Of a stretch of 64,000 nt of DNA, positions 1 to 64,000 are shown piece by piece (the stretch's first letter is position 1; each line of letters opens with the position of its first letter). This stretch comes from Leptolyngbya boryana PCC 6306 (GTDB lineage Bacteria > Cyanobacteriota > Cyanobacteriia > Leptolyngbyales > Leptolyngbyaceae): assembly GCF_000353285.1 (NCBI RefSeq), contig NZ_KB731324.1, forward strand, positions 3,056,577-3,120,576, in the 5' to 3' direction. The translations under genes and the position numbers were made by a program. The notes beneath the pieces are model-generated. The model was not told where the DNA came from, did no database searches, and was given only the letters and a program-made list of their open reading frames with translations.

Positions 1-1143
1 GAACTGCTGAAACTCAAATATCAAACGATGGCAAAAAATGCGTTTTCGTTTTTGCGAGGAACTTGTCATCTGTTTTATCAGGATTTACCAGTTGAAGGCA
101 TTTTTGCCTCTGCACCGCCTGTTTGGAGTTGTGGCGATCTGCATTTACAGAATTTTGGCAGCTTCAAGGGAGACGATCGCTTAGTTTATTTTGATGTCAA
201 TGATTTTGATGAAGCGCTCTTAGCCCCTTGTACTTGGGATGTTGTGCGGTTTTTAACGAGTGTGATTGTTGGCGCTCATACGCTCAATATTGACGATGAA
301 ACAGCGATCGCACTTTGCCGTTGCTTCCTCGAAACTTATATCAAAGAACTCTTGACCGGAAAAGATCGAACTGTTCATGGTGAAGTGTCAACCGGGTTAG
401 TTCGGGAATTGTTACTAGGATTGAAAACGCGGAAACGCAAAGACTTTCTAGATGAACGAACGGAACTGAAATCAAAAGTGCGATCGCTCAAACTTATTGA
501 AGGCAAAACGAAACCCGCGACAGAATCCGAGCGCGAAAGGGTAATAGAAGCGATCGCAGAAAGCACTCAAACATATCCAGAACCAGAGTTTTACACAATT
601 CTCGATGTGATGCATCGAATTGCAGGAACCGGAAGTTTGGGACTCGAACGCTATGTGATCTTAGTCGAAGGCAATGGCTCACCGAATCAGAACTATCTAT
701 TAGATCTCAAGCTATCTCGATCGTCTTCCTTGCAAGCATATACTCCGTGCCTACAGCCTGATTGGAACAGTGAAGCAGATCGCATTGTTGCCATTCAAAA
801 TCGATTTCAAGAATCTCCGCCAGCCTTGTTACATGGATTAACCATTGCAGAAAAATCTTACGTCTTACGCGAACTTCAACCGACTGCCGATCGCGTTGAC
901 CTCGATAAAAGCAATGGCAAAATAAAGCGATTGAAAAAAGTGATCAAAACCATGGCAGAAGTCACAGCTTGGGGACAAATGCGTAGTACAGGGCGACAAA
1001 AATCAGCGATCGCAGATGATCTCATCGCATTCGCTGAAACTGCTTCGGTCTGGCACGATTCTGTACTTGACTATGCTCGATCGTATGCCGTACAAGTTGA
1101 GCGAGACTACGCAGAATTCAAAGCACAGGTCAATGAAGGCTAA
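1..1143 (+). CDS. DUF2252 family protein, 5' end outside window
   Basis: The frame is open from base 1, and an in-frame ATG at 28 lies right at the family core (MAKNAFSFLRGT). DUF2252 proteins normally have sequence before this point, so the true start probably lies upstream and the gene is 5'-partial here. Visible landmarks are the FLRGTCHLFYQDL start, the CGDLHLQNFG motif and a YFDVNDFDEA block, which resemble the nucleotide-handling loops of aminoglycoside-kinase-like folds. The C-terminal part (YVLRELQPTADRVDL) is also typical of the family. The biochemical function of DUF2252 is not established, and a kinase-like activity is only fold-based inference. A separate transglutaminase-fold gene follows 42 bases downstream on the same strand. 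Confidence 0.85.
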   Translation, partial: ELLKLKYQTMAKNAFSFLRGTCHLFYQDLPVEGIFASAPPVWSCGDLHLQNFGSFKGDDRLVYFDVNDFDEALLAPCTWDVVRFLTSVIVGAHTLNIDDETAIALCRCFLETYIKELLTGKDRTVHGEVSTGLVRELLLGLKTRKRKDFLDERTELKSKVRSLKLIEGKTKPATESERERVIEAIAESTQTYPEPEFYTILDVMHRIAGTGSLGLERYVILVEGNGSPNQNYLLDLKLSRSSSLQAYTPCLQPDWNSEADRIVAIQNRFQESPPALLHGLTIAEKSYVLRELQPTADRVDLDKSNGKIKRLKKVIKTMAEVTAWGQMRSTGRQKSAIADDLIAFAETASVWHDSVLDYARSYAVQVERDYAEFKAQVNEG

Positions 1144-1185
1144 TCAAGGGGTACTCTGGGGGTTGGAAATTCACTCTTTTCTCCC

Positions 1186-3411
1186 ATGAAAAACTGGTGG
1201 CAACAGTTCAAACCCCGAATTCAAGTCATTCCAGAAATTCAGCCTGAAGACTCGATTTTGTTTCGAGTACTCGCCCAATCGCTCGTCACGATTGGAATTT
1301 TGGCAATTGACTTAGCCGCAGAAACTCACATTGGACTGTGGGCAATTCCGCTGAGTGCAATTGGGGCGAGTTGGAGTTGGTACTGTCGTCGCAAGAAGAA
1401 TACTGGATTTAAATTCTTACTGGCGATCGCGATGATGGTCGCATTACTCACGTTTTTTAGTAAGCTACCGACGGCTTGGCAGACGGGCGATACTCGGCTC
1501 GTTTTAGCAGAATTTCTCATTCAAGTGCAGGTTTTGCATACATTCGATTTGCCGCGCCGCAAGGATCTGGGTTACTCGATGATGATTGGGCTTGTGTTGC
1601 TCTCGCTCGCAAGTACTTTAAGTCAAACGATGCTCTTTGGTGGCTTGCTGGTTGCCTTTTTAGCGATCGCGCTTCCGACGTTGATGTTGGACTATAGTTC
1701 ACGGTTGGGCGTGAGTGATGTCAAAGTCGATCGCAGTCGATTGCAGAAAATTACCTTTGGTAAGCTGCCAATGATTTTCGCGATCGTCGTTGCTTTGGGA
1801 TTAGTATTTTTTCTGCTGATGCCACGGTTTCCTGGCTATCAACTGAGAATGTTTCCTGTAAGTGCGCCTATAACGGTTCAGGAAAGATTTGATAATCGAG
1901 AGATTAGAACTCCAGGTGCAGGTCGGAGTGCCTTAGAATCACAAGTCCGAGGCGGAGGAAGTTCAGCGCAACGGGGAGAAGTGCGCGATCGCAGTGATGA
2001 GCTTTATCCAGGCTTTGGAAACAGCATTAGTCAAAATCGCCGCAAACCTTTGAAGCCACGGGTGATCATGCGGGTGCGATCGCAGATTGAGGGATTTTGG
2101 CGGGTGATGGCATTCGATCGCTACACCGGACAAGGGTGGGACGTGTCTCGCAATGCTCAAACGAGAACGATTAAGCGGACACCTTGGTCATATCGATTCT
2201 TTCTTTCGCCTCCGGTGACGATGAGCGAGACAAAAGAAGTGATTCAGACGTTCACGATTTTGTCTGATCTGCCGAATTTAATTCCGGCGCTTTCGGCTCC
2301 TCGGGAATTGTATTTTCCAACCGATGAGATTGCGATCGATACTGAATTCGGTCTGCGATCGCCGGTTGAATTGCATTCTGGCATGACTTATAGCGTGGTT
2401 TCAGATGTGCCTTATCGCAATCGCACTCTGCTACGGTTGAATTCGCTCAAAGCAAAGTATCCAGAAAATAGCCCCTATGTGCAACTTCCAACTCGGCTGA
2501 AGCAGCGATTAGCAGAGGAAACAGAGCGAATTTTAGCAACGTCTGAGAGACCGATTGATTCAGATTATGAGAAAGCGCTCTATCTGGGTCAATATCTGAA
2601 ACAGCGCTATCGGATTCAAGATTTTCAGGAGTTGAAACCGGGCGAAGATGTGGTTGAGGCATTTCTACGCAATCAAGGCGGCGATCGCGATCATTTCTCA
2701 ACGGCATTAACGCTAATGTTGCGATCGATTGGAGTTCCGGCTCGATTAGTCGCGGGCTTTGCACCTGGAGAATTCAATCCGTTTACGGGGCTATACATTG
2801 TCCGCAATACGGATGCTTATGCGATTACAGAGATTCAAGTGCCGCGATCGGGTTGGTTTACGATCGATCCGATTCCTGGACATGAGTTAATTCCGCCTTC
2901 GGTAGAGGAGTATCAGCCGTTTAGCTTGGTGCAACGGTTTTGGAGTTGGGTGGCAGGATGGTTGCCTTCTCCGGTTACGGCTTGGTTTGCTGAGATTTTC
3001 AAAATTGTCAGAACTACGCTCTCTGGGTTCTTCGGTTTGCTGAATCAGGGCTTATCAGGTTTCTTTCAGGCTTCGATTATTTTGTTTAGTCTTGGATTCT
3101 TGGGTTGGCTGAGTGTGCAGGGCTGGCAAAGATGGCGACAGTATCAGCGCATGCAGCGCTTGCGACCGATGGAGCGGCTTTATCAGAATATGCTGAACCA
3201 GTTAGCAAAGCAGGGCTTTCAGAAACATTCTGCTGAGACTCCATTGGAGTATGCACGACAGGCAAAGCGAACTCAACAACCGGATCGGGCTGCTGTGATT
3301 GAAGAAATTTCTCAGGCTTATGTGAGTTGGCGCTATGGTCGATTGGTGCCGGATTTGCCGGAGTTGCAGCGGAAGTTGAAGGAAGTGATGAAAGGGCGAT
3401 CGCGGCGTTAG
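1186..3411 (+). CDS. TgpA-type membrane transglutaminase-fold protein (DUF3488-TG-DUF4129), catalytic Cys and His lost
   Basis: The 741-residue membrane protein has an N-terminal block of about six hydrophobic helices (roughly residues 20-220, DUF3488 type), an extracytoplasmic transglutaminase core (about 430-575), one more membrane helix near 625-645, and a cytoplasmic DUF4129-like tail (LRPMERLYQNMLNQL onward). In active TgpA-like proteins the core has a Cys in a GxCxH motif and a His in an AHAW motif. Here the matching positions read GGDRDHF (Arg501) and DAYAIT (Tyr545). Only the Asp of the triad remains (Asp561 in IDPIPG). It is therefore probably a non-catalytic relative acting as an envelope scaffold or binding protein, which is inference. 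The Arg501 codon lies inside a HIP1 octamer. The start ATG at 1186 gives MKNWWQQF. Confidence 0.85.
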   Translation: MKNWWQQFKPRIQVIPEIQPEDSILFRVLAQSLVTIGILAIDLAAETHIGLWAIPLSAIGASWSWYCRRKKNTGFKFLLAIAMMVALLTFFSKLPTAWQTGDTRLVLAEFLIQVQVLHTFDLPRRKDLGYSMMIGLVLLSLASTLSQTMLFGGLLVAFLAIALPTLMLDYSSRLGVSDVKVDRSRLQKITFGKLPMIFAIVVALGLVFFLLMPRFPGYQLRMFPVSAPITVQERFDNREIRTPGAGRSALESQVRGGGSSAQRGEVRDRSDELYPGFGNSISQNRRKPLKPRVIMRVRSQIEGFWRVMAFDRYTGQGWDVSRNAQTRTIKRTPWSYRFFLSPPVTMSETKEVIQTFTILSDLPNLIPALSAPRELYFPTDEIAIDTEFGLRSPVELHSGMTYSVVSDVPYRNRTLLRLNSLKAKYPENSPYVQLPTRLKQRLAEETERILATSERPIDSDYEKALYLGQYLKQRYRIQDFQELKPGEDVVEAFLRNQGGDRDHFSTALTLMLRSIGVPARLVAGFAPGEFNPFTGLYIVRNTDAYAITEIQVPRSGWFTIDPIPGHELIPPSVEEYQPFSLVQRFWSWVAGWLPSPVTAWFAEIFKIVRTTLSGFFGLLNQGLSGFFQASIILFSLGFLGWLSVQGWQRWRQYQRMQRLRPMERLYQNMLNQLAKQGFQKHSAETPLEYARQAKRTQQPDRAAVIEEISQAYVSWRYGRLVPDLPELQRKLKEVMKGRSRR

Positions 3412-3497
3412 TAGATAGTTGTGCTGAACGACTCGCTTCTCTCGTAATAAAACGCACCCTACAATAAGTAAAGCCCTCTCACCGACGAATTTTCTCA

Positions 3498-5213
3498 ATG
3501 GTACGTGCTGTTAATGTTTTCGTTTCTTACTCGCATGAGGATGAGCCGCTTAGGGTAGAACTGGGGAAGCATTTGAGTTCGTTGCGGCGGAGTCGTGCGA
3601 TCGCAGAATGGCACGATCGAAAAATTGATGCGGGGGCGGACTGGGCGAAGGAAATCGATCGCAATCTCAAATCTGCTGATGTGATTTTGTTGCTGATTAG
3701 TCCGGCGTTTATTCATTCAGACTATTGTTCTAGTGTGGAGTTGACGCAGGCAATGGAGCAGCATGAGGCGGGGACGGCTTGTGTGATTCCGATTATTTTG
3801 CGCGCTTGTGATTGGGAGGATGAACCGTTTGCGAAGTTGCAGGCGTATCCGAAGAATGCGAAGCCTGTGACAACTTGGGAAAATCGAGATGAGGCGTTTC
3901 TGGATATTGTGCGCGGGGTAAAGGGTGCAGTTCAGCGGATTGCAGAACGCTTGCTAGAGAGTTCGACTTCAGAAGAGGTGGGTCGAGAGACGGACGCGAT
4001 CGTGCAAGAGATTGTCGAGTCGGGACAGGGAGAGAATCAGTATCGAGAAGAGGTTTGGTTTGTTCTGAGTCAGGATGGGGGCGAGATTTCGCCTGAGAGT
4101 CGGATTCTGCTGGAGATTTCGCGCAAGAGTTTTCAGCTTTCTGAGGATCGAGCGAAAGCACTTGAAGCTGAAGTAATTCGACCGTTTCAGGAGTTTCGAG
4201 AAGCAGCGATCGCGCTAATCAAGCCTCAAGGATCAGTCACATCGAGAATTCAATCACTCCTCGATCGAGCACAACAGAGATTAAATCTGAGTGATGTAGA
4301 TGCGGTGGCAATCATTGAAAATGTTCTGGCTTCTGTCTCAGAACCTGTGATTGTTGTTCCTCCGAAGCCGTCGCTGCCGACTTTTAGCTTTGAAGTGATT
4401 ACGGTCAACGATCGAGGACAGGAAATCGATCGTCATCAAAGTCAAGTGAGTTACCGTCGAGAAGAACTCGCGAAAGGTGTCTTTCTCGATATGGTTGCGA
4501 TTCCAGGTGGAACCTTTTGGATGGGTGCGGGAGAGGGAGAGTTAGAAGCAAAAGATAGTGAGAAGCCGCAGCATCAAGTCACGATCGAGCCTTTTTTCAT
4601 GGGTAAGTATGCGGTGACTCAAGCGCAATGGAAAGCGATCGCCCAATTCCCCAAAATCAATCGAGATCTCGAACCAGATCCATCTAAGTTCAAAGGCAAT
4701 AATCGACCTGTTGAACGAGTGTCTTGGGAAGATGCAATTGAGTTTTGCGAGCGATTAACTCAGAAAACGGGAGAGCGATACCGATTACCAAGCGAGGCTG
4801 AATGGGAATATGCGTGTCGGGCTGGAACGACGACAGCATTCCATTTTGGAGAAACGATTACACCTGAGTTAGTCAATTACAACGGCAAGTACACATATGC
4901 GAATGCAGCGAAAGGGAAGTATCGCGAAACAACGATCGAAGTCGGAAGTTTTCCTCCGAATGCGTTTGGACTGTATGAGATGCACGGAAATGTATGGGAA
5001 TGGTGCGCTGATGCGTGGCATGACAGCTATGTAAATGCGCCTACGGATGGTCATGTTTGGGAAGTGGAAAGCGACTACAGAGTATTGCGGGGCGGCTCCT
5101 GGTTCAACAATCCGAGGCTTTGCCGTTCTGCGACTCGCCTCAATGCTGTTGCGGGGGCTCGCACCTACCACTTCGGTTTTCGCGTTGTGTGTTCTGCGCC
5201 GAGGACTCTGTAG
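3498..5213 (+). CDS. TIR domain - FGE-sulfatase/C-type-lectin fusion, putative DGR target protein
   Basis: The N-terminus (about residues 3-150) is a bacterial TIR domain: VFVSYSHEDE, then a strand ending LLLISPAF, then SDYCSSVEL, in which Glu81 sits where TIR NADases carry the catalytic Glu. Residues about 165-310 form a charged helical linker with a segment (YREEVWFVLSQDGGEISP) resembling small modules common in cyanobacterial conflict proteins. From about residue 330 follows a formylglycine-generating-enzyme-like (FGE, C-type-lectin fold) domain: AIPGGTFWMG, PVERVSWEDA, RLPSEAEWEYACRAGT, GNVWEWCADAW, then RGGSWFNNPR and GFRVVC. The last 40 residues look like a DGR variable region (separate entry). 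The likely role is a sensor with a diversifiable ligand surface coupled to a TIR effector. NAD cleavage and a defence function are inference. No RT gene lies nearby. Confidence 0.88.
   Translation: MVRAVNVFVSYSHEDEPLRVELGKHLSSLRRSRAIAEWHDRKIDAGADWAKEIDRNLKSADVILLLISPAFIHSDYCSSVELTQAMEQHEAGTACVIPIILRACDWEDEPFAKLQAYPKNAKPVTTWENRDEAFLDIVRGVKGAVQRIAERLLESSTSEEVGRETDAIVQEIVESGQGENQYREEVWFVLSQDGGEISPESRILLEISRKSFQLSEDRAKALEAEVIRPFQEFREAAIALIKPQGSVTSRIQSLLDRAQQRLNLSDVDAVAIIENVLASVSEPVIVVPPKPSLPTFSFEVITVNDRGQEIDRHQSQVSYRREELAKGVFLDMVAIPGGTFWMGAGEGELEAKDSEKPQHQVTIEPFFMGKYAVTQAQWKAIAQFPKINRDLEPDPSKFKGNNRPVERVSWEDAIEFCERLTQKTGERYRLPSEAEWEYACRAGTTTAFHFGETITPELVNYNGKYTYANAAKGKYRETTIEVGSFPPNAFGLYEMHGNVWEWCADAWHDSYVNAPTDGHVWEVESDYRVLRGGSWFNNPRLCRSATRLNAVAGARTYHFGFRVVCSAPRTL
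5085..5210 (+). other. Putative DGR variable region (VR) at the 3' end of the TIR-FGE gene
   Basis: Between Trp535 (codon 5100) and Cys565 (codon 5190) the FGE domain follows the scaffold RGGSWxxNPRxCRSAxRxxxxAGxRxxxFGFRVVC seen in cyanobacterial DGR targets, in which the x positions are usually Asn codons (AAC/AAT) in the template. Here all eleven x-type codons end in a pyrimidine: TTC, CTT, ACT, CTC, AAT, GCT, GTT, GCT, ACC, TAC and CAC. That is what adenine-directed mutagenesis of AAY codons would give. The two framework alanines use GCG instead. No A-rich template copy and no RT could be found in the window, so the template would have to lie elsewhere. Confidence 0.7.
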
Positions 5214-5263
5214 CCCTTTGCTCTCTTGCCTTTTAGCCCTTTGCTCTTGTTTCTTTTCTCTTC

Positions 5264-5293
5264 TTATTCGCGCAGAGCGCGAATAAATTTTTT
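5264..5293 (+). terminator. Perfect 10-bp hairpin plus T-run after the TIR-FGE gene
   Basis: TTATTCGCGC and GCGCGAATAA pair perfectly around a 3-base loop (AGA), followed by A and six T. This fits an intrinsic terminator 50 bases past the stop codon. DGR variable regions are also often followed by a hairpin/cruciform that aids retrohoming, so it could serve both roles. Confidence 0.75.
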
Positions 5294-5313
5294 GAGCATT
5301 TTGGGATGATTTG

Positions 5314-5565
5314 CGATCGTTGAATCAACGATCGTCGTCTGTGATTCATTAGATGTCGATCGCGAGAGATCGATCATCGTTTGTGAGTGATCGATCATCG
5401 TGAGCGAATCATTGAATGTCATTCACGAGTATATCGATCAACGTTCGCGAGGAATTGAACATCAAGCGTGAATGTTCGATCATCAATGATGATTCATCGA
5501 TCGACGTTAGAGATGTATCGATCGACATTAGCGAGGAATTGAACATCAGGCGTGAATGTTCGATC
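5314..5565. repeat. Intergenic array of GATCGA-rich inverted and direct repeats
   Basis: The 455-base gap between the TIR gene and metF is largely repeats. CGATCGTTGA and TCAACGATCG (5314-5334) form a 10-bp palindrome around one base. A 35-base unit occurs at 5447-5481 and again at 5531-5565 with one mismatch, and each copy contains a GAACAT/ATGTTC inverted pair. Between them lie degenerate copies of ATCGATCGACGTTAG and ATCGATCATCGT. A minus-strand frame over the array translates to repeated SLTSID-like peptides, a pattern better explained by the DNA repeat than by a gene. No promoter or gene was recognised here. Confidence 0.75.
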
Positions 5566-5668
5566 GACGTTAAAGGATTTTGAAAAGTATCAACAATTTC
5601 CTCGCTTCGTTCTATCCCGTCCCGGCATTCCATTCCGGGACAGGTGAATGCTATGGAAGATAAAGAAT

Positions 5669-6634
5669 CTAGCTAAGAGTTACTGCTGAGATTAGTTCAG
5701 TTTGCTTTGCGATCGCTGGAATACCTGCCAGATCTAGAATCTCTGGAATTAAGTCTTCGCGCTTTACTGCCATCATATGCACACCCTGACAGACCTCTTT
5801 TGCCAGTTTGACTTGCTCAGCCGCAATAACCATTCCTTCACGTAAAGGATCAGAAGCTTTTTCTAAGCGATCGATAATATGGTCTGGAATATTCACCCCT
5901 GGAACCGCCCGATTAATAAACCGCGCATTTTTTGCCGACTTCAGTAAGAAAATTCCAGCTAACACAGGCTTATTGCACCCCGCAGCAATCTCGTTCATAA
6001 ATTTATCCAATCGCTCAAAATCAGTAATCAACTGACTCTGGAAAAACTGTGCCCCTGCTTGTATTTTCCGCTCAAATCGTCTCTGTAACCCTGACCAACT
6101 CGCACATTGTGGATCAACTGCTGCACCAACAAACAGATCCGTCTCTCCATCCGTCAATTCTTTATCGTTCCAATCACTGCCGCCATTGAGCTTACTAATC
6201 ATCTGCAACAAGCGCACTGATTCAAGCTCAAACACCGCTTTCGACTCAGGATGATCCCCTGCCTTTAACGGATCACCCGTTAAAGCTAAAACATTCCGAA
6301 TCCCCAAAGCATGAGCACCGAGCAGATCCGCTTGTAGCCCGATCGCATTTCTATCCCGACAAGCAACTTGATAAACAGGTTCAATTCCTTGCTGCAAAAG
6401 CAATGCTGCCGAAACGAGCGAAGACATCCGCATCACAGCCCGACTGCCATCTGTAATATTGACCGCATGTACTCTTCCCTTAAGCACTTGCGCCATCTGC
6501 ACCATATGAGTTGGATCAGTGCCTTTGGGAGGCGCAACTTCAGCAGTGACAAGAAATTCGCCATTTCGAGCGGCTGTACGGAACGCAGAAAGCGGGGCGT
6601 GACCGAGGGGCTGTGAGATTTGAGGATAGGTCAT
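5669..6634 (-). CDS. metF: Methylenetetrahydrofolate reductase family protein
   Basis: The protein is 321 residues from the ATG at 6634 (MTYPQISQ); a TTG six bases upstream is a weaker alternative. It matches the FAD-dependent MTHFR TIM barrel: VTAEVAPPKGTDP near the N-terminus (the Glu strand), VNITDGSRA, a central LALTGDP flavin/folate segment, FFQSQLITDFERL and LAGIFLLKSAKNARF. These enzymes reduce 5,10-methylenetetrahydrofolate to 5-methyltetrahydrofolate for methionine synthesis in the cytoplasm. It is somewhat longer than the roughly 300 residues of E. coli MetF. Bacterial relatives of this subfamily are also found in acetogens and other folate pathways, so the exact substrate role is family-level. 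It is transcribed alone, facing away from the upstream 630-base gap. Confidence 0.87.
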   Translation of the reverse strand: MTYPQISQPLGHAPLSAFRTAARNGEFLVTAEVAPPKGTDPTHMVQMAQVLKGRVHAVNITDGSRAVMRMSSLVSAALLLQQGIEPVYQVACRDRNAIGLQADLLGAHALGIRNVLALTGDPLKAGDHPESKAVFELESVRLLQMISKLNGGSDWNDKELTDGETDLFVGAAVDPQCASWSGLQRRFERKIQAGAQFFQSQLITDFERLDKFMNEIAAGCNKPVLAGIFLLKSAKNARFINRAVPGVNIPDHIIDRLEKASDPLREGMVIAAEQVKLAKEVCQGVHMMAVKREDLIPEILDLAGIPAIAKQTELISAVTLS

Positions 6635-6640
6635 GAGCAA

Positions 6641-7267
6641 CGATCGTTAAAAGTGCAACTTCTTGACTAGCGTATCGGGGAACGTTGAGAGGTTTGAAGT
6701 TTTTTCGCGAAACTTTTACAGAATCGGCAAGAAAATCGAGCGTAATTAAATCTTTACACAATACTTACACTAAAAAGGATTGCATCTGTTTTGTATAAAA
6801 AGTACCGAGACCGATCCGAAATCCTTCGTACTGCGACGATCTAACGCAAATGGTAAAAGCCGTATTTTCACTAAATAATCTCCGGCTTGCCCCTTCTATT
6901 TACTCAGTTTATACTGGCAGCCTAGAAAAAACATGGGTTTATCTCCAGTATAAAATGTAATATTTTGCATAATTTCTACTCAGGTCATCTACTGAAGCCT
7001 ATCTGCGAATCGAGATACCTTGGCAGGTTAAAGCCAAGCGAAGTCTCTGAAAGACTGAGTGAAAAGTTTGATTTGAGAAATCAGTCGAATTTTTGCGGAC
7101 TTTAGGATTGATGAAACAAGTCTCAAATAATCTCTCCTCATGTTTTCATAGCAGTCCTAAATTGGTTGTGAAATTGGGGAAGAGGGGCAAGTTTCTCTAC
7201 TCCCCCATTCCTCCAACTGGCAAGATCTGACAAATCAAACAGCAGTGTTATACACAGTTGCAGTTCT
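6641..7267. other. 627-base intergenic region with stem-loops, no gene recognised
   Basis: No tRNA, known sRNA or protein gene was recognised. Three structures are visible. CTTGGC/GCCAAG (7019-7024 with 7033-7038) is followed after three bases by AGTCT/AGACT (7042-7046 with 7052-7056). GACTGA/TCAGTC (7053-7058 with 7081-7086) competes with the second stem, so two alternative folds are possible. Near 7167-7212 an imperfect G-rich/C-rich hairpin lies downstream of trpS and may end its transcript. The metF promoter should lie in the AT-rich part around 6740-6800. Confidence 0.4.
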
Positions 7268-8278
7268 TTAACTAGGAAGCGTATATCCCATTGCTTTCTT
7301 CACTTTATTCAAAGTTTGATTTGCAACTTCAGAAGCTTTCTCTCTTCCCGATCGTAGAACAGACTCTAAGTAGCTTTGATCGGCTCGAATGGCGTGATAT
7401 TTTTCCTGAATCGGTTGAAGCGCCGCGATCGCGGTTTCCGTCAACAGGGGTTTAAATTGTCCCCAACCCATGTCTTTACACTCTGCTGCGACTTCATCCT
7501 TGGGTTTGCCAGAGAGCAACATATACAGCGTGAGTAAGTTGTTGCATTCTGGACGCTCTGGATTGCCGAATTCTAGCCCTCGAACTGGGTCAGTTTTGCA
7601 GCGTTTGATTTTGTTTTGAATCACATCCGGCGGATCGAGCAGATTCAGGCGGCTCAGTTCGGACGGGTCAGATTTTGACATTTTCTTGGTGCCATCGGTC
7701 AGACTCATCACCCGCGCGCCATCGGCTCGGATCAGAGGATTGGGACGTTTGAGCACCGGAGCTTCAGGAGTCGCGAATTTGAAATTAAAGCGATCGACTA
7801 AATCGCGCGTTAATTCCAAATGCTGTTTTTGATCTTCGCCCACTGGGACTTTATCCGGCTCATACAGCAAGATGTCTGAAGCCATCAAAACCGGATAAGT
7901 CAACAAGCCCGTACCGACATCTTGCCCTTGTTTAATCCGCTTTTCTTTGAACTGGATCATGTCTTCGAGCCAGTTGAGCGGAGTAATGCAGCTTAAGAGC
8001 CATGCGAATTCAGCATGAGCGGGGACATGAGATTGAACAAAAATGGTTGTGTGTTCTAAATCAAGTCCGCACGCAAGATAGAGTGCCGCAACTTCGTAAG
8101 TGTTTTCTGCCAGCGTTGTACGATCGTGCGGGACGGTAATAGCGTGCAAATCAGCAAGGAAAAAATAGTTGTCGTACTGGTTTTGCCCTTCGACCCAGTT
8201 ACGAATGGCTCCCAAATAGTTGCCAAGATGAAGATTTCCGGTGGTTTGAACGCCAGAAAGAACACGCTGCTTAGTCAT
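7268..8278 (-). CDS. trpS: Tryptophanyl-tRNA synthetase
   Basis: The 336-residue class I aminoacyl-tRNA synthetase has the usual bacterial TrpRS length and charges tRNA-Trp in the cytoplasm. The HIGH-type signature is TGNLHLGNY (about residues 12-20), the specificity pocket region includes FLADLHAIT and DILLYEPDKVPVGEDQKQH, and the KMSKS loop is present as KKMSKSDPS near residue 200. The C-terminal helical anticodon domain ends in NKVKKAMGY. The ATG at 8278 is the natural start (MTKQRVLSGVQTTG). No T-box-like leader was seen, as expected outside Firmicutes. The gene follows an aldo/keto reductase gene on the same strand with a 92-base gap. Confidence 0.97.
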   Translation of the reverse strand: MTKQRVLSGVQTTGNLHLGNYLGAIRNWVEGQNQYDNYFFLADLHAITVPHDRTTLAENTYEVAALYLACGLDLEHTTIFVQSHVPAHAEFAWLLSCITPLNWLEDMIQFKEKRIKQGQDVGTGLLTYPVLMASDILLYEPDKVPVGEDQKQHLELTRDLVDRFNFKFATPEAPVLKRPNPLIRADGARVMSLTDGTKKMSKSDPSELSRLNLLDPPDVIQNKIKRCKTDPVRGLEFGNPERPECNNLLTLYMLLSGKPKDEVAAECKDMGWGQFKPLLTETAIAALQPIQEKYHAIRADQSYLESVLRSGREKASEVANQTLNKVKKAMGYTLPS

Positions 8279-8288
8279 ACAATTAGAA

Positions 8289-8350
8289 TTAGTCGCCCGT
8301 CGTTACTCAATGAATTTAGCAAACTCTTGGCGACTAAATCCTGATTTTTT
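8289..8350. other. 9-bp inverted repeat between aldo/keto reductase and trpS
   Basis: TTAGTCGCC (8289-8297) pairs with GGCGACTAA (8329-8337) across a 31-base loop. A run of six T follows at 8345-8350 on the plus strand, which is the wrong polarity for the two minus-strand genes. It may be a leader structure of trpS or chance. Confidence 0.35.
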
Positions 8351-8370
8351 GGCTAATCTGCAATTCAGAC

Positions 8371-9330
8371 TTACCGTGTCGCTGTCGCAGTGAGAGCAGG
8401 CTGCAAAATCCGATCGATTTCTTGTAATTCTGCTGCACTCAACGTCACATCAGAAGCCGCTGCATTATCTTCCACTTGCTCAGGACGACTCGCCCCAATA
8501 ATTGCACCTGTTACTTGCTGATCTCGTAACACCCAAGCGAGAGCAAGCTGTGCCATCGAGATATTCAGTTCTTCCGCGATCGCGCTCAAATCCTGCACCG
8601 CGCTCAAAATTTGATCGTTGAGAAAATCTCCCATAAATCCATTCATCTGGCTATTTGCTGCGCGCGAATCTTGAGGTGGAGCTTCACCCGGTTTGTACTT
8701 CCCGGTCAATACTCCTTGAGCAAGCGGCGACCAAACAATCTGTCCAATTCCGTTGGCAGCACATAAAGGAAAGACTTCCGCTTCGGGCTTCCGCCATAGC
8801 ATCGAGTATTGAGGTTGGCTCGAAACAAACTTCGCCACATTCGGAAGATTTAAAGCGGCTTGAATCTGAGATGGACTCCACTCGCTAAAGCCAATGTAGC
8901 GAGCTTTCCCCTGTTGAACGACTTCGGTTAAAGCCGTCATCGTTTCTTCTAAAGGAGTGTTCTCGTCATAGCGATGACATTGATAGAGATCGACGTAATC
9001 CGTTTTCAAGCGCTGAAGCGACGCATCAATTTGTTTGCGAATTTGAGCGGCAGACAATCCTTGATCCGTGTCGGACATGGGAAAGTACACTTTAGTTGCT
9101 AGAACGTAGGAAGAACGATCGATCCCCTGTAAAACTTCTCCCAAAAACGATTCGGCTGATCCTCTACCATAGACATTCGCCGTATCGATAAAGTTAATCC
9201 CAACGTCAAAAGCTTTATGCACACAAGCTTCAGCATTTTGTCGCTCAACTCCGCCGCTATAAGTGAGCCAAGAACCTAGAATAATTTCTGAAACATTGAG
9301 ATCGCTATCTCCTAACCTACGATATTTCAT
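8371..9330 (-). CDS. Aldo/keto reductase
   Basis: The 319-residue cytoplasmic NADPH-dependent oxidoreductase of the AKR barrel superfamily, voltage-gated-K-channel beta-subunit/YghZ-like branch, begins MKYRRLGDSDLNVSEIILG. The catalytic set is visible: Asp and Tyr in DTANVYGRGSAE, Lys in YVLATKVYFP, and His in YQCHRYDENTP. The cofactor-binding end is GAIIGASRPEQVEDN. A Shine-Dalgarno sequence AGAGGAAAT lies just before the ATG at 9330. The physiological substrate cannot be read from sequence. It precedes trpS on the same strand but with no evident functional link. Confidence 0.93.
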   Translation of the reverse strand: MKYRRLGDSDLNVSEIILGSWLTYSGGVERQNAEACVHKAFDVGINFIDTANVYGRGSAESFLGEVLQGIDRSSYVLATKVYFPMSDTDQGLSAAQIRKQIDASLQRLKTDYVDLYQCHRYDENTPLEETMTALTEVVQQGKARYIGFSEWSPSQIQAALNLPNVAKFVSSQPQYSMLWRKPEAEVFPLCAANGIGQIVWSPLAQGVLTGKYKPGEAPPQDSRAANSQMNGFMGDFLNDQILSAVQDLSAIAEELNISMAQLALAWVLRDQQVTGAIIGASRPEQVEDNAAASDVTLSAAELQEIDRILQPALTATATR

Positions 9331-9501
9331 AATGATTTCCTCTTGAATGAAGCAATTGACTAAACCGACCTATCTTATAGAGCATTTGATTTCTACTCCT
9401 CTATCGGACGGATTGCTTTCCTCACAATCTTGCCGCGTAGAGTTTAAGAAAGAGAGACAAAAATGTGAAAGGATTGAAAATAGTCCATTCCAGCCTTGTC
9501 A

Positions 9502-10386
9502 ATGTTTGAAAGCTTTTTACCGTCCGAAGTCTCCCAACTCACTGAAGAAACCTCGATCGCGCTAGCCCGCCAAATTCGGCGCGCTCCCATTCCAACTTCA
9601 ATCAGCTTGGAATCGATTGAAACTGCATATGTGCATCAAGGCGAAGGCGGAATCCCAATTCTCTTACTCCACGGTTTTGATAGTTCAGTATTTGAATTTC
9701 GGCGATTGCTTCCTCGGCTTGCAAGCCATCATGACACTTGGATGGTTGATCTACTCGGATTTGGGTTTACCGATCGCCCAATCAATACGCCATTTAGCCC
9801 AGAAGCCATCAAAACGCATCTCTATGATTTTTGGAAGGAGAAGATTGCGCGTCCTGTAGTTTTAGTCGGTGCATCAATGGGAGGCGCTGCTGCGATCGAC
9901 TTTGCCCTAACTTATCCTGAAACAGTTGCAAAACTGGTCTTACTCGATAGTGCAGGTTTTGCGGCTGGCCCTGCGATCGGTAAATTTCTGATTCCCCCGC
10001 TCGGCTATCTAGCAACCGAATTTCTCAGAAAACCGAATGTGCGGCGCAGTGTCAGTTTGAAAGCATATTGTGATGCGAGCTTTGTCACTGAAGATGCTGA
10101 ACTCTGTGCTGCATTGCATCTTAAACTCTCTCGCTGGAATGAAGCTTTAATTGCGTTTACCAAGAGCGGCGGCTATAACTTTTTGAGCAATAAAATCTCT
10201 CAAATCGCTTGTCCTACCTTGATTCTCTGGGGTGACTCTGACCAAATTTTAGGCACAAAAGATGCAAAAAAATTTGAAAGCGCGATCGCGAACAGTCAGT
10301 TGATCTGGATCGAGCAATGTGGACATGTTCCCCACCTTGAAAAACCAGAAATTACTGCTCAACACATCCTTGATTTTGTGGCGTAA
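9502..10386 (+). CDS. Alpha/beta hydrolase
   Basis: The 294-residue alpha/beta hydrolase fold protein starts at the ATG at 9502 (a TTG at 9496 is the only earlier option). The oxyanion-hole strand is LLLHGFD, the nucleophile elbow is GASMGG (Ser), the acid Asp is in LWGDSDQI, and the catalytic His is in CGHVPHLEKP. A lid region with helices lies between about residues 150 and 210. It has no signal peptide. The substrate is unknown; the closest recognisable pattern is the generic esterase/C-C hydrolase group. An inverted repeat directly after the stop codon may terminate its transcript or regulate the next gene. Confidence 0.92.
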   Translation: MFESFLPSEVSQLTEETSIALARQIRRAPIPTSISLESIETAYVHQGEGGIPILLLHGFDSSVFEFRRLLPRLASHHDTWMVDLLGFGFTDRPINTPFSPEAIKTHLYDFWKEKIARPVVLVGASMGGAAAIDFALTYPETVAKLVLLDSAGFAAGPAIGKFLIPPLGYLATEFLRKPNVRRSVSLKAYCDASFVTEDAELCAALHLKLSRWNEALIAFTKSGGYNFLSNKISQIACPTLILWGDSDQILGTKDAKKFESAIANSQLIWIEQCGHVPHLEKPEITAQHILDFVA

Positions 10387-10411
10387 TGAAAACTGGCATA
10401 AGTGATTCGCT

Positions 10412-10466
10412 CCTTCAAAGCTTGACCTCGCACAATCAAGCCACAAGCTTTGAAGGTATCGTGCGA
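10412..10466 (+). promoter_or_regulatory. 13-bp inverted repeat with possible pseudoknot over the next start codon
   Basis: CCTTCAAAGCTTG (10412-10424) and CAAGCTTTGAAGG (10444-10456) pair perfectly over a 19-base loop. TCGCAC inside the loop (10428-10433) is complementary to GTGCGA (10461-10466), whose last base is the A of the ATG at 10466. The two stems could form an H-type pseudoknot covering the translation start. The plain alternative is a terminator for the hydrolase gene, although no T-run follows. Confidence 0.55.
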
Positions 10467-11233
10467 TGTCTGCATATTTAAGTTTTGCTTTCTCGATCGT
10501 AGCACTCGTTTTGCTTTGCTTCGGTGGATTACAATGGCTGAACATTCCAACGGGAAGCTTTTTGGATTGGGTGATTGGAGTTGCTATTTTTGGTTGGTTA
10601 GTGGTGATTGTTACGGTTCCCTGGAACATTCACTTTGCAGCAAGAGAAGCGATCGCAGAAGCAGAATTTTCAACGGATGCAAATATCTCAGTTGATCCCG
10701 CACAAATCAACTATCTCAGACAGGTACAATCTCGCTCGCTCTGGGTTGTACTTGTGCTGCATGGGCTGTCTGCACTGGCTTTGTATGCACTCGCGATCGC
10801 GGAAATTACGCCGGTTGGCTATATCGGCTCAGGTGCAGCTTTACTCCTGACTGGATTACGTCCTGCAATTCAAACCTATCGCTACTTTGCTTTTCGGATT
10901 GCAACCCTACGCGAACAATTCAAATATCCCCGTGAAGATGTCCTAGAACTTCGCAACCGCCTGATTACGCTAGAAAGTACAGCTGAGCGGTTAGAAACTC
11001 AATTCGATGCCGAGAATCCTAGTTCTTGGGTAGCGACTCAACAGCGAGAAATGCTTGCACTGCGCCAAGATTTGACTCGACTCGCATCGCTTCAAGAAGA
11101 GTTGCGATCGACGAATCAAGCCGATCACGAACGGCTCTCTCGTGAAGCTCGACAAGCGATCGCGCAAATTACAGCAGACGGACAATTTTTAGAACATGTT
11201 CGAGAAATTATTCGCTTTTTTAAGTCTGCATAA
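10466..11233 (+). CDS. Membrane protein with C-terminal coiled coil, unknown function
   Basis: The 255-residue protein is not recognised as a named family. It has two N-terminal membrane helices (about residues 5-25 and 32-52), then a soluble stretch with a conserved-looking HFAAREAIAEAEF segment, two more hydrophobic helices (about 90-130), and a long charged C-terminal half (ELRNRLITLESTAERLE onward) predicted by eye as coiled coil. The start ATG at 10466 coincides with the end of the possible pseudoknot, and no strong Shine-Dalgarno sequence is visible, so translation may depend on that structure. It could be a scaffold or signalling adaptor at the inner membrane; this is inference only. 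Confidence 0.75.
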   Translation: MSAYLSFAFSIVALVLLCFGGLQWLNIPTGSFLDWVIGVAIFGWLVVIVTVPWNIHFAAREAIAEAEFSTDANISVDPAQINYLRQVQSRSLWVVLVLHGLSALALYALAIAEITPVGYIGSGAALLLTGLRPAIQTYRYFAFRIATLREQFKYPREDVLELRNRLITLESTAERLETQFDAENPSSWVATQQREMLALRQDLTRLASLQEELRSTNQADHERLSREARQAIAQITADGQFLEHVREIIRFFKSA

Positions 11234-11345
11234 GCAAGACGATTTTAGTCAGGGCTTGCCGCTCCATTGCTATATTCCTCTAGTGATTGGTAAATCGATT
11301 TGCCTAGAGCATGAGAAACATATCACTGAAGCCTTTCGGATAAGA

Positions 11346-11687
11346 TTAGATTTGGGGGTCAGAAGACTCGTTTGATCTGAGATCTGCTAATAAGAGATTG
11401 ATTCGTTCTGCTACATCTGCTCTTCCTTCTGCTGGAGCATCGCGGAGAAAGACATCAATAATAAACCAGCGACATAGGAGCGGATCGACTGACACGAGAT
11501 GCAGGATCACCTGATTGAGAACCTCGGTGAGAAGTCCATCCGGCAGACGACGCAGTTCATTGCGAATGACGATCGCTTCTTCTAGATTTTGGCTCTGACC
11601 TACTTTCAATACAGCTTTGACGACAGACTCGACTAAATGATTGAAATCTTCGGCACTGGGTTCTTGATTAAATGACTGACCTTTCAA
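11346..11687 (-). CDS. Small hypothetical protein, TTG start
   Basis: The 113-residue soluble, mostly helical and acidic protein was not recognised. The frame has no usable ATG. The TTG at 11687 is preceded by an AAAGGA Shine-Dalgarno sequence at a good distance, which supports this start. The sequence contains a hydrophobic helix-rich middle (LTEVLNQVILHLVSVDPLLCRWFIIDVFL) and a charged tail. It lies alone, divergent from the giant kinase gene, and shares its upstream region. Confidence 0.6.
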   Translation of the reverse strand: MKGQSFNQEPSAEDFNHLVESVVKAVLKVGQSQNLEEAIVIRNELRRLPDGLLTEVLNQVILHLVSVDPLLCRWFIIDVFLRDAPAEGRADVAERINLLLADLRSNESSDPQI

Positions 11688-11748
11688 AAGAGAATTCCTT
11701 TCTAAGTTAAATGAGCAAGACCTACAATCTAAGCAATGAATTTAGCGA

Positions 11749-11827
11749 AGTGCTAAGCAAAGCACTATACTACGCCCGCGTTAAAATAGGTTGATAGCTG
11801 TGTATTATCTTCTATCTAAAGATAGAA
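11749..11827. promoter_or_regulatory. Two small inverted repeats in the divergent promoter region
   Basis: AGTGCT/AGCACT (11749-11754 with 11761-11766) and TTCTATCT/AGATAGAA (11810-11817 with 11820-11827, two-base centre) lie between the divergent small gene and the poly-HAMP kinase. They may be regulator sites; no known consensus was recognised. Confidence 0.35.
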
Positions 11828-11963
11828 AGCAGCAAAGATTACCTCCATTGGTAGAAGCCATTCATAGATATAGAAGACGGATAATGAGTCCGAATATGTC
11901 TCTGGTATTGGATTGAAGCAGAGAAAATTCTGACTTTGGCTTAAACTACCCGTTCACTTTGCT

Positions 11964-14900
11964 ATGACAACCGCACCTCTCACCAGCGAATCAGATAATC
12001 TTGATCTTCAGCAGCTTCTCAGAACACTGATTGAAGTAAAAAGGGGAAATTTCTCTGTCCGAATGCCGATCGATCAAACTGGAATTGCAGGAAAAATTGC
12101 CGATACGCTCAATGACATCATCGAGATGAATGAGCAAATGGCAACCGAGCTAGAACACATCAGCACTGTGGTTGGCAAAGAAGGAAAAATTAGTGAACGA
12201 GCGACGATCGACAATGCGCGCGGCGCTTGGAAAGCATCGATCGGCTCTGTGAATACGCTGATTACCGACTTAGTACAGCCGATGACTGAGACGACACGAG
12301 TGATTCGGGCAGTCGCAACCGGAAATTTAACCCAAACGATCGCGACTGAGATTGATGGTAGACCTCTGCAAGGAGAATTTCTGCAAACGGCTCAAATCGT
12401 CAATACAATGGTCGATCAGCTCAATTCCTTTGCCTCAGAAGTGACGCGAGTAGCGCGGGAAGTCGGAACCGAAGGCATGTTGGGCGTGCAGGCAGATGTG
12501 CCCGGAGTTGCGGGTACATGGAAGGATTTGACCGATAGCGTCAACTCGATGGCGGGCAATCTCACAGCACAAGTGCGGAACATTGCCGAAGTAACCACAG
12601 CCGTGGCAAATGGGGATCTCTCGAAGAAAATTACCGTCGATGTCAAAGGTGAAATTCTAGAGTTGAAAAACACGATCAATACAATGGTCGATCAACTCAA
12701 TTCCTTTGCGTCAGAAGTAACGCGAGTGGCGCGGGAAGTGGGAACCGAAGGCAAACTTGGAGTGCAAGCAGATGTTCGAGGGGTTGCAGGGACGTGGAAA
12801 GATTTGACTGATAGCGTCAACTCGATGGCAGGCAATCTGACCGCACAGGTGCGGAACATTGCAGAAGTGACCACAGCCGTGGCAAATGGGGATCTCTCGA
12901 AGAAAATTACCGTCGATGTCAAAGGTGAAATTCTGGAGTTAAAAAACACTGTTAATACAATGGTGGATCAGCTTAATTCTTTTGCTTCGGAAGTAACACG
13001 GGTAGCACGAGAAGTAGGAGCAGAAGGAAAGCTTGGCGGTCAAGCACAGGTCAAAGGCGTTGCAGGTACGTGGAAAGATCTCACGGACAGCGTGAACTTT
13101 ATGGCGGGAAGCTTAACTGCACAAGTGCGGAACATTGCCGAAGTAACCACAGCCGTGGCAAATGGTGATCTCTCGAAGAAAATTACCGTCGATGTCAAAG
13201 GCGAGATTTTAGAGCTGAAGAACACCATCAACATCATGGTGGATCAGCTTAATTCTTTTGCTTCGGAAGTAACACGGGTGGCGCGAGAAGTCGGAACAGA
13301 AGGGAAGTTAGGGGTACAAGCTCAAGTGCGTGGCGTTGCCGGAACTTGGAAAGATCTCACCGACAGTGTGAACTTCATGGCAGGTAATTTGACTGCACAG
13401 GTCAGAAATATTGCTGAAGTTACTACAGCTGTGGCAAATGGGGATCTCTCGAAGAAGATTACCGTCGATGTCAAAGGCGAAATTCTCGAACTGAAGAACA
13501 CGATCAACACCATGGTGGATCAGCTCAGTTCATTTGCGTCAGAAGTGACGCGGGTGGCGCGAGAAGTGGGTTCCGAAGGAAAACTTGGAGTACAAGCAGA
13601 TGTTCGAGGGGTTGCAGGGACGTGGAAAGATCTCACCGATAGTGTGAACTTCATGGCAGGGAGTTTAACTGCACAAGTGAGAAACATTGCAGCCGTGACG
13701 ACGGCGGTCGCAAATGGGGATCTCTCGAAGAAAATTACCGTCGATGTCAAAGGTGAAATTCTAGAGTTGAAAAATACCGTCAATACAATGGTTGATCAAC
13801 TTAACTCATTTGCTTCTGAAGTCACACGAGTGGCGCGGGAAGTGGGTTCCGAAGGCAAACTCGGAGTACAAGCAGAAGTTAAGGGCGTTGCTGGAACTTG
13901 GAAAGATCTCACCGACAGCGTGAACTTTATGGCGGGAAGCTTAACCGCACAAGTGAGAAACATTGCTGAAGTTACAACGGCGGTCGCAAATGGCGACTTG
14001 TCAAAGAAAATTACGGTCGATGTCAAAGGCGAGATTTTGGAGTTGAAAAACACGATCAATACGATGGTGGATCAGCTCAATTCGTTTGCTTCGGAAGTCA
14101 CACGAGTCGCGCGAGAAGTGGGTACTGAAGGAAAGTTAGGTGTGCAAGCCTATGTCCGAGGTGTGGGTGGTACTTGGAAAGATTTGACTGATAACGTCAA
14201 TTTGATGGCAGGCAATCTCACAGCACAGGTACGGAACATTGCAGAAGTCGCAACTGCGATCGCGAATGGCAATCTCTCTAAAAAGATCACCGTTGATGTC
14301 AAAGGAGAAATTCTCGATCTGAAAAACACCATCAATACAATGGTCGATCAATTGAGTTCCTTTGCTTCTGAAGTGACACGGGTGGCGCGAGAAGTAGGAA
14401 CTGAAGGGAAGTTAGGCGGTCAAGCGCAAGTCGTTGGAGTCGCTGGAACCTGGAAGGATCTCACTGATAACGTCAATTCGATGGCAAGCAATCTCACAGC
14501 ACAAGTGCGAGGTATTGCACGAGTGGTAACTGCGGTTGCGAACGGAAACTTGAAACTGAAGTTAATGCTCGATGCCAAAGGTGAAATCGAAACGTTAGCT
14601 GACACGATCAACGAAATGATTGATACGTTGGCAACGTTTGCAGAACAAGTGACTACCGTTGCGCGAGAAGTTGGAAGTGAAGGCAAACTGGGAGGACAAG
14701 CGAAAGTTCCGGGGGCATCAGGAACGTGGCGCGATTTGACCGACAACGTGAATGAACTTGCAGCGAATCTAACAACGCAAGTAAGAGCGATCGCTGAAGT
14801 TGCAACGGCGGTCACGAAGGGAGATTTAACGCGATCGATTTCTGTTGAAGCCAAAGGAGAAGTCGCGGTTCTCAAAGACAATATCAACCAGATGATCGCC

Positions 14901-17798
14901 AACTTGCGCGAAACGACGCAAAAGAACACCGAACAAGACTGGCTCAAAACCAACTTGGCGAAGTTCACGCGAATGCTACAAGGTCAGCGCGATTTAGAAA
15001 CCGTCTCCAAACTGATTTTGTCAGAATTGGCTCCCTTAGTATCGGCACAGCACGGAGTCTTCTATTTGATGGAAGCGAGCGAAAATCGTGCATCTTATCT
15101 CAAACTCCTCAGCACCTATGCTTATCGAGAGCGCAAGCACTTAGGAAACCGCTTCCAACTTGGAGAAGGGCTGATCGGACAATGTGCGTTAGAAAAAGAA
15201 CGCATTTTGCTGACTGAAGTACCGCCTGAATACATCACCATTAGTTCGGGATTGGGCGAAGCGGCTCCATTAAATGCAGTTGCACTACCTGTGCTATTTG
15301 AAGGACAGGTAACAGCGGTGATCGAACTTGCTTCATTCTCTCGGTTTAGCGATATTCACTTAACTTTCTTCGATCAGTTGACCGAAAGTATTGCGATCGT
15401 CCTCAATACGATCGCGGCGAGTATGCGCACCGAAGAACTCCTCAAACAGTCGCAATCTTTGGCAGAAGAACTCCAAAGTCAACAGAAAGAACTCACAGAA
15501 ACCAATCAACGATTAGAACAACAAGCACAATCGCTGAAAGCTTCTGAAGAACTCCTGAAAAACCAACAAGAGCAACTCCAACAAACCAATGAAGAACTCC
15601 AGGAAAAAGCTGAACTATTAGCCGTGCAAAACCGGGAAGTAGAACGCAAAAACCAAGAGATTGAACATGCGCGTCGATCGCTAGAAGAAAAAGCCGAACA
15701 ACTTGCCTTAAGTTCTAAATACAAGTCTGAGTTTCTGGCGAATATGTCCCACGAGTTGCGAACACCACTCAATAGTTTATTAATCCTGGCTCGTCTCTTT
15801 GCCGACAACACGGAGAACAACCTCACGGATAAGCAGATCGAGTATGCTCGCACCATCTATTCTTCTGGAAATGACTTGCTCGGACTGATCAATGACATTC
15901 TCGACCTCGCGAAAATCGAATCGGGAACAATGTCGCTCGATCCAGAACCCATGTCATTTACTGACCTGCGAAATCATCTCGATCGCACCTTCCGGCAAGT
16001 TGCCCAAGATCGCAAACTTGATTTTCAGATGCACTTTGATTCACAGTTGCCGCGCAGTTTGTACACCGATGCGAAACGGTTACAGCAAGTGCTGAAAAAC
16101 TTGCTCTCGAATGCGTTCAAGTTTACTGAACAAGGTCAAGTGAGCCTTAGAGTCAGTCCTGAAACTGGGGGATGGAGTTTTGATCAAAACATCCTGAATC
16201 GTGCCGATCGTGTGATTGCGTTTGCCGTTTCTGACACTGGAATTGGTATTGCACCGGACAAACAACAGGTGATTTTTGAAGCCTTTCAGCAGGCAGATGG
16301 GACGACCAGTCGCAAGTACGGCGGGACAGGCTTGGGCTTATCGATCAGTCGAGAAATTGCTCGATTGTTAGGAGGCGAAATTCGATTACAAAGCGAACTT
16401 GGGCGAGGCAGCACTTTTACGCTCTATCTCCCCCAAAATGATAGCGGGCGTTGGGATTCCTCTAGATCTGCATCAGCGATCGCTGCGTCCCCATCTCCGA
16501 TAGTTAGGTCTGCGGCAATGCAATCCGCCTCTGAAGCTCCAACCTCGACCAGTAATCCGCCAGAACCAGCAATTACAGTGCTTGAGCAAACGATCGAAGA
16601 TGACCGAGACAGCATTCAGCCTGGAGACTTGACCCTGCTGATGATCGAAGACGATGTGAATTTTGCTCGCATTTTACTCGATGTAGCACGGCAGCAAGGC
16701 TTCAAAGGCATCGTTGCAACGCGCGGCAATGTTGGTCTAGAACTCGCACAGCAGTTTAAACCGACGGCAATCATGCTCGATATTCGCCTGCCTATTCTGG
16801 ATGGTTGGATGGTGTTAGATCGGCTGAAGCATCACAATGCTACTCGCCATATTCCCGTTCACATCATGTCCGTCGAGGAAGGCTTACAGCGGAGTTTACG
16901 ACAGGGTGCGATCGCTTACCTGCAAAAGCCTGTGAACAGTGAATCTCTGCGCGATGCTCTGTCAAGTATCAAAGAATTTGTCGAGCGTCCCGTGAAAACT
17001 TTACTGGTTGTGGAAGATGATGACGTGCAGCGTCAAAGCATTGTCGAGTTGATCGGCAATACGGATGTCGTCAGTACGGCTGTAGGAACTGGGACAGAAG
17101 CGCTAGAAATGCTGCGGTCGCAACGCTTTGATTGTCTTGTACTCGATCTAGGATTGCCTGATATGGATGGATTTGCCTTCCTAGAGCAAGTCAAGCAAGA
17201 ACCGAGCCTCATCCATTTACCCATTATCATCTACACCGGAAAGGATCTGACTGCTCAAGAAGAACGAGAACTGCGACGCATTTCAGACACTATCATTCTC
17301 AAAGATGTGCGATCGCCAGAACGCTTGCTGGATGAAACTGCTTTGTTCCTGCATCGAGTGCAAGCGAACTTACCAGAAATGCAGCGACAGATGCTAGAGC
17401 GATCGCAGCAAGAGGATAGAACACTTGCAGGCAAAAAAATTCTCATCGTCGATGACGATATGCGGAATATCTTTGCGTTGACGAGTGTTCTAGAGCGATA
17501 TCAGATGGAAATTCTCTATGCCGGAAATGGTCGAGAAGGCATTACGATGCTGCAAGAACATCCAGATATTGATTTAGTGTTGATGGATGTGATGATGCCA
17601 GAAATGGATGGCTATGAAACAACACGAGCAATTCGACAAGACCACCAGTTCCTCAACTTACCGATCATTACACTGACTGCAAAAGCAATGCGAGGCGATC
17701 GAGAAAAATGTATGGAAGCCGGAGCATCAGACTACATCACGAAACCTGTCGAAACTGATCAACTTCTCTCGGTACTTCGAGTTTGGCTTCAGCGCTAG
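11964..17798 (+). CDS. Giant soluble hybrid histidine kinase: poly-HAMP, GAF, HisKA, HATPase, three receivers
   Basis: The 1944-residue protein has no membrane segment. Residues about 20-975 are consecutive HAMP-type units, nine of them in near-identical 92-residue repeats. A GAF domain follows (about 1000-1150), then a Gln/Glu-rich coiled coil (about 1155-1255), HisKA with phospho-acceptor His1263 in [11 protein letters not shown], a HATPase with [10 protein letters not shown], and three receivers with phospho-acceptor Asp1606, Asp1728 and Asp1875. In the second receiver the conserved Lys is followed by Asp rather than Pro (LKDVRS). The architecture resembles poly-HAMP group III (Nik1-like) kinases of fungi and their bacterial relatives, which sense osmotic or related stress through the HAMP array. 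The actual stimulus here is unknown. It is probably monocistronic, ending at a hairpin shared with a convergent kinase gene. Confidence 0.95.
12402..14885 (+). repeat. Nine tandem 276-bp coding repeats (HAMP units)
   Basis: Units begin at 12402 and then every 276 bases to 14610, each encoding 92 residues that start [20 protein letters not shown] and include AGTWKDLTD and [10 protein letters not shown]. The middle units are very similar at the DNA level, while the last unit (14610-14885) is clearly diverged. This arrangement is prone to unequal recombination and assembly collapse. Confidence 0.93.
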
Positions 17799-17812
17799 TT
17801 CTATTGTTTTTG

Positions 17813-17832
17813 GGAGGCATAGAGATGCCTCC
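17813..17832. terminator. Hairpin between convergent kinase genes
   Basis: GGAGGCAT and ATGCCTCC form an 8-bp stem with an AGAG loop between the ends of the giant kinase (plus) and the next kinase (minus). There is no T-run after the stem in either direction, so it is at best a weak bidirectional terminator. Confidence 0.5.
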
Positions 17833-17843
17833 TACATTCGGCA

Positions 17844-19271
17844 TTACTTCATGGATCGAACAGGCAAACAAATCGTGAATTTAGTTCCCTGCCCAATCGT
17901 ACTACTTGCCGTGATCGTGCCCTCATGGGCTTGGATAATGCGTTGTGCGATCGCAAGCCCTAATCCTGTACTACTACCTTTTCGCGACGGATCACCCGTG
18001 TAAAACTGCTCAAAAATTCGGGGCAATGCAGTTTGATCAATGCCAGGACCTTGATCTTGAATGATAATGATGATGTGCTGACCGTCACGTGTCCCCGTGA
18101 TAGAAACTTGAGAATGTTCTTTGAAATATTTGATAGCGTTATCCAAAATATTCAGCAAAGCTTGCAAAAGTCGCTCTGGATCACCAACGAGGGAAACCCT
18201 TGCAATATTGAGATGAAACGACATGTGGTGCATCTGCATTCGCGTTTCTACCGCTCGAACTGCCCGATCGATTAACTGCCTCAGGTCAATTCGCTGCTGC
18301 TCTAGCACCGTTGCCCCCGCTTCTAATCGCCCCAAATCGAGGAGGTCATGAATCAAGCGGGCTAATCGCCGTGTTTCATCTTCAATGGTTTGAAAAAAGC
18401 GATCGCGCAAATTCGGTTCTTCGACTGCTCCATTTTGCAGGGCTTCTACTGTCACTTGAATATTGCTAATGGGGGTACGCAGTTCATGTGAAACATTTGC
18501 GAGAAAAGTACGCCGCTCTTGATCCAATGACGCTAACCGTTCACTCATACGATTGAGTTCGTTCGCAAGTTCATCTAACTCATTACTTTGACGAATACTT
18601 AACTTGTCACCAAAGTGACCGCTGCCTAAACGAATGGCAAAATTTCGCATCGTTTGTATGGGGATAGAAACACTTCTAGCTAAGCGATCGCTAATCACCG
18701 CACATAGAATCATGGTCAGCAAGAGCGTCCCAATGACCGTCCACCATAAAAATGAAAACTGTTGTTGGAATTGTTCTAGCGTCACTGACATTCGCAGCAC
18801 GCCGAGAAACTGCCCATTACGCCAAATCGGGCGTGCAACATACAAGCGATCGTCGCCTGAGAATATCCCTTTCGCTGTTCCCTGCACTGTCCGATTTTGC
18901 AAAGCTTCTTGCACCCCCGGAACCGCCAGCCAGTTTGTAATGTGACGGTCTGTCTGGGCAGAAGATGCGAGGAGCTGCCCTTGTGGACTCAAAACGCGCA
19001 GCGTTATAGTTTCGGGCTTCCCGTAGCGTTGCATGAACTGTTGAACTCGCGCAATATTCTGCTGTTCTAACTCATCTGCAACACTCTCGCTAATCGCAGT
19101 CGTCCAATTTTCTAAATCGGTTTGTCGCATCTGGATAAAGTAGCGAGACAGCGATTGCAGCAGAAACCCTGCCATCAGTGACGTTCCTAGCACTGTGAGC
19201 AACCAGTAAGTGACCAAGAGCTTTGTGTGTAAGGAATTCCACTTGATTGAACTCAATGGTTTAAGCCGCAT
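17844..19271 (-). CDS. Membrane sensor histidine kinase (HAMP-HisKA-HATPase)
   Basis: This 475-residue inner-membrane kinase has helix 1 near residues 15-38 and a periplasmic sensor domain of about 125 residues. Helix 2 is near 165-188, followed by HAMP (about 190-240). HisKA has His262 in NVSHELRTPIS, and the HATPase shows N and G boxes (NILDNAIKYF, DQGPGIDQ, GSSTGLGLAIA). The start ATG at 19271 lies six bases after the stop of a receiver-domain gene, so the two form an operon and almost certainly a signalling pair. The partner lacks a DNA-binding domain, so the output is unclear. The stimulus is unknown. Confidence 0.93.
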   Translation of the reverse strand: MRLKPLSSIKWNSLHTKLLVTYWLLTVLGTSLMAGFLLQSLSRYFIQMRQTDLENWTTAISESVADELEQQNIARVQQFMQRYGKPETITLRVLSPQGQLLASSAQTDRHITNWLAVPGVQEALQNRTVQGTAKGIFSGDDRLYVARPIWRNGQFLGVLRMSVTLEQFQQQFSFLWWTVIGTLLLTMILCAVISDRLARSVSIPIQTMRNFAIRLGSGHFGDKLSIRQSNELDELANELNRMSERLASLDQERRTFLANVSHELRTPISNIQVTVEALQNGAVEEPNLRDRFFQTIEDETRRLARLIHDLLDLGRLEAGATVLEQQRIDLRQLIDRAVRAVETRMQMHHMSFHLNIARVSLVGDPERLLQALLNILDNAIKYFKEHSQVSITGTRDGQHIIIIIQDQGPGIDQTALPRIFEQFYTGDPSRKGSSTGLGLAIAQRIIQAHEGTITASSTIGQGTKFTICLPVRSMK

Positions 19272-19276
19272 TGCCC

Positions 19277-19669
19277 TTACTCTACGATCGCTGATCCTTC
19301 ACCTGCTGAATGCCGCCGCAACAACACTGCCCGAATCCGCGCTAGCAATTCCCGTGTGTTAAACGGCTTGGTGATGTAATCATCGGCTCCGGCTTCGAGT
19401 CCCCAGGTTTTGTCGAGATCTTGATCTTTTGCTGTCAGCATGACGATGGGAACATCAGAAAACGCTCGAATGCGCCAACACACTTCCATACCTCCCACCT
19501 CTGGCAGCATCAAATCCAGTAAAATTACATCTGGTACTTGCTTATGAAAGAGTTTTAAGGCAGCAGCACCGTCCGCTGCGGTTGTGACGTGATAGCCTTC
19601 CTTCTGCAAAGCGTAGCTTAGGCTATCCCGTAAGGGTGCTTCATCATCAACCAGTAAGACATGAGGCAT
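19277..19669 (-). CDS. Receiver-only response regulator, OmpR-type receiver without DNA-binding domain
   Basis: The 130-residue protein is a complete receiver with the acidic pocket Asp8/Asp9, phospho-acceptor Asp52 (ILLDLMLP), Thr79 and Lys101 (ITKPF). The sequence is OmpR-like right up to the linker (ARIRAVLLRRHSA), where such proteins continue into a winged helix of about 100 residues; here the frame stops after 15 more residues. The kinase gene begins six bases later, so there is no room for a lost domain. It is either a truncated OmpR-type regulator that became a CheY-like shuttle, or the winged helix was deleted precisely. The first gene of the operon. Confidence 0.9.
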   Translation of the reverse strand: MPHVLLVDDEAPLRDSLSYALQKEGYHVTTAADGAAALKLFHKQVPDVILLDLMLPEVGGMEVCWRIRAFSDVPIVMLTAKDQDLDKTWGLEAGADDYITKPFNTRELLARIRAVLLRRHSAGEGSAIVE

Positions 19670-19806
19670 AATTCGTAACTCAGACAGTTTCGCCCTAGAG
19701 AATTCACTTTCTATCTATTTTCATCTTGAAGGGACAACGATCACACGTCCGAATTGCAAAATCCTCCTTTAGTCAGGTTTATCTCTATCTATGAGTGTCA
19801 TATTCT

Positions 19807-19822
19807 TCCTCCTAAAGGAGGA
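19807..19822 (+). promoter_or_regulatory. Hairpin that hides the ribosome binding site of the DUF4118 kinase
   Basis: TCCTCCT (19807-19813) and AGGAGGA (19816-19822) are perfectly complementary with two A between them. The right arm is the full Shine-Dalgarno sequence, nine bases before the ATG at 19831. With a four-base loop a 6-bp stem forms and closes the site. It could act as a simple thermosensor or translational switch. Confidence 0.6.
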
Positions 19823-19830
19823 GAAAGACG

Positions 19831-22800
19831 ATGGCAACTCGGGCAGCGCTTTTAAAGTTGCGTAGAGCAATAAACTTAACCACACTACGGCAGTTTTTCC
19901 AAAGCGGTTTAGAGCAAGAAACAACTCGAGTCAGGCACTACGGTCTTGCGCTGCTGGTCATTGCAGTTGCTTTAGGCATGACCTTGTCCTTCGCCTCCCT
20001 ATTGCAAAACACACCGACTGCACTATTTTACCTGGCAGTCATGATCAGTTCCTGGTTTGGAGGCTTTGGACCTGGCTTGTTTGCAACGCTATTGTCCACG
20101 ATTTTTCTCAACTATTTTTTTCTAGAACCCTACCATTCGTTCAGTGCTATCGATCTTAAAACGGTGGTTCAGTCTGGCGTATTTGCAATCGCGTCAATTT
20201 TGATCAGTTACTTGAATGAATCTCGCCTGAATGCAAACCGTCGAGCTAAGGCTAACTTCAAAGCTTGGCGCAATAGTGAATCTCAATGGACTCACATTAC
20301 GAAGTCGAATATTATCGGCATCTTTTCAGCCAATTTTCAGGGTTCGATGACCGATGCCAACGATGCCTTTTTGAAAATGATCGGCTATACCCGAGAAGAT
20401 CTCCTCGCTGGAAGAATCCGGTGGGATACGATGACCCCGCCAGAATATCAGCAGGTGAGTCAGCGATCGCAGCATGAACTTCGCACGGTTGGGTTTTGTA
20501 AACCGTTTGAAAAAGAATACATTCGCAAAGATGGGTCGCGGGTGCCGATTTTGCTCGGCTCGGTGCTGCGTGACGATCGAACTGTCATCGGCTTTGTGCT
20601 GGATCGCAGCGAAGCAAAACGCAACGAAGCAGAACGCCAGCAGGCAGAAGCCGCATTGCGCCAAAGTGAGGAAAGGCTACGCTTGGCGATGGAAGGCGCA
20701 CAAATGGGCACTTGGGATGTGGATCTGATCACCGGAAAAGCCCTATGGTCAGACCGACATTTCCTGATGCTGGGGTATGAACCAACCCCGACAGGCGAAG
20801 CGTCCGAAAAGATGTGGTATGACCGAATTCATCCAGACGATCGCGAACTGGTGGCGTTGGAATGGCAACAGTCTCGCCAAGAGCATCGAAACTACTGCGC
20901 CGAGTGTCGCATGATCCGAGCAGATACTCAGCAGATTGCTTGGGTATCTGGACTCGGTAGTTTTGTTTACAACTCAGATGGAACAGCAATTCGATCGATT
21001 GGAGTCTTGTTTGATATCACCGAACGCAAGCGGGATGAGGAGGCTTTACGACGGAGTGAAGAACGGTTCCGCATCAGTCAAGAACTCTCGCTAGATGCCT
21101 TTACGCTGCTCGATAGTGTACGGGATGAAACCGGGAGGATCATCGATTTTATTTGGACTTATGCCAACCCCAAAGCTGCCGAAATTCTCCAGCACCCTGT
21201 CGAAGACTTGATTGGTCAACGACTCCTAGAAGTGCTTCCCGGCAATCAAATCAACAGCGAATTGTTTGAACGTTATGTGCGTGTGGTGGAAACAGGCGAA
21301 CCCCATGATATCGAACTGTCTTATGTAGCTGACGGCATCACCGGATGGTTTCGCAATATGACGGTGAAATTAAGAGATGGGGTTGCCATTTCGTTTGGTG
21401 ATATTACCCAACGCAAGCAAGCAGAAATTGACCTGCGGGAGAGTGAGGAGCGCTTACGCTTGGCGTTAACTGCTGCCAATCAGGGATTGTATGATCTGAA
21501 CGTGCAAACCGGTGAAGCGATCGTCAATGCAGAATATGCGCGGATGCTCGGATATGAGCTAGATGAATTTCAAGAAACCAATGCCAAATGGCGCGATCGC
21601 TTACATCCCGATGATCTCGCTGTCACCGCTCAGGCTTATGAAGATTATATTGCCAACAAGCGGAATCTCTATCGGGTGGAGTTCAGACAACGCACGAAAT
21701 CGGGCGATTGGAAATGGATTTTATCGATCGGTAAGATCGTCGCGTGGGACGATCAGGGGCAGCCGTTGCGGATGCTAGGAATCCATACCGACATGACCGA
21801 TGCCAAAGAGCGTGAAGCGGAACGCAGTCGGGTGGAAGTCACATTGCGCGAACGAAAACAACGGCTTGACTTGGCAACCAAGGCAGCAAACTTAGGGGTG
21901 TTTGAATGGAACATCCAAACTGATCAAGCCGTTTGGGAAAACTCCCGAATGTACGAGATTTTCGGGCGAACTTTAGCCGATGGCGCACTCAGCAAAACGG
22001 AGTTAATCAACACTGCCGTTCATCCCGACGATCGAGAGTCGCTTGAATTGAAGTTAACGGAAAGCATGGTGCAGGGCAGTGCCTATCAGGCAGTTTACCG
22101 CATCTGTCGGCACGATAATGGTCAGTGGCGCTGGATCGAGGCTAATGGGCAAGTCGAGTTTGCAGCCGATGGTATGCCCCTTCGTTTGGTTGGGATATTG
22201 AATGATATTACCGATCGTAAGCACGCAGAACAAGATTTACAGACTGCGGAGGAGCGGTTGCGCCTCGCGCTCAATGCTGCACGAATGGTGGTTTGGGATT
22301 GGGATTTGCTTGCAAATCGAGTAGTTTGTTCCGAGAATTCTGAGGAAGTTTGGGGCACACAAATTGGCACTGTGGATGATTTCCTTACTGCAATCCATCC
22401 CGACGATCGTGCCCCTGTGGCACAAGCGATTGGAGACGCGCAGCAGGAAGGAATGTTCCAGTGTGAGTATCGAGTGATTGCCCCTGATCAAACGGTGCGC
22501 TGGTTGCACAGCCGAGGGCGCACCTATTTCAATGCGCAGGGACAAGCAGAACGAATGATTGGAGTGTCTCTGGATGTAAGTAAACGAGTGCAAATCGAAG
22601 CGGAGCGAGACTTACTGCTCCGGCAGGAACAAGCTGCCCGTGGAGAAGCTGAACGAGCCAACCGCATCAAAGATGAATTTTTAGCGGTTTTGTCTCACGA
22701 ACTGCGATCGCCGCTTAATCCGATTCTCGGTTGGACAAAACTGCTACAAAGCCAGAAATTTAGCCCGGAAAGAGCGGCTCAGGCACTTGCCACGATAGAA

Positions 22801-23847
22801 CGCAATGCCAAGCTGCAAGCCCAACTCATTGAAGATTTGCTTGATGTCTCGCGAATTTTACAGGGCAAGATGGCGGTCAATGTTAGTTCTGTGAATTTGG
22901 CAACGACGATCAAGGCAGCGATCGAAACCGTTCGCCTCGCTGCAGAAGCGAAAAATATTCAAATTCACGCCACTCTCGATGACGATGGAAGTCATGAAAA
23001 TATTGTTGCCGGAGATGCGGCTCGGCTTCAGCAAATCGTTTGGAACCTTTTGACCAATGCAGTCAAGTTTACGCCGCAGGCTGGACGGATTGAAGTACGC
23101 CTCGATCGCCGCGATGGGTTTGCTCAAATTCAAGTGCAGGATACGGGCAAGGGTATCAGCCCCGATTTTCTCCCTTATGTGTTCGACTATTTTCGGCAGG
23201 AGGATGGAGCGACGACCCGAAAATTTGGCGGTCTGGGATTAGGACTCGCGCTTGTGCAACATTTAACCGAACAGCATGGCGGAACAGTCAGCGCAGAAAG
23301 TGCTGGAGACGGACAGGGAGCTACGTTCACGATTCGCTTGCCGTTGCAAACGCTGCCTTGCGAAACCGCCTCAGAGCCACCGCCCACGACCTCAACGGCT
23401 GACCTACGCGATTTGAAGATTCTGGTCGTCGATGACGAAGCGGATATGTGCAACTTGATGGAGACGATTTTGGAAACCTATGGCATAGAGGTTAAAGTTG
23501 CTGCCTCCGGAATGGCAGCGTTAACGATTCTGGAACAATGGAAGCCAGATTTACTCATTAGTGATATTGGGATGCCGGAGATGGATGGCTATATGTTGAT
23601 GCGCCAGATCCGACGCTTGGAGGCTGTGCAACGCGAATCTTTGTCAGCAGAACACCCTGGAAGCAATCGTGCGATCGCAAAACAAGCTAACCTGCCCGCG
23701 ATCGCACTGACTGCTTATGCTGGAGAATTCAATCAACACCAAGCATTCAATGCCGGATTCCAACAACATCTTGCCAAACCGATAGAGCCAGAGCGATTAG
23801 TGAATGCGATCGCATCCCTGGTTAAAACTCGCCAGAATTGCTCCTGA
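19831..23847 (+). CDS. Hybrid histidine kinase with DUF4118 membrane module and multiple PAS domains
   Basis: This 1338-residue protein begins with four closely spaced membrane helices of the KdpD-like DUF4118 type (about residues 38-130, containing YLAVMISSWFGGFGPG). About six PAS/PAC units follow (about 150-920), each ending in a block such as GVLFDITERKR or GILNDITDRKH. HisKA carries His956 (LSHELRSPLNP), the HATPase has GGLGLGLALV, and a C-terminal receiver has phospho-acceptor Asp1245 (ISDIGMPEMDGY). The repeated WDWDL/HPDDR motifs are typical of PAS3-type folds. Ligands are unknown. The gene is transcribed divergently from the receiver-only regulator operon. Confidence 0.94.
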   Translation: MATRAALLKLRRAINLTTLRQFFQSGLEQETTRVRHYGLALLVIAVALGMTLSFASLLQNTPTALFYLAVMISSWFGGFGPGLFATLLSTIFLNYFFLEPYHSFSAIDLKTVVQSGVFAIASILISYLNESRLNANRRAKANFKAWRNSESQWTHITKSNIIGIFSANFQGSMTDANDAFLKMIGYTREDLLAGRIRWDTMTPPEYQQVSQRSQHELRTVGFCKPFEKEYIRKDGSRVPILLGSVLRDDRTVIGFVLDRSEAKRNEAERQQAEAALRQSEERLRLAMEGAQMGTWDVDLITGKALWSDRHFLMLGYEPTPTGEASEKMWYDRIHPDDRELVALEWQQSRQEHRNYCAECRMIRADTQQIAWVSGLGSFVYNSDGTAIRSIGVLFDITERKRDEEALRRSEERFRISQELSLDAFTLLDSVRDETGRIIDFIWTYANPKAAEILQHPVEDLIGQRLLEVLPGNQINSELFERYVRVVETGEPHDIELSYVADGITGWFRNMTVKLRDGVAISFGDITQRKQAEIDLRESEERLRLALTAANQGLYDLNVQTGEAIVNAEYARMLGYELDEFQETNAKWRDRLHPDDLAVTAQAYEDYIANKRNLYRVEFRQRTKSGDWKWILSIGKIVAWDDQGQPLRMLGIHTDMTDAKEREAERSRVEVTLRERKQRLDLATKAANLGVFEWNIQTDQAVWENSRMYEIFGRTLADGALSKTELINTAVHPDDRESLELKLTESMVQGSAYQAVYRICRHDNGQWRWIEANGQVEFAADGMPLRLVGILNDITDRKHAEQDLQTAEERLRLALNAARMVVWDWDLLANRVVCSENSEEVWGTQIGTVDDFLTAIHPDDRAPVAQAIGDAQQEGMFQCEYRVIAPDQTVRWLHSRGRTYFNAQGQAERMIGVSLDVSKRVQIEAERDLLLRQEQAARGEAERANRIKDEFLAVLSHELRSPLNPILGWTKLLQSQKFSPERAAQALATIERNAKLQAQLIEDLLDVSRILQGKMAVNVSSVNLATTIKAAIETVRLAAEAKNIQIHATLDDDGSHENIVAGDAARLQQIVWNLLTNAVKFTPQAGRIEVRLDRRDGFAQIQVQDTGKGISPDFLPYVFDYFRQEDGATTRKFGGLGLGLALVQHLTEQHGGTVSAESAGDGQGATFTIRLPLQTLPCETASEPPPTTSTADLRDLKILVVDDEADMCNLMETILETYGIEVKVAASGMAALTILEQWKPDLLISDIGMPEMDGYMLMRQIRRLEAVQRESLSAEHPGSNRAIAKQANLPAIALTAYAGEFNQHQAFNAGFQQHLAKPIEPERLVNAIASLVKTRQNCS

Positions 23848-23856
23848 CCTAGTGGA

Positions 23857-23897
23857 AGCCAGCACTATCACATCAGAAATCTGACGACTCGCTGGCT
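23857..23897. terminator. Nested hairpin between convergent genes
   Basis: AGCCAGC (23857-23863) pairs with GCTGGCT (23891-23897), and a small TCAG/CTGA stem sits inside (23873-23876 with 23881-23884). It lies between the end of the DUF4118 kinase and the end of purT. No T-run follows. Confidence 0.45.
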
Positions 23898-23944
23898 GTG
23901 AAATTATCGAGTAGACCTTGAGGGTATCGAATTTCTGTCTGCGT

Positions 23945-25177
23945 TCATCTCGAACTCATTGATTCGCCGTTATCGACCAAAACAGTAACAGCCGCCGCGC
24001 TTGATTTTGCTCGCTCTCTAGCTTGCTCCACCGTATTGCCGAGCGCCAAAGCAACTCCCATCCGACGATTCCGATAAGCCCGAGGCTTGCCAAACAGACG
24101 AACTTTACTCGTCGGGATCTGCAATGCTTCACTGATTCCCGTAAATCGAGGATTGTCGCCTGCCACATCGGCGAGAATCACAGCCGAGGCTCCGGGTTGG
24201 ATGAGGGTAATTTCATCGATCGGAAGCCCAGTGATTGCCCGCACATGCAACTCAAATTCAGACATATTCTGACTAATCAGCGTCACCATTCCAGTATCGT
24301 GAGGACGAGGACTCACTTCACTGAAGTAAACCGTTTGCTCGGTGTCGCTAGCTCCCTGAATAAAGAGTTCAACGCCAAAGAGACCCCATCCTCCAAGCGC
24401 TGTCGTAATCTTTTCCGCAATCTCTTGGCACCGTTCTAGCGTCTGGGGATGCAGAGCGCAGGGTTGCCAGGATTCTCGATAGTCGCCACTGACTTGAATA
24501 TGTCCAATGGGTGGACAAAAGTGTGTCCCCGAAGCAGAGCGAACTGTTAGTAAAGTAATCTCAGTGTCAAAGGAGATAAATCCTTCAATAATCACGCGCC
24601 CGCCTTTGGTGCGTCCCCCAGCTTGGGCATATTCCCAGGCAGGGTTTACGTCTGCCTCAGTACGAACGGTACTCTGACCTTTTCCAGAGGAACTCATGAC
24701 AGGTTTGACGACACAGGGGAATCCCACCTCTGCGATCGCTTGCTGATATTCCGCTTCTGTCTCAGCAAAACGGTAGGGTGAGGTTTTCAGTCCTAACTCT
24801 TCGGCAGCGAGCCGTCGAATTCCCTCTCGATTCATCGTCAGCTGAGTTGCCTTTGCGGTGGGAATGACTTTCCAGCCTTCCTGTTCCAGTTCAACCAGGG
24901 TAGCCGTCGCGATCGCTTCGACTTCCGGCACAATCAGTCCCGGTTTTTCCTGCTCCACAATTTGCCGCACTTGTGCTCCATCCAGCATATTGATCACATG
25001 CGATCGATGGGCGACCTGCATTGCAGGTGCATTCGCATAGCTATCAACTGCAATGATTTCCAAGCCCAGACGCATCGCTTCAATAGCAACTTCTTTGCCC
25101 AGTTCGCCAGAGCCAAGTAAGAGAAGCCGTTGAGCAGTGGAAGTCAGGGACGTACCCCAGAGTGTCAGATCAACCAT
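23945..25177 (-). CDS. purT: Formate-dependent phosphoribosylglycinamide formyltransferase 2
   Basis: The 410-residue ATP-grasp enzyme catalyses the formate-plus-ATP formylation of GAR in de novo purine synthesis, as an alternative to PurN. An N-terminal Rossmann-like preATP-grasp domain ([17 protein letters not shown]) is followed by the ATP-grasp core: [16 protein letters not shown], the metal/ATP region FGVELFIQG and [15 protein letters not shown]. Its C-terminal region includes [15 protein letters not shown] and the RRMGVALA ending usual for PurT. Length fits the family (about 390 residues) with a short N-terminal extension, and the ATG at 25177 is the only good start. Monocistronic and convergent with the upstream kinase. 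Confidence 0.96.
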
Positions 25178-25358
25178 GATGAAAAACGAAAGAAGGTTTA
25201 ATTTCCTTTCATTATCTGATGTAGAGGAGGGAAGTTAACTTTCAGATCACTCGCATCAGAATGCTTAAGATCCCGGATGAGTTTTATAGAAGCAGCAAAA
25301 AATAGAGAGCAATTAAGATGTGAGATGGAACTCACCTATCCGTATGAGGAGCGAGCCG

Positions 25359-25775
25359 ATGACAGCTACCGACGATATGATTCCGAAGCAGTTCTATCAT
25401 GGCACACGAGCTAACCTGAAGCCGGGAGACCTAATCGAACCGGGCTACAACTCAAACTACGGTCAGAGGAAGAAGGCGAGCTACGTTTACTTGACTGCCA
25501 CTCTAGATGCAGCCATTTGGGGAGCAGAACTGGCAGTTGGCGAAGCGCCCGGTAGAATTTACATCGTGGAACCAACTGGCTCAATTATGGATGATCCCAA
25601 TCTGACAGACAAAAAATACCCAGGAAATCCCACGAAATCCTACCGCTCACGGGAGCCACTGCGGGTGACGGGCGAGGTTACAGATTGGCAGGGGCACTCT
25701 CCCGAAGCGCTCAAGACCATGAAAGACAACCTTGAGCGACTGAAACAACTTGGGATTGAGGCGATCGACGACTGA
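25359..25775 (+). CDS. arr: Rifampin ADP-ribosyltransferase (Arr family)
   Basis: The ATG at 25359 is chosen because GAGGAG lies seven bases upstream; an earlier in-frame ATG at 25320 has no such site. The 138-residue product starts MTATDDMIPKQFYHGTRA and matches Arr: HGTRANLKPGDLI near the N-terminus (the NAD-binding His), a central YVYLTATLDAAIWGAELA, and RIYIVEPTG, then SYRSREPLRV. Arr enzymes inactivate rifamycins by ADP-ribosylation and relatives are common in environmental bacteria. Whether this one confers rifampin resistance is not testable from sequence. It is flanked by an arylamine N-acetyltransferase gene on the opposite strand. Confidence 0.93.
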   Translation: MTATDDMIPKQFYHGTRANLKPGDLIEPGYNSNYGQRKKASYVYLTATLDAAIWGAELAVGEAPGRIYIVEPTGSIMDDPNLTDKKYPGNPTKSYRSREPLRVTGEVTDWQGHSPEALKTMKDNLERLKQLGIEAIDD

Positions 25776-25805
25776 CACGGATGTACATCCGATGAATGAT
25801 TTCAC

Positions 25806-26636
25806 TTAACCGGATGTCATCAACTGCTGCAAGACGCGATCGAGATCCGAAGTCATCGGTAGCTGCAAGCGAAATAAATCTTCTAGCACATGATGAAACT
25901 CGGTCACATCTTTCAAGATCCGCCGCTCGGTTTGCCCATTGAGATAATGAGTTGTGAGTTGATTGTTCAGCAAGCTGTAGCGACAATCGGTATCTGGGCG
26001 GGCTGCCATTAACCCTGTGACAAACCGCGAGTTTGGATGAGTGGAAACATACCAGTTGCTCACTTCGTAATCTGACAAGTATTGTTCTTGTAAATCAAAT
26101 CGATACAATGGTTTCCACTCGCCATTCAACTTGGCTTGCAGGATGTAAGTCTGCTCAGTAGCAATGACCCGAAATGGCTCGTGTGGCGTTTTTTGCTCAA
26201 TGTCTGGTGTGAGTGACAGTGGAGCAGTCTGAGTGATGCCACCAAACCCCACATCTGCTAGATAGGGCTTGCCGTCAATTTCGACGTGCAGCAGCATATG
26301 ACTGCGGGGCATGATTGTGCCTTCTGGAAGATTCCATAGCACTCGTGCTGCTAAGTTCTTCACCTGAAAGCCCAGAGCAATCAGCACCGATCGCAGTAAT
26401 AAGTTCTGCTCAAAACAATAGCCACCCCGTCGATCGTGAATCAGCTTTTTCTCTAAGGATTTGAGATCTAAAAGAACAGGTTGCTTGAGCAAGGGAGTCA
26501 GGTTCTCAAATGCGATCGTTGTTGCATGATGCAAGTGAATCGCCTGCAATGTCTCAAGCGTGGGAGATGCGCTGCCTCCATAACCGATTCGCTGGAAATA
26601 GGCATCTAGATTAATGGTTTCTGACAAAGATTCCAC
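25806..26636 (-). CDS. Arylamine N-acetyltransferase
   Basis: The 276-residue protein of the NAT family transfers acetyl from acetyl-CoA to arylamines or hydrazines. The catalytic triad is visible: Cys74 in RRGGYCFEQN, His in HMLLHVEI, and Asp in YLADVGFGG. The N-terminal IGYGGSASPTLETLQ and the AFENLTP segment are also family marks. The start is a GTG at 26636 (MESLSETINLD), since no ATG precedes it in frame. Together with arr next door it suggests a small xenobiotic-modification pair, though the genes face each other. Confidence 0.94.
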   Translation of the reverse strand: MESLSETINLDAYFQRIGYGGSASPTLETLQAIHLHHATTIAFENLTPLLKQPVLLDLKSLEKKLIHDRRGGYCFEQNLLLRSVLIALGFQVKNLAARVLWNLPEGTIMPRSHMLLHVEIDGKPYLADVGFGGITQTAPLSLTPDIEQKTPHEPFRVIATEQTYILQAKLNGEWKPLYRFDLQEQYLSDYEVSNWYVSTHPNSRFVTGLMAARPDTDCRYSLLNNQLTTHYLNGQTERRILKDVTEFHHVLEDLFRLQLPMTSDLDRVLQQLMTSG

Positions 26637-26785
26637 TTTCGTATCCTACAACTGACACCAGTTCTATCATGTCATAGCTCTAGCAAATGGGAGTGATTCC
26701 TGAAACAACAGTTAGACCCTGACTCACGCAGACATTACTAACATAGCCGTAGTTATGCTGTACCTTTTGTTGTTGACGCTCATCG

Positions 26786-27247
26786 CTATTCAGACTGCAG
26801 AACCGGATATTGATCAAATCGCTGCATCAATTCTAGAAGTTCTTCTTGGCTGGGTTGTCGTCCATCTTTGGTTAATTCTGCCAAACCCTCAAAATATTGT
26901 TCACGAGAATCAGCAGGACAAAACAAGATTAATAGCGTTGCCTGAGTCTGACCCACGTTAGCGAATCCATGCGGTGTATTTTCAGGGACGAGGATAAAAG
27001 CTTTGGGTTCAGCAATGATATGACGTTCACCTACAAGCAGTTCGACTTCACCTTCCACAACGTAAAACATCTCAGTCAGTTCTTTGTGAATATGCGGACT
27101 GGCTCCATTCGCTCCCGCTTCCATCACAAACTCGAACAGTCCAAAATGCCCATGCGTTTCTTGCCCAGTCGCTTTAAATGTACAGGTGCTAGTGCGAATT
27201 TGGACAGAGCGCCCTTCTCCAGGTTGCAGAATTAATGGAAGTGACAT
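26786..27247 (-). CDS. Cupin-domain protein
   Basis: The 153-residue single-domain cupin has the first metal-binding motif GANGASPHIHKELTEMFYVVEGE (His, His, Glu), with its second motif around PENTPHGFANVG (His), so a divalent metal site is likely. It has no signal peptide. Such small cupins range from isomerases to dioxygenases and regulators, so the function is open. The C-terminal tail (LELMQRFDQYPV) is polar and helical. Monocistronic. Confidence 0.9.
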   Translation of the reverse strand: MSLPLILQPGEGRSVQIRTSTCTFKATGQETHGHFGLFEFVMEAGANGASPHIHKELTEMFYVVEGEVELLVGERHIIAEPKAFILVPENTPHGFANVGQTQATLLILFCPADSREQYFEGLAELTKDGRQPSQEELLELMQRFDQYPVLQSE

Positions 27248-27479
27248 CAGTTTCTCCGAGAACTAGGGTTGGAAGATAACCACGATCGCGATGCAAGCGA
27301 AGTCGTCTCCTTTATTGTTTCTCGCTTGGGGTGTTTTAGGGTCAACAGACGATGCAACACTGACTCAACGATTGCGGTACTTTTGACTTTGTGATTTCAT
27401 TTAGCCGACTCTAATTTTGATTTTATCGAAGCTTTTGGAATCCTGTGCTTTCACATTGAAGTTTTAATTCCTCTATTTG

Positions 27480-28118
27480 ATGCAAGAAGCTATGACACGC
27501 TGTTACCCGTTTCAAAAATGGATACTAAGCTCAGTTGTATTGAGTTTAATCGCCGGAACAACAATCGCTTGCGAAACAAAATCACCCACAATTGAAAACT
27601 CTCCTGAAAACTCTCCGACACCTGCTGCACAGGTTGCTTCAGCAGGTGTTTATCGCAACGATCGGTTAGGATTCGAGTTTCGCTATCCTGAAAAGAATTT
27701 TGTTGTTGACCCACAAACCAAAGTTCCACCCACTGAAGAATTGACGATCGCGACAATTGAAATCTGGACTCAGCAACAGTATCAAAAACTCAAAGCGGGT
27801 GCTTATGAAGGTGGAACAGAATACCCTGCAAATGTCCAAGTCGCAGTTTATCAGAATCCAAAACAGCTAGACTTGCAAAATTGGGTAGCGCAAAACAATC
27901 GATTCTCAGCCCCGAAACAATTCAAACCGACGACGATCGCAGGACGATCAGGAATTGCTTTTCAGTCGAGTGGGCTGTATGAACATGAGCATATTGCCTT
28001 TCGATCGGCAGATCGTGAGATTACTCTGATCACATTGGCTAAAATAGGCGACAGCAATAATGATTCAGCTTACCAAACGGCATTTGATCAAATCATCCGC
28101 TCATTTAAGAAGATTTAG
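27480..28118 (+). CDS. Hypothetical lipoprotein
   Basis: The 212-residue protein from the ATG at 27480 (a second ATG at 27492 is possible) has an N-terminal signal segment (WILSSVVLSLIAGTTIAC) with a lipobox-like cysteine, then a Pro/Ser/Thr linker. The mature part contains YRNDRLGFEFRYPEKNFVV, a pattern found in cyanobacterial PsbP-like/DUF1795-like small envelope proteins, and ends FDQIIRSFKKI. It is predicted to be anchored to a membrane facing the periplasm. The specific role is unknown. Confidence 0.75.
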   Translation: MQEAMTRCYPFQKWILSSVVLSLIAGTTIACETKSPTIENSPENSPTPAAQVASAGVYRNDRLGFEFRYPEKNFVVDPQTKVPPTEELTIATIEIWTQQQYQKLKAGAYEGGTEYPANVQVAVYQNPKQLDLQNWVAQNNRFSAPKQFKPTTIAGRSGIAFQSSGLYEHEHIAFRSADREITLITLAKIGDSNNDSAYQTAFDQIIRSFKKI

Positions 28119-28148
28119 CATTTTGCTCTGGTAGGTTTACTTCTCAAG

Positions 28149-28196
28149 AAGAACTCAAATGAGTTCTTTAAAAGCAAAGTCCGCCTGACACGGACT
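28149..28196. terminator. Two hairpins between convergent lipoprotein and ABC operon
   Basis: AAGAACTC and GAGTTCTT (28149-28156 with 28161-28168) form a perfect 8-bp stem with an AAAT loop. AGTCCG and CGGACT (28178-28183 with 28191-28196) form a second stem. They lie between gene ends facing each other and fit a bidirectional terminator. Confidence 0.6.
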
Positions 28197-28235
28197 CGCC
28201 TGCTATTGGGATTTGATTTGGAAGCACAGGTCGGT

Positions 28236-29060
28236 TTATTGCTTTGGCTTGGTTTGTCGATCGCTGAGCAATTGAATTGCAAAAATCGAGATCGCAATCA
28301 GCCCAAACGAGAATAGTGTAGTAAGTGTTCCCAGTGCATAGAGTGCCGGGGAGGTCACATTTGTGGTCATCCCAAAGATTTCGAGCGGGAGCGTATTCGT
28401 TTCTCCAGAGATCAGCGAAGTTCGAGTAAATTCATCATAGGACAGAGTAAATCCAAGGAGTCCAACCCCGATCACGCTTGAAGCAATCAATGGGAAAACG
28501 ACTTGCCAAAAAGTAGTCATCTCACTTGCACCCAGATCACGTGCCGCTTCTTCGTAAGCTGGGTTAAATCGCCCAAAGATTCCTAACATAATCAAGAAAG
28601 CAAACGGTAAACTCCAAGTGAGATGTCCCCCTAATGCAGAGGTGTACCAGTCGTTGCTTAAATCTAGCAAGCTAAAGACAATGCCAATTCCGAGTGAGAT
28701 GAGAATGCTCGGAACAATTAAGCTAGAGATTGCTAAATAAAACAGTGCCGTTGAGCCTTTGAAGCGATCGCGAAATGCCAGTCCCGACATCACGCTAATC
28801 GTGACCGTGATGATTGAAACGAGCAAGCCCAAAAAGAGCGATCGCCAAAATGCATCGACAAAGTTTCCGACTCGTTGTTGCTGAAACACTTGTCCTAACC
28901 AATAAAAGCTAAACCCTTTCATGGGGAAGGTGAGTGAGCCTTCAGGACCTTGAAGCGAGAGTATAAAGACGGCGAACATTGAACCATAAAGGAACAACAC
29001 AAATAGTCCAAAAAATCCAGCCAGAAGATAGTATGAGAATGGTTTTTTAGCAGTTTGCAT
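28236..29060 (-). CDS. ABC transporter permease, PotC-like
   Basis: The inner-membrane permease of about 274 residues has six hydrophobic helices and the cytoplasmic EAA loop (YEEAARDLGASEMTTFWQVVFPLI) that contacts the ATPase. It is most like PotC-type permeases of polyamine/opine-class importers (binding-protein family 1/6). The ATG at 29060 overlaps the end of the preceding permease gene region (TAG then TGATG), implying coupled translation; a GTG one codon earlier is an alternative. It is the last gene of the operon and is followed by the convergent terminator. Confidence 0.93.
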   Translation of the reverse strand: MQTAKKPFSYYLLAGFFGLFVLFLYGSMFAVFILSLQGPEGSLTFPMKGFSFYWLGQVFQQQRVGNFVDAFWRSLFLGLLVSIITVTISVMSGLAFRDRFKGSTALFYLAISSLIVPSILISLGIGIVFSLLDLSNDWYTSALGGHLTWSLPFAFLIMLGIFGRFNPAYEEAARDLGASEMTTFWQVVFPLIASSVIGVGLLGFTLSYDEFTRTSLISGETNTLPLEIFGMTTNVTSPALYALGTLTTLFSFGLIAISIFAIQLLSDRQTKPKQ

Positions 29061-29062
29061 CA

Positions 29063-29914
29063 CTAAAGCTCCTTACGAATATCGACAACGCGCAGAATGG
29101 CAAAGACGAGCATCAGAGTCACGATGAGCAATACGACTGCATTCGCTGCTGCTAATGGATATTGCAAACTTCCAATCTGGTTTTTGATCAGATTCCCAAC
29201 GGATGCAACCTGTCCACCTCCCATCAATCGCACGGTTGCAAATTCTCCCATCACCAAGGTGACGATGAAAATTGTCCCGATCGCAATTCCCGGTGCACTC
29301 AACGGCAAAATAATTTCTTTCTGAATTTGAAACGGCGACGCGCCTAAATCTTCTGCCGCAGCAACGAGCGATCGATCAATTCGCATCATGCTATTAAACA
29401 CAGGCGCAACCATAAACAGAGCATAGAGATGTACCATTGCTAGTACGACTGAGAAGTCTGAGAACAGAAGCTTTTCAAGCGGTTGATCAATCACATGTAA
29501 GGCAAGAAGAGACTTGTTGACCAGTCCTTCTCTTCCAAGGAAAGGAATCCACGAAATCATCCGAATAATGTTCGAGGTGAGAAACGGAACTGTACACACC
29601 AAAAACCAAATCGTTTGCCATTTGGTGCTTTTAATGTGAAATGACAGAAAATAAGCAACGGGATAGCAAATCAGCAGACAAATCGCCCACACCAATGCCG
29701 CAAACTTAAATGTGTTCAGATAAGTTGCGATCGTCGTACTTGAGAAAATGCTGAGATAGTTACTTAACGTAAAAGCTGGAGTCATGGCGTAGCCGTTGAA
29801 CTCCCAAAAACTAACAATCACGATCGCCGCGATCGGCAACACCAGAAATGCCAGCAATACCAGCGTTTGAGGGGCTGCTAATAAATAAGGGCGAGTTGTA
29901 TTCCAAGTTCGCAT
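29063..29914 (-). CDS. ABC transporter permease, PotB-like
   Basis: The 283-residue permease start at 29914 (MRTWNTTRPYLLAAP) is preferred because AGAGG lies seven bases upstream; a longer frame up to 30016 exists but has no clear ribosome site. It has six helices, the EAA motif AAAEDLGASPFQIQKEIILPL, and PotB-like QTLVLLAFLVLPIA at the N-terminus. It pairs with the PotC-like permease to form the channel. The operon order ATPase, binding protein, porin, permease, permease suggests import. Confidence 0.9.
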   Translation of the reverse strand: MRTWNTTRPYLLAAPQTLVLLAFLVLPIAAIVIVSFWEFNGYAMTPAFTLSNYLSIFSSTTIATYLNTFKFAALVWAICLLICYPVAYFLSFHIKSTKWQTIWFLVCTVPFLTSNIIRMISWIPFLGREGLVNKSLLALHVIDQPLEKLLFSDFSVVLAMVHLYALFMVAPVFNSMMRIDRSLVAAAEDLGASPFQIQKEIILPLSAPGIAIGTIFIVTLVMGEFATVRLMGGGQVASVGNLIKNQIGSLQYPLAAANAVVLLIVTLMLVFAILRVVDIRKEL

Positions 29915-30032
29915 CAGTGAGCCTCTATGTAACAACAAGCTTAAATAAGCAATCAGAATATTTTTAAGAAATAGAGGCAATCCTAGCGATGATTGCAGTC
30001 TTGCCTCTAAAGTCATGGTGTGAGAGAAACGA

Positions 30033-31739
30033 TTAGAAATTGAAGGTTGTCCGCAGAACTCCTAGATAAACAGTGTCGTTGGCGCTGTTGTGTTCTGGAT
30101 TGGTAATCACAATTAGTCCCGGTGTGATGCCAATCTTGTCGTTCAGCATATATCGATAGAACGCTTCAATTTGAATTGAGGTATTCGGATCTCGGAAGCC
30201 TTGCACATCATTCGAGGTTGCTTTGGACGGCATCCCCACAATCAAGCCTCCTAAATTCCCCTTCTTACCCAAATCCGGGAACGCTAGTGCCACTGCCCAC
30301 GCTTGAATGGTTGCATCGGCTCCATCTGTCACGCCACTTTTGGAGCTTGCATTTGCCCGATAGTACCAGCCATTGATGCTGAACGTTGGACTAAACCGAT
30401 ACTCTGCTTGAACCCCAAAACCATTCGTCACTACCGGAGTCGCTCCAAATGGGAAAGCAGCATTTTTACTGCCAAAGAATCCCCCTGGAGGCGCATTCCC
30501 TGTACCGTCGTCGTAAGCATTCAGATAAGTTAGCGCGATCGCAAATTTATCATTGGGTCGGAAGGTGACTTGACCCAGTGCGCCATAGGGTCCGTTGAAC
30601 AATCCACCTCCGCTCGAAGGATTGTTTGCAGTCGGATTTCCTGCTAAGTAACCCCCTCCAATGTTGATCGTGTCAGTGATGTTGTAATTGAAGCCGACTC
30701 CGGTTACGCCACTGGGGAAGTAGATTGGACTCCGCAAGCTAAACCCAGTCAGAACCGTATCATAGTCTCCGTCGAGCGGGTGTAATGTCGGAACAAATAA
30801 ATCTAAGAATCCAAATGCTTCGATGAATGCTGTTCCACGATCGCCTAAGGGAAACCGATACTCAAGCTGGTTAATCACAACCTGATTGCCTCGGGTTTCC
30901 TGAAAGGATAGCTTTGCAGAATCGGTTCCGGTTGCAAGAGCAAGATTCGGTGTATTTCCGGCTTGTAGACGGGTGATGAGCTTATCTCGTCCGGTAAAGC
31001 TGGTCGTCAGCACCAGTCGAACGCGATTGGAAAAGATGATATTGTCATCGATCGGCACACGCGGTTGCGCGGGAACAACTCCGGGTGCGCCTGCTTGTCC
31101 AGGCGGATTCGGTGAAAGTCCTGCACTCGAACTCACCGCTTTATCTGATCCAAATGCACCAGCAACCCCAAAGACTACATTTCCAATCAATTTTGTCGTC
31201 GTTGAGAATTGCTGTTTCTCAAGCGTTGAGGTTCGCGCTTCCAATGAATCTACGCGACCTCGGAGCGTTGCAAGTTCAGCCGCAAATTGTTCTTGCAGCT
31301 TTTGCAGTGTTGCAAGGTCTTCTTTCTTGACTAAGTCGGCAGTTGAAGCCGCAATCAGTTCATTGACGCGATCGAGACAAGCATTCAGACCTGCTGCAAA
31401 TTCATAGCGCGTGAGTGCACGATTGCCGCGATAGGTACGGTCGGGATACCCTGCAATACAGCCATATCGCTCAACAAGGGATTGCAAGGCTTGAAACGCC
31501 CAATCGGTAGGTCTGACATCGGAAAGCTGTGAAACCGATGTGACTTGCCCGAAACTCTGATTCGTAGAGTCAGCTAAATCGCTGACTTTCGTGAGATCTT
31601 TGGTGAGATCTTTCGTAAGATTTTCGCTTTGGACAGCCTGAGAACCTTCTTGGGCTGTTGCAATTTGATTGAGTAATGCGATCGAGAAAAAGACAGCAAA
31701 ACCCTGTCCCAGCCCATGTCTGAGAAAATTAAACATCAA
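30033..31739 (-). CDS. SLH-domain outer-membrane porin (cyanobacterial OprB-like/iron-uptake porin)
   Basis: The 568-residue protein has an N-terminal signal segment, then a short LTKDLTKDLTKVSD repeat, an SLH domain (VRPTDWAFQALQSLVERYGC to RALTRYEFAAGLNACLDRV, about residues 75-125), a coiled coil (about 140-185) and a C-terminal beta-barrel of about 370 residues ending with Phe (LRTTFNF), as in cyanobacterial outer-membrane porins. These porins pass small ions and solutes, and the SLH domain is believed to tether them to peptidoglycan. A GTGAGGAG site precedes the ATG. Its position between the ABC binding protein and permease genes is unusual and suggests a dedicated outer-membrane entry for the ABC substrate (inference). 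Confidence 0.93.
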   Translation of the reverse strand: MMFNFLRHGLGQGFAVFFSIALLNQIATAQEGSQAVQSENLTKDLTKDLTKVSDLADSTNQSFGQVTSVSQLSDVRPTDWAFQALQSLVERYGCIAGYPDRTYRGNRALTRYEFAAGLNACLDRVNELIAASTADLVKKEDLATLQKLQEQFAAELATLRGRVDSLEARTSTLEKQQFSTTTKLIGNVVFGVAGAFGSDKAVSSSAGLSPNPPGQAGAPGVVPAQPRVPIDDNIIFSNRVRLVLTTSFTGRDKLITRLQAGNTPNLALATGTDSAKLSFQETRGNQVVINQLEYRFPLGDRGTAFIEAFGFLDLFVPTLHPLDGDYDTVLTGFSLRSPIYFPSGVTGVGFNYNITDTINIGGGYLAGNPTANNPSSGGGLFNGPYGALGQVTFRPNDKFAIALTYLNAYDDGTGNAPPGGFFGSKNAAFPFGATPVVTNGFGVQAEYRFSPTFSINGWYYRANASSKSGVTDGADATIQAWAVALAFPDLGKKGNLGGLIVGMPSKATSNDVQGFRDPNTSIQIEAFYRYMLNDKIGITPGLIVITNPEHNSANDTVYLGVLRTTFNF

Positions 31740-31818
31740 TAAAACTCCTCACAGAATCAATAATGCTCAATCGCCAAGTGTAATCAAACGCTGATTAGAC
31801 CTCGCGAATTAGAACAAC

Positions 31819-33111
31819 TTAAGCAGCGACAAACTCATTCCACTTCTGCACCAGATAAGTCTGCTCTTTCATGACTGAATTCCAGCAAACAATGTTAGAG
31901 AAGCGATCTTTGAATGAGCCACCGTCGCGAATTGCACCTTTTGAGTCGATCTTTTTGCCGAACGGATCAACAATGTCGATCGCAGCAGGTTTACCTTCAT
32001 ACCAATAGTCCCACTCCTCTGCTTTCATAAATTTCCGCGCAGTTTCAGGAGCAGCACTGTAGTAACCTTGACGACCCAAGAACGCACCCACCCAGCCATC
32101 GAGCATCCAGTTCAGGTACTCGTAAGCCGCATCGAGCGCGATGCCGGATAGATTGCGAGACAACCCGATTCCGCCACCCCAACCGCGATAGCCTTCTTTC
32201 AACGGCGCATAAGTACACTGAATCCCTTTCGCTTTCACGGCTGTAACCGCAGGCGACCACATTGATTGCAGGGCAACTTCTCCTGAAGACATCAAATTCA
32301 CCGATTCATCGAACGTCTTCCAGAACGCGCGAAACTGTCCGTCTTTCTTCAGCTTCACGAGCATCTGGGCAACCTTATCGAGTTCCTCTTTGGTCATGTT
32401 GCCTTTATCGCCAAACTTCATCATGCCAGCAGCTTCGAGTACCATTGCTGCATCCATAATCCCGATCGAGGGAATGTCTAACAGCGCCGTTTTGCCCTTA
32501 AACTTGCTATCGAGTAGTTCTGCCCAAGATTCGATCTTCTTGCCCGTGAGATCAGGACGGTAGCCAAGCGTATCTGCATTGTATTGGAATGGAATCAGAG
32601 TTGCCCAATCTGTTGGAGTCGTTGAAAATTCCTTGGAGTCCTTGTCTTTGACATACATGACCTTAAATGGTGCAGTTCCTTGAGAGTCATTCACGCGTGA
32701 ACTGCTATCGAACTTGCCCGTTGTGAAGTAAGGCACAATCTTATCCCAGTTCTTGATGCGCTTCACTTCGATCGGCTGTAAGTTTCCAGACGGAAACACC
32801 AAAGGGAGACTGAAATACTCACCGTCGAACATATCATACTGTTTCGGCTGAGTAATCGCGATTTGGTTGTTTTCCTCAGTGCTGAGCGCACGTAATTGCA
32901 GCTTGAATCCTAACTCTTGCTCTGCTTTTTCCTTGATGTCGTTGATTTGGGCTGCACCTGTTCCAATCATGCGCAGCGTTACATCTTTGATCGAATTGGT
33001 AATGACAGTAGGACCGCTACTTGCTGATTGCCTTTTACAGCTTGTGGCTGCAAGCAATGCACCTGCTGCTAATCCTGAACGAATTACAGTTCGCCGACTC
33101 ATCTTCGTCAT
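31819..33111 (-). CDS. ABC substrate-binding protein, PotD-like, Tat-type signal
   Basis: The binding protein of about 430 residues starts at the ATG at 33111 (a GTG at 33123 is an alternative). The N-terminus SRRTVIRSGLAAGALLAATSC contains a twin-arginine motif and a lipobox-like cysteine, so it is probably exported folded and lipid-anchored. It belongs to the PotD/PotF-like spermidine/putrescine family (extracellular solute-binding family 1). The conserved substrate-loop fragments include QYNADTLGYRPDL, SIGIMDAAMVLEAAGMMKFG and SGEVALQSMWSPAV. The true ligand may not be a polyamine, given the racemase gene under the same control elements. Confidence 0.9.
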   Translation of the reverse strand: MTKMSRRTVIRSGLAAGALLAATSCKRQSASSGPTVITNSIKDVTLRMIGTGAAQINDIKEKAEQELGFKLQLRALSTEENNQIAITQPKQYDMFDGEYFSLPLVFPSGNLQPIEVKRIKNWDKIVPYFTTGKFDSSSRVNDSQGTAPFKVMYVKDKDSKEFSTTPTDWATLIPFQYNADTLGYRPDLTGKKIESWAELLDSKFKGKTALLDIPSIGIMDAAMVLEAAGMMKFGDKGNMTKEELDKVAQMLVKLKKDGQFRAFWKTFDESVNLMSSGEVALQSMWSPAVTAVKAKGIQCTYAPLKEGYRGWGGGIGLSRNLSGIALDAAYEYLNWMLDGWVGAFLGRQGYYSAAPETARKFMKAEEWDYWYEGKPAAIDIVDPFGKKIDSKGAIRDGGSFKDRFSNIVCWNSVMKEQTYLVQKWNEFVAA

Positions 33112-33183
33112 AGTTGATAGCACTCAAATTGTAAATGTTGAAAAAAGTAAGCTTAAGGTCGAAAAGCTAGGAGGCACACAGTG

Positions 33184-34374
33184 TTAATGAGCCAGAAACA
33201 CACAGTTTTCGGCTGACCAACGGAGCGTGACCAGTTGCCCCTCTGCGTATGTCTCATTGTTCCAATCTTCAGTTCGGACTTTGTAAAGCAATTCCTGTCC
33301 CGTTGCTTCTGCCATCAATGAAATGCGCGTGACGTATCCAGTCATCTCGATTCCAGTGATTCGGGCTGAAACTCGGTTTGCGTAAGGAGTTGGAGCAGAT
33401 GAGGTGGAGGATTCGATCGACATTAAATCCGGACGCACTGAGCAAGCTGCCATCTGTCCTGGTTGGACGCAATAGCCTTTTGCCATCAATGATCCCAGTC
33501 CTTCGATTTCCAGTTCCACGAGATCCGTACCGTCGGTGTCCGGAGCACATTGAATGACTTTGCCCGTAAAGATGTTATTGTCGCCCATGAACTTTGCGAC
33601 AAACTGTGAGGCAGGAGTGCTAAAGATCTCTTGCGGTGCTGCGACTTGATCGAGTTTTCCGTGGTTCATTACGACCACGCTATCTGAAAGCGCAAATGCT
33701 TCTTCAACATGGTGCGTCACTTGAATAAAAGTGAGTCCGAACTGCTTTTGAATGTTACGCAACTCGGTTCGCATCTTCACGCGCAGGTTTTCATCGAGCG
33801 CGCTCAGCGGCTCATCTAACATCAAGACTTGGGGACGAGTTACTAAGGCTCGAGCCAGTGCAATTCGCTGTTGTTGACCGCCGCTGAGTTGAGTCGGTTT
33901 ACGATCGCTAGTATGACTCAGCCCGACCATTTCTAAGATTTCTCCGACTCGCGCTCGTCGCTCTGCTTCAGGAACATTCTGCATTTTTAGCCCAAAGTCC
34001 ACATTCTGCCAAATGGTCTTATGTGGAAACAGCGCATAGCTTTGGAACATCATTGACGTACTGCGTTTTGCCGCAGGAATGTCGTTGACTCGTCGATCGC
34101 CAATAAAAATCTCGCCGCTCGAAATCTCCTCGTGACCTGCAATCATGCGAAGTACCGTAGTTTTGCCGCAGCCACTTGGTCCGAGCAAACAGCAATACTT
34201 TCCAGCAGGAATGTCCAGTGTAATGTTTTCGACAGCAGTAACACTGCCATACTTTTTCGTGACGTTGCGAAGCCCGACACCTGCGGCAACACTCGCTAAC
34301 GCTTGTTGAATACCATTTCCAGTCAGTTGAGTGGCGTTCTGTGCCCCGGAGACACGCCCAGAGTTCACGGTCAT
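33184..34374 (-). CDS. ABC transporter ATP-binding protein, PotA-like
   Basis: The 396-residue ATPase is complete: Walker A LLGPSGCGKTTVL, Q-loop MMFQSYALFPH, signature LSGGQQQRIALARAL, Walker B VLMLDEPLSALD, and H-loop FIQVTHHVEEA. The C-terminal 120 residues form a TOBE-like regulatory domain (SVRPDLMSIE). The N-terminal 30 residues are an extension before RNVTKKYG. It heads the five-gene uptake operon. The start at 34374 is in a divergent control region with the gntR-type gene that contains palindromic operator candidates. Confidence 0.94.
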   Translation of the reverse strand: MTVNSGRVSGAQNATQLTGNGIQQALASVAAGVGLRNVTKKYGSVTAVENITLDIPAGKYCCLLGPSGCGKTTVLRMIAGHEEISSGEIFIGDRRVNDIPAAKRSTSMMFQSYALFPHKTIWQNVDFGLKMQNVPEAERRARVGEILEMVGLSHTSDRKPTQLSGGQQQRIALARALVTRPQVLMLDEPLSALDENLRVKMRTELRNIQKQFGLTFIQVTHHVEEAFALSDSVVVMNHGKLDQVAAPQEIFSTPASQFVAKFMGDNNIFTGKVIQCAPDTDGTDLVELEIEGLGSLMAKGYCVQPGQMAACSVRPDLMSIESSTSSAPTPYANRVSARITGIEMTGYVTRISLMAEATGQELLYKVRTEDWNNETYAEGQLVTLRWSAENCVFLAH

Positions 34375-34531
34375 GATTTTCCCCTGTGTCGGTGGTGTGA
34401 ATTGCGATATTTTCAGCGGGTTAGTTCGGCAAATTAGCTCAATCGTGAAAGCTCAGTCAGTTCTGCTCAGAATTGCAAGACATTGCATCGAATCTGTTCT
34501 ACAACCCATGCAAACTGATAAGTTGCAAAAA

Positions 34532-34541
34532 TTGTATACGA
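34532..34541. promoter_or_regulatory. GntR operator candidate, ABC-operon side
   Basis: TTGTATACGA differs from the perfect palindrome TTGTATACAA at one base. It lies about 160 bases upstream of the ATPase gene start. FadR/FCD-type GntR regulators often bind TnGTnnnACnA-like sites, which this fits. Confidence 0.55.
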
Positions 34542-34709
34542 TTCTTGTAACCAATTTGCTGATGCAAAAAAGTGTTGACGGATACGCTTGAATCGATTTT
34601 TTTGGCTTTTTCGCTACAATTTTCAATTAACTTTAGATTCTCCGATCTTGAACTGGGATAGGGATCAAGACCTTAATAAAGCGTCAAGAAAGCGCAGATT
34701 TTTCAAAAG

Positions 34710-34719
34710 TTGTATACAC
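34710..34719. promoter_or_regulatory. GntR operator candidate, gntR side
   Basis: TTGTATACAC matches the TTGTATACAA palindrome at nine of ten positions and lies about 175 bases upstream of the GntR gene start, suggesting autoregulation. Confidence 0.55.
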
Positions 34720-34891
34720 TTATTGAGGACTTATGCGGTTGGCGTGTTACAACTGGATGAAATAGTATTAAAAATCGCAATGGTGCAAAATACTCTTCTA
34801 CGTCCGCAGAGCTTGTAGATTGGAGTTTAGAACGATTCACTTCTCGATTGAAGCATCCCACAATTGTACATTTCTGCTCTGAAAACTTCTT

Positions 34892-35608
34892 ATGCGTACT
34901 GCTCCATTGCCCGCTGGCTCCAAACCCAAGCCGACCGAAGAACTAATCTACACTGAGCTTTTCGACTCGATTTTAGAGCGCCGCTTGCCACCGGATACCA
35001 AGCTGGGAGAAAACCTCTTGGCAGAGCATTACGGTGTGAGCCGCACCATTATTCGGCAAGTTTTGATGCGGTTGGCACATGATCAGTTAGTCAAGTTGGA
35101 GCCGCATCGTGGGGCATTTGTAGCGAGTTTGACACTCGATCAGGCAAAACAAATTTATGAAGCTTGGCGACTGACTGAAGCGGCGATCGTTCGTGATGTG
35201 ACCCGCAACATTACCCGTAAACAGGTCGCTGCACTTCGATCGCTGGTGAAAGAAGAACGCCTCGCATGTGAACAGAGAGATGTGCCGCGATTAAGTCGAT
35301 TGTCTGCTCAGTTTCACATCCAACTTGCAGATCTTTGCCAAAACAAGTATCTCGCTCGCTTTCTCAAAGAACTGATCCCGCAAACTTCCCTGGCATTTTT
35401 TTACGAAGTCCAGGGTATGCCGATCTGCACCAAAGATGAGCACAGCGAGATTTTAGATCAGATTGCATCAGGGGATGAAGAAGCGGCTGTTCATGCTGCG
35501 ATGCGTCATCTCGACGGAATTGAATCAGCACTGAATGCGCGGGCATCGCTGAATGGCAATGCGAGTCTCGTCGATCTTTTGAAATCACGATCGCCCTCTC
35601 TACGCTGA
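34892..35608 (+). CDS. GntR family transcriptional regulator, FCD (FadR/VanR) subfamily
   Basis: The 238-residue regulator has an N-terminal winged helix (about residues 14-80: LPPDTKLGENLLAEHYGVSRTIIRQVL, then VKLEPHRGAFVASL) and a C-terminal FCD ligand domain (about 95-220) with metal-site histidines in SAQFHIQLADLCQN, DEHSEILDQI and AAMRHLDG. FCD regulators bind small organic acids or related metabolites and palindromes of the TTGTATACAA type. Copies occur in its own promoter, upstream of the ABC operon, and between the next ORF and the racemase gene, so it probably controls all three. Effector unknown. Confidence 0.93.
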   Translation: MRTAPLPAGSKPKPTEELIYTELFDSILERRLPPDTKLGENLLAEHYGVSRTIIRQVLMRLAHDQLVKLEPHRGAFVASLTLDQAKQIYEAWRLTEAAIVRDVTRNITRKQVAALRSLVKEERLACEQRDVPRLSRLSAQFHIQLADLCQNKYLARFLKELIPQTSLAFFYEVQGMPICTKDEHSEILDQIASGDEEAAVHAAMRHLDGIESALNARASLNGNASLVDLLKSRSPSLR

Positions 35609-35609
35609 A

Positions 35610-35885
35610 CTATTTGTTATTAGACGATGACATCACATCAGATTTTGACTGTTTGACCCAAGAATGAATCGTGGTGTGGCGAATGCCTGTCAATCGCTCG
35701 ATTTCGCGCAGTTTTAAGCCGAGGTGATACATTCTCAAGCAGATTTGTTTCACCTCGTCTGAGTAGCCACGCCGCGTGTGAACCGTAATGAATTGCCGAT
35801 CGCAGTCCTTACATCGATAGTTCTGTTTGCCCTGCCGATGCCCATTCTTTCGGATCATGCTAGACCCACAATACGGACAGTTCAT
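35610..35885 (-). CDS. Orphan IS1 InsA-like protein (zinc ribbon plus helix-turn-helix)
   Basis: From the ATG at 35885 the product has 91 residues, the same length as InsA of IS1. It has a zinc ribbon (CPYCGSSMIRKNGHRQG, then YRCKDCDRQF) and a helix-turn-helix (LREIERLTGIRHTTIHSWV). The longer frame back to 35975 runs through the operator palindrome and is unlikely. InsA normally binds IS1 ends and represses transposition, and InsB' follows after a frameshift; no InsB part exists here, since the ORF ends two bases from the GntR stop. It is either an IS1 remnant or a domesticated DNA-binding protein. A palindromic site lies directly before its start. Confidence 0.8.
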   Translation of the reverse strand: MNCPYCGSSMIRKNGHRQGKQNYRCKDCDRQFITVHTRRGYSDEVKQICLRMYHLGLKLREIERLTGIRHTTIHSWVKQSKSDVMSSSNNK

Positions 35886-35930
35886 AATTATTGTATACAA
35901 AAGCTGTATGAAATCTTGTATACAATAATT
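35886..35930. promoter_or_regulatory. Paired TTGTATACAA operators in a 15-bp inverted repeat
   Basis: AATTATTGTATACAA (35886-35900) and TTGTATACAATAATT (35916-35930) are exact reverse complements 15 bases apart, and each contains the perfect palindrome TTGTATACAA. The repeat sits between the divergent InsA-like ORF (it abuts its ATG) and the racemase gene (84 bases before its ATG). It matches the sites next to the GntR gene. Confidence 0.72.
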
Positions 35931-36013
35931 AGGTAAACAATTCAAGATTTTGTCGCTAAGATTTAGATACGGCAACAGCGAAAAAGCTGATGGAACTCAG
36001 AGCCGACAAATTT

Positions 36014-36754
36014 ATGAAAATTAAAGTAATCAACCCGAACACCAGTGCGAGTATGACTGAGCAAATTGGTGCTACAGCGCGGAGCATTGCCAGTCGAGAA
36101 ACAGAAATCGTGGCGGTCAATCCAGACATGGGACCTGTTTCGATCGAAGGGTTTTACGATGAGGCTTTGAGTGTGATCGGTGTCCTGGATGAAATTCGCA
36201 AGGGTGAAGCCCAGGGGACAGATGGTTATGTGATTGCTTGTTTTGGTGATCCTGGATTGTATGCAGCGCGTGAACTGGCACGAGGTCCTGTGATTGGGAT
36301 CGCAGAGGCTGCAATGCGTACCGCAGTCTTGCTCTCTTCAGAATTCTCGATTGTGACTACGTTGGCTCGGACTCGAATCATTGCTCAGCATTTAGTCGAT
36401 CGATATGGAATGAATCAATTTTGTCGGAACATTCGATCGATCGATCTTCCGGTATTGAGCATTGAGACAGATACAAAAGCACAGACTGCAATTTTGGAAG
36501 AGTGTTATCGAGCCATTAAGGTGGATCAAGTTGGTGCGATCGTCTTAGGGTGTGGTGGAATGGCGCATCTTGCAGTTCAACTGACTCAGGAACTCAATGT
36601 TCCGGTTATCGATGGAGTGAGCGCTGCGGTGAAATTGGCTGAAGCAGTGATCTCGCTCAAGCTCAAAACGAGCAAAGCTGGAAGCTACGCATTCCCGATC
36701 GCGAAACCTTATACAGGAATTTTTCAATCTTTTTCCTCGTCGGAAAATCCATAG
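36014..36754 (+). CDS. Asp/Glu/hydantoin racemase family protein
   Basis: This 246-residue cofactor-independent racemase family member starts at the ATG at 36014 (MKIKVINPNTSASMTEQIG), where family members normally begin; an ATG at 35990 adds eight residues. The two catalytic cysteines are visible in VIACFGDPGL and IVLGCGGMAH. The second half repeats the fold of the first. HyuE-like members racemise 5-substituted hydantoins, and relatives act on allantoin or aspartate. The operator pair before it matches sites by the ABC operon, so it probably processes the imported compound. Confidence 0.9.
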   Translation: MKIKVINPNTSASMTEQIGATARSIASRETEIVAVNPDMGPVSIEGFYDEALSVIGVLDEIRKGEAQGTDGYVIACFGDPGLYAARELARGPVIGIAEAAMRTAVLLSSEFSIVTTLARTRIIAQHLVDRYGMNQFCRNIRSIDLPVLSIETDTKAQTAILEECYRAIKVDQVGAIVLGCGGMAHLAVQLTQELNVPVIDGVSAAVKLAEAVISLKLKTSKAGSYAFPIAKPYTGIFQSFSSSENP

Positions 36755-36874
36755 GAGAACAGTTTAGAATCGTGAATCAGAATAGTTCACAGCCTTGCAG
36801 ATGAAAGTTGCGCCTACACAAACGAAATCCGTCGATCAATATTTGACCAACCTGTACAAACAGTTTTTCAACGC

Positions 36875-37234
36875 TTATTTTTGGCGTAAGGGATTTAATT
36901 GCTTGAGTTGCTGAGATTGTTCTTTTAACCGAATTGCTAAGCGATCGCACACCAACTCACATAGTTCAAAAATTAGCGGATCAGTGATTTCGTAGTAAAC
37001 GCTCACGCCTTGGGGCTGCCGAGAGACAAGACCTGCTTGCGCTAGAATCTTCAGATGTTTCGACACATTGGCTTGCCCTAATCCCGTTTCGTCAATAATC
37101 TCGCTTACATTCTTAGCTCCCGATCTCAGGCTACACAAAACTTGAAGCCGACTCGTCTCGGACAATACTTTAAAGTAATCTGCTACAGGAGCTAATGCTG
37201 TAGGAGAAGCTTGCAACTTCGATCGACTCGCCAT
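36875..37234 (-). CDS. ArsR/SmtB family regulator, possible persulfide sensor
   Basis: The natural start is the ATG at 37234 (MASRSKLQ), giving 119 residues. The open frame continues upstream to 37549, but that extension contains an internal 15-bp tandem repeat and no ArsR-like sequence. The winged helix (VLSETSRLQVLCSLRSGAKNV, SKHLKILAQAGLV, YYEITDP) is typical. Cys34 near the first helix and Cys92/Cys96 near the C-terminus are at about the spacing of the Cys pair in BigR/SqrR persulfide sensors. It lies divergent from the rhodanese operon, whose genes act on sulfane sulfur, so control of that operon is a strong inference. Confidence 0.88.
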   Translation of the reverse strand: MASRSKLQASPTALAPVADYFKVLSETSRLQVLCSLRSGAKNVSEIIDETGLGQANVSKHLKILAQAGLVSRQPQGVSVYYEITDPLIFELCELVCDRLAIRLKEQSQQLKQLNPLRQK

Positions 37235-37736
37235 ATCAATTCTTAATCTATTACCGTATGACAATATTATAGGATAAAGAATCTCAAGTTTTGGAAAGTC
37301 AGCAGACCTTAAGTGAAATCGAACATTGCTAGGCATTGCTATCTTGTCAAACAGATGAGCGAAGCTCTCAAAATTAATCTGTTCAAAATTAATCTGTTCA
37401 AACAAGAGCGTCACAATTTTTTCGCTTAGATTGAGTGCGCTCTCTTCGATCCAAGGGGACAACCTGTTTTCTGCGGAGAGGCAGAAGCAAAAGGGATAAA
37501 TGCCTAATTTCAGTGTGCTTTGATAAATCTTAAATTTCCGCCAATACATTCTTGCTTTTATACTACTAATTCGTTATATAATGAATTCACGAGATTTAAT
37601 GACTTCTTCCTGAACAATCTCAGCGATCGAGAGTAAGCCTGCTCCTAGTTTGCGCTGCTTAGATTCTGCTTGAGATAGATTTGCACTTGAAAAAAAGCGT
37701 TCTTTGTAAACGAGACGCTCATTTGGAGAATTGACT
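37235..37736. promoter_or_regulatory. Divergent control region of ArsR gene and sulfur operon
   Basis: This 502-base gap holds a 15-bp exact tandem repeat (37369-37383 and 37384-37398, CAAAATTAATCTGTT) and a 20-bp near-perfect palindrome at 37568-37587. No further gene is evident. The palindrome lies about 150 bases before the rhodanese start and is the best candidate ArsR operator. Confidence 0.55.
37568..37587. promoter_or_regulatory. Candidate ArsR operator upstream of the sulfur operon
   Basis: AATTCGTTATATAATGAATT is a 20-base palindrome with one mismatched pair. ArsR-type regulators bind AT-rich imperfect palindromes, and SqrR/BigR sites have ATTC...GAAT arms, which fits here (spacing ten rather than eight). 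Confidence 0.55.
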
Positions 37737-38078
37737 ATGAACCTTTTTGGCACTCATCCTTCCCAAACCCTTAATGCCCAAACCTTGAAACAACAGCTTG
37801 ATCAAGACACCGTTATCCTCGTTGATGTTCGTGAACCCTTTGAATATCACAAAGAACATATTCCCGGTGCAATTCTTGTGCCCTTGTCCCGATTCAATGC
37901 TCAACTCATTCCTCAAACGGCTAAGCGGGTTGTGCTTTATTGTCGTTCGGGTCATCGCTCTGCGATCGCTGCTCGGAAGTTACTGAAGGCAGGTTTTTTG
38001 GATGTCATTCAACTCGAGCATGGAATCGGTGCTTGGAGACAATTCGGATATCCGCTCGAAGTTGGAAAGGGAGCATAA
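37737..38078 (+). CDS. Rhodanese-domain protein
   Basis: The 113-residue single rhodanese starts at the ATG at 37737, with GGAGA eight bases before it. The active-site loop is LYCRSGHRSAIAA (Cys as persulfide carrier), and the family strand VILVDVREPFEY and the ending GIGAWRQFGYP are complete. It is cytoplasmic and moves sulfane sulfur between donors and thiols. The stop TAA overlaps the next ATG by one base (TAATG), so it is translationally coupled to the TauE-like gene. Confidence 0.94.
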   Translation: MNLFGTHPSQTLNAQTLKQQLDQDTVILVDVREPFEYHKEHIPGAILVPLSRFNAQLIPQTAKRVVLYCRSGHRSAIAARKLLKAGFLDVIQLEHGIGAWRQFGYPLEVGKGA

Positions 38079-38926
38079 TGATGATTTGGATCATTGGACA
38101 TCTTCTCGCTGTTGGTATTGGACTCAGCTTGGGCTTGATTGGCGGGGGTGGCTCGGTGCTAGCACTGCCTATTCTGGTCTATGTGATGGGTGTTGCGCCG
38201 AAATCCGCGATCGCGATGACGTTAGTGATTGTCGGGACAGTCAGCTTACTCGGTGTGATTCCGCATTGGAAAGCTGGAAACGTCAGCCTTAAGACCGCTT
38301 TGGTGTTTGGTGGAGCAACGATGATTGGGGCATTTGTGGGAGCGAAAATTGCCGCGCTGCCCTTTGTATCTGGAACCTTTCAAATGCTTTTGTTTGCGGT
38401 GATGATGGTGCTGGCAGCAGGATTTATGATTCAGAAGAGTGCTAAACGCACTCGATCGAGCGAATTGGACTTCTATCCAAAGCCTGTCTGCAAGTACTGT
38501 TGGCTCTGGTTGTTGACCGAAGGAATTGGTGTTGGAGTCTTGACTGGACTGGTGGGAGTTGGAGGCGGATTTGCGATCGTGCCTGCGTTGGTGCTGCTTG
38601 GTCGCGTCCCGATGAAGCAAGCGATCGGCACATCACTGCTCGTGATTGTCTTAAACTCGGTCGCCGGATTTCTCGGCTATCTGGGGCAAGTGCCGTTGGA
38701 TTGGGAATTGATGGGATCGTTTATTGTGGCAGCGAGCCTCGGCACAATTCCTGGCGCATATCTCGCCCGATTTGTGCCAGCGCGACGATTACAACAGACG
38801 TTTGGCTATTTTCTGTTAGCCGTCGCAGCCTTTGTTCTTGCGCAAAATCGTCATAGCTTCAAACTCTCTCAATCTCATAACAGCGTTCACGCACAAGTCA
38901 TTCAACAATCAAGTAGACAATTATGA
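38078..38926 (+). CDS. TauE/SafE family sulfite or organosulfur exporter
   Basis: The product is 282 residues from the ATG at 38078, which overlaps the rhodanese stop; the frame is open further upstream but that part has no membrane-protein features. Eight hydrophobic helices and two DUF81 repeats are visible (GLIGGGGSVLALPILVY and GLVGVGGGFAIVPALVLLG). These proteins export sulfite or sulfoacetate-type anions. In this context it probably removes sulfite made by the persulfide dioxygenase encoded downstream. Confidence 0.92.
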   Translation: MMIWIIGHLLAVGIGLSLGLIGGGGSVLALPILVYVMGVAPKSAIAMTLVIVGTVSLLGVIPHWKAGNVSLKTALVFGGATMIGAFVGAKIAALPFVSGTFQMLLFAVMMVLAAGFMIQKSAKRTRSSELDFYPKPVCKYCWLWLLTEGIGVGVLTGLVGVGGGFAIVPALVLLGRVPMKQAIGTSLLVIVLNSVAGFLGYLGQVPLDWELMGSFIVAASLGTIPGAYLARFVPARRLQQTFGYFLLAVAAFVLAQNRHSFKLSQSHNSVHAQVIQQSSRQL

Positions 38927-38936
38927 CTTTACTGTA

Positions 38937-38950
38937 TTACTATATAGTAA
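38937..38950. promoter_or_regulatory. Perfect AT-rich palindrome before the persulfide dioxygenase gene
   Basis: TTACTATATAGTAA is a 14-base perfect palindrome 39 bases before the dioxygenase start. It suggests a second ArsR-type control point within the cluster, although its sequence differs from the 37568 site. Confidence 0.5.
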
Positions 38951-38989
38951 GATAATGAATCAAAAGCCTTTTGTTTGGAGTTTACTCTC

Positions 38990-39685
38990 ATGCTATTCCG
39001 ACAACTCTTTGATGCAGAAACGAGTACTTACACATATCTAATTGCTGATCCAACCACAAAAGAAGCAGTTCTTGTCGATCCGGTTCTCGAACAAGTGGAA
39101 CGCGATCGCCAGATCCTCAATGAATTAGGCTTGACGCTGAAATTCTGTCTCGAAACGCATATTCACGCGGATCACATCACAGGAACCGCAAAACTCCGAG
39201 AAGCAACAGGCTGTTGCGGAATTGTGCCTGAAAATGCCCATGCCGCTTGTGCCGATCGCAAAATTCGAGATCGCGAAGTTCTGGAAGTCGGCAGTGTCCG
39301 AATTGAAGCGATCGCAACCCCAGGACATACAGACAGCCATATGGCCTATCTAGTGAATGGCACTCATTTGCTCACTGGAGATGCCTTGTTTATTCGCGGT
39401 AGTGGACGGACTGATTTTCAAAGTGGCGACGCTGGAACTTTGTATGATTCTGTGACAGAACGCTTGTTCACTCTACCAGAAGCAACGCTTGTTTATCCTG
39501 GACATGACTATCGAGGACACACAGTTTCTACGATCGCTGAAGAGAAACAATGGAATCTCCGATTCAGCGGACGCAGCCGCAATGACTTTATTGAATTGAT
39601 GAACAGCCTCAATTTGCCCAATCCGAAAAAGATGATGGAAGCCGTCCCTGCAAACGAACGCTGCGGCAACTTGATCACAGTTTAG
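38990..39685 (+). CDS. ETHE1-like persulfide dioxygenase (MBL fold)
   Basis: This 231-residue protein starts at the ATG at 38990, with GGAG nine bases before it. The metallo-beta-lactamase motifs are ETHIHADHITG, ATPGHTDSHMAY and LTGDALFIRGSGRTDFQSG, with YPGHDYRGH. The iron ligands are the two His and the Asp of the ETHE1 triad. The C-terminal VPANERCGN is also characteristic. ETHE1 enzymes oxidise glutathione persulfide to sulfite in the cytoplasm with O2. The rhodanese genes on both sides fit a sulfide/persulfide detoxification chain. A sulfide:quinone reductase is not in the window. Confidence 0.94.
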   Translation: MLFRQLFDAETSTYTYLIADPTTKEAVLVDPVLEQVERDRQILNELGLTLKFCLETHIHADHITGTAKLREATGCCGIVPENAHAACADRKIRDREVLEVGSVRIEAIATPGHTDSHMAYLVNGTHLLTGDALFIRGSGRTDFQSGDAGTLYDSVTERLFTLPEATLVYPGHDYRGHTVSTIAEEKQWNLRFSGRSRNDFIELMNSLNLPNPKKMMEAVPANERCGNLITV

Positions 39686-39714
39686 TTTACACAATGATTC
39701 ACAGAAGAGATACC

Positions 39715-40266
39715 ATGACGATGATGCGATTGAAAGAATTAAAGACGATCGATGCTCAAACTTTGAAACAAGCGATCGACCAAGATACAGTCACGCTGAT
39801 TGATGTGCGAGAACCCGGAGAGTACGCTGGAGAACATATTCCTGGCGCAACACTTGTTTCGCTTTCTCGCTTTGATCCAGCTAGCATTCCACAGCAGCAA
39901 GATAAAAACATTGTCTTGTATTGTCGATCGGGAAATCGATCCGCGATCGCTGCTCAAAAACTATTGGATGCAGGTTTCGAGGACGTCACTCATCTTGCTG
40001 ATGGACTCGTTGCTTGGAAAGAGGCGGGCTATCCGCCTCAAATCGATCGCGCAGCACCCATCAGTCTGATGCGCCAAGTACAGATTGTGGCTGGATCAGG
40101 TGTGGTACTTGGTACACTCTTAGGTGCATTTGTGTCTCCTTGGTTTTTGCTGTTGAGCGGCTTTTTTGGTGCAGGACTTGTATTTTCTGGAGTCACAGAT
40201 ACCTGCATGTTAGCGATGATCCTTGCCAAACTCCCGTACAACCAACGTTATCGCGCTAGATTGTAG
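39715..40266 (+). CDS. Rhodanese-DUF2892 membrane protein
   Basis: The start is at the ATG at 39715 (GAAGAGAT nearby); the earlier ATG at 39694 has no site. The N-terminal rhodanese (about residues 10-115) has the active-site loop LYCRSGNRSAIAA. A two-helix DUF2892 domain follows (about 125-175: GSGVVLGTLLGAFVSPW, then FFGAGLVFSGVTDTC). It is a membrane-attached sulfurtransferase, with the rhodanese facing the cytoplasm. It lies 29 bases downstream of the dioxygenase gene and likely belongs to the same operon. Confidence 0.92.
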   Translation: MTMMRLKELKTIDAQTLKQAIDQDTVTLIDVREPGEYAGEHIPGATLVSLSRFDPASIPQQQDKNIVLYCRSGNRSAIAAQKLLDAGFEDVTHLADGLVAWKEAGYPPQIDRAAPISLMRQVQIVAGSGVVLGTLLGAFVSPWFLLLSGFFGAGLVFSGVTDTCMLAMILAKLPYNQRYRARL

Positions 40267-40278
40267 TAAACAAAGTGA

Positions 40279-40446
40279 GCACTGCATCATCTCACAACCC
40301 TTGCTTGTGCGGATGATAGCAGGCTCATACAAGTTACTTCAAAGTCGTCTAAGTTTGAAGATTTACCGCTACAAAATTCAGCAAAGGGTAGCTACGTTCC
40401 AGAAATAATTGCTGCTGGCAATGATGTTCAAGCACTTGTTCTGTAG
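40279..40446 (+). pseudogene. Possible coding remnant, 55 codons without a normal start
   Basis: An open frame from 40279 to the TAG at 40446 has no ATG and reads ALHHLTTLACADDSRL and later GSYVPEIIAAGNDVQAL, which looks protein-like with an export-like AC/AD junction. It is truncated at the 5' side by a TGA. This may be a fragment of a small secreted protein. The rest of the 376-base gap before the DUF305 gene holds nothing I recognise. Confidence 0.3.
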
Positions 40447-40642
40447 AACTGTGGCTACTTTTTACTTCGATCGCTAGAATCGCGAGTAGAAGAAAAAGTG
40501 CAACTGTTAGTATCTCCTTCGATCATCTCCAGCAGCAATCAGATATATTGAAAGAACAGCATTGAGTGATTGTTTCGCTTCATTTTTCTCAATGACTGAA
40601 GAATAAGAATCGCTTCATTTTCTGAATTCAGGAGAAGAAACT

Positions 40643-41362
40643 ATGATTCATCGCCAACCTATTCTCTACAGTCTTGCAGGTCTTCTCGCAGGTGGTGTGC
40701 TCACCGCTTTGATTCTGCTGACGGCTAGACCCACAGCCCCCTCGAATTCCTCGAATTCTGATCCCGTATCCAATTCAACTACGGCTCCTGCAAATCCCGC
40801 TTCTGTTCCTGTTAGATCCCGGATAATGGGACAAACCGATCAACACTTCATTGTGATGATGATTCCGCATCATGAGGATGCTGTAGCGATGGCTGACTTA
40901 GCATCGAATCGCGCTCAGCATTCTGAACTGAAAGCTCTAGCACGATCGATTAAAACGACCCAAACCCGTGAAATTCAGGAGATGCAAACCTGGTACAAGC
41001 AGTGGTATGGCACAACGGTTCCGCAATGGCAACCAGGAATGGGAATCAAGAGTCCGAGCAACCAGTTGGCTCGATCAGCGGGTTCTCCTGGTTGGGGGAT
41101 GGGAATGATGGGGCATAGAGGCATGATGGGAATGCGCACAGATTTGGTAGCGCTGCAAAATGCCAAAGACTTCGATCGTACCTTCATCGAAGAGATGATT
41201 CCACATCATCAAATGGCAGTCATGATGGCACAAATGGTACTGACGAACTCTCAGCATCCTGAAATTCAGCGTTTAGCGGAATCCATTGTTAAAACTCAAA
41301 CTGCAGAGATTAACCAGATGCAGCAGTGGTATCAGACTTGGTATCCGTCCCAAACCCAATAG
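40643..41362 (+). CDS. DUF305 family protein
   Basis: The 239-residue protein has an N-terminal signal-anchor (LAGLLAGGVLTALILL) and a Ser/Pro/Asn linker. Two DUF305 halves follow, each with His/Met-rich motifs (IVMMIPHHEDAVAMA and EEMIPHHQMAVMMAQM) and TQT repeats, and the Gly/Met-rich WGMGMMGHRGMMGM between them. Its predicted ferritin-like helical fold and Met/His content suggest copper or other metal binding in the periplasm. AGGAG precedes the ATG at 40643. It lies before a DUF302 gene. Confidence 0.9.
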   Translation: MIHRQPILYSLAGLLAGGVLTALILLTARPTAPSNSSNSDPVSNSTTAPANPASVPVRSRIMGQTDQHFIVMMIPHHEDAVAMADLASNRAQHSELKALARSIKTTQTREIQEMQTWYKQWYGTTVPQWQPGMGIKSPSNQLARSAGSPGWGMGMMGHRGMMGMRTDLVALQNAKDFDRTFIEEMIPHHQMAVMMAQMVLTNSQHPEIQRLAESIVKTQTAEINQMQQWYQTWYPSQTQ

Positions 41363-41366
41363 AACT

Positions 41367-41388
41367 TCTTGAGGGCAGACACTCAAGA
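41367..41388. other. 7-bp hairpin between DUF305 and DUF302 genes
   Basis: TCTTGAG and CTCAAGA pair around an 8-base loop right after the DUF305 stop. It may stabilise the upstream mRNA or act as an attenuator; no T-run. Confidence 0.35.
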
Positions 41389-41432
41389 TTCAGCCGATTT
41401 CACTCCAACCCTAAACCGGAGAAACACTTCAG

Positions 41433-41816
41433 ATGAGTTATTACTTCAGCAAAATGCTCCATACCTCTTTTGATCAAGCCATTGAACAAGTGAATCAAAG
41501 TTTGAAGCAGCAAGGATTTGGCGTTCTCACGGAAATCGATGTGCAAAACACGCTGAAAAAGAAACTTGATGTCGAAATGCCAGCCTACAAAATCCTAGGA
41601 GCTTGTCATCCATCTTTTGCTTATCAAGCCCTGCAACTCGAAGATAAAGTTGGAACTATGCTGCCTTGTAATGTGGTTGTCCAACAAAAGTCAGAAGGTG
41701 TCGAAGTGGCAGCCGTTGATCCGATCGCATCAATGCAAGCGATCGAAAACTCAGATCTACAGGGAATTGCAGAGCAAGTCAGAGCCAAGCTGAAAACCGC
41801 GATCGAGACTTTATAA
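41433..41816 (+). CDS. DUF302 domain protein
   Basis: This 127-residue cytoplasmic protein has the DUF302 pattern: FDQAIEQVNQSLKQQGFGVLTEIDV and the AYKILGACHPSFAYQAL segment, then MLPCNVVVQQ. Two cysteines stand in those last two motifs. DUF302 proteins often lie near sulfur and metal stress genes but have no assigned reaction. A GGAGA about ten bases before the ATG supports this start. It probably shares a transcript with the DUF305 gene. Confidence 0.9.
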   Translation: MSYYFSKMLHTSFDQAIEQVNQSLKQQGFGVLTEIDVQNTLKKKLDVEMPAYKILGACHPSFAYQALQLEDKVGTMLPCNVVVQQKSEGVEVAAVDPIASMQAIENSDLQGIAEQVRAKLKTAIETL

Positions 41817-41832
41817 GCTAGGTTTTGTTCTT

Positions 41833-42007
41833 ATGAATCATTCAACGGCTCCACACCCTGAATCGAAGTCTCCTCGGCTTAGTGAGTCAATTTGCCAAAT
41901 CGTCGATCGATTCTAAGCTCGTGCTTTTGATTATCTTAGTTGCTTTGCGCTTCGGAATGGGTGCAATGGCAGATGTCTCTGTACAAATGCCTGGGAGTCC
42001 ACCATGA
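41833..42007 (+). pseudogene. Possible frameshifted small membrane protein
   Basis: An ATG at 41833 opens MNHSTAPHPESKSPRL, ending at 41916. Another frame (41882 to the TGA at 42005-42007) continues with a hydrophobic helix (KLVLLIILVALRFGMGAM) and VSVQMPGSPP. Joined by one frameshift near 41880, they would make a single small membrane protein. It could also be two unrelated frames. Confidence 0.35.
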
Positions 42008-42022
42008 TAGCGACATTCCGGC

Positions 42023-44737
42023 TCAATCAAAGGGATCAATGCGATTTGCTAAAAGTGCAACCGGAATCATTGGCACTGCGGGCAATAAGCAGATGAGCCA
42101 TTGAGTGAGATTTAAGGGAGCTGTTTTAAATAGAGTATTCATCACACTCCATTGGCTAAAGACAATCTGTAACATCACAGCTCCAGCAATTCCATAAAGT
42201 ATGGCACGGGTATCACCGAATGAAATAGGTTGTTTCCCGCGAAGTTTAGCCATGATCGTCTTGCCTAATTGGCTAATGCTGAGTAAGTAAACAATCCGAC
42301 CTGCGACAAGTGCTTGGATTGCCATCGTTCGCGCTAGTTCCAGATTTCCAGTACTTTGACGCACCCATTCAAACATCCCGAAGATCAAAATCCAGTTAAA
42401 GACGGAGATGACTAAAATTCTGTAGATCAGAGTTTTTGATAGTAAAGGTTCACGCGGATTGCGCGGCGGATGTTGCATAACCCGCTCAGTTTTTGGCTCG
42501 AAGGCTAGAGGAACCGTCATCGCGATCGAGTTCACCATATTCAGCCACAAGACTTGCAGCGATAGAATCGGCAAAGCTCTCGCAAATAAGGCACTGATCA
42601 AAATCGTCATCGATTCGCCACCATTGACCGGAAGAATAAACGCGATCGCTTTCTTGAGATTCTGATAAACGGTGCGTCCTTCTTCCACAGCAGCTTCGAT
42701 CGACGCAAAGTTATCATCAGTCAGCAACATATCTGCGGCTTCCCGCGCTACATCCGTTCCCGCACCCCCCATCGCAATGCCGATGTCTGCTTTTCTCAGT
42801 GCAGGCGCATCATTCACGCCGTCTCCCGTCATGGCAACAATTTCACCCTTCGATTGCAAGGCTTCGACGAGCCGAAACTTTTGGGCTGGGGCAACCCGCG
42901 CAAAGACAACACTGTTTTCTACAACCTGAGAGAGTTCTCGATCGTCCATGCGTTCGAGTTGCTGTCCATCGATCGCAGTGGCATGACCTGCGTTTTGGAG
43001 TCCGATGCGTTGAGCGATCGCTTTCGCAGTCGTAATATGATCGCCCGTGATCATTTTTACTTGGATACCCGCAGACTGGCAGGACTGAACAGCCGCGATC
43101 ACTTCAGACCGAGGCGGATCGATCATGCCCTGTAAACCTAAGAAAATCAATCCAGAATCAAGGTCATGATGATCGATCGACGACTGAGATTTAGATACAG
43201 TTTTCTTCGCAAACGCTAGCACCCGTAAGCCTTCTTGCGCCATTGTTTCGACTTGTTGTTCAATGTGTTGACGATCGAGTGGATGCTTCTCGATTGTATG
43301 TTCACACCGTTTGAGAATGGCTTCGACGGAGCCTTTTACATAGATGATGTGCTCAGTTGCAGTATCATGCAAAGTTGCCATGTATTGAAATTGCGACTCA
43401 AACGGAATCGAATCAATGCGAGGCAGGGATTGCGAAATGTGAGCCAGATGAAATCCTGCTTTGTTCGCAGCCGTGATCAATGCGCCTTCGGTCGGATCAC
43501 CAATCACAAGCCAACGATCGTTCTCTTCCTCTAGATGGGAGTCATTACACGCGAGTCCGGCAGTGAGGCATTCTTGTAAAGCGCGTGCATTGGTCACCCT
43601 CACGATTGCTCCAGTGGAGTCAGCAATCTCGCCGTCGGGACTATAGCCTGTTCCACTGACTGAGTAAGTCTGATCGCCTGCATAGATGGCTTGCACCGTC
43701 ATTTGGTTTTCGGTCAGCGTTCCGGTTTTATCCGAACAAATCACAGTGGCACTTCCAAGGGTTTCCACCGCAGGGAGTTTTCGCACGATCGCGTGTCGCC
43801 GCGCCATGCGATTGACCCCGATCGCTAATGTCACGGTTACTACCGCAGGCAATCCTTCGGGAATCGCGCTCACTGCTAACGCTACTGCCGCTTCAAACAT
43901 TTCCGCTAGTGATTGTCCTTGTCCCACCCCCACAGCTAAGGTCAGTGCTGCCAGTGCGAGAATGATGTAGAGCAAGGTATGGCTAAATTTAGCGAATTTG
44001 CGCGTTAGAGGAGTGCTGAGATCCGTTTGTTGATCGAGCGATCGCGAGATCTTGCCGACCTCAGTTTCGTTTGCCGTTGCTACGACAATGCCGCTTCCTT
44101 GTCCAAACGTGACAAAACTGCCCGCATACGCCATATTTTGTCGTTCTGCCAGCGGTGTTTGGGGTTGCAGGGGTTCCGTCAGTTTTTCAACCGGAACAGA
44201 TTCTCCGGTGAGCGCCGATTCATCAATTTGTAAGTTGCGAGTAGTAATCAAGCGCAAATCAGCAGGAACTTTGTCGCCTGAAGCGAGGAGGACTAGATCT
44301 CCTGGAACAAGCTCTTGTGAAGGAATACGTTGTTTTTGTCCGTTGCGAATCACCGTTGCTTCTGTGGTGACTGCTTTGGCAAGAGCCGCGATCGCGCCTT
44401 CTGCTTTCGACTCCTGCACAAACCCAATGATGGCATTAATGATCGTCACACCCCAAATGACGGCTGCATTCGTCCACGATCCTAAGAATGCTTTAATTGC
44501 ACCAGCAACAATCAGAATGTAGAGCAACGCTTGATTGAACTGAAGTAGAAATCTTAACCAAGCTGGCTTTCCCGGTTTTACTGTTAGCTCATTCAAGCCA
44601 TAGCGCTGTTGATTCTGGCTAACCTGAGTAGAAGATAACCCAGCTTTAGGATCGCTCTGAAATTGTGCAATGACTTCTGGAGCCGTTGCTTCATAATGCG
44701 AGCGAGACAAAGCTTGAGAGCGTGTATTTGTCGTCAT
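42023..44737 (-). CDS. Cation-transporting P-type ATPase, PacL/type IIA-like
   Basis: The product is 904 residues from the ATG at 44737 ([17 protein letters not shown]); an upstream frame to 44809 is not needed. The actuator domain has TGES, and the phosphorylation site is [14 protein letters not shown]. The hinge reads [18 protein letters not shown] and the cation-site helix [12 protein letters not shown]. Ten membrane helices are expected. Its pattern matches calcium/cation pumps of the PacL family in cyanobacteria. The ion cannot be settled from sequence; neighbouring DUF305 and DUF302 genes hint at metal stress but are on the other strand. Confidence 0.93.
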
Positions 44738-44863
44738 AATAGTAGTGTCACGAGTCAAATTTGAGATGTGATCAGTAACAATAAAAAATCGCTCGCGATC
44801 TCTCCTCACTCAAGAGTGCAGAAGAATACCGCTCACAACTCTAACGAATTTGTAGAACTTAAC

Positions 44864-45256
44864 CTAGAAAGGCGATTGTTGAGAGCTAGATAGCTGTTGT
44901 GTAAGTTGCTCTGTCACAATTTTCAGCAGTTTGGACGGATAAAAGGGCTTCGTAATATAGATTGCATTGAGTTGTGTTGCTAATCTGCGGCAACTCTCGT
45001 CTTCAGCACTTGTACAGATGATAACAGGAAGGCTAGCCGTTAAGTGATTTAATCGAATTTGTTGTAACACTTCTAATCCATTCATTCCAGGCATATCAAT
45101 GTCTGAAATTACGAGGTCTGGATGCTGCTCTTGAATTTGTGCGAGTCCTGATTGTCCATCTGCTGCACAGACAACTTCATAGCCTTCTGGAATCAATAAA
45201 CTGCACAATAAATCCTGGCTCAGAACATTATCTTCTAGAACAAGAATCTTGACCAT
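44864..45256 (-). CDS. CheY-like receiver-only response regulator
   Basis: The 130-residue protein is a lone receiver: acidic pair Glu8/Asp9, phospho-acceptor Asp52 in LVISDIDMPG, Thr/Ser in ICTSAEDE and Lys in YITKPFYPSKL. It ends with a Gln/Ser-rich tail. It probably works as a phosphorelay or shuttle for a kinase whose identity is not shown by context. The gene follows an OmpR-type regulator gene separated by a terminator. Confidence 0.93.
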   Translation of the reverse strand: MVKILVLEDNVLSQDLLCSLLIPEGYEVVCAADGQSGLAQIQEQHPDLVISDIDMPGMNGLEVLQQIRLNHLTASLPVIICTSAEDESCRRLATQLNAIYITKPFYPSKLLKIVTEQLTQQLSSSQQSPF

Positions 45257-45277
45257 TGTTGAATGATGAACTTAAGG

Positions 45278-45319
45278 GCAAAAACCCTAATTCTTTGAAT
45301 CGACCTCAAGAATTAGGGT
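45278..45319 (-). terminator. Intrinsic terminator, 12-bp stem with T-run (minus strand)
   Basis: ACCCTAATTCTT (45284-45295) and AAGAATTAGGGT (45308-45319) pair perfectly. On the minus strand the stem is followed directly by TTTTT. It ends the transcript of the OmpR-type regulator gene at 45453-46130. Confidence 0.8.
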
Positions 45320-45421
45320 GCGGTAGGAATCAGAACCAGATGAATCGTCACAACAGCGCTTCGCAGCCTGTTTAAACAGTGCTACTGACTTCATTAGTAC
45401 CACGGGAGATGTTAGAGAACA

Positions 45422-45448
45422 GGGGGGATTTCGGGGGGATTTCGGGGG
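45422..45448. repeat. Dispersed G-rich repeat, copy 1
   Basis: Two near-identical TCGGGGGGATT-type units (three G-runs of five or six) lie just after the stop of the regulator gene. The same core occurs at 50431-50463 and 52168-52197. Confidence 0.65.
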
Positions 45449-45452
45449 CTTC

Positions 45453-46130
45453 TCAATCAAGTTGCTTCATCCGGTACCCTAAGCCGTGGACAGTTTCGAT
45501 CAAATCATCAGGTGCGCCGACGTTTCGGAGTTTTTGCCGTAAGGTTCGGATATGAGTTTTTACGGCTTCTTCGGTCGGAGACTCGTCGATCGACCACAAT
45601 CGATCAATAATTCCCGGTCTACTTAACACTCTGCGACCGTTAGCTAGTAATAGTTCTAACAGCGAATATTCTTTCCGGGTTAATGTCAGGAGTTGCTCTC
45701 CATACATCACTTCGTAGGTTGTCGGATCAAGGCACAAGCTCCCCCAACAGAGTTTGGGACGAATTCGGGTACCGCCCCGTCTCAGCAGTGCGCGAATTTG
45801 AGCCATCAGTTCTTCGAGGTCAAAGGGCTTTACCATATAGGCATCGGCTCCCGCATCTAGCCCAATGATTTTGTCGGCGATCGTATCGCGTGCAGTTAAC
45901 ATCAAAACCGGAATGGCAGTATTGCGATCGCGTAATTGTTGACACAATCGAATCCCATCGATTTTAGGCAGGGTGACATCTAATAACACCAAATCATAGT
46001 CCGATAGCTCAATCCAATGCCACGCAGATTCGCCGTCTTGGGCGACATCCACGGTATATTGACGGTTGGTTAACGCTTCCGTCAACATCTCTGCGAGTTG
46101 AATATCATCTTCTACAATTAGAATTCGCAT
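45453..46130 (-). CDS. OmpR family response regulator
   Basis: The 225-residue regulator has a receiver (phospho-acceptor Asp in LVLLDVTLPKIDG, Lys in MVKPFDLEE) and a C-terminal winged helix ending DLIETVHGLGYRMKQ. The start ATG at 46130 gives MRILIVEDD. It is divergent from a CHASE3-type kinase gene with about 90 bases between starts, and the two are likely partners. Its transcript ends at the strong terminator at 45278-45319. Confidence 0.94.
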   Translation of the reverse strand: MRILIVEDDIQLAEMLTEALTNRQYTVDVAQDGESAWHWIELSDYDLVLLDVTLPKIDGIRLCQQLRDRNTAIPVLMLTARDTIADKIIGLDAGADAYMVKPFDLEELMAQIRALLRRGGTRIRPKLCWGSLCLDPTTYEVMYGEQLLTLTRKEYSLLELLLANGRRVLSRPGIIDRLWSIDESPTEEAVKTHIRTLRQKLRNVGAPDDLIETVHGLGYRMKQLD

Positions 46131-46221
46131 TGGAGCTTGTAATCAGACTTTGTTAAATTATGCCGTTCTAGTCATAATTTTGTGAATGGTGACGATTGTA
46201 GATGGCTTAAAAGGAGTGCTG

Positions 46222-47592
46222 ATGAAGAAGTCACTCGAAGGACAATGGATTCGGGCGGGGCTAGGATTCGCCTTTCTCTTAATGGGAGTTGTCAGTTTTG
46301 TGTCATACCAAAATGCAACTCAGTTAATGGAAAGCTCTCAGCAAGTGCGACAAACCAATGAAGTCTTACAATCTCTCACTGATATTTCTACAACGTTGAC
46401 AGAAGCAGAGTCTGAACGCTGGCGCTATCGTTCATTTCAGGCGAACGAAGATTTAGAGCGGTATCAGATGGCAGTCAAGAGACTGAGTGATCAAGTGAAT
46501 CAGGTACAGAATGTCCTCACCACTACCCCCGATCAACGATCACAGGTTGAAGTTCTAAAACGTCTGATTACTACCCGAATCGCATTGTTACAGCGCTCTC
46601 TCAAGGCTCGCTCCGACGCAAACCCGGCTCAAAATCCTCTCTTCGCTGAGCTTAGACAAAATCAGGAGGCGATTCGCCAAGTCATTCACCAACTCCGTAC
46701 GACTGAAGAAGACCTCTTACAAACTCAAATGCGGAGATCGCAAACGAATCTTCAGGGCAGAATGCTGATTGAAGTGCTAGGAACCGTATTCACGTTTATC
46801 GTGTTGTCAGGAGTTTATGCCTTGCTCTATCAACAGATGGTCAAGCGTCAACGCGCAGAAGCGTTACAACAGAGCTTGGCGCAGCAGAAAGAACTGAGTG
46901 AGCTAAAGCTTCGGTTCTTTTCGATGGTGTCGCATGAGTTTCGCACTCCGCTGAGTTTGATTTTAGGATCAGCCCAACTTTTAGCAGAAAGCTTAAAACC
47001 CTTGCATGACCCAATCAAGCTGAAAAACTTAAATCGCATTCATGTCTCGGCTAAAGCGATGACTCAATTGTTGAGCGATATGTTAACGTTAGCACGCGCT
47101 GATGCAGGACAATTAGAATTTCATCCCGCTTGGGTGGAGATGCAAACGTTTTGTCTCAATCTGATCGAAGATTCTCAATTGTTCAGTGAATCGCGACGAT
47201 CGATTAAATTTATTCAACAAGGCAGTACAACTCATGCTTGGGTCGATGAGAAATTGCTCTATTCAATCCTCAGTAACTTGCTCTCAAATGCCATTAAATA
47301 TTCTCCAATCGACAGTACTATCTATTTCACGTTCAAAGATCAGATTGAACACATGATCTTTGAGATCAAAGATGAAGGGATTGGCATTGGAATCGAGGAT
47401 CAACAAAAGCTTTACGATCCCTTTAGTCGCGGGAAAAATTCAAGAGGCATTTTAGGCACGGGATTGGGATTAGCGATCGTGAAAAAGTGCCTCGATGTAC
47501 ATCAAGGCACAATTGATGTAGAGAGTACACTAGGCAGTGGATCAACTTTTACGATTCAAATTCCCCACGCTAAGCTGCAAGATTCCGCTTAA
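46222..47592 (+). CDS. Membrane sensor histidine kinase with CHASE3-like sensor domain
   Basis: The start is at the ATG at 46222, with AAAAGGAG about ten bases before it. The 456-residue product has a first helix (about residues 10-30) and a periplasmic helical CHASE3-like domain (about 30-180, TEAESERWRYRSFQ). A second helix lies near 185-208. HisKA carries His238 in MVSHEFRTPLSL, and the HATPase has GTGLGLAIVKK. CHASE3 domains sense unknown extracytoplasmic signals. It is divergent from the OmpR-type regulator gene and is its likely partner. Confidence 0.92.
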   Translation: MKKSLEGQWIRAGLGFAFLLMGVVSFVSYQNATQLMESSQQVRQTNEVLQSLTDISTTLTEAESERWRYRSFQANEDLERYQMAVKRLSDQVNQVQNVLTTTPDQRSQVEVLKRLITTRIALLQRSLKARSDANPAQNPLFAELRQNQEAIRQVIHQLRTTEEDLLQTQMRRSQTNLQGRMLIEVLGTVFTFIVLSGVYALLYQQMVKRQRAEALQQSLAQQKELSELKLRFFSMVSHEFRTPLSLILGSAQLLAESLKPLHDPIKLKNLNRIHVSAKAMTQLLSDMLTLARADAGQLEFHPAWVEMQTFCLNLIEDSQLFSESRRSIKFIQQGSTTHAWVDEKLLYSILSNLLSNAIKYSPIDSTIYFTFKDQIEHMIFEIKDEGIGIGIEDQQKLYDPFSRGKNSRGILGTGLGLAIVKKCLDVHQGTIDVESTLGSGSTFTIQIPHAKLQDSA

Positions 47593-47649
47593 GGTAATTC
47601 TCTCAATGATCTAAAAGCGCGTTACTAGAAAGGATAAGCTCTGAATTGT

Positions 47650-49224
47650 ATGGAACATCTCATGCTAACAACATTGATTGCAGAGGCAACGATCGAAAGT
47701 AACCTCAAACCTTTTTTACTGGTTCTCGCTGTGTCTCTCAGTGTAGCAACTCTCCCTCAGTTCTTTGGCTGGTTTCGCCGGATTCCCTATACGCTGCTGT
47801 TGGTGATTGTGGGACTAGGGTTAGCATTTGTTGATGTTCGCCTCGTCAATCTTTCTCCGGAATTAATTCTCTCGATCTTTTTACCCCCACTTCTGTTTGA
47901 AGCAGCATGGAATCTGAGATGGACAGAGCTAAAACAGCAGTGGGTTCCGATCGCGCTGTATGCCATCTTAGGCGTAGTCATTTCCATTCTAGGAGTGGCA
48001 TTTGGCTTACATTACCTCGTGAGCCTGCCACTTACGACAGCATTGTTAATTGGAGCAAGTTTATCTGCCACTGATCCGGTTTCAGTGATTGCTCTTTTTC
48101 GAGAATTGGGAGTAGACAAACGCTTATCTACAGTGATGGAAGGCGAAAGCCTATTCAATGATGGGATGGCAGTCGTTGCCTTTAGTCTGTTAGTCGGATT
48201 ACCTCTAGGAACTGCAACCTTGTCACTCCAATCGATTCTGGGTCAGTTTTTCGTTGTCGTTGGAGTGGGCGTTGCAGTTGGGACTTTGATTGGATTTAGC
48301 ATTTCTTATCTCACCCAGCGATTTGATCTACCGCTTGTCGAGCAATCCCTGACGCTGGTTTCTGCCTATGCAACCTATCTGATTGCAGAAGATTTAGGTG
48401 GCTCTGGTGTAATTGCAGTCGTTGTTGTCGGACTGGTTTTGGGGAACTTTGGGTCACGCATTGGCATGAATCCCCGGACTCGGATTATTGTGACCGAGTT
48501 TTGGGAGTTCCTTGCCTTTTTTGTCAATTCGATCGTATTTTTGCTAATTGGGGATCAGATCCGCTTTGCCATCCTAGACGACAGTTGGAAAACGATCGTT
48601 ATCACGATTCTCGGAATGATTTTGGCGCGGGCGATTACAGTGTATGGTTTAGGACGGTTGAGTAATGCCCTCACAACCACAGATATCTCGATGCGAGAGC
48701 AAACCTTGTTATGGTGGGGCGGCTTACGGGGATCAGTTGCGATCGCACTTGCCTTGAGCGTTCCGATTGTCTTACCGGAGCGAGAAGAGATCATCGCTGT
48801 GGTGTTTGGCGTGGTTCTCTTTACTTTGCTGGTTCAAGGTTTAACAATCAAACCCTTGCTAGAAGTTCTGAAACTGCTCGGCGATCAGCCACTCCGCCAG
48901 CAATATGCTGAGGTAATTGCCCGGTTAACTGCGATGAATCGAGTGTTAGATCACCTGCACCAAGTCCAACAACGTCCAGGCATTGAGCCAGAATTCTATT
49001 GTTACCAAGAGGCTCTTGTGAAAGGAGAAATCGAGCGACTCAGCCAAGAAGCAGCGCAACTTCAGTCTGAGTATCCGAGTCTAAACGGCTTTGCAAATGA
49101 CCAACTCCGCGAAGAACTTTTAGCAGTGGAAGCCGAAACTTATGCCGAGCTAGTTCAATCGGGTCAACTCAATCAAGAACTCGCTCCTCTGATGCAACAC
49201 GCATCTGAAATAGATTCTGTATAA
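47650..49224 (+). CDS. Na+/H+ antiporter, CPA1 (NhaP-like) family
   Basis: The 524-residue inner-membrane protein has about 12 helices and the family motifs PPLLFEAAWN (second helix group), SATDPVSVIALFRELG, EGESLFNDGMAVV (the conserved Asp pair region) and WGGLRGSVAIAL. The C-terminal 120 residues form a cytoplasmic tail with charged helices. Cation exchange with protons for salt and pH homeostasis is the family role. The gene follows the CHASE3 kinase gene with a 57-base gap. Confidence 0.94.
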   Translation: MEHLMLTTLIAEATIESNLKPFLLVLAVSLSVATLPQFFGWFRRIPYTLLLVIVGLGLAFVDVRLVNLSPELILSIFLPPLLFEAAWNLRWTELKQQWVPIALYAILGVVISILGVAFGLHYLVSLPLTTALLIGASLSATDPVSVIALFRELGVDKRLSTVMEGESLFNDGMAVVAFSLLVGLPLGTATLSLQSILGQFFVVVGVGVAVGTLIGFSISYLTQRFDLPLVEQSLTLVSAYATYLIAEDLGGSGVIAVVVVGLVLGNFGSRIGMNPRTRIIVTEFWEFLAFFVNSIVFLLIGDQIRFAILDDSWKTIVITILGMILARAITVYGLGRLSNALTTTDISMREQTLLWWGGLRGSVAIALALSVPIVLPEREEIIAVVFGVVLFTLLVQGLTIKPLLEVLKLLGDQPLRQQYAEVIARLTAMNRVLDHLHQVQQRPGIEPEFYCYQEALVKGEIERLSQEAAQLQSEYPSLNGFANDQLREELLAVEAETYAELVQSGQLNQELAPLMQHASEIDSV

Positions 49225-49335
49225 ATGTGATGTTTAGGACTTATTCGCTCTACTCTCGTGTGATGTCCATATCTTGATTTCAGGGATCACAATCACTGCG
49301 TGATATCTCGGCGGGATGTACATTAACTACCGGAG

Positions 49336-49809
49336 TTAGGGCGATCGCAATTGAGAATTGAGGCGTTTGATTAACCAATAGCTCAGCGCAAGAGCGAAGA
49401 TCGCAATGCCTAAAGCGATGAGTTCCGAATGACTAAACTTACTGAAATCAAAAATAATAATCTTGCGCGCGATCGCAATCAGCGACGTTGCAATTACGAG
49501 TTCTAGTCGAACTGTGTTTTCTTGTAAGTAGACCGTGATATTTTCAAGCAGTTCTAGCGCAATGAGGATATTGAGAAATAATCCAAAAATATCAATTAAT
49601 GTCCGATTGAAAAATCCGAATGGCTCCTGTAATAAATCTCTAGCTAAAATCAGAATCAGATCCAGTAATGCGACAGATATCACAATCAGCATAGCGGCTG
49701 AAAGCACTTTTGAAACAAATTTTTCAAATCGCCGAATCGACCTCACATAGGTATCATCGGCAAAAAAGGATGAAAGATATTGAATGAACTTCTCCCCTAC
49801 AGATCTCAT
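49336..49809 (-). CDS. PsiE-family membrane protein
   Basis: This 157-residue protein has four hydrophobic helices and resembles phosphate-starvation-inducible PsiE proteins: an N-terminal FEKFVSKVLSAAMLIVISVALLDL, then LALELLENITVYLQE, RLELVIATSLIAIARKIIIFD and LGIAIFALALSYWLIKR. In E. coli PsiE is induced by phosphate shortage, but its activity is unknown. No Pho box was recognised upstream. It lies alone. Confidence 0.88.
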   Translation of the reverse strand: MRSVGEKFIQYLSSFFADDTYVRSIRRFEKFVSKVLSAAMLIVISVALLDLILILARDLLQEPFGFFNRTLIDIFGLFLNILIALELLENITVYLQENTVRLELVIATSLIAIARKIIIFDFSKFSHSELIALGIAIFALALSYWLIKRLNSQLRSP

Positions 49810-49977
49810 AATGATCGCTTCTAATCATCAGCAACAAGAAATCTTGCGCGGAGGGTTTGACTCGCCCTCACTGCACAGAGCATTTCAACGTTAACTCACT
49901 GTAACCTTTAAATGAGTGCGTTCCACCGCTTGATTGAAGGTTTTGGTACGATCGCTGAAAAAAGATCACTCGAATAT

Positions 49978-50006
49978 CCCGAACTCACATTAGCTGAGAG
50001 TTCGGG
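49978..50006 (-). terminator. 9-bp hairpin after the small gene at 50017
   Basis: CCCGAACTC and GAGTTCGGG pair across an 11-base loop, 11 bases beyond the stop of the minus-strand gene. A T-rich run follows only about ten bases further, so terminator function is probable, not certain. Confidence 0.6.
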
Positions 50007-50016
50007 TTGAAAGCTA

Positions 50017-50394
50017 TTACTGATACCAATAATTTTTCGGTGAGTAGGAATCTTGAAAACAACAGAAAAAGCAGAGCGAAGCAGAGAGTGCATCTAACTC
50101 TGCATCACTAATTTTCTCCGACACTCGCCATTCATCCAGAAACCTCAAAATCAAGGATAAAGCAGCTTGTCGGCGCACAAATTCTTTTCCAGAACCCATT
50201 GCTTCTTCAGCAGTTGCATAGACAGCAGAAGAAGTATAAACTCGCATCGGCTTAGGAGTTGGATCGTTCACATAGACCTGCCATCCTCCATCATGAGAAA
50301 CAGCTTTAACGATGTGGTCTAAATAATAAACCTCGATCATCTTGCCTCCGCTTTTAACCGTAATATCTATGGTTCCTGGTTTTTCCAAGGTCAT
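50017..50394 (-). CDS. Small hypothetical protein
   Basis: The 125-residue protein from the ATG at 50394 (MTLEKPGTIDITVKSGG) was not recognised. A TTG at 50415 is a possible longer start. The first half is predicted beta-rich (IEVYYLDHIVKAVSHDGGWQVYVND), the second half is helical and ends with a cysteine-rich CFFCCFQD segment. A G-rich repeat lies directly upstream, between it and the end of mgtE. Confidence 0.65.
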   Translation of the reverse strand: MTLEKPGTIDITVKSGGKMIEVYYLDHIVKAVSHDGGWQVYVNDPTPKPMRVYTSSAVYATAEEAMGSGKEFVRRQAALSLILRFLDEWRVSEKISDAELDALSASLCFFCCFQDSYSPKNYWYQ

Positions 50395-50430
50395 ATCGCC
50401 TGAGGACTCTACCAAATAAGCGTTAAGATA

Positions 50431-50463
50431 TCGGAGGGAAATCGGGGGGATGTCGGGGGGAAA
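50431..50463. repeat. Dispersed G-rich repeat, copy 2
   Basis: Contains the core AAATCGGGGGGAT followed by TCGGGGGG, in the gap between mgtE and the small gene. Related to copies at 45422-45448 and 52168-52197. Confidence 0.7.
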
Positions 50464-50523
50464 TGAGCCTAAAAAACTTGCAGTAAATTTGAAGAACGCT
50501 CTGTTTTCAAGAGACTGCCCTGT

Positions 50524-51903
50524 TCAAATACGTAGAATCCACCGTGCAACATTGAGGTAAATTAATACGCCGAATACATCTACTGCTGTTGTAATGAACG
50601 GAGCAGACATCAAGGCGGGGTCAAGTTTGAATGCTTGAAACAAAAACGGTAGACCCGAACCTGCGATCGAGGCAATCAATGAAATCGCAAATAAACTAAT
50701 CCCGACAGCAAGCGCGACTCCTATATCTCCTTGCAAGAAATAAGCCCACACGGTCACAATCACACCTAACATTGCTCCTAGAATACTGCCTGCGATCGCT
50801 TCTCGTCGAATCACACTCAAGCGGTTCCGGAGTTGATCATTATCAGTGTTCAATCCCCGGATAATCACCGTAGACGATTGTGACCCAACATTACCACCCG
50901 TATCAATCAACAATGGAATAAATGCTGCTAGTGCAACCACCCGCTCTAACACATCTTCCTGACTGCGAATCACAGCGCTGGTTGCAGTATTCGTGACTAA
51001 AAGAACTAACAACCAGACCACACGTTTTCGGGCAATCGTGAAAAGATTAGCACGAAAATAATCATCACCATCCGATTGCAAGCCGCCTAATGTGTAAATA
51101 TCTTCCGTCGTTTCCTCTTCTAATACATCTAGAATATCATCGACGGTCACAATTCCTACGAGACGCTGCTCACGATCGACAACGGGAAGCGCAATTAAAT
51201 CATAGTCCTGAATGATTCGCGCTACCTCTTCTTGATCGGTATTCGTCTCGACCCTGACTACTTCTCGGTTCATAATCTGGCTGATGAGCACTTCCAAATC
51301 AGCAGTCAGCAAGTCTCGCAGTGAGAGAATCCCGTTCAAACGCCGACTGATATCAGTGATATAGAGATAGTAGATTGTCTCTGTTGATCGAGCGACTTGG
51401 CGAATGCGTTCGAGTGCCTGAGCGACAGTCCAGGACTCCTTGAGGGAGACATACTCTGGGGTCATCATTCGCCCCGCAGTATTAGCTGGATAGCCCAACA
51501 GCAGCGCCGTTGCATCGCGTTCTTCAGCACTGAGGTGATAAAAAAGTTGTCGCACCACTTTTGCTGGAAGCTCATCAAACAATCGCACCCGATCATCTGG
51601 CGACATCCCATCAACCACTTCTAAAACATCAGGTCGCTTAAAATCTTCTAGGAGGGCTTCTTGAATCGCGGGATCCAGATACTCATAAACTTCGATTGCT
51701 TCATCTTTCGACAACAACCGAAATGCGATCGCTTGCATGACCGATGGAAGATCCTCGATCGCGTCTGCAATATCAACAGGCTGAATGGGAACGAGGAGTG
51801 CTTTGGCTGCCTGGAAGTCCTTTTGCTCCAACAGCGGTTGCAGTTGCGATCGTACCCACTCCCTTAACTCTTGTCGGGTGAGATTGGGTGGAAATTGAGT
51901 CAC
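50524..51903 (-). CDS. mgtE: Magnesium transporter MgtE
   Basis: The 459-residue protein has the MgtE layout: an N-terminal helical N domain (about residues 15-130: PVDIADAIEDLP, LLSKDEAIEVYEYL), a CBS pair (about 135-255: MTPEYVSLKESWTV, MNREVVRVETNTDQEEVARII) and five C-terminal membrane helices with the Mg2+ pore motif FIPLLIDTGGNVGSQSSTVI. The start is a GTG at 51903 with AGGAAG upstream. It is a gated inner-membrane Mg2+ channel closed when cytoplasmic Mg2+ is high. Confidence 0.95.
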   Translation of the reverse strand: MTQFPPNLTRQELREWVRSQLQPLLEQKDFQAAKALLVPIQPVDIADAIEDLPSVMQAIAFRLLSKDEAIEVYEYLDPAIQEALLEDFKRPDVLEVVDGMSPDDRVRLFDELPAKVVRQLFYHLSAEERDATALLLGYPANTAGRMMTPEYVSLKESWTVAQALERIRQVARSTETIYYLYITDISRRLNGILSLRDLLTADLEVLISQIMNREVVRVETNTDQEEVARIIQDYDLIALPVVDREQRLVGIVTVDDILDVLEEETTEDIYTLGGLQSDGDDYFRANLFTIARKRVVWLLVLLVTNTATSAVIRSQEDVLERVVALAAFIPLLIDTGGNVGSQSSTVIIRGLNTDNDQLRNRLSVIRREAIAGSILGAMLGVIVTVWAYFLQGDIGVALAVGISLFAISLIASIAGSGLPFLFQAFKLDPALMSAPFITTAVDVFGVLIYLNVARWILRI

Positions 51904-51991
51904 GGTAGCTTCCTATTTCTGAAAAATAGTGGTTTGGCCTTTTTTCAATGCAGTTTGGGAACGGATCACGACTAGGCACTTGTTCTCCATT

Positions 51992-52027
51992 GCTATTGAG
52001 CTATCTTGGGCTATTGAGCTATTTTGG
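51992..52027. repeat. 18-bp tandem duplication upstream of mgtE
   Basis: GCTATTGAGCTATCTTGG (51992-52009) is followed directly by the same sequence with one C-to-T change (52010-52027). The remaining 369-base gap between mgtE and the next gene has no further gene that I recognise. Confidence 0.7.
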
Positions 52028-52167
52028 CTCTCCTAATATCAATCAAGTAATCGATTCCGATTCAATTCATCTTGAATCGAGAAGCCCAAACATGAGCACA
52101 TTACACTTGAATACACTTGAATCCATAGGTCAAACGGCTTTACTATAGCGCCTCGCAATGAATAATT

Positions 52168-52197
52168 CGGAAGGAAATCGGGGGGATTTCGGGAGGA
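52168..52197. repeat. Dispersed G-rich repeat, copy 3
   Basis: CGGAAGGAAATCGGGGGG then ATTTCGGGAGG; matches copy 2 at most positions (CGGAxGGAAATCGGGGGGAT core). It lies between the small gene at 52273 and the mgtE start. Confidence 0.7.
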
Positions 52198-52272
52198 GCG
52201 TGACCCAATGAAATAGCATGAATGAGTCAGACAGATTGCTGACATTCTTCTAACGGTTTTACATCGATCGTG

Positions 52273-52644
52273 TTACGGGAAGTGCCGCCTAGAAAAAGCT
52301 CTCTGTTGCATCTTCAATGCTTTTTCAGATGGGCAATAATCAGAACACTCGATCGCGGATTGAGTCATCACGATCAAAGGGTTTACGGCACATTTGAAAT
52401 AGTAGTTATCATGAAAAAATTGGCAGTTTTGACAAGGAATATTGCTTTCTGGCGAATGAATTCGCGCTCTAGATTCCTTTCTACCTTTCACGACTGACCA
52501 GAGTGCTATTCCCCATATCATGATAAATCCTAGAAGATGGACTACACCAAGACTAGAATTGGGTACAACATCCGGAGGCAGTGGATTAATTGGTTCTGGA
52601 GAAGCTTGGCTTGCTTGAGTTGTAACAAGTTTTATCTGAGTCAT
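52273..52644 (-). CDS. Small membrane protein with cysteine-rich tail
   Basis: This 123-residue protein has a Ser/Thr/Pro-rich N-terminus, one membrane helix (about residues 34-52: VHLLGFIMIWGIALWSV), and a cytoplasmic cysteine motif (CQNCQFFHDNYYFKCAVNP, then ECSDYCP) that could bind a metal. It is not recognised as a named family; the motif suggests a zinc- or iron-sulfur-type site (inference). The ATG at 52644 is the natural start. Confidence 0.75.
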   Translation of the reverse strand: MTQIKLVTTQASQASPEPINPLPPDVVPNSSLGVVHLLGFIMIWGIALWSVVKGRKESRARIHSPESNIPCQNCQFFHDNYYFKCAVNPLIVMTQSAIECSDYCPSEKALKMQQRAFSRRHFP

Positions 52645-52882
52645 CTGAATTCTTCTGAAATTGCGGGATTATTCTGCATAACGCTTATAAATACAAGTTT
52701 TGCCATCAATTCAATTTGACCCAAAACCTCAAACGGCTCGATCGAAAAACGATTTGCTTTTCTAGGTTCATCTGTCGTGATTGGATTGTTGATCAACCCC
52801 TATGAATCCGGTCGGGTAGTATGAGAATTTGTCCACAGGTCTTGTGTCTTAGTAACTCTTGAATCTCAGGGCTTTGTTCTAT

Positions 52883-52923
52883 GCGAATCGCTGCCGGATA
52901 GAGGGATCTCGGCAGCGATTCGC
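52883..52923. terminator. 14-bp perfect hairpin after the small lipoprotein gene
   Basis: GCGAATCGCTGCCG (52883-52896) pairs with CGGCAGCGATTCGC (52910-52923) across 13 bases, starting 15 bases past the minus-strand stop codon. It lacks a T-run, so it may be a terminator or an mRNA-stabilising end. Confidence 0.6.
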
Positions 52924-52937
52924 TGAACTTCACGAAA

Positions 52938-53147
52938 TTAAGGCGAAGTCGTTGGAGAGGTCGTCGGGCTGGCAGTTGGAGACACAGTTGGAGAGGTTGT
53001 CGGACTGACCGTTGGAGACACGGTTGGAGAAGCTGCTGGCGACTCTGTTGTTCCAGTACCCGTTCCTCCAGTTCCAGCTGGTTCACAGGCACTAAGAACA
53101 GCCGACAAACCAATCAATGCGACTAACAGTGCAAAAATCTTATTCAT
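52938..53147 (-). CDS. Small Ser/Pro/Thr-repeat lipoprotein
   Basis: The product is 69 residues from the ATG at 53147, with GGAG a few bases before it. The signal peptide ends at a lipobox (VLSAC), then the mature part has a Gly/Thr linker followed by repeated SPTVSP and SPTTSP units, as if a wall- or matrix-facing stalk. It lies 85 bases downstream of the rhodopsin gene on the same strand and may be co-transcribed, but a functional link is not shown. Confidence 0.82.
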   Translation of the reverse strand: MNKIFALLVALIGLSAVLSACEPAGTGGTGTGTTESPAASPTVSPTVSPTTSPTVSPTASPTTSPTTSP

Positions 53148-53232
53148 AATTTCTCCATGAGGTTGAGTGAAAAACATCCAAAACATCAATTCTGGAAACA
53201 ACAAAACAATAAAATGGGTGAAATTCTTGAAC

Positions 53233-54057
53233 TTATGGCAGGCTTCCCGGAAAGACTGGCGGTCTTCTACGGGATCGTCTGGACTGCTTGAGAGAGAAAG
53301 AATTCATGAACCGCATCGTACTGCTCACAAACCGCTCTTCGGCACTCTGCTCTTCTCGATGTCCTAAGCTCCGTAACCCATTTAAGTCAAGAAAGCTAAA
53401 CACCACTTTCGAGAAAAAAGGTACTAAGCAAAACAGAAAGGTATCAACATTCTGATCAAACAAGCGTAATCCAGAAGGACCGCTAATCCAAATCAGTGGA
53501 TAGCAAATCCAAGTAATCGTAAAGAATGTCGTTAGCCCCTTGTAGAAACTCGATAGCTCTGCATCTCCTCGCGTCTTCTCACGCAAGGGACCCCAAATCC
53601 CCCAAAGGACGATTAGAAATGCAACACAGCCGATCGAATACCACAAATACCGCACCCAAGGAACATCTGAAAGATCAGCAATTAACCCACTGACAATCAC
53701 AATCACTTGGGTTGCCATTAAGGAAAAAGTCAACGTCCAATCTTTCGATTGATGGCGGTGCATTGCTGTCCAGGAGAGTGACAACAACAGAAGCGGTGTT
53801 GTTACAATCCAATCGGCATAGCGAGCAAAATGAGTCGTCTGACCTGCGATCGCAATCTTTCCTAGTTCTAAACCATCTCCGCTCGTGGGGAGCACCATGA
53901 GCAGATACATCAAGCCCGACCAGATCGGAATGAAAGTTGCTACAAAGTATTCTAGTTTTGGAAGACCACGAGGATTCCGACCTAACAGTGCAAAATAGAT
54001 CGCTCCAATCGACATTCCCACAATATAAAGCCAGTGCCAAAGGCTCTGCCAATCCAT
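53233..54057 (-). CDS. Anabaena-sensory-rhodopsin-like microbial rhodopsin
   Basis: The start ATG at 54057 is supported by GAGGAGAAGGA just before it; the 274-residue product has seven helices. The retinal Schiff-base lysine is Lys217 (FFSKVVF). The helix C motif RYADWIVTTPLLLLSLS gives Asp82, Thr86 and Ser93 (DTS, where bacteriorhodopsin has DTD). Pro213 replaces the usual Asp of helix G, and Asp224 lies seven residues after the lysine. These are the marks of Anabaena sensory rhodopsin (Asp75, Thr79, Ser86, Pro206, Lys210, Asp217). A photosensor is therefore more likely than a proton pump (inference). The C-terminus extends about 40 residues with a basic RRSRRR tail. No gene resembling the soluble ASR transducer was recognised in the window. 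Confidence 0.93.
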   Translation of the reverse strand: MDWQSLWHWLYIVGMSIGAIYFALLGRNPRGLPKLEYFVATFIPIWSGLMYLLMVLPTSGDGLELGKIAIAGQTTHFARYADWIVTTPLLLLSLSWTAMHRHQSKDWTLTFSLMATQVIVIVSGLIADLSDVPWVRYLWYSIGCVAFLIVLWGIWGPLREKTRGDAELSSFYKGLTTFFTITWICYPLIWISGPSGLRLFDQNVDTFLFCLVPFFSKVVFSFLDLNGLRSLGHREEQSAEERFVSSTMRFMNSFSLKQSRRSRRRPPVFPGSLP

Positions 54058-54465
54058 AAGTTCCTTCTCCTCATCAAAGTGAATATCGAGCTTGCATATA
54101 CCAACGGATTCACATAACACCATTGAGTTACAAGACCGAGAGCTAGGGATAAAATGCTCAACTTCAAGTTAAGGTTTCAGTCTTGAATTACAATTCATCA
54201 CATAGCTTACTTCTGTCGATTTAGAGAAGCCACAATCTAACTTAATCATTTGTCTGTTAGCATCAGCGCCCACCCTGAGCATGTTCTGCAAATGTGACAC
54301 AGAAATGACAAGCTGCATCATGAAAAATAGTTTGCTGTTGTCCTTTCTAAACTCAATCTCTGTCTATAGCATGGTTAATTCTTCTGCTTCAATCATCTAT
54401 TCATACATCAATCAAGAATCAGAATTGATGCCCATATCAAAGAACATCCTCTAGAACTATCTGTT
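54058..54465. other. Divergent intergenic region, no gene recognised
   Basis: This 408-base gap should contain the rhodopsin promoter (minus strand) and the AI-2E-family promoter (plus strand). Beyond the rhodopsin ribosome site at 54061-54071 I see no clear operator, repeat or RNA. Confidence 0.4.
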
Positions 54466-55500
54466 ATGAAAATTGGGCAATGGCTTGGATTAATTGTGCT
54501 TGTTGCTGCACTTTACATTGTTTGGCAGGTTCGGCAACTCTTACTACTAGGATTTACCGCGATCGTGCTTGCGACTGCACTGAATGGCGTTGTGCGTCAA
54601 TTGCAGCGGTTTCGACTCAAGCGAGGATGGGCAATTTTGCTGACACTGGTGACTTTGCTGATATTAGCACTGGTAGCACTTGTACTGATTGTCCCGAATT
54701 TAATCGCGCAGCTTGCTGAATTAATTACTACCTTTCCCAGTGCACTGTCTGCAATTCAGCAAGGCATCAATTGGATTGAGAACCAAATTTTAGATCCCTA
54801 CTTTCCGAATATCCCAAATTTTGACTGGATCATGACGCGACTTCAGCCGTTTGTCGCCAATTTATCGAGACAGGCAATTATCTTCTTTGCAAACTCGATT
54901 AGCGCAGTGTTTGAACTGTTGATTGTATTGATCCTTACGTTAATGTTGCTCATCAATCCTCAACCCTATCGTCACGCATTTATCCGGTGTTTTCCAGCTT
55001 TCTATCGATCTCGTGTCGATGAAGTGTTAACACGTTGTGCGACCGGACTCGAAAATTGGACAAAAGGCGCTCTGATCGAAATGATGTTTATCGGAGTGTT
55101 GAGTGCAATTGGTCTATGGGTTTTACAAGTTCCGCTAGTTCTTGCTCATGCAGTCTTGGCTGGTATCCTGAACTTTATTCCCAATATTGGACCGACGTTG
55201 AGTGCAATTTTTCCTATCGCGATCGCATTCCTAGATGAACCCTGGAAAGCTGTTGCTGTATTAGTCCTATACATTTTGATTCAAAACATTGAGAGCTATT
55301 GGCTCACGCCGACAGTCATGGCAAATCAAGTTGCCCTTCTTCCTGCAATTACGTTGACGGCTCAATTCTTCTTCACAACTGTCTTCGGTGCATTAGGCTT
55401 AGTCATGGCGCTCCCGCTCGCAGTTGTCGTCAAAACCTGCATCGAGGAAGTGCTGTTCAAGGATATTCTCGATCGCTGGCAACAACCGACGGGACGCTAA
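54466..55500 (+). CDS. AI-2E family transporter (PerM-like), copy 1
   Basis: The 344-residue polytopic inner-membrane protein has two N-terminal helices (LIVLVAALYIVWQV and LLLGFTAIVLATALN), a soluble domain and a C-terminal helix group. The AI-2E/DUF20 motifs include ILNFIPNIGPTLSAIFP and ESYWLTPTVMANQVALLPA. Family members export AI-2 or exchange cations, but most cyanobacterial members are untested. Its stop overlaps by four bases the stop of a convergent paralogue gene. Confidence 0.92.
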   Translation: MKIGQWLGLIVLVAALYIVWQVRQLLLLGFTAIVLATALNGVVRQLQRFRLKRGWAILLTLVTLLILALVALVLIVPNLIAQLAELITTFPSALSAIQQGINWIENQILDPYFPNIPNFDWIMTRLQPFVANLSRQAIIFFANSISAVFELLIVLILTLMLLINPQPYRHAFIRCFPAFYRSRVDEVLTRCATGLENWTKGALIEMMFIGVLSAIGLWVLQVPLVLAHAVLAGILNFIPNIGPTLSAIFPIAIAFLDEPWKAVAVLVLYILIQNIESYWLTPTVMANQVALLPAITLTAQFFFTTVFGALGLVMALPLAVVVKTCIEEVLFKDILDRWQQPTGR

Positions 55501-56537
55501 TCCTGCTTTCCCTGCATTTCTTCCACTTCAAATAAGCTAATCAACACTCCCGCGATCGGAATCGATAAAAATACACCCACTAACCCTGCGACTCTTGCAC
55601 CCACTAATAGAGCAAAGAACATCACCACAGGATTCATATTGATTGATCCCTGCATGATGCGTGGCATCAATATGTTCTCTTCGACCTGCTGGAGTAGAAT
55701 GCAACTAACTAATACCGTGAGTGCTAATCCAATTCCTTGAGGCAAAATAATCAGCGAAATTAAAGTAATCCCAAGCGTTGCGCCAATCCCCGGAATGAGA
55801 TCGAAGACTCCCGCGATCGCGGCTAATCCCAAAGCATAGGGCACACCTAGTAAAATAAACACAATGTAAACCGAAATCCCAAAGAAGACAGACAGTAAAA
55901 ACCGTCCCCAGAAAAAACCAAGAAAGTTTTTTCGCACAGCAATAGTTATGCGATCGCGCATTCCTCTCGGAAAAATTCGGAGAATTAAGTCCCAGAGGCG
56001 CTTGCCATCCAAGAGCATGAAGAATGCAACCACCGCAATCACAATCAAATCGAGGGCATTGGCGAGTACATTCTGCACAGTTGTAAAGCCTAGCCCTAAC
56101 GTTGAGAGTGCTCCATTTCGTAATTGTCCTTCTAACTCACTGAAATCTACATTGAGATTCCACCGTTGCAGCAGGCTTTGCAGATTACCCAGAAGTTCGG
56201 TCACACTATTCAAGAGTTGGGGTGCTTGTTCAACCAACTGTTGTGCCTGCGAGAATGCAGCAATTCCCAATGTTACTACAATCCCACCAATGAGCAACAA
56301 GCTAAGCAGGAAAACCAGAACGGTTGCCACTCCCCTTGGCATGATTCGTGATGCCCACCGCACAGGAAAGTTGAGCAGAAACGCAAAAATAGCAGCAAAT
56401 ACAAAAATAATAATAACCGTCTCAAAATAAGCGAGAACTTGAACCACTGCCCATGCCAATGCAAAGAGTAGTACATAGCGAATTAACTTCGTGTTCGTGA
56501 GATTGTCCCAAAAGGATTGACGATTTGGCTCATTCAT
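55497..56537 (-). CDS. AI-2E family transporter (PerM-like), copy 2
   Basis: The 346-residue paralogue has the same layout as the preceding gene: helices LIRYVLLFALAWAVVQVLAYF and IIIFVFAAIFAFLLNF, a soluble middle domain with QAQQLVEQAPQLL, and C-terminal motifs VFDLIPGIGATLGITLISL and ENILMPRIMQGSINMNP. The two genes are convergent with a four-base overlap. They are clearly different in sequence, so this is not a recent inverted duplication. Confidence 0.92.
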   Translation of the reverse strand: MNEPNRQSFWDNLTNTKLIRYVLLFALAWAVVQVLAYFETVIIIFVFAAIFAFLLNFPVRWASRIMPRGVATVLVFLLSLLLIGGIVVTLGIAAFSQAQQLVEQAPQLLNSVTELLGNLQSLLQRWNLNVDFSELEGQLRNGALSTLGLGFTTVQNVLANALDLIVIAVVAFFMLLDGKRLWDLILRIFPRGMRDRITIAVRKNFLGFFWGRFLLSVFFGISVYIVFILLGVPYALGLAAIAGVFDLIPGIGATLGITLISLIILPQGIGLALTVLVSCILLQQVEENILMPRIMQGSINMNPVVMFFALLVGARVAGLVGVFLSIPIAGVLISLFEVEEMQGKQD

Positions 56538-56687
56538 AATGGTTCGATTGACTTTGAGTTAGAGCTTGCACAATAAAGTCAAAAATATCCTCTATCTGTA
56601 GGGATGTCGCAACATCTGCAAAAAACAACTTATCGACGGGGACGGATTTAAATTCTGTAGACGTGATAGTTCAGTGTGTGCTGTCCG

Positions 56688-57791
56688 CTAGACCTCGACA
56701 AGGTTTTGAATAGCCTGCCACCAATGATTTCGCCCGTTTCGCTGATGCCAATACCAATACTCACAGCCCCAAAGCATCACTGTGCGATAACCAAGATTCT
56801 TCACCATACTGATAAGTTCGGTTATACGCTCTGGAGATGCACTAGGGTAGTGAATATCATTCATTGCAACCAATTGATTCGGTTCCCAAGGTTCAGCTTG
56901 AGCTTCCGCAATCCATGCTTCTATGCGATTCCGTCTCATCACTTCCTGCCAGTCTTTGAGTTTCTCCCAATAGGATTCACCTGGTTCTAGGTAGCCATCA
57001 TGACCATCGGGAACTCTTGTATATACATTAATCCCGATCGCATCTGCTAAGGCTAAGCTATTTTGAAATGCCTGCTCATCTTCCTCAATGTAGGTCGGAA
57101 GACCGATGGCATTGGTTAGCACCACTTTTTGCTGAGGCAGAGCTAAACTTCTCACCAACTCTACCTCCTGTCGCATAAACTCAGGGCTGAGAAAGCGATC
57201 GCCTGTAATCTCCATTCGCGCAAACGGCTCATTTTCAACTTGCCAATAGCGCACACTCTGAGCTGTACGAGTATGATGGATGACGCGATCGACAAAGCGA
57301 AGAGTGCGCTCTGCGATCTCCCGATTATCATCTATGGGTTGGGTTGTATTTCGAGTATCTTGCTGGACTTCTAACCAGTGTGGAAAATGGAATTCAGGCC
57401 ATCTTGGGGCTTTCATACCCACTGTCAGGATCACTTCTAACCCACGTCGATCGCTTTCTTCTAAAAGCCAATCGAGAACGCTAAAGTCATACTGATTTTC
57501 GATCGGCTCGACTTCATTCCAATAGCTACAAAGGCGGATTCGGTGGAACCCCAGATCACAGATCTGGCGGAATGTTTCTTGATAGTCTAGGTTGAGATAC
57601 TCACACTGAAGCTGGCTGAACGTTGTTCCTAATTTGAATGAATGGCTCATTCGCATGAGATGCTTAAGCTGTGGGTATGCCACAACAGCCCCTGCACCAG
57701 ATGCCATAAGGCTTAGAAAGCTCATCGTAGAAAGCGTTGTAAACTGTCTACGAGTCAATCTCTGAGAGCGAGAAGATCGGGTTGACAGCAT
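56688..57791 (-). CDS. Exported glycoside-hydrolase-like protein (clan GH-A), Tat-type signal
   Basis: The 367-residue protein has a twin-arginine N-terminus (RLTRRQFTTLSTMSFLSL) with a hydrophobic core, so it is probably exported or membrane-tethered. The TIM-barrel part shows HRIRLCSYWNEVEP, an acid/base-type Glu in RYWQVENEPF, and a second Glu in EAWIAEAQAEPWEP, the usual positions of clan GH-A glycosidases. The C-terminal LWGCEYWYWH is also typical of that clan. The polysaccharide target is unknown. It is monocistronic, and its start at 57791 faces a 298-base gap. Confidence 0.9.
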   Translation of the reverse strand: MLSTRSSRSQRLTRRQFTTLSTMSFLSLMASGAGAVVAYPQLKHLMRMSHSFKLGTTFSQLQCEYLNLDYQETFRQICDLGFHRIRLCSYWNEVEPIENQYDFSVLDWLLEESDRRGLEVILTVGMKAPRWPEFHFPHWLEVQQDTRNTTQPIDDNREIAERTLRFVDRVIHHTRTAQSVRYWQVENEPFARMEITGDRFLSPEFMRQEVELVRSLALPQQKVVLTNAIGLPTYIEEDEQAFQNSLALADAIGINVYTRVPDGHDGYLEPGESYWEKLKDWQEVMRRNRIEAWIAEAQAEPWEPNQLVAMNDIHYPSASPERITELISMVKNLGYRTVMLWGCEYWYWHQRNGRNHWWQAIQNLVEV

Positions 57792-57968
57792 CGTTTGCGT
57801 TGCTCAATGAATGGGAAAGCATGAGTTATGGGCGTGAGAGTTGCTTTATCTCTAGCCTTACCTCTAATAGTTGCTATCAAAACATGACAAGAAAGTGACA
57901 ATGTTTCGTCTGTCCTCTGAATGGGATTTGCTGATTGGGGCAAATGCTCTGAATTCTGCTGAGGAGCA

Positions 57969-58008
57969 AATCGCGCGATCGAGACTTCAATGCTGCGATC
58001 GCGCGATT
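57969..58008 (+). other. 13-bp HIP1-containing hairpin, terminator-like
   Basis: AATCGCGCGATCG (57969-57981) pairs exactly with CGATCGCGCGATT (57996-58008) across 14 bases, and CGTTTT follows at 58009-58014. Between divergent genes a terminator has no obvious customer, so it may end a short RNA transcribed on the plus strand from 57800-57970. Confidence 0.5.
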
Positions 58009-58089
58009 CGTTTTAAGAACTTGTCACTTTTTAGTCACAATCTCATTGAACTGTTGAAGTAGCGGGATTTGAAATATGAGGAGGTTGCA

Positions 58090-58428
58090 ATGGGTAGCAT
58101 TCTCTTGACTTGGCTTGTGACGACTGTGAGCTTTCTCATGATTTCCAGACTACCTATCGGTGTTGAGATTGATGGATTTGGAAAAGCTGCGCTCACGGCA
58201 GTTGTTTTCGGAGTGCTGAATGCGTTCCTACGACCCATCCTATTGCTCTTTGGACTCCCCCTAATTATTATTACGTTCGGGTTATTTGTATTTGTCCTGA
58301 ATGCAATCATTTTTAGCATTGCGGCAGAGATCGTTGAGGGATTCCAATTGCGCTATGGTTTTTGGAGTGCTTTGCTTGGCTCGATTGCTTTATCAATCAT
58401 CAATTCGATCTTTCTGTCTTTTATTTAG
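58090..58428 (+). CDS. Phage-holin-family small membrane protein
   Basis: The 112-residue protein starts at the ATG at 58090, with GAGGAGG five bases upstream. Four hydrophobic helices are visible ([77 protein letters not shown]). It resembles the bacterial holin superfamily 4 group (Mmp-like), common and non-phage in cyanobacteria. It lies 29 bases before the superoxide dismutase gene and probably shares its transcript. Confidence 0.88.
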
Positions 58429-58457
58429 ATTGCCATAATTTTAGGAGATCTGTATCT

Positions 58458-59255
58458 ATGCGAAAATTCCTACAGCATCCGATTACTTTATTTCTTACCT
58501 TGATTTTAGGTTTCTTTGTTGCGTGCCAGCCCCAAGCTTCCACTCAGCAAACTCCAGCCCAGAGTCCAACTGCGTCACCCACAGTTTCGACTCCAGTTGC
58601 CTATGTCGATCGTCCCTTAACTGCTTCTCCTGCTCAACTGCCACCCTTGCCCTATGATGCAGGTGCATTAAGTAAAGCGATCGACGCTGAAACGATGCGA
58701 ATTCACCACGATCGACATCACCAAACCTATGTAGACAATCTCAATACTGCGCTCAAAGATCAGCCAAACTTGCAAAACCTGAGTATTGAAGCGATGCTGC
58801 GCGACCTTAATGCGGTTCCTGAAAATATTCGCAACACGATCCGCAACAACGCAGGAGGACATCTCAACCACACGATTTTCTGGCAGATCATGAGTCCAGA
58901 CGGCGGCGGCCAACCCACAGGAGCGATCGCTCAAGCCATCAATCAAACCTTTGGGAATTTTGAAAGTTTTCGTAAACAGTTTAATGAAGCGGGGGGCGAT
59001 CGCTTTGGAAGCGGTTGGGTTTGGCTGGTGCGGAATGCTCAAGGACAACTTCAAATCGTCTCAACCGCGAATCAAGATAATCCCATTATGGAAGGCAACT
59101 ATCCCATCATGGGCAACGATGTTTGGGAACATGCTTACTATCTCCGCTACCAAAATCGCCGAGCCGACTATCTGAACAACTGGTGGAATGTCGTCAACTG
59201 GAACGAGATTAATCGCCGATTCCAAGCGGCTTCACAACAGCAGGCGAGGAGTTAA
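58458..59255 (+). CDS. Lipoprotein Fe/Mn superoxide dismutase
   Basis: The start ATG at 58458 has AGGAGAT eight bases before it. The 265-residue protein has a signal peptide with lipobox (FFVACQP), a Ser/Thr/Pro linker, then a full Fe/Mn-[23 protein letters not shown] with [39 protein letters not shown] and [25 protein letters not shown]. The metal ligands are the two His, Asp and His of this fold. The GGGQP motif favours Mn, but this is not decisive. It converts superoxide to peroxide and O2 outside the cytoplasm. Only two bases separate its stop from the next ATG. Confidence 0.95.
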
Positions 59256-59257
59256 GA

Positions 59258-60595
59258 ATGCGAAGCTTATTGATGCACAGCCCGATCGTAGTTGCGCTCG
59301 GTTGGATCATTGCATTTCTGTTCTTTACGATTCTCCCTCTATTTGTTCTGCTCATCTATTCGCCGCCAGCGGGGCGAGGGTTTTGGCTTGACTTCTCGGT
59401 AGCGCTTGGCTTCATTGGCTTAGCACTGATGGCGCTACAATTTGCACTGACAGCCCGAATCAATCGAATTGAAGCCTCTTACGGGATTGATTTGATTTTG
59501 TCGTTTCATCGTTATACCTCGTTTGTTGCTTTTGTGATGGTGTTGGTGCATCCGCTGATTCTGTTTTGGGCGCAGCCGAATACCATTGAGTTGCTAAATT
59601 TTCCAGTAGCTCCGTTGCGGGCGCAACTGGCAGTCTTAGCAACTCTGGCATTTATGACGATGATTGTGACTACAATTTGGCGCAAGCCGCTCAAGATTCC
59701 CTATGAACCCTGGCGATTGTCTCATTCGATTTTGTCAGTGTTAGCGGTGGGATTAGGACTGGGACACGCCTTGGGGGTCGGGAACTATCTGGGATTGTTT
59801 TGGAAATCGGTCTTGTGGTCAGCGATCGCACTTGTCGCGATTTGGTTAATTGTTTACATTCGCCTGGTTAAACCCTGGTTGATGACGAAAAAACCGTTTC
59901 TTGTTGAAGAAGTCAAGCCAGAGCGCGGCGATGTTTGGACACTTGCCCTTCGCCCTGTGGGCCATGATGGTTTCCGGTTTCAGCCCGGTCAGTTTGCTTG
60001 GATTACCCTGAACATTACCCCGTTTAGTATGCGGGAACATCCCTTTTCGTTGTCGTCAAGTGGAGAACACCCGGAGCGATTAGAGTTTGGCATTAAAGCC
60101 GTGGGAGATTTTACCAGTCGCATCAGGGACTATCAACCCGGAACAAAAGCATATCTGGATGGTCCCTATGGTGTGTTTACAACGGATCGCTATGAAGATG
60201 CGGCTGGATTTGTGTTGATTGCTGGCGGCATTGGCATCACCCCGATGATGAGTATGTTGGTCACAGCAGCAGAGCGAGGAGACGATCGCCCCTATACCCT
60301 GATCTATGCCAATAAAACTTGGGATGGAATTACCTACCGTGAAGCGATCGAAGAACTCAAAACAAGATTAGATCTCACGATCATTCATGTGCTGCGTGAA
60401 CCACCAGAAGATTGGGAAGGAGAGACCGGATATGTGGATCAAGAATTGCTCGATCGCTATATCCCCAAACGTCGAGGCACTCGGCACTATTTTACCTGTG
60501 CTTCTCCCAAAATGATGGATCAAGTAGAGCGTGCCCTGCACGAACTCAATGTTCCTGTGACCAATGTGCATTTAGAGCATTACAACCTAGCCTGA
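59258..60595 (+). CDS. Ferric-reductase-like transmembrane flavoprotein
   Basis: The 445-residue protein has six or seven N-terminal helices with His pairs in LILSFHRYTSFVAFVMVLVHP and WRLSHSILSVLAVGLGLGHAL that can hold heme b, then an FAD domain (FRFQPGQFAWITL, MREHPFSLSS) and an NAD(P)-binding domain (VLIAGGIGITPMMSM, YFTCASPKMMDQVERAL). This is the FRE/NOX-like layout. It may reduce iron or oxygen at the membrane, and its tight coupling to the SOD gene suggests handling of superoxide, or production coupled to its removal (inference). GCGAGGAG lies just before the ATG. Confidence 0.93.
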   Translation: MRSLLMHSPIVVALGWIIAFLFFTILPLFVLLIYSPPAGRGFWLDFSVALGFIGLALMALQFALTARINRIEASYGIDLILSFHRYTSFVAFVMVLVHPLILFWAQPNTIELLNFPVAPLRAQLAVLATLAFMTMIVTTIWRKPLKIPYEPWRLSHSILSVLAVGLGLGHALGVGNYLGLFWKSVLWSAIALVAIWLIVYIRLVKPWLMTKKPFLVEEVKPERGDVWTLALRPVGHDGFRFQPGQFAWITLNITPFSMREHPFSLSSSGEHPERLEFGIKAVGDFTSRIRDYQPGTKAYLDGPYGVFTTDRYEDAAGFVLIAGGIGITPMMSMLVTAAERGDDRPYTLIYANKTWDGITYREAIEELKTRLDLTIIHVLREPPEDWEGETGYVDQELLDRYIPKRRGTRHYFTCASPKMMDQVERALHELNVPVTNVHLEHYNLA

Positions 60596-60616
60596 ATCAA
60601 CGGAGAAACAAAGATC

Positions 60617-60760
60617 ATGCGTTACAGTATCATGCTTCAACTGGTCGGTTTTTTGACGCTTGTTCTACTCGGTACGGCTGCTTTTTTCGCTTGGATTCAG
60701 AACCGTCCGACAACTGATCAAAATCGCACTGCACTGAAAAACCTAGAACTGCGTGCTTGA
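60617..60760 (+). CDS. 47-residue small membrane protein
   Basis: The ATG at 60617 has CGGAGAAA eleven bases before it. The product (MRYSIMLQLVGFLTLVLLG at its start) has one membrane helix followed by a polar tail (IQNRPTTDQN, ending NLELRA). It lies 21 bases after the flavoprotein stop on the same strand and is likely part of the same operon, perhaps as a small subunit. Unknown function; found by spacing, ribosome site and helix. Confidence 0.65.
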   Translation: MRYSIMLQLVGFLTLVLLGTAAFFAWIQNRPTTDQNRTALKNLELRA

Positions 60761-60884
60761 CCAACATAGCACTCCGGGTTGAATGCCTGTCAATCGCGCC
60801 GATCGACTTGATAGCAAGACTTTGCCGTTTGACTACTCTCCTGTTTAGCTACTCTACTCAAGTTCAAGTACTTATCAAATCACA

Positions 60885-62465
60885 ATGGCTAGATTTAGCT
60901 TTAATTCAGTACTATTGAACATGTTCATCGTACTGATTTTTATCTTGTCATTTCGGGCATTTGCTGGTTTTCTAGCACCTGATTTTGACGCGGATCAAGC
61001 TGTCCATGTGATGATGGCATATGATCTACAACTTCCCGAAGATCTCTACTATTGGGGGCAAAGTCGATTAGGCAGTTTGCTCCCGATCGTTAGTCATTGG
61101 CTGCTGAAGATTTCGCCTTTCTCTCCGCTTGAAGTCGTTTCTTATGTTCAATATGGGTTTCTCGCTATTAGTTTTTTCTGTTTCATTCGTTTGTTCAGAA
61201 AGCCGATTACAAAAGTTGTTTTTGCGCTGATTTGTTTTTTACCTCCTCAGCCTTTTCTAAAGTTGGTTGAAGTTGCTCATCCGTATGCGCCGCAATTTGC
61301 TTTACTCGGAATTGCACTTGTCTCTGCGGATCAACTCATCACGTCCCCAGAATCGAACACGATTAAAAAAAATGTTTTGAGTTTCGTGGCTCTTGTGAGT
61401 CTGATTCTGAGTGTCTGGGTGTCTGATCTTTCATTAGTGCCTAAAGGGCTGGCAGCAATTTTAGTGGTGTCAACGTTTCTACAACGGTATCGCAAGTCAA
61501 ACAAGCAAAACAGATTTGTCGGAGAGACGCTCGCCCATCAATCTCAAGATGCAACCTTAAAACTACTCCGGACAAGTTCAATCGTCATTTGCACCTTTGT
61601 GACATTGCTGTTAGGCAGTGCATTTCTGGTTTATGCAAAATCGACTGCTTCACAACAAGATGAGAATTATGGAATTCTTGCAATTAATGGATTAGATGTT
61701 ATTGCTGATATTGTTCGATCGATATTGGTTGCGGTAAGTCATACATTCCTTTTCCAAGTCGGCAATCCTTTCTTGAGTCTCTATGCGATCGCAGTTCTTG
61801 GGCTGGTCTTTGTTCTTGCTTATTATTGGTTCCAAGCCCGTCATACTCCAGTGTTTACCAACCGGACTTACTGGATTCCTTTTTTTCTGGGAAGCGCGAT
61901 CGGAAGTTTCTTTTTAATTTTGCTGTCGCGTTGGACGTTGATTCAATCTACGCCTCCTCGCTACTTTATTGGAATTTACATTTTTCTCTGGCTATCAGCA
62001 TTAATCGTTTTCGATAATCTTCGCTCTCCAGAACTCATCCGCAAAAATGCTTTGCGCCGAGTCACGACCTTGTTAGTTCTAACAGCGCTGCTTGGAAGTT
62101 TGAGTTTACCTGAATATGTGTTTGCGCTTGAGAAACCACAATCTCGCTTTTCCATGCTTCAACCCATTGCGACACTAGGGCAAGCTGGCTTTATCGGAGA
62201 GTATTGGGCATCTTATCTCATGTGCATTGTGGCTCCGGAGCAAACAAGCTGCACACCTCATGACCAAAGTTTTTTTCGGTGCGGGCGTTGTGTTCAAGCA
62301 GTACTTGCCTCGCCTATAATCTATCTCGTTGAGCGCGACTGGCTAGAGTCGTTTCCTGAAGAAATTGAGCAATTTGGTCAACGCTTAGAGAAACAGGGAA
62401 AAGTTAAAAAAATTGCTGGATATTGGATGGCTCCCTACCGCAACATGACTGTATCAAAGAATTGA
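60885..62465 (+). CDS. Polytopic membrane protein, GT-C glycosyltransferase-like
   Basis: The 526-residue protein has about 10-11 hydrophobic helices. An acidic loop after the first helix (APDFDADQAVHVMMAYDLQL) and the YWGQSRLGSLLP segment look like the acidic catalytic loop of GT-C-type transferases that use lipid-linked sugars, but this is a weak similarity. The C-terminal soluble part contains four Cys (CIVAPEQTSC and RCGRCVQAV). It is not part of a visible glycan cluster. The ATG at 60885 is the natural start. Confidence 0.65.
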   Translation: MARFSFNSVLLNMFIVLIFILSFRAFAGFLAPDFDADQAVHVMMAYDLQLPEDLYYWGQSRLGSLLPIVSHWLLKISPFSPLEVVSYVQYGFLAISFFCFIRLFRKPITKVVFALICFLPPQPFLKLVEVAHPYAPQFALLGIALVSADQLITSPESNTIKKNVLSFVALVSLILSVWVSDLSLVPKGLAAILVVSTFLQRYRKSNKQNRFVGETLAHQSQDATLKLLRTSSIVICTFVTLLLGSAFLVYAKSTASQQDENYGILAINGLDVIADIVRSILVAVSHTFLFQVGNPFLSLYAIAVLGLVFVLAYYWFQARHTPVFTNRTYWIPFFLGSAIGSFFLILLSRWTLIQSTPPRYFIGIYIFLWLSALIVFDNLRSPELIRKNALRRVTTLLVLTALLGSLSLPEYVFALEKPQSRFSMLQPIATLGQAGFIGEYWASYLMCIVAPEQTSCTPHDQSFFRCGRCVQAVLASPIIYLVERDWLESFPEEIEQFGQRLEKQGKVKKIAGYWMAPYRNMTVSKN

Positions 62466-62532
62466 ACAAATCAGTCTTATGGACAATCGCTGAAAGTATT
62501 GTTATGCGCCAAAACATACACAAGACGCTGCA

Positions 62533-62925
62533 TTAATTGACGATTCGATAGCGCACGAGCTTTCTGACCTCTTGAATCGGTATCCCAATTTCCTCTGCGA
62601 TCATAGATTCAATTTGTCTCGATTCAGTCATCGGGAACTCGTATTCTAATTTTTTCAGATTAGAATCAGTCGTTTTAATCGAGACTGCGGTTGCTTTACG
62701 ACGCTGATCAATCTCGGCATGAATCACCAAAATTGTGACAGATAGCTTCATTTCCAACTGCGTATCGGCTTGAAGCTGAGTTGGACTCGTATAAGAGCTG
62801 TACAACACTTGAGACGCGATCGCACTTCCCGTCAGCCAGAACAGAATGCCAGCCAGTGCCAGCACCAGCCAAAATTCTGCGCCGATCGATTTAACCTGCC
62901 GAATGACTCGCCGGAGCCGTTTCAT
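62533..62925 (-). CDS. Small membrane-anchored protein, unknown
   Basis: The 130-residue protein starts at the ATG at 62925 (MKRLRRVIRQV) after GAGAAGG. It has one N-terminal membrane helix (about residues 18-42: AEFWLVLALAGILFWLTG) and a soluble domain with IQEVRKLVRYRIVN at its end. Not recognised as a family. It is divergent from the regulator gene to its right, so it may be a target of that two-component system (inference). Confidence 0.7.
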   Translation of the reverse strand: MKRLRRVIRQVKSIGAEFWLVLALAGILFWLTGSAIASQVLYSSYTSPTQLQADTQLEMKLSVTILVIHAEIDQRRKATAVSIKTTDSNLKKLEYEFPMTESRQIESMIAEEIGIPIQEVRKLVRYRIVN

Positions 62926-63047
62926 AACCACCTTCTCTAGACCGTGAGCTAGCGTAATCCCTGGAGATAGATTTGAAATCTTGCCAGAGCAGGAAGTTTG
63001 TCAGCCTGGAACTCTCTAATTTGAAAGAGTCGTATTTTTATTCAGCA

Positions 63048-63722
63048 ATGCGAATTCTGCTCGTTGAAGATGATCCTGAACAACTCGAACCCCTCCATAC
63101 CGCACTATCAGAGGTTGGGCATATTGTTGATGCGGTGCAGAACGGCGAAATCGCGCAGTGGATTTTGTCGCAGCGTCACTATGATCTGCTCATTCTGGAT
63201 TGGATGCTGCCCGAGGTGAGTGGAATTGATCTCTGTCTGGGCTACCGCAGTGCTGGAAAAACTTCACCTGTGCTCATCCTCACGGCAAAAGACACGACGA
63301 GCGATAAAATTACTGGCTTAGATGCGGGAGCCGATGATTATCTCGTTAAGCCTGTTGATGTGTTTGAATTGCTAGCACGAGTTCGGGCATTGGGCAGACG
63401 CTCTCCACTGTGGCAAGGGGAAACGCTTCAAATCGAAGACCTCATGCTTAACTTAACCACGCTCTCCATAGAACGTCACGATCGCGCTATTCAACTTTCA
63501 ACCCGAGAATTTCAACTGCTAGAATATCTCATGCGTCATCCGCGTCAAGTTCTGAGTCGAGATCAGTTAGAGCACGCGTTATGGGAGTGGGGTGATGAAC
63601 CAGAGAGTAACGCAATCACTGCCCTTGTGCGGCGACTCCGGCAACGTTTAGAATCCCTTGAAGTTGCAGACTGGATTGAAACCGTTTATGGCATGGGCTA
63701 TCGTCTGAGTCCGAAAGTATAG
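63048..63722 (+). CDS. OmpR family response regulator, RppA-like
   Basis: The 224-residue regulator begins at the ATG at 63048 (MRILLVEDDPEQLEPL); the frame is open further upstream without signal. The receiver has its Asp in LLILDWMLPEVSG and Lys in YLVKPVDVFE, and the winged helix ends DWIETVYGMGYRLS. The DW residue pair at the phospho-acceptor and LGRRSPLW linker resemble RppA-type cyanobacterial regulators of redox or metal responses. A kinase gene follows 15 bases downstream. Confidence 0.93.
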   Translation: MRILLVEDDPEQLEPLHTALSEVGHIVDAVQNGEIAQWILSQRHYDLLILDWMLPEVSGIDLCLGYRSAGKTSPVLILTAKDTTSDKITGLDAGADDYLVKPVDVFELLARVRALGRRSPLWQGETLQIEDLMLNLTTLSIERHDRAIQLSTREFQLLEYLMRHPRQVLSRDQLEHALWEWGDEPESNAITALVRRLRQRLESLEVADWIETVYGMGYRLSPKV

Positions 63723-63737
63723 GAGGTTGAGCCGTTT

Positions 63738-64000
63738 ATGTTCACGCGCAGCCGTCGGAATCTTTCTCGTTGGTTTATGCTTTCAATGGGAAGTATTCTG
63801 ATGGTCTTTGCGGTTACTCGCTATTATCTGACTGCGATCGAGCGCTTGAAGTATCTCGATCAACTGCTGTATAAGAAGGCTCAGGTCGTTGCCGCGACAG
63901 TACAGTACAAGCAGCGAGACGGACACCGCCAAATTGACTTCAGAAATGTTCCGTTTCTAGGAGAGTCGCCGTTGCCCCCTGGAAGTGATGCCGTGTATGC
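63738..64000 (+). CDS. Sensor histidine kinase N-terminus, cut by window end
   Basis: AGGAGG lies eleven bases before the ATG at 63738, and the frame is open to the window end. The visible 87 residues start MFTRSRRNLSRWFMLSMGS, contain one membrane helix and an extracytoplasmic start, as in RppB-like kinases. It is the likely partner of the preceding regulator. The kinase domains lie beyond the window. Confidence 0.85.
   Translation, partial: MFTRSRRNLSRWFMLSMGSILMVFAVTRYYLTAIERLKYLDQLLYKKAQVVAATVQYKQRDGHRQIDFRNVPFLGESPLPPGSDAVY

Follow-up and report, generated by a model that had tools for sequence, protein, structure and literature searches.

The 64,000-nt stretch of Leptolyngbya boryana PCC 6306 analysed here (contig NZ_KB731324.1; hereafter the window) encodes a new member of the Anabaena sensory rhodopsin (ASR) family, an orthologue of ASR that shares the basic C-terminal tail of ASR. 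The genome lacks the transducer ASRT, and the rhodopsin gene is preceded by a conserved box which it has in common with other genes and which is linked, across genomes, to an RppA-type response regulator. We consider it probable that this protein is an ASR-type sensor working without ASRT, expressed as part of an RppA-type two-component stress regulon and perhaps giving its output via the tail. The features concerned are listed in Table 1; loci and genomes are cited by our L and G numbers.

Table 1. Features in the window, with positions counted from its first base
Feature	Position	Strand	Remarks
ASR-type rhodopsin (xenorhodopsin clade)	53233..54057	-	274 aa plus stop; Lys217 for retinal
Rhodopsin tail	residues 230-274		~45 residues; basic cluster SRRSRRR
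Predicted response-regulator box and -10-like element	54277..54309	-	GTCATTTCTGTGTCACATT at 54309-54291, then N8-A-N3-T
AI-2E family transporter	54466..55500	+	divergent; shares intergenic region with rhodopsin
Second, weaker box	57881..57899	-	15/18 positions, 17.5 bits; upstream of GH42-like gene 56688-57791
Third box	58023..58041	+	16/18 positions, 20.0 bits; upstream of the run of the next three genes
Small membrane protein, PF04020 family	58090..58428	+	
Fe/Mn superoxide dismutase	58458..59255	+	N-terminal extension resembling a lipoprotein signal
Ferric-reductase-like flavoprotein	59258..60595	+	PF01794, PF08022, PF00175
132-aa protein	62533..62931	-	one hydrophobic segment; divergent from the adjacent response regulator, as also at other rhodopsin loci
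OmpR-family response regulator	62973..63722	+	NCBIfam RppA equivalog, 266 bits (cut-off 250); likely ATG 63048
Partner histidine kinase, start only	63738..64000	+	438 aa, RppB-like; runs past the window to L137:4631

An orthologue of Anabaena sensory rhodopsin and its tail

An earlier note, made from the letters of the window, had recognised a sensory-type rhodopsin of the Anabaena class at this place. This is borne out by a PF01036 match of 188 bits and by a phmmer search, in which full-length ASR (PDB 1xio) is the best solved relative (E=4e-96, aligned 1-265) and the xenorhodopsin 7zmy represents the next PDB family (E=5e-50). The same note had read Asp82, Thr86, Ser93, Pro213, Lys217 and Asp224 as the ASR set, and in an alignment of 43 rows (the window protein, ASR and 41 homologues) all six indeed fall opposite their ASR counterparts D75, T79, S86, P206, K210 and D217; Glu36 is also common to both proteins. 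The lysine for retinal is thus present, and Pro replaces BR Asp212. P213 and K217 occur in 43/43 rows, while Ser at position 93 is not universal (Ala in many rows), L127 has Ser at the T86 position, and L106 and L107 have Glu at the D224 position. L088, which is 94% identical, carries a stop immediately before MDWQ, and the start at 54057 is therefore preferred to that of the longer ORF (54123). In this closest relative the reading frame is also broken by a stop near residue 65, in a genome with two short-tailed copies (L106 and L107). Decay is seen at L158 as well (near 6995, minus strand; G442), where deletion has spared the promoter box, part of the basic tail and a stretch of ~28 residues at helix C; L102, from G436 of the same genus, has an intact rhodopsin gene at this site.

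The genome (7.26 Mb, 99.99% complete) holds this single rhodopsin and two RPE65-family carotenoid oxygenases, which make a supply of retinal plausible. No relative of the protein was found in viral contigs, and the rhodopsins in eight plasmid records are each less than 60% identical to it. AlphaFold2, run on a 5-row alignment, yields a model of poor quality (mean pLDDT 58.5, pTM 0.50) that shows seven helices and, with low confidence, a tail helix at residues 239-253.

The earlier note had further regarded a 40-residue tail with RRSRRR as extra. This has to be abandoned, since in the phmmer alignment the tail lies opposite SRR..SR, close to the ASR C-terminus (1xio, a 261-aa chain aligned to 258), and since long tails, of 41-53 residues beyond the ASR-D217 position, are found in 33 of the 43 rows, the other ten having 20-27 residues. 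Every long tail contains at least three K/R within some 8-residue stretch, and K/R clustering exceeds the shuffled mean in 33/33; the charge resides in the distal half (mean +5.5), the proximal half being near-neutral (-0.7). For the window tail by itself the clustering is not significant (p=0.10). An amphipathic tail helix was rejected (p=0.19 in the window, below 0.05 in 2/33 tails). Tail length requires two changes on the unrooted core tree and, consequently, long tails are more common and may represent the older state. For residues 230-255 dN/dS could be obtained in 3 of 7 comparisons and is low (0.03-0.12), and the last 19 residues evolve fast (0.15-0.71 in 5 of 7), in both cases with synonymous sites near saturation.

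The combination of a fast-evolving basic end, loose in sequence and constant in positive charge, with the existence of ten short-tailed rows and two changes on the tree would fit a tail without a signalling role, serving only to hold on to lipid headgroups or to stabilise the oligomer. This is possible, if somewhat unlikely, given the low dN/dS of residues 230-255 and a report on ASR itself: Irieda and co-workers reportedly observed in 2012 that ASR represses the phycocyanin promoter in E. coli and that its C-terminal arginines are required for this. The DNA contact by the tail that the earlier note proposed is therefore an idea already published for ASR. In its accessible part, PMC8292405 terms ASR 'a transcriptional regulator' and cites Irieda et al. 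2012. As a replacement for ASRT the tail was rejected, because tail length and ASRT are uncorrelated across the aligned rows: both rows from ASRT operons are long-tailed, and so are 24 of the 32 from ASRT-free genomes (the window and L005 excluded).

A conserved box linked to an RppA-type regulator

Alignment of the regions upstream of close rhodopsin relatives first revealed a conserved block. The consensus of this block (GTCAYTTTTNTGTCACWTT) is a direct repeat of 11 bp, which can be written as GTCAY-TTTY-NN-RTCAC-WTT plus a -10-like element, and the box of the window rhodopsin agrees with it at 17/18 positions (28.7 bits), 252 bp upstream of the ATG. Boxes scoring at least 14/18 precede 28 of 42 rhodopsin genes (the remaining 14 score lower) and 21 of the 34 genes outside the definition of the consensus, against 36 of 660 random 450-bp stretches from the same loci, a control that may include true boxes of other genes. 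All 28 matches have an A nine bases beyond the box and 25 have a T four bases after that A, a spacing which resembles a -10 element with the repeat covering -35, and a promoter is predicted on this basis. An 11-bp direct repeat over -35 is the architecture of OmpR/PhoB regulators, and this layout, including the fixed distance to the -10-like element, is conserved across the loci.

A 33-bp weight matrix built from 21 dissimilar sites found 59 sites of at least 18 bits in 471 kb, versus none in the reversed sequence (63 versus 2 at 17 bits or more). At no more than one mismatch, the whole genome contains four sites, versus one for the pattern read backwards. Three of these four lie within 11 kb, i.e., before the rhodopsin, before the run of PF04020, dismutase and ferric-reductase-like genes, and 1.2 kb past the window end, 169 bp after the end of the kinase gene (32.4 bits). 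Scans for sigma-70 promoters and terminators gave chance level only, and Rfam and tRNA scans of the window found nothing.

The genes downstream of the boxes make the set read as a stress regulon. For 96 distinct sites the ORF behind the box was taken (at least 80 aa, within ~500 bp, longer ones preferred, so that small first genes may be skipped), and rhodopsins, on which the sampling was centred, account for 28. Ferric-reductase-like homologues follow at 11 sites other than that in the window (two of them before one gene), P-type ATPases at 7, amino-acid permeases at 6, two further groups, one of them a trypsin-like protease, at 4 each, and superoxide dismutase, MgtE and AI-2E transporters at 3 each; pairs and singles make up the rest, apart from 4 sites without an ORF. 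The P-type ATPases, the trypsin-like proteases and the single catalase-like and trehalose-synthase-like sequences were named by eye, without a family search. At L153, L154 and L173 trypsin-like (Deg-type, by eye) proteases stand behind boxes that come after the kinase.

Some neighbours of the rhodopsin recur elsewhere. The window has two adjoining AI-2E transporter genes on opposite strands (54466-56537), and an AI-2E homologue is near the rhodopsin in 10 of 42 loci, in nine of which (among them the window) it is divergent, while in the tenth it lies upstream in the same orientation; considered as a partner, it was taken as local synteny. A small lipoprotein-like ORF with SPT repeats (52938-53147), ~85 bp after the rhodopsin, is otherwise found in 1 of 40 loci (L088). 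The 123-aa product of 52273-52644, in which a Cys motif and a single hydrophobic segment are recognised, has homologues near the rhodopsin in L088, L099 and L105, with boxes upstream in the first two. The 132-aa protein divergent from the regulator has no Pfam or NCBIfam match.

To the suggestion in the earlier note that the signal partner may differ we add a candidate, the regulator/kinase pair that begins ~9 kb from the rhodopsin and runs past the window end. The kinase remains under the RppB equivalog cut-off (283.5 vs 400 bits). Regulators 65-73% identical to that of the window lie near rhodopsins in L092 and L119 (both split), L102, L103, L111, L114, L115, L120 and L124. At E<=1e-70 the regulator is present in 37 of 40 rhodopsin genomes and in 17 of 40 hand-picked rhodopsin-free genomes and, consequently, is not a dedicated partner of the rhodopsin, being missing from three of the former and present in many of the latter. 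On the same contig it is found no more than 5 kb from the rhodopsin in 8 of the 40 genomes, no more than 10 kb in 12 and no more than 20 kb in 13, where 0.11, 0.22 and 0.43 would be expected, although the genomes share ancestry and these counts are hence not independent; in G494 (first copy), G539 and G596 the two genes are far apart on one contig. Boxes of at least 17 bits occur at 9 of 14 regulator loci from rhodopsin genomes and at 11 of 16 from rhodopsin-free genomes (18 sites in 165 kb), ten of the 30 loci being without, versus one weak box in thirty random 20-kb stretches (600 kb; ten from the own genome, twenty from ten others). The density at 29 regulator loci is ~68 times that of the random stretches and the excess persists in rhodopsin-free genomes. 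Therefore, the box is tied to the regulator, with the rhodopsin as one of the genes it serves.

The reported binding sequence of RppA in Synechocystis PCC 6803 is AAMAWCTCYYWCCCC (accessible part of the review PMC13421787), which the window box does not resemble, so that either a subgroup with another site or another factor would bind the box. That the box belongs to a different regulator, with the RppA-type pair a mere target or bystander in a stress island, would also suit its position, often after the kinase and not before the regulator, which is the first downstream ORF at 1 of 96 sites (L161). The high box density at the regulator loci, with or without rhodopsin, and the OmpR/PhoB architecture of the repeat lead us to regard this as unlikely.

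The recurrence of the pair close to rhodopsins, which we attribute to regulation through the box, could also mean that the rhodopsin signals directly via this kinase and regulator, which would replace ASRT, the photoreceptor altering the activity of the kinase in the membrane. In five short-tailed loci (L111, L115, L119, L120 and L124) rhodopsin, small protein, regulator and kinase adjoin, and two-component genes near the xenorhodopsin of Cyanothece PCC 7424 had already been remarked upon (PMC3198991, in the text available). However, the kinase and regulator are found with the same boxes in genomes without rhodopsin, from which it follows that the kinase has an input of its own, and the box in the rhodopsin promoter already accounts for the linkage; direct signalling thus seems quite unlikely. 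The full cassette of the five loci consists of a divergent P-type ATPase (by eye), the rhodopsin, the small protein on the opposite strand, the response regulator and the kinase, with boxes facing the ATPase as well as the rhodopsin.

Proposed mechanism and the missing transducer

We propose that the kinase senses stress and phosphorylates the RppA-family, OmpR/PhoB-type regulator, which would then bind the 11-bp direct repeat that covers the -35 region, both at the rhodopsin gene and at the run of superoxide dismutase and ferric-reductase-like genes and the glycosidase gene, and activate all of them. Rhodopsin, dismutase and other proteins would thus be produced together under stress. The rhodopsin most likely photoswitches rather than pumps outward, it would work without ASRT here, and its output may pass through the cytoplasmic basic tail to DNA or another partner. 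Sequence comparison lends good support to the steps as far as the box, while output through the tail is the weakest step. In Anabaena other regulators also act on asr, since FurA sites and iron control have been reported there (PMC4005646 and PMC12282138, accessible parts).

An inward proton pump, like other xenorhodopsins, or a weak pump is a very doubtful alternative to a sensor. The xenorhodopsin clade, to which ASR-type proteins are assigned, is described as one of inward H+ pumps, yet the same source describes ASR as without detectable ion transport (PMC7541481, as far as accessible). A single change of Asp217 to Glu lets ASR pump inward (available part of PMC3198991), but the window rhodopsin has the Asp of wild-type ASR at this position (Asp224) and the rest of the ASR set.

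Of the earlier note, the assignment to the ASR class and the lack of the transducer stand, unlike the notion that the tail is extra. No ASRT gene was found nearby, and the genome-wide search proposed at that time gave 0 PF07100 matches in the window and in the whole 99.99%-complete genome, and 0 matches at E<=1 when a cyanobacterial ASRT protein (taken from G305) served as query; the PF07100 search does recover ASRT in other cyanobacteria. The ASR-bearing genomes comprise 39 of the 388 of the class sample (E<=1e-40) and G305 from the phylum sample. By PF07100, ASRT is missing from 32 of these 40 and present in 8; it adjoins the rhodopsin in one (G305) and is on a separate contig or 2.6 Mb off in the other seven. 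An overlooked ASRT or ASRT-like protein acting from elsewhere in the genome is extremely improbable: although the wider ASRAH superfamily is divergent (accessible text of PMC2739507), both searches were empty, which led to the rejection of this candidate, and so many other ASR-bearing genomes lack PF07100. PMC3198991 (available part) noted in 2011 that other xenorhodopsin genomes had yielded no ASRT homologue, and the case presented here is therefore a further one of a known phenomenon, now counted.

Across genomes ASRT and ASR-type rhodopsins are loosely associated. In the class sample ASRT occurs in 7 of 39 ASR-bearing versus 8 of 349 other genomes (odds ratio 9.3, Fisher p=2e-4), four of the seven belonging to one genus, and this co-occurrence above expectation indicates that ASRT is not irrelevant to the ASR family. 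The cyanobacteria G442, G450, G504, G528, G562, G024 and G157 have ASRT without an ASR-type rhodopsin match (E<=1e-40); ASRT without rhodopsin has been published for other bacteria (PMC2739507, accessible text).

Meaning and comparison with known systems

To the best of our knowledge, the role of ASR in the living cell is still unsettled, and most work on ASR starts from the ASR-ASRT pair. In the genomes sampled here this pair is the exception and the basic tail the commoner state. Furthermore, the data place the rhodopsin gene within a regulon that can be delimited, and for which a candidate regulator and a 19-bp site can be named, which makes the physiology of the rhodopsin testable, and the nearby two-component stress regulator provides a testable lead on the role of ASR-type rhodopsins. 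In the literature searched, mostly without subscription journals and in part accessible only as excerpts, neither the box nor its tie to an RppA-type pair nor a rhodopsin in such a regulon was found described. We regard these three as new, while the absence of ASRT and the idea of tail-DNA contact were known. Speculatively, and in our view rather doubtfully, ASR-type rhodopsins might provide the light sensing for a two-component stress regulon that is widespread in cyanobacteria, in which the regulator installs the rhodopsin under stress, the rhodopsin feeds light colour back, through its tail at promoters or through the kinase, and ASRT is a late add-on in a few lineages.

Among known systems, the PHO box of E. 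coli and PhoB promoters have GTCA repeats with an 11-bp period over -35 and a -10 at a fixed distance. The window box is likened to them by this layout, in a different phylum and with no apparent link to phosphate. From the ASR-ASRT operon of Nostoc/Anabaena PCC 7120 (alr3165-66) the photoreceptor half is present in the window, whereas the organism is without the transducer half, in operon and genome. The response regulator passes the NCBIfam cut-off for RppA of the RppA/RppB (NrsR/NrsS) pair of Synechocystis PCC 6803, from which the system differs in its kinase, below the RppB cut-off, and in its box, unlike the published RppA motif. With the xenorhodopsin 7zmy, whose 229-aa chain is without the long tail, the protein shares the clade (PMC7541481) and the helix-G Pro in place of BR Asp212 (PMC3198991), as given in the accessible parts of these sources. 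Compared with ASR (1xio/2m3g/4tl3), the window rhodopsin has seven more residues between helices B and C and a tail extending ~9 residues beyond its own basic cluster, but it has 63% core identity, the same retinal-pocket set and the same type of tail with an SRR...SR basic stretch.
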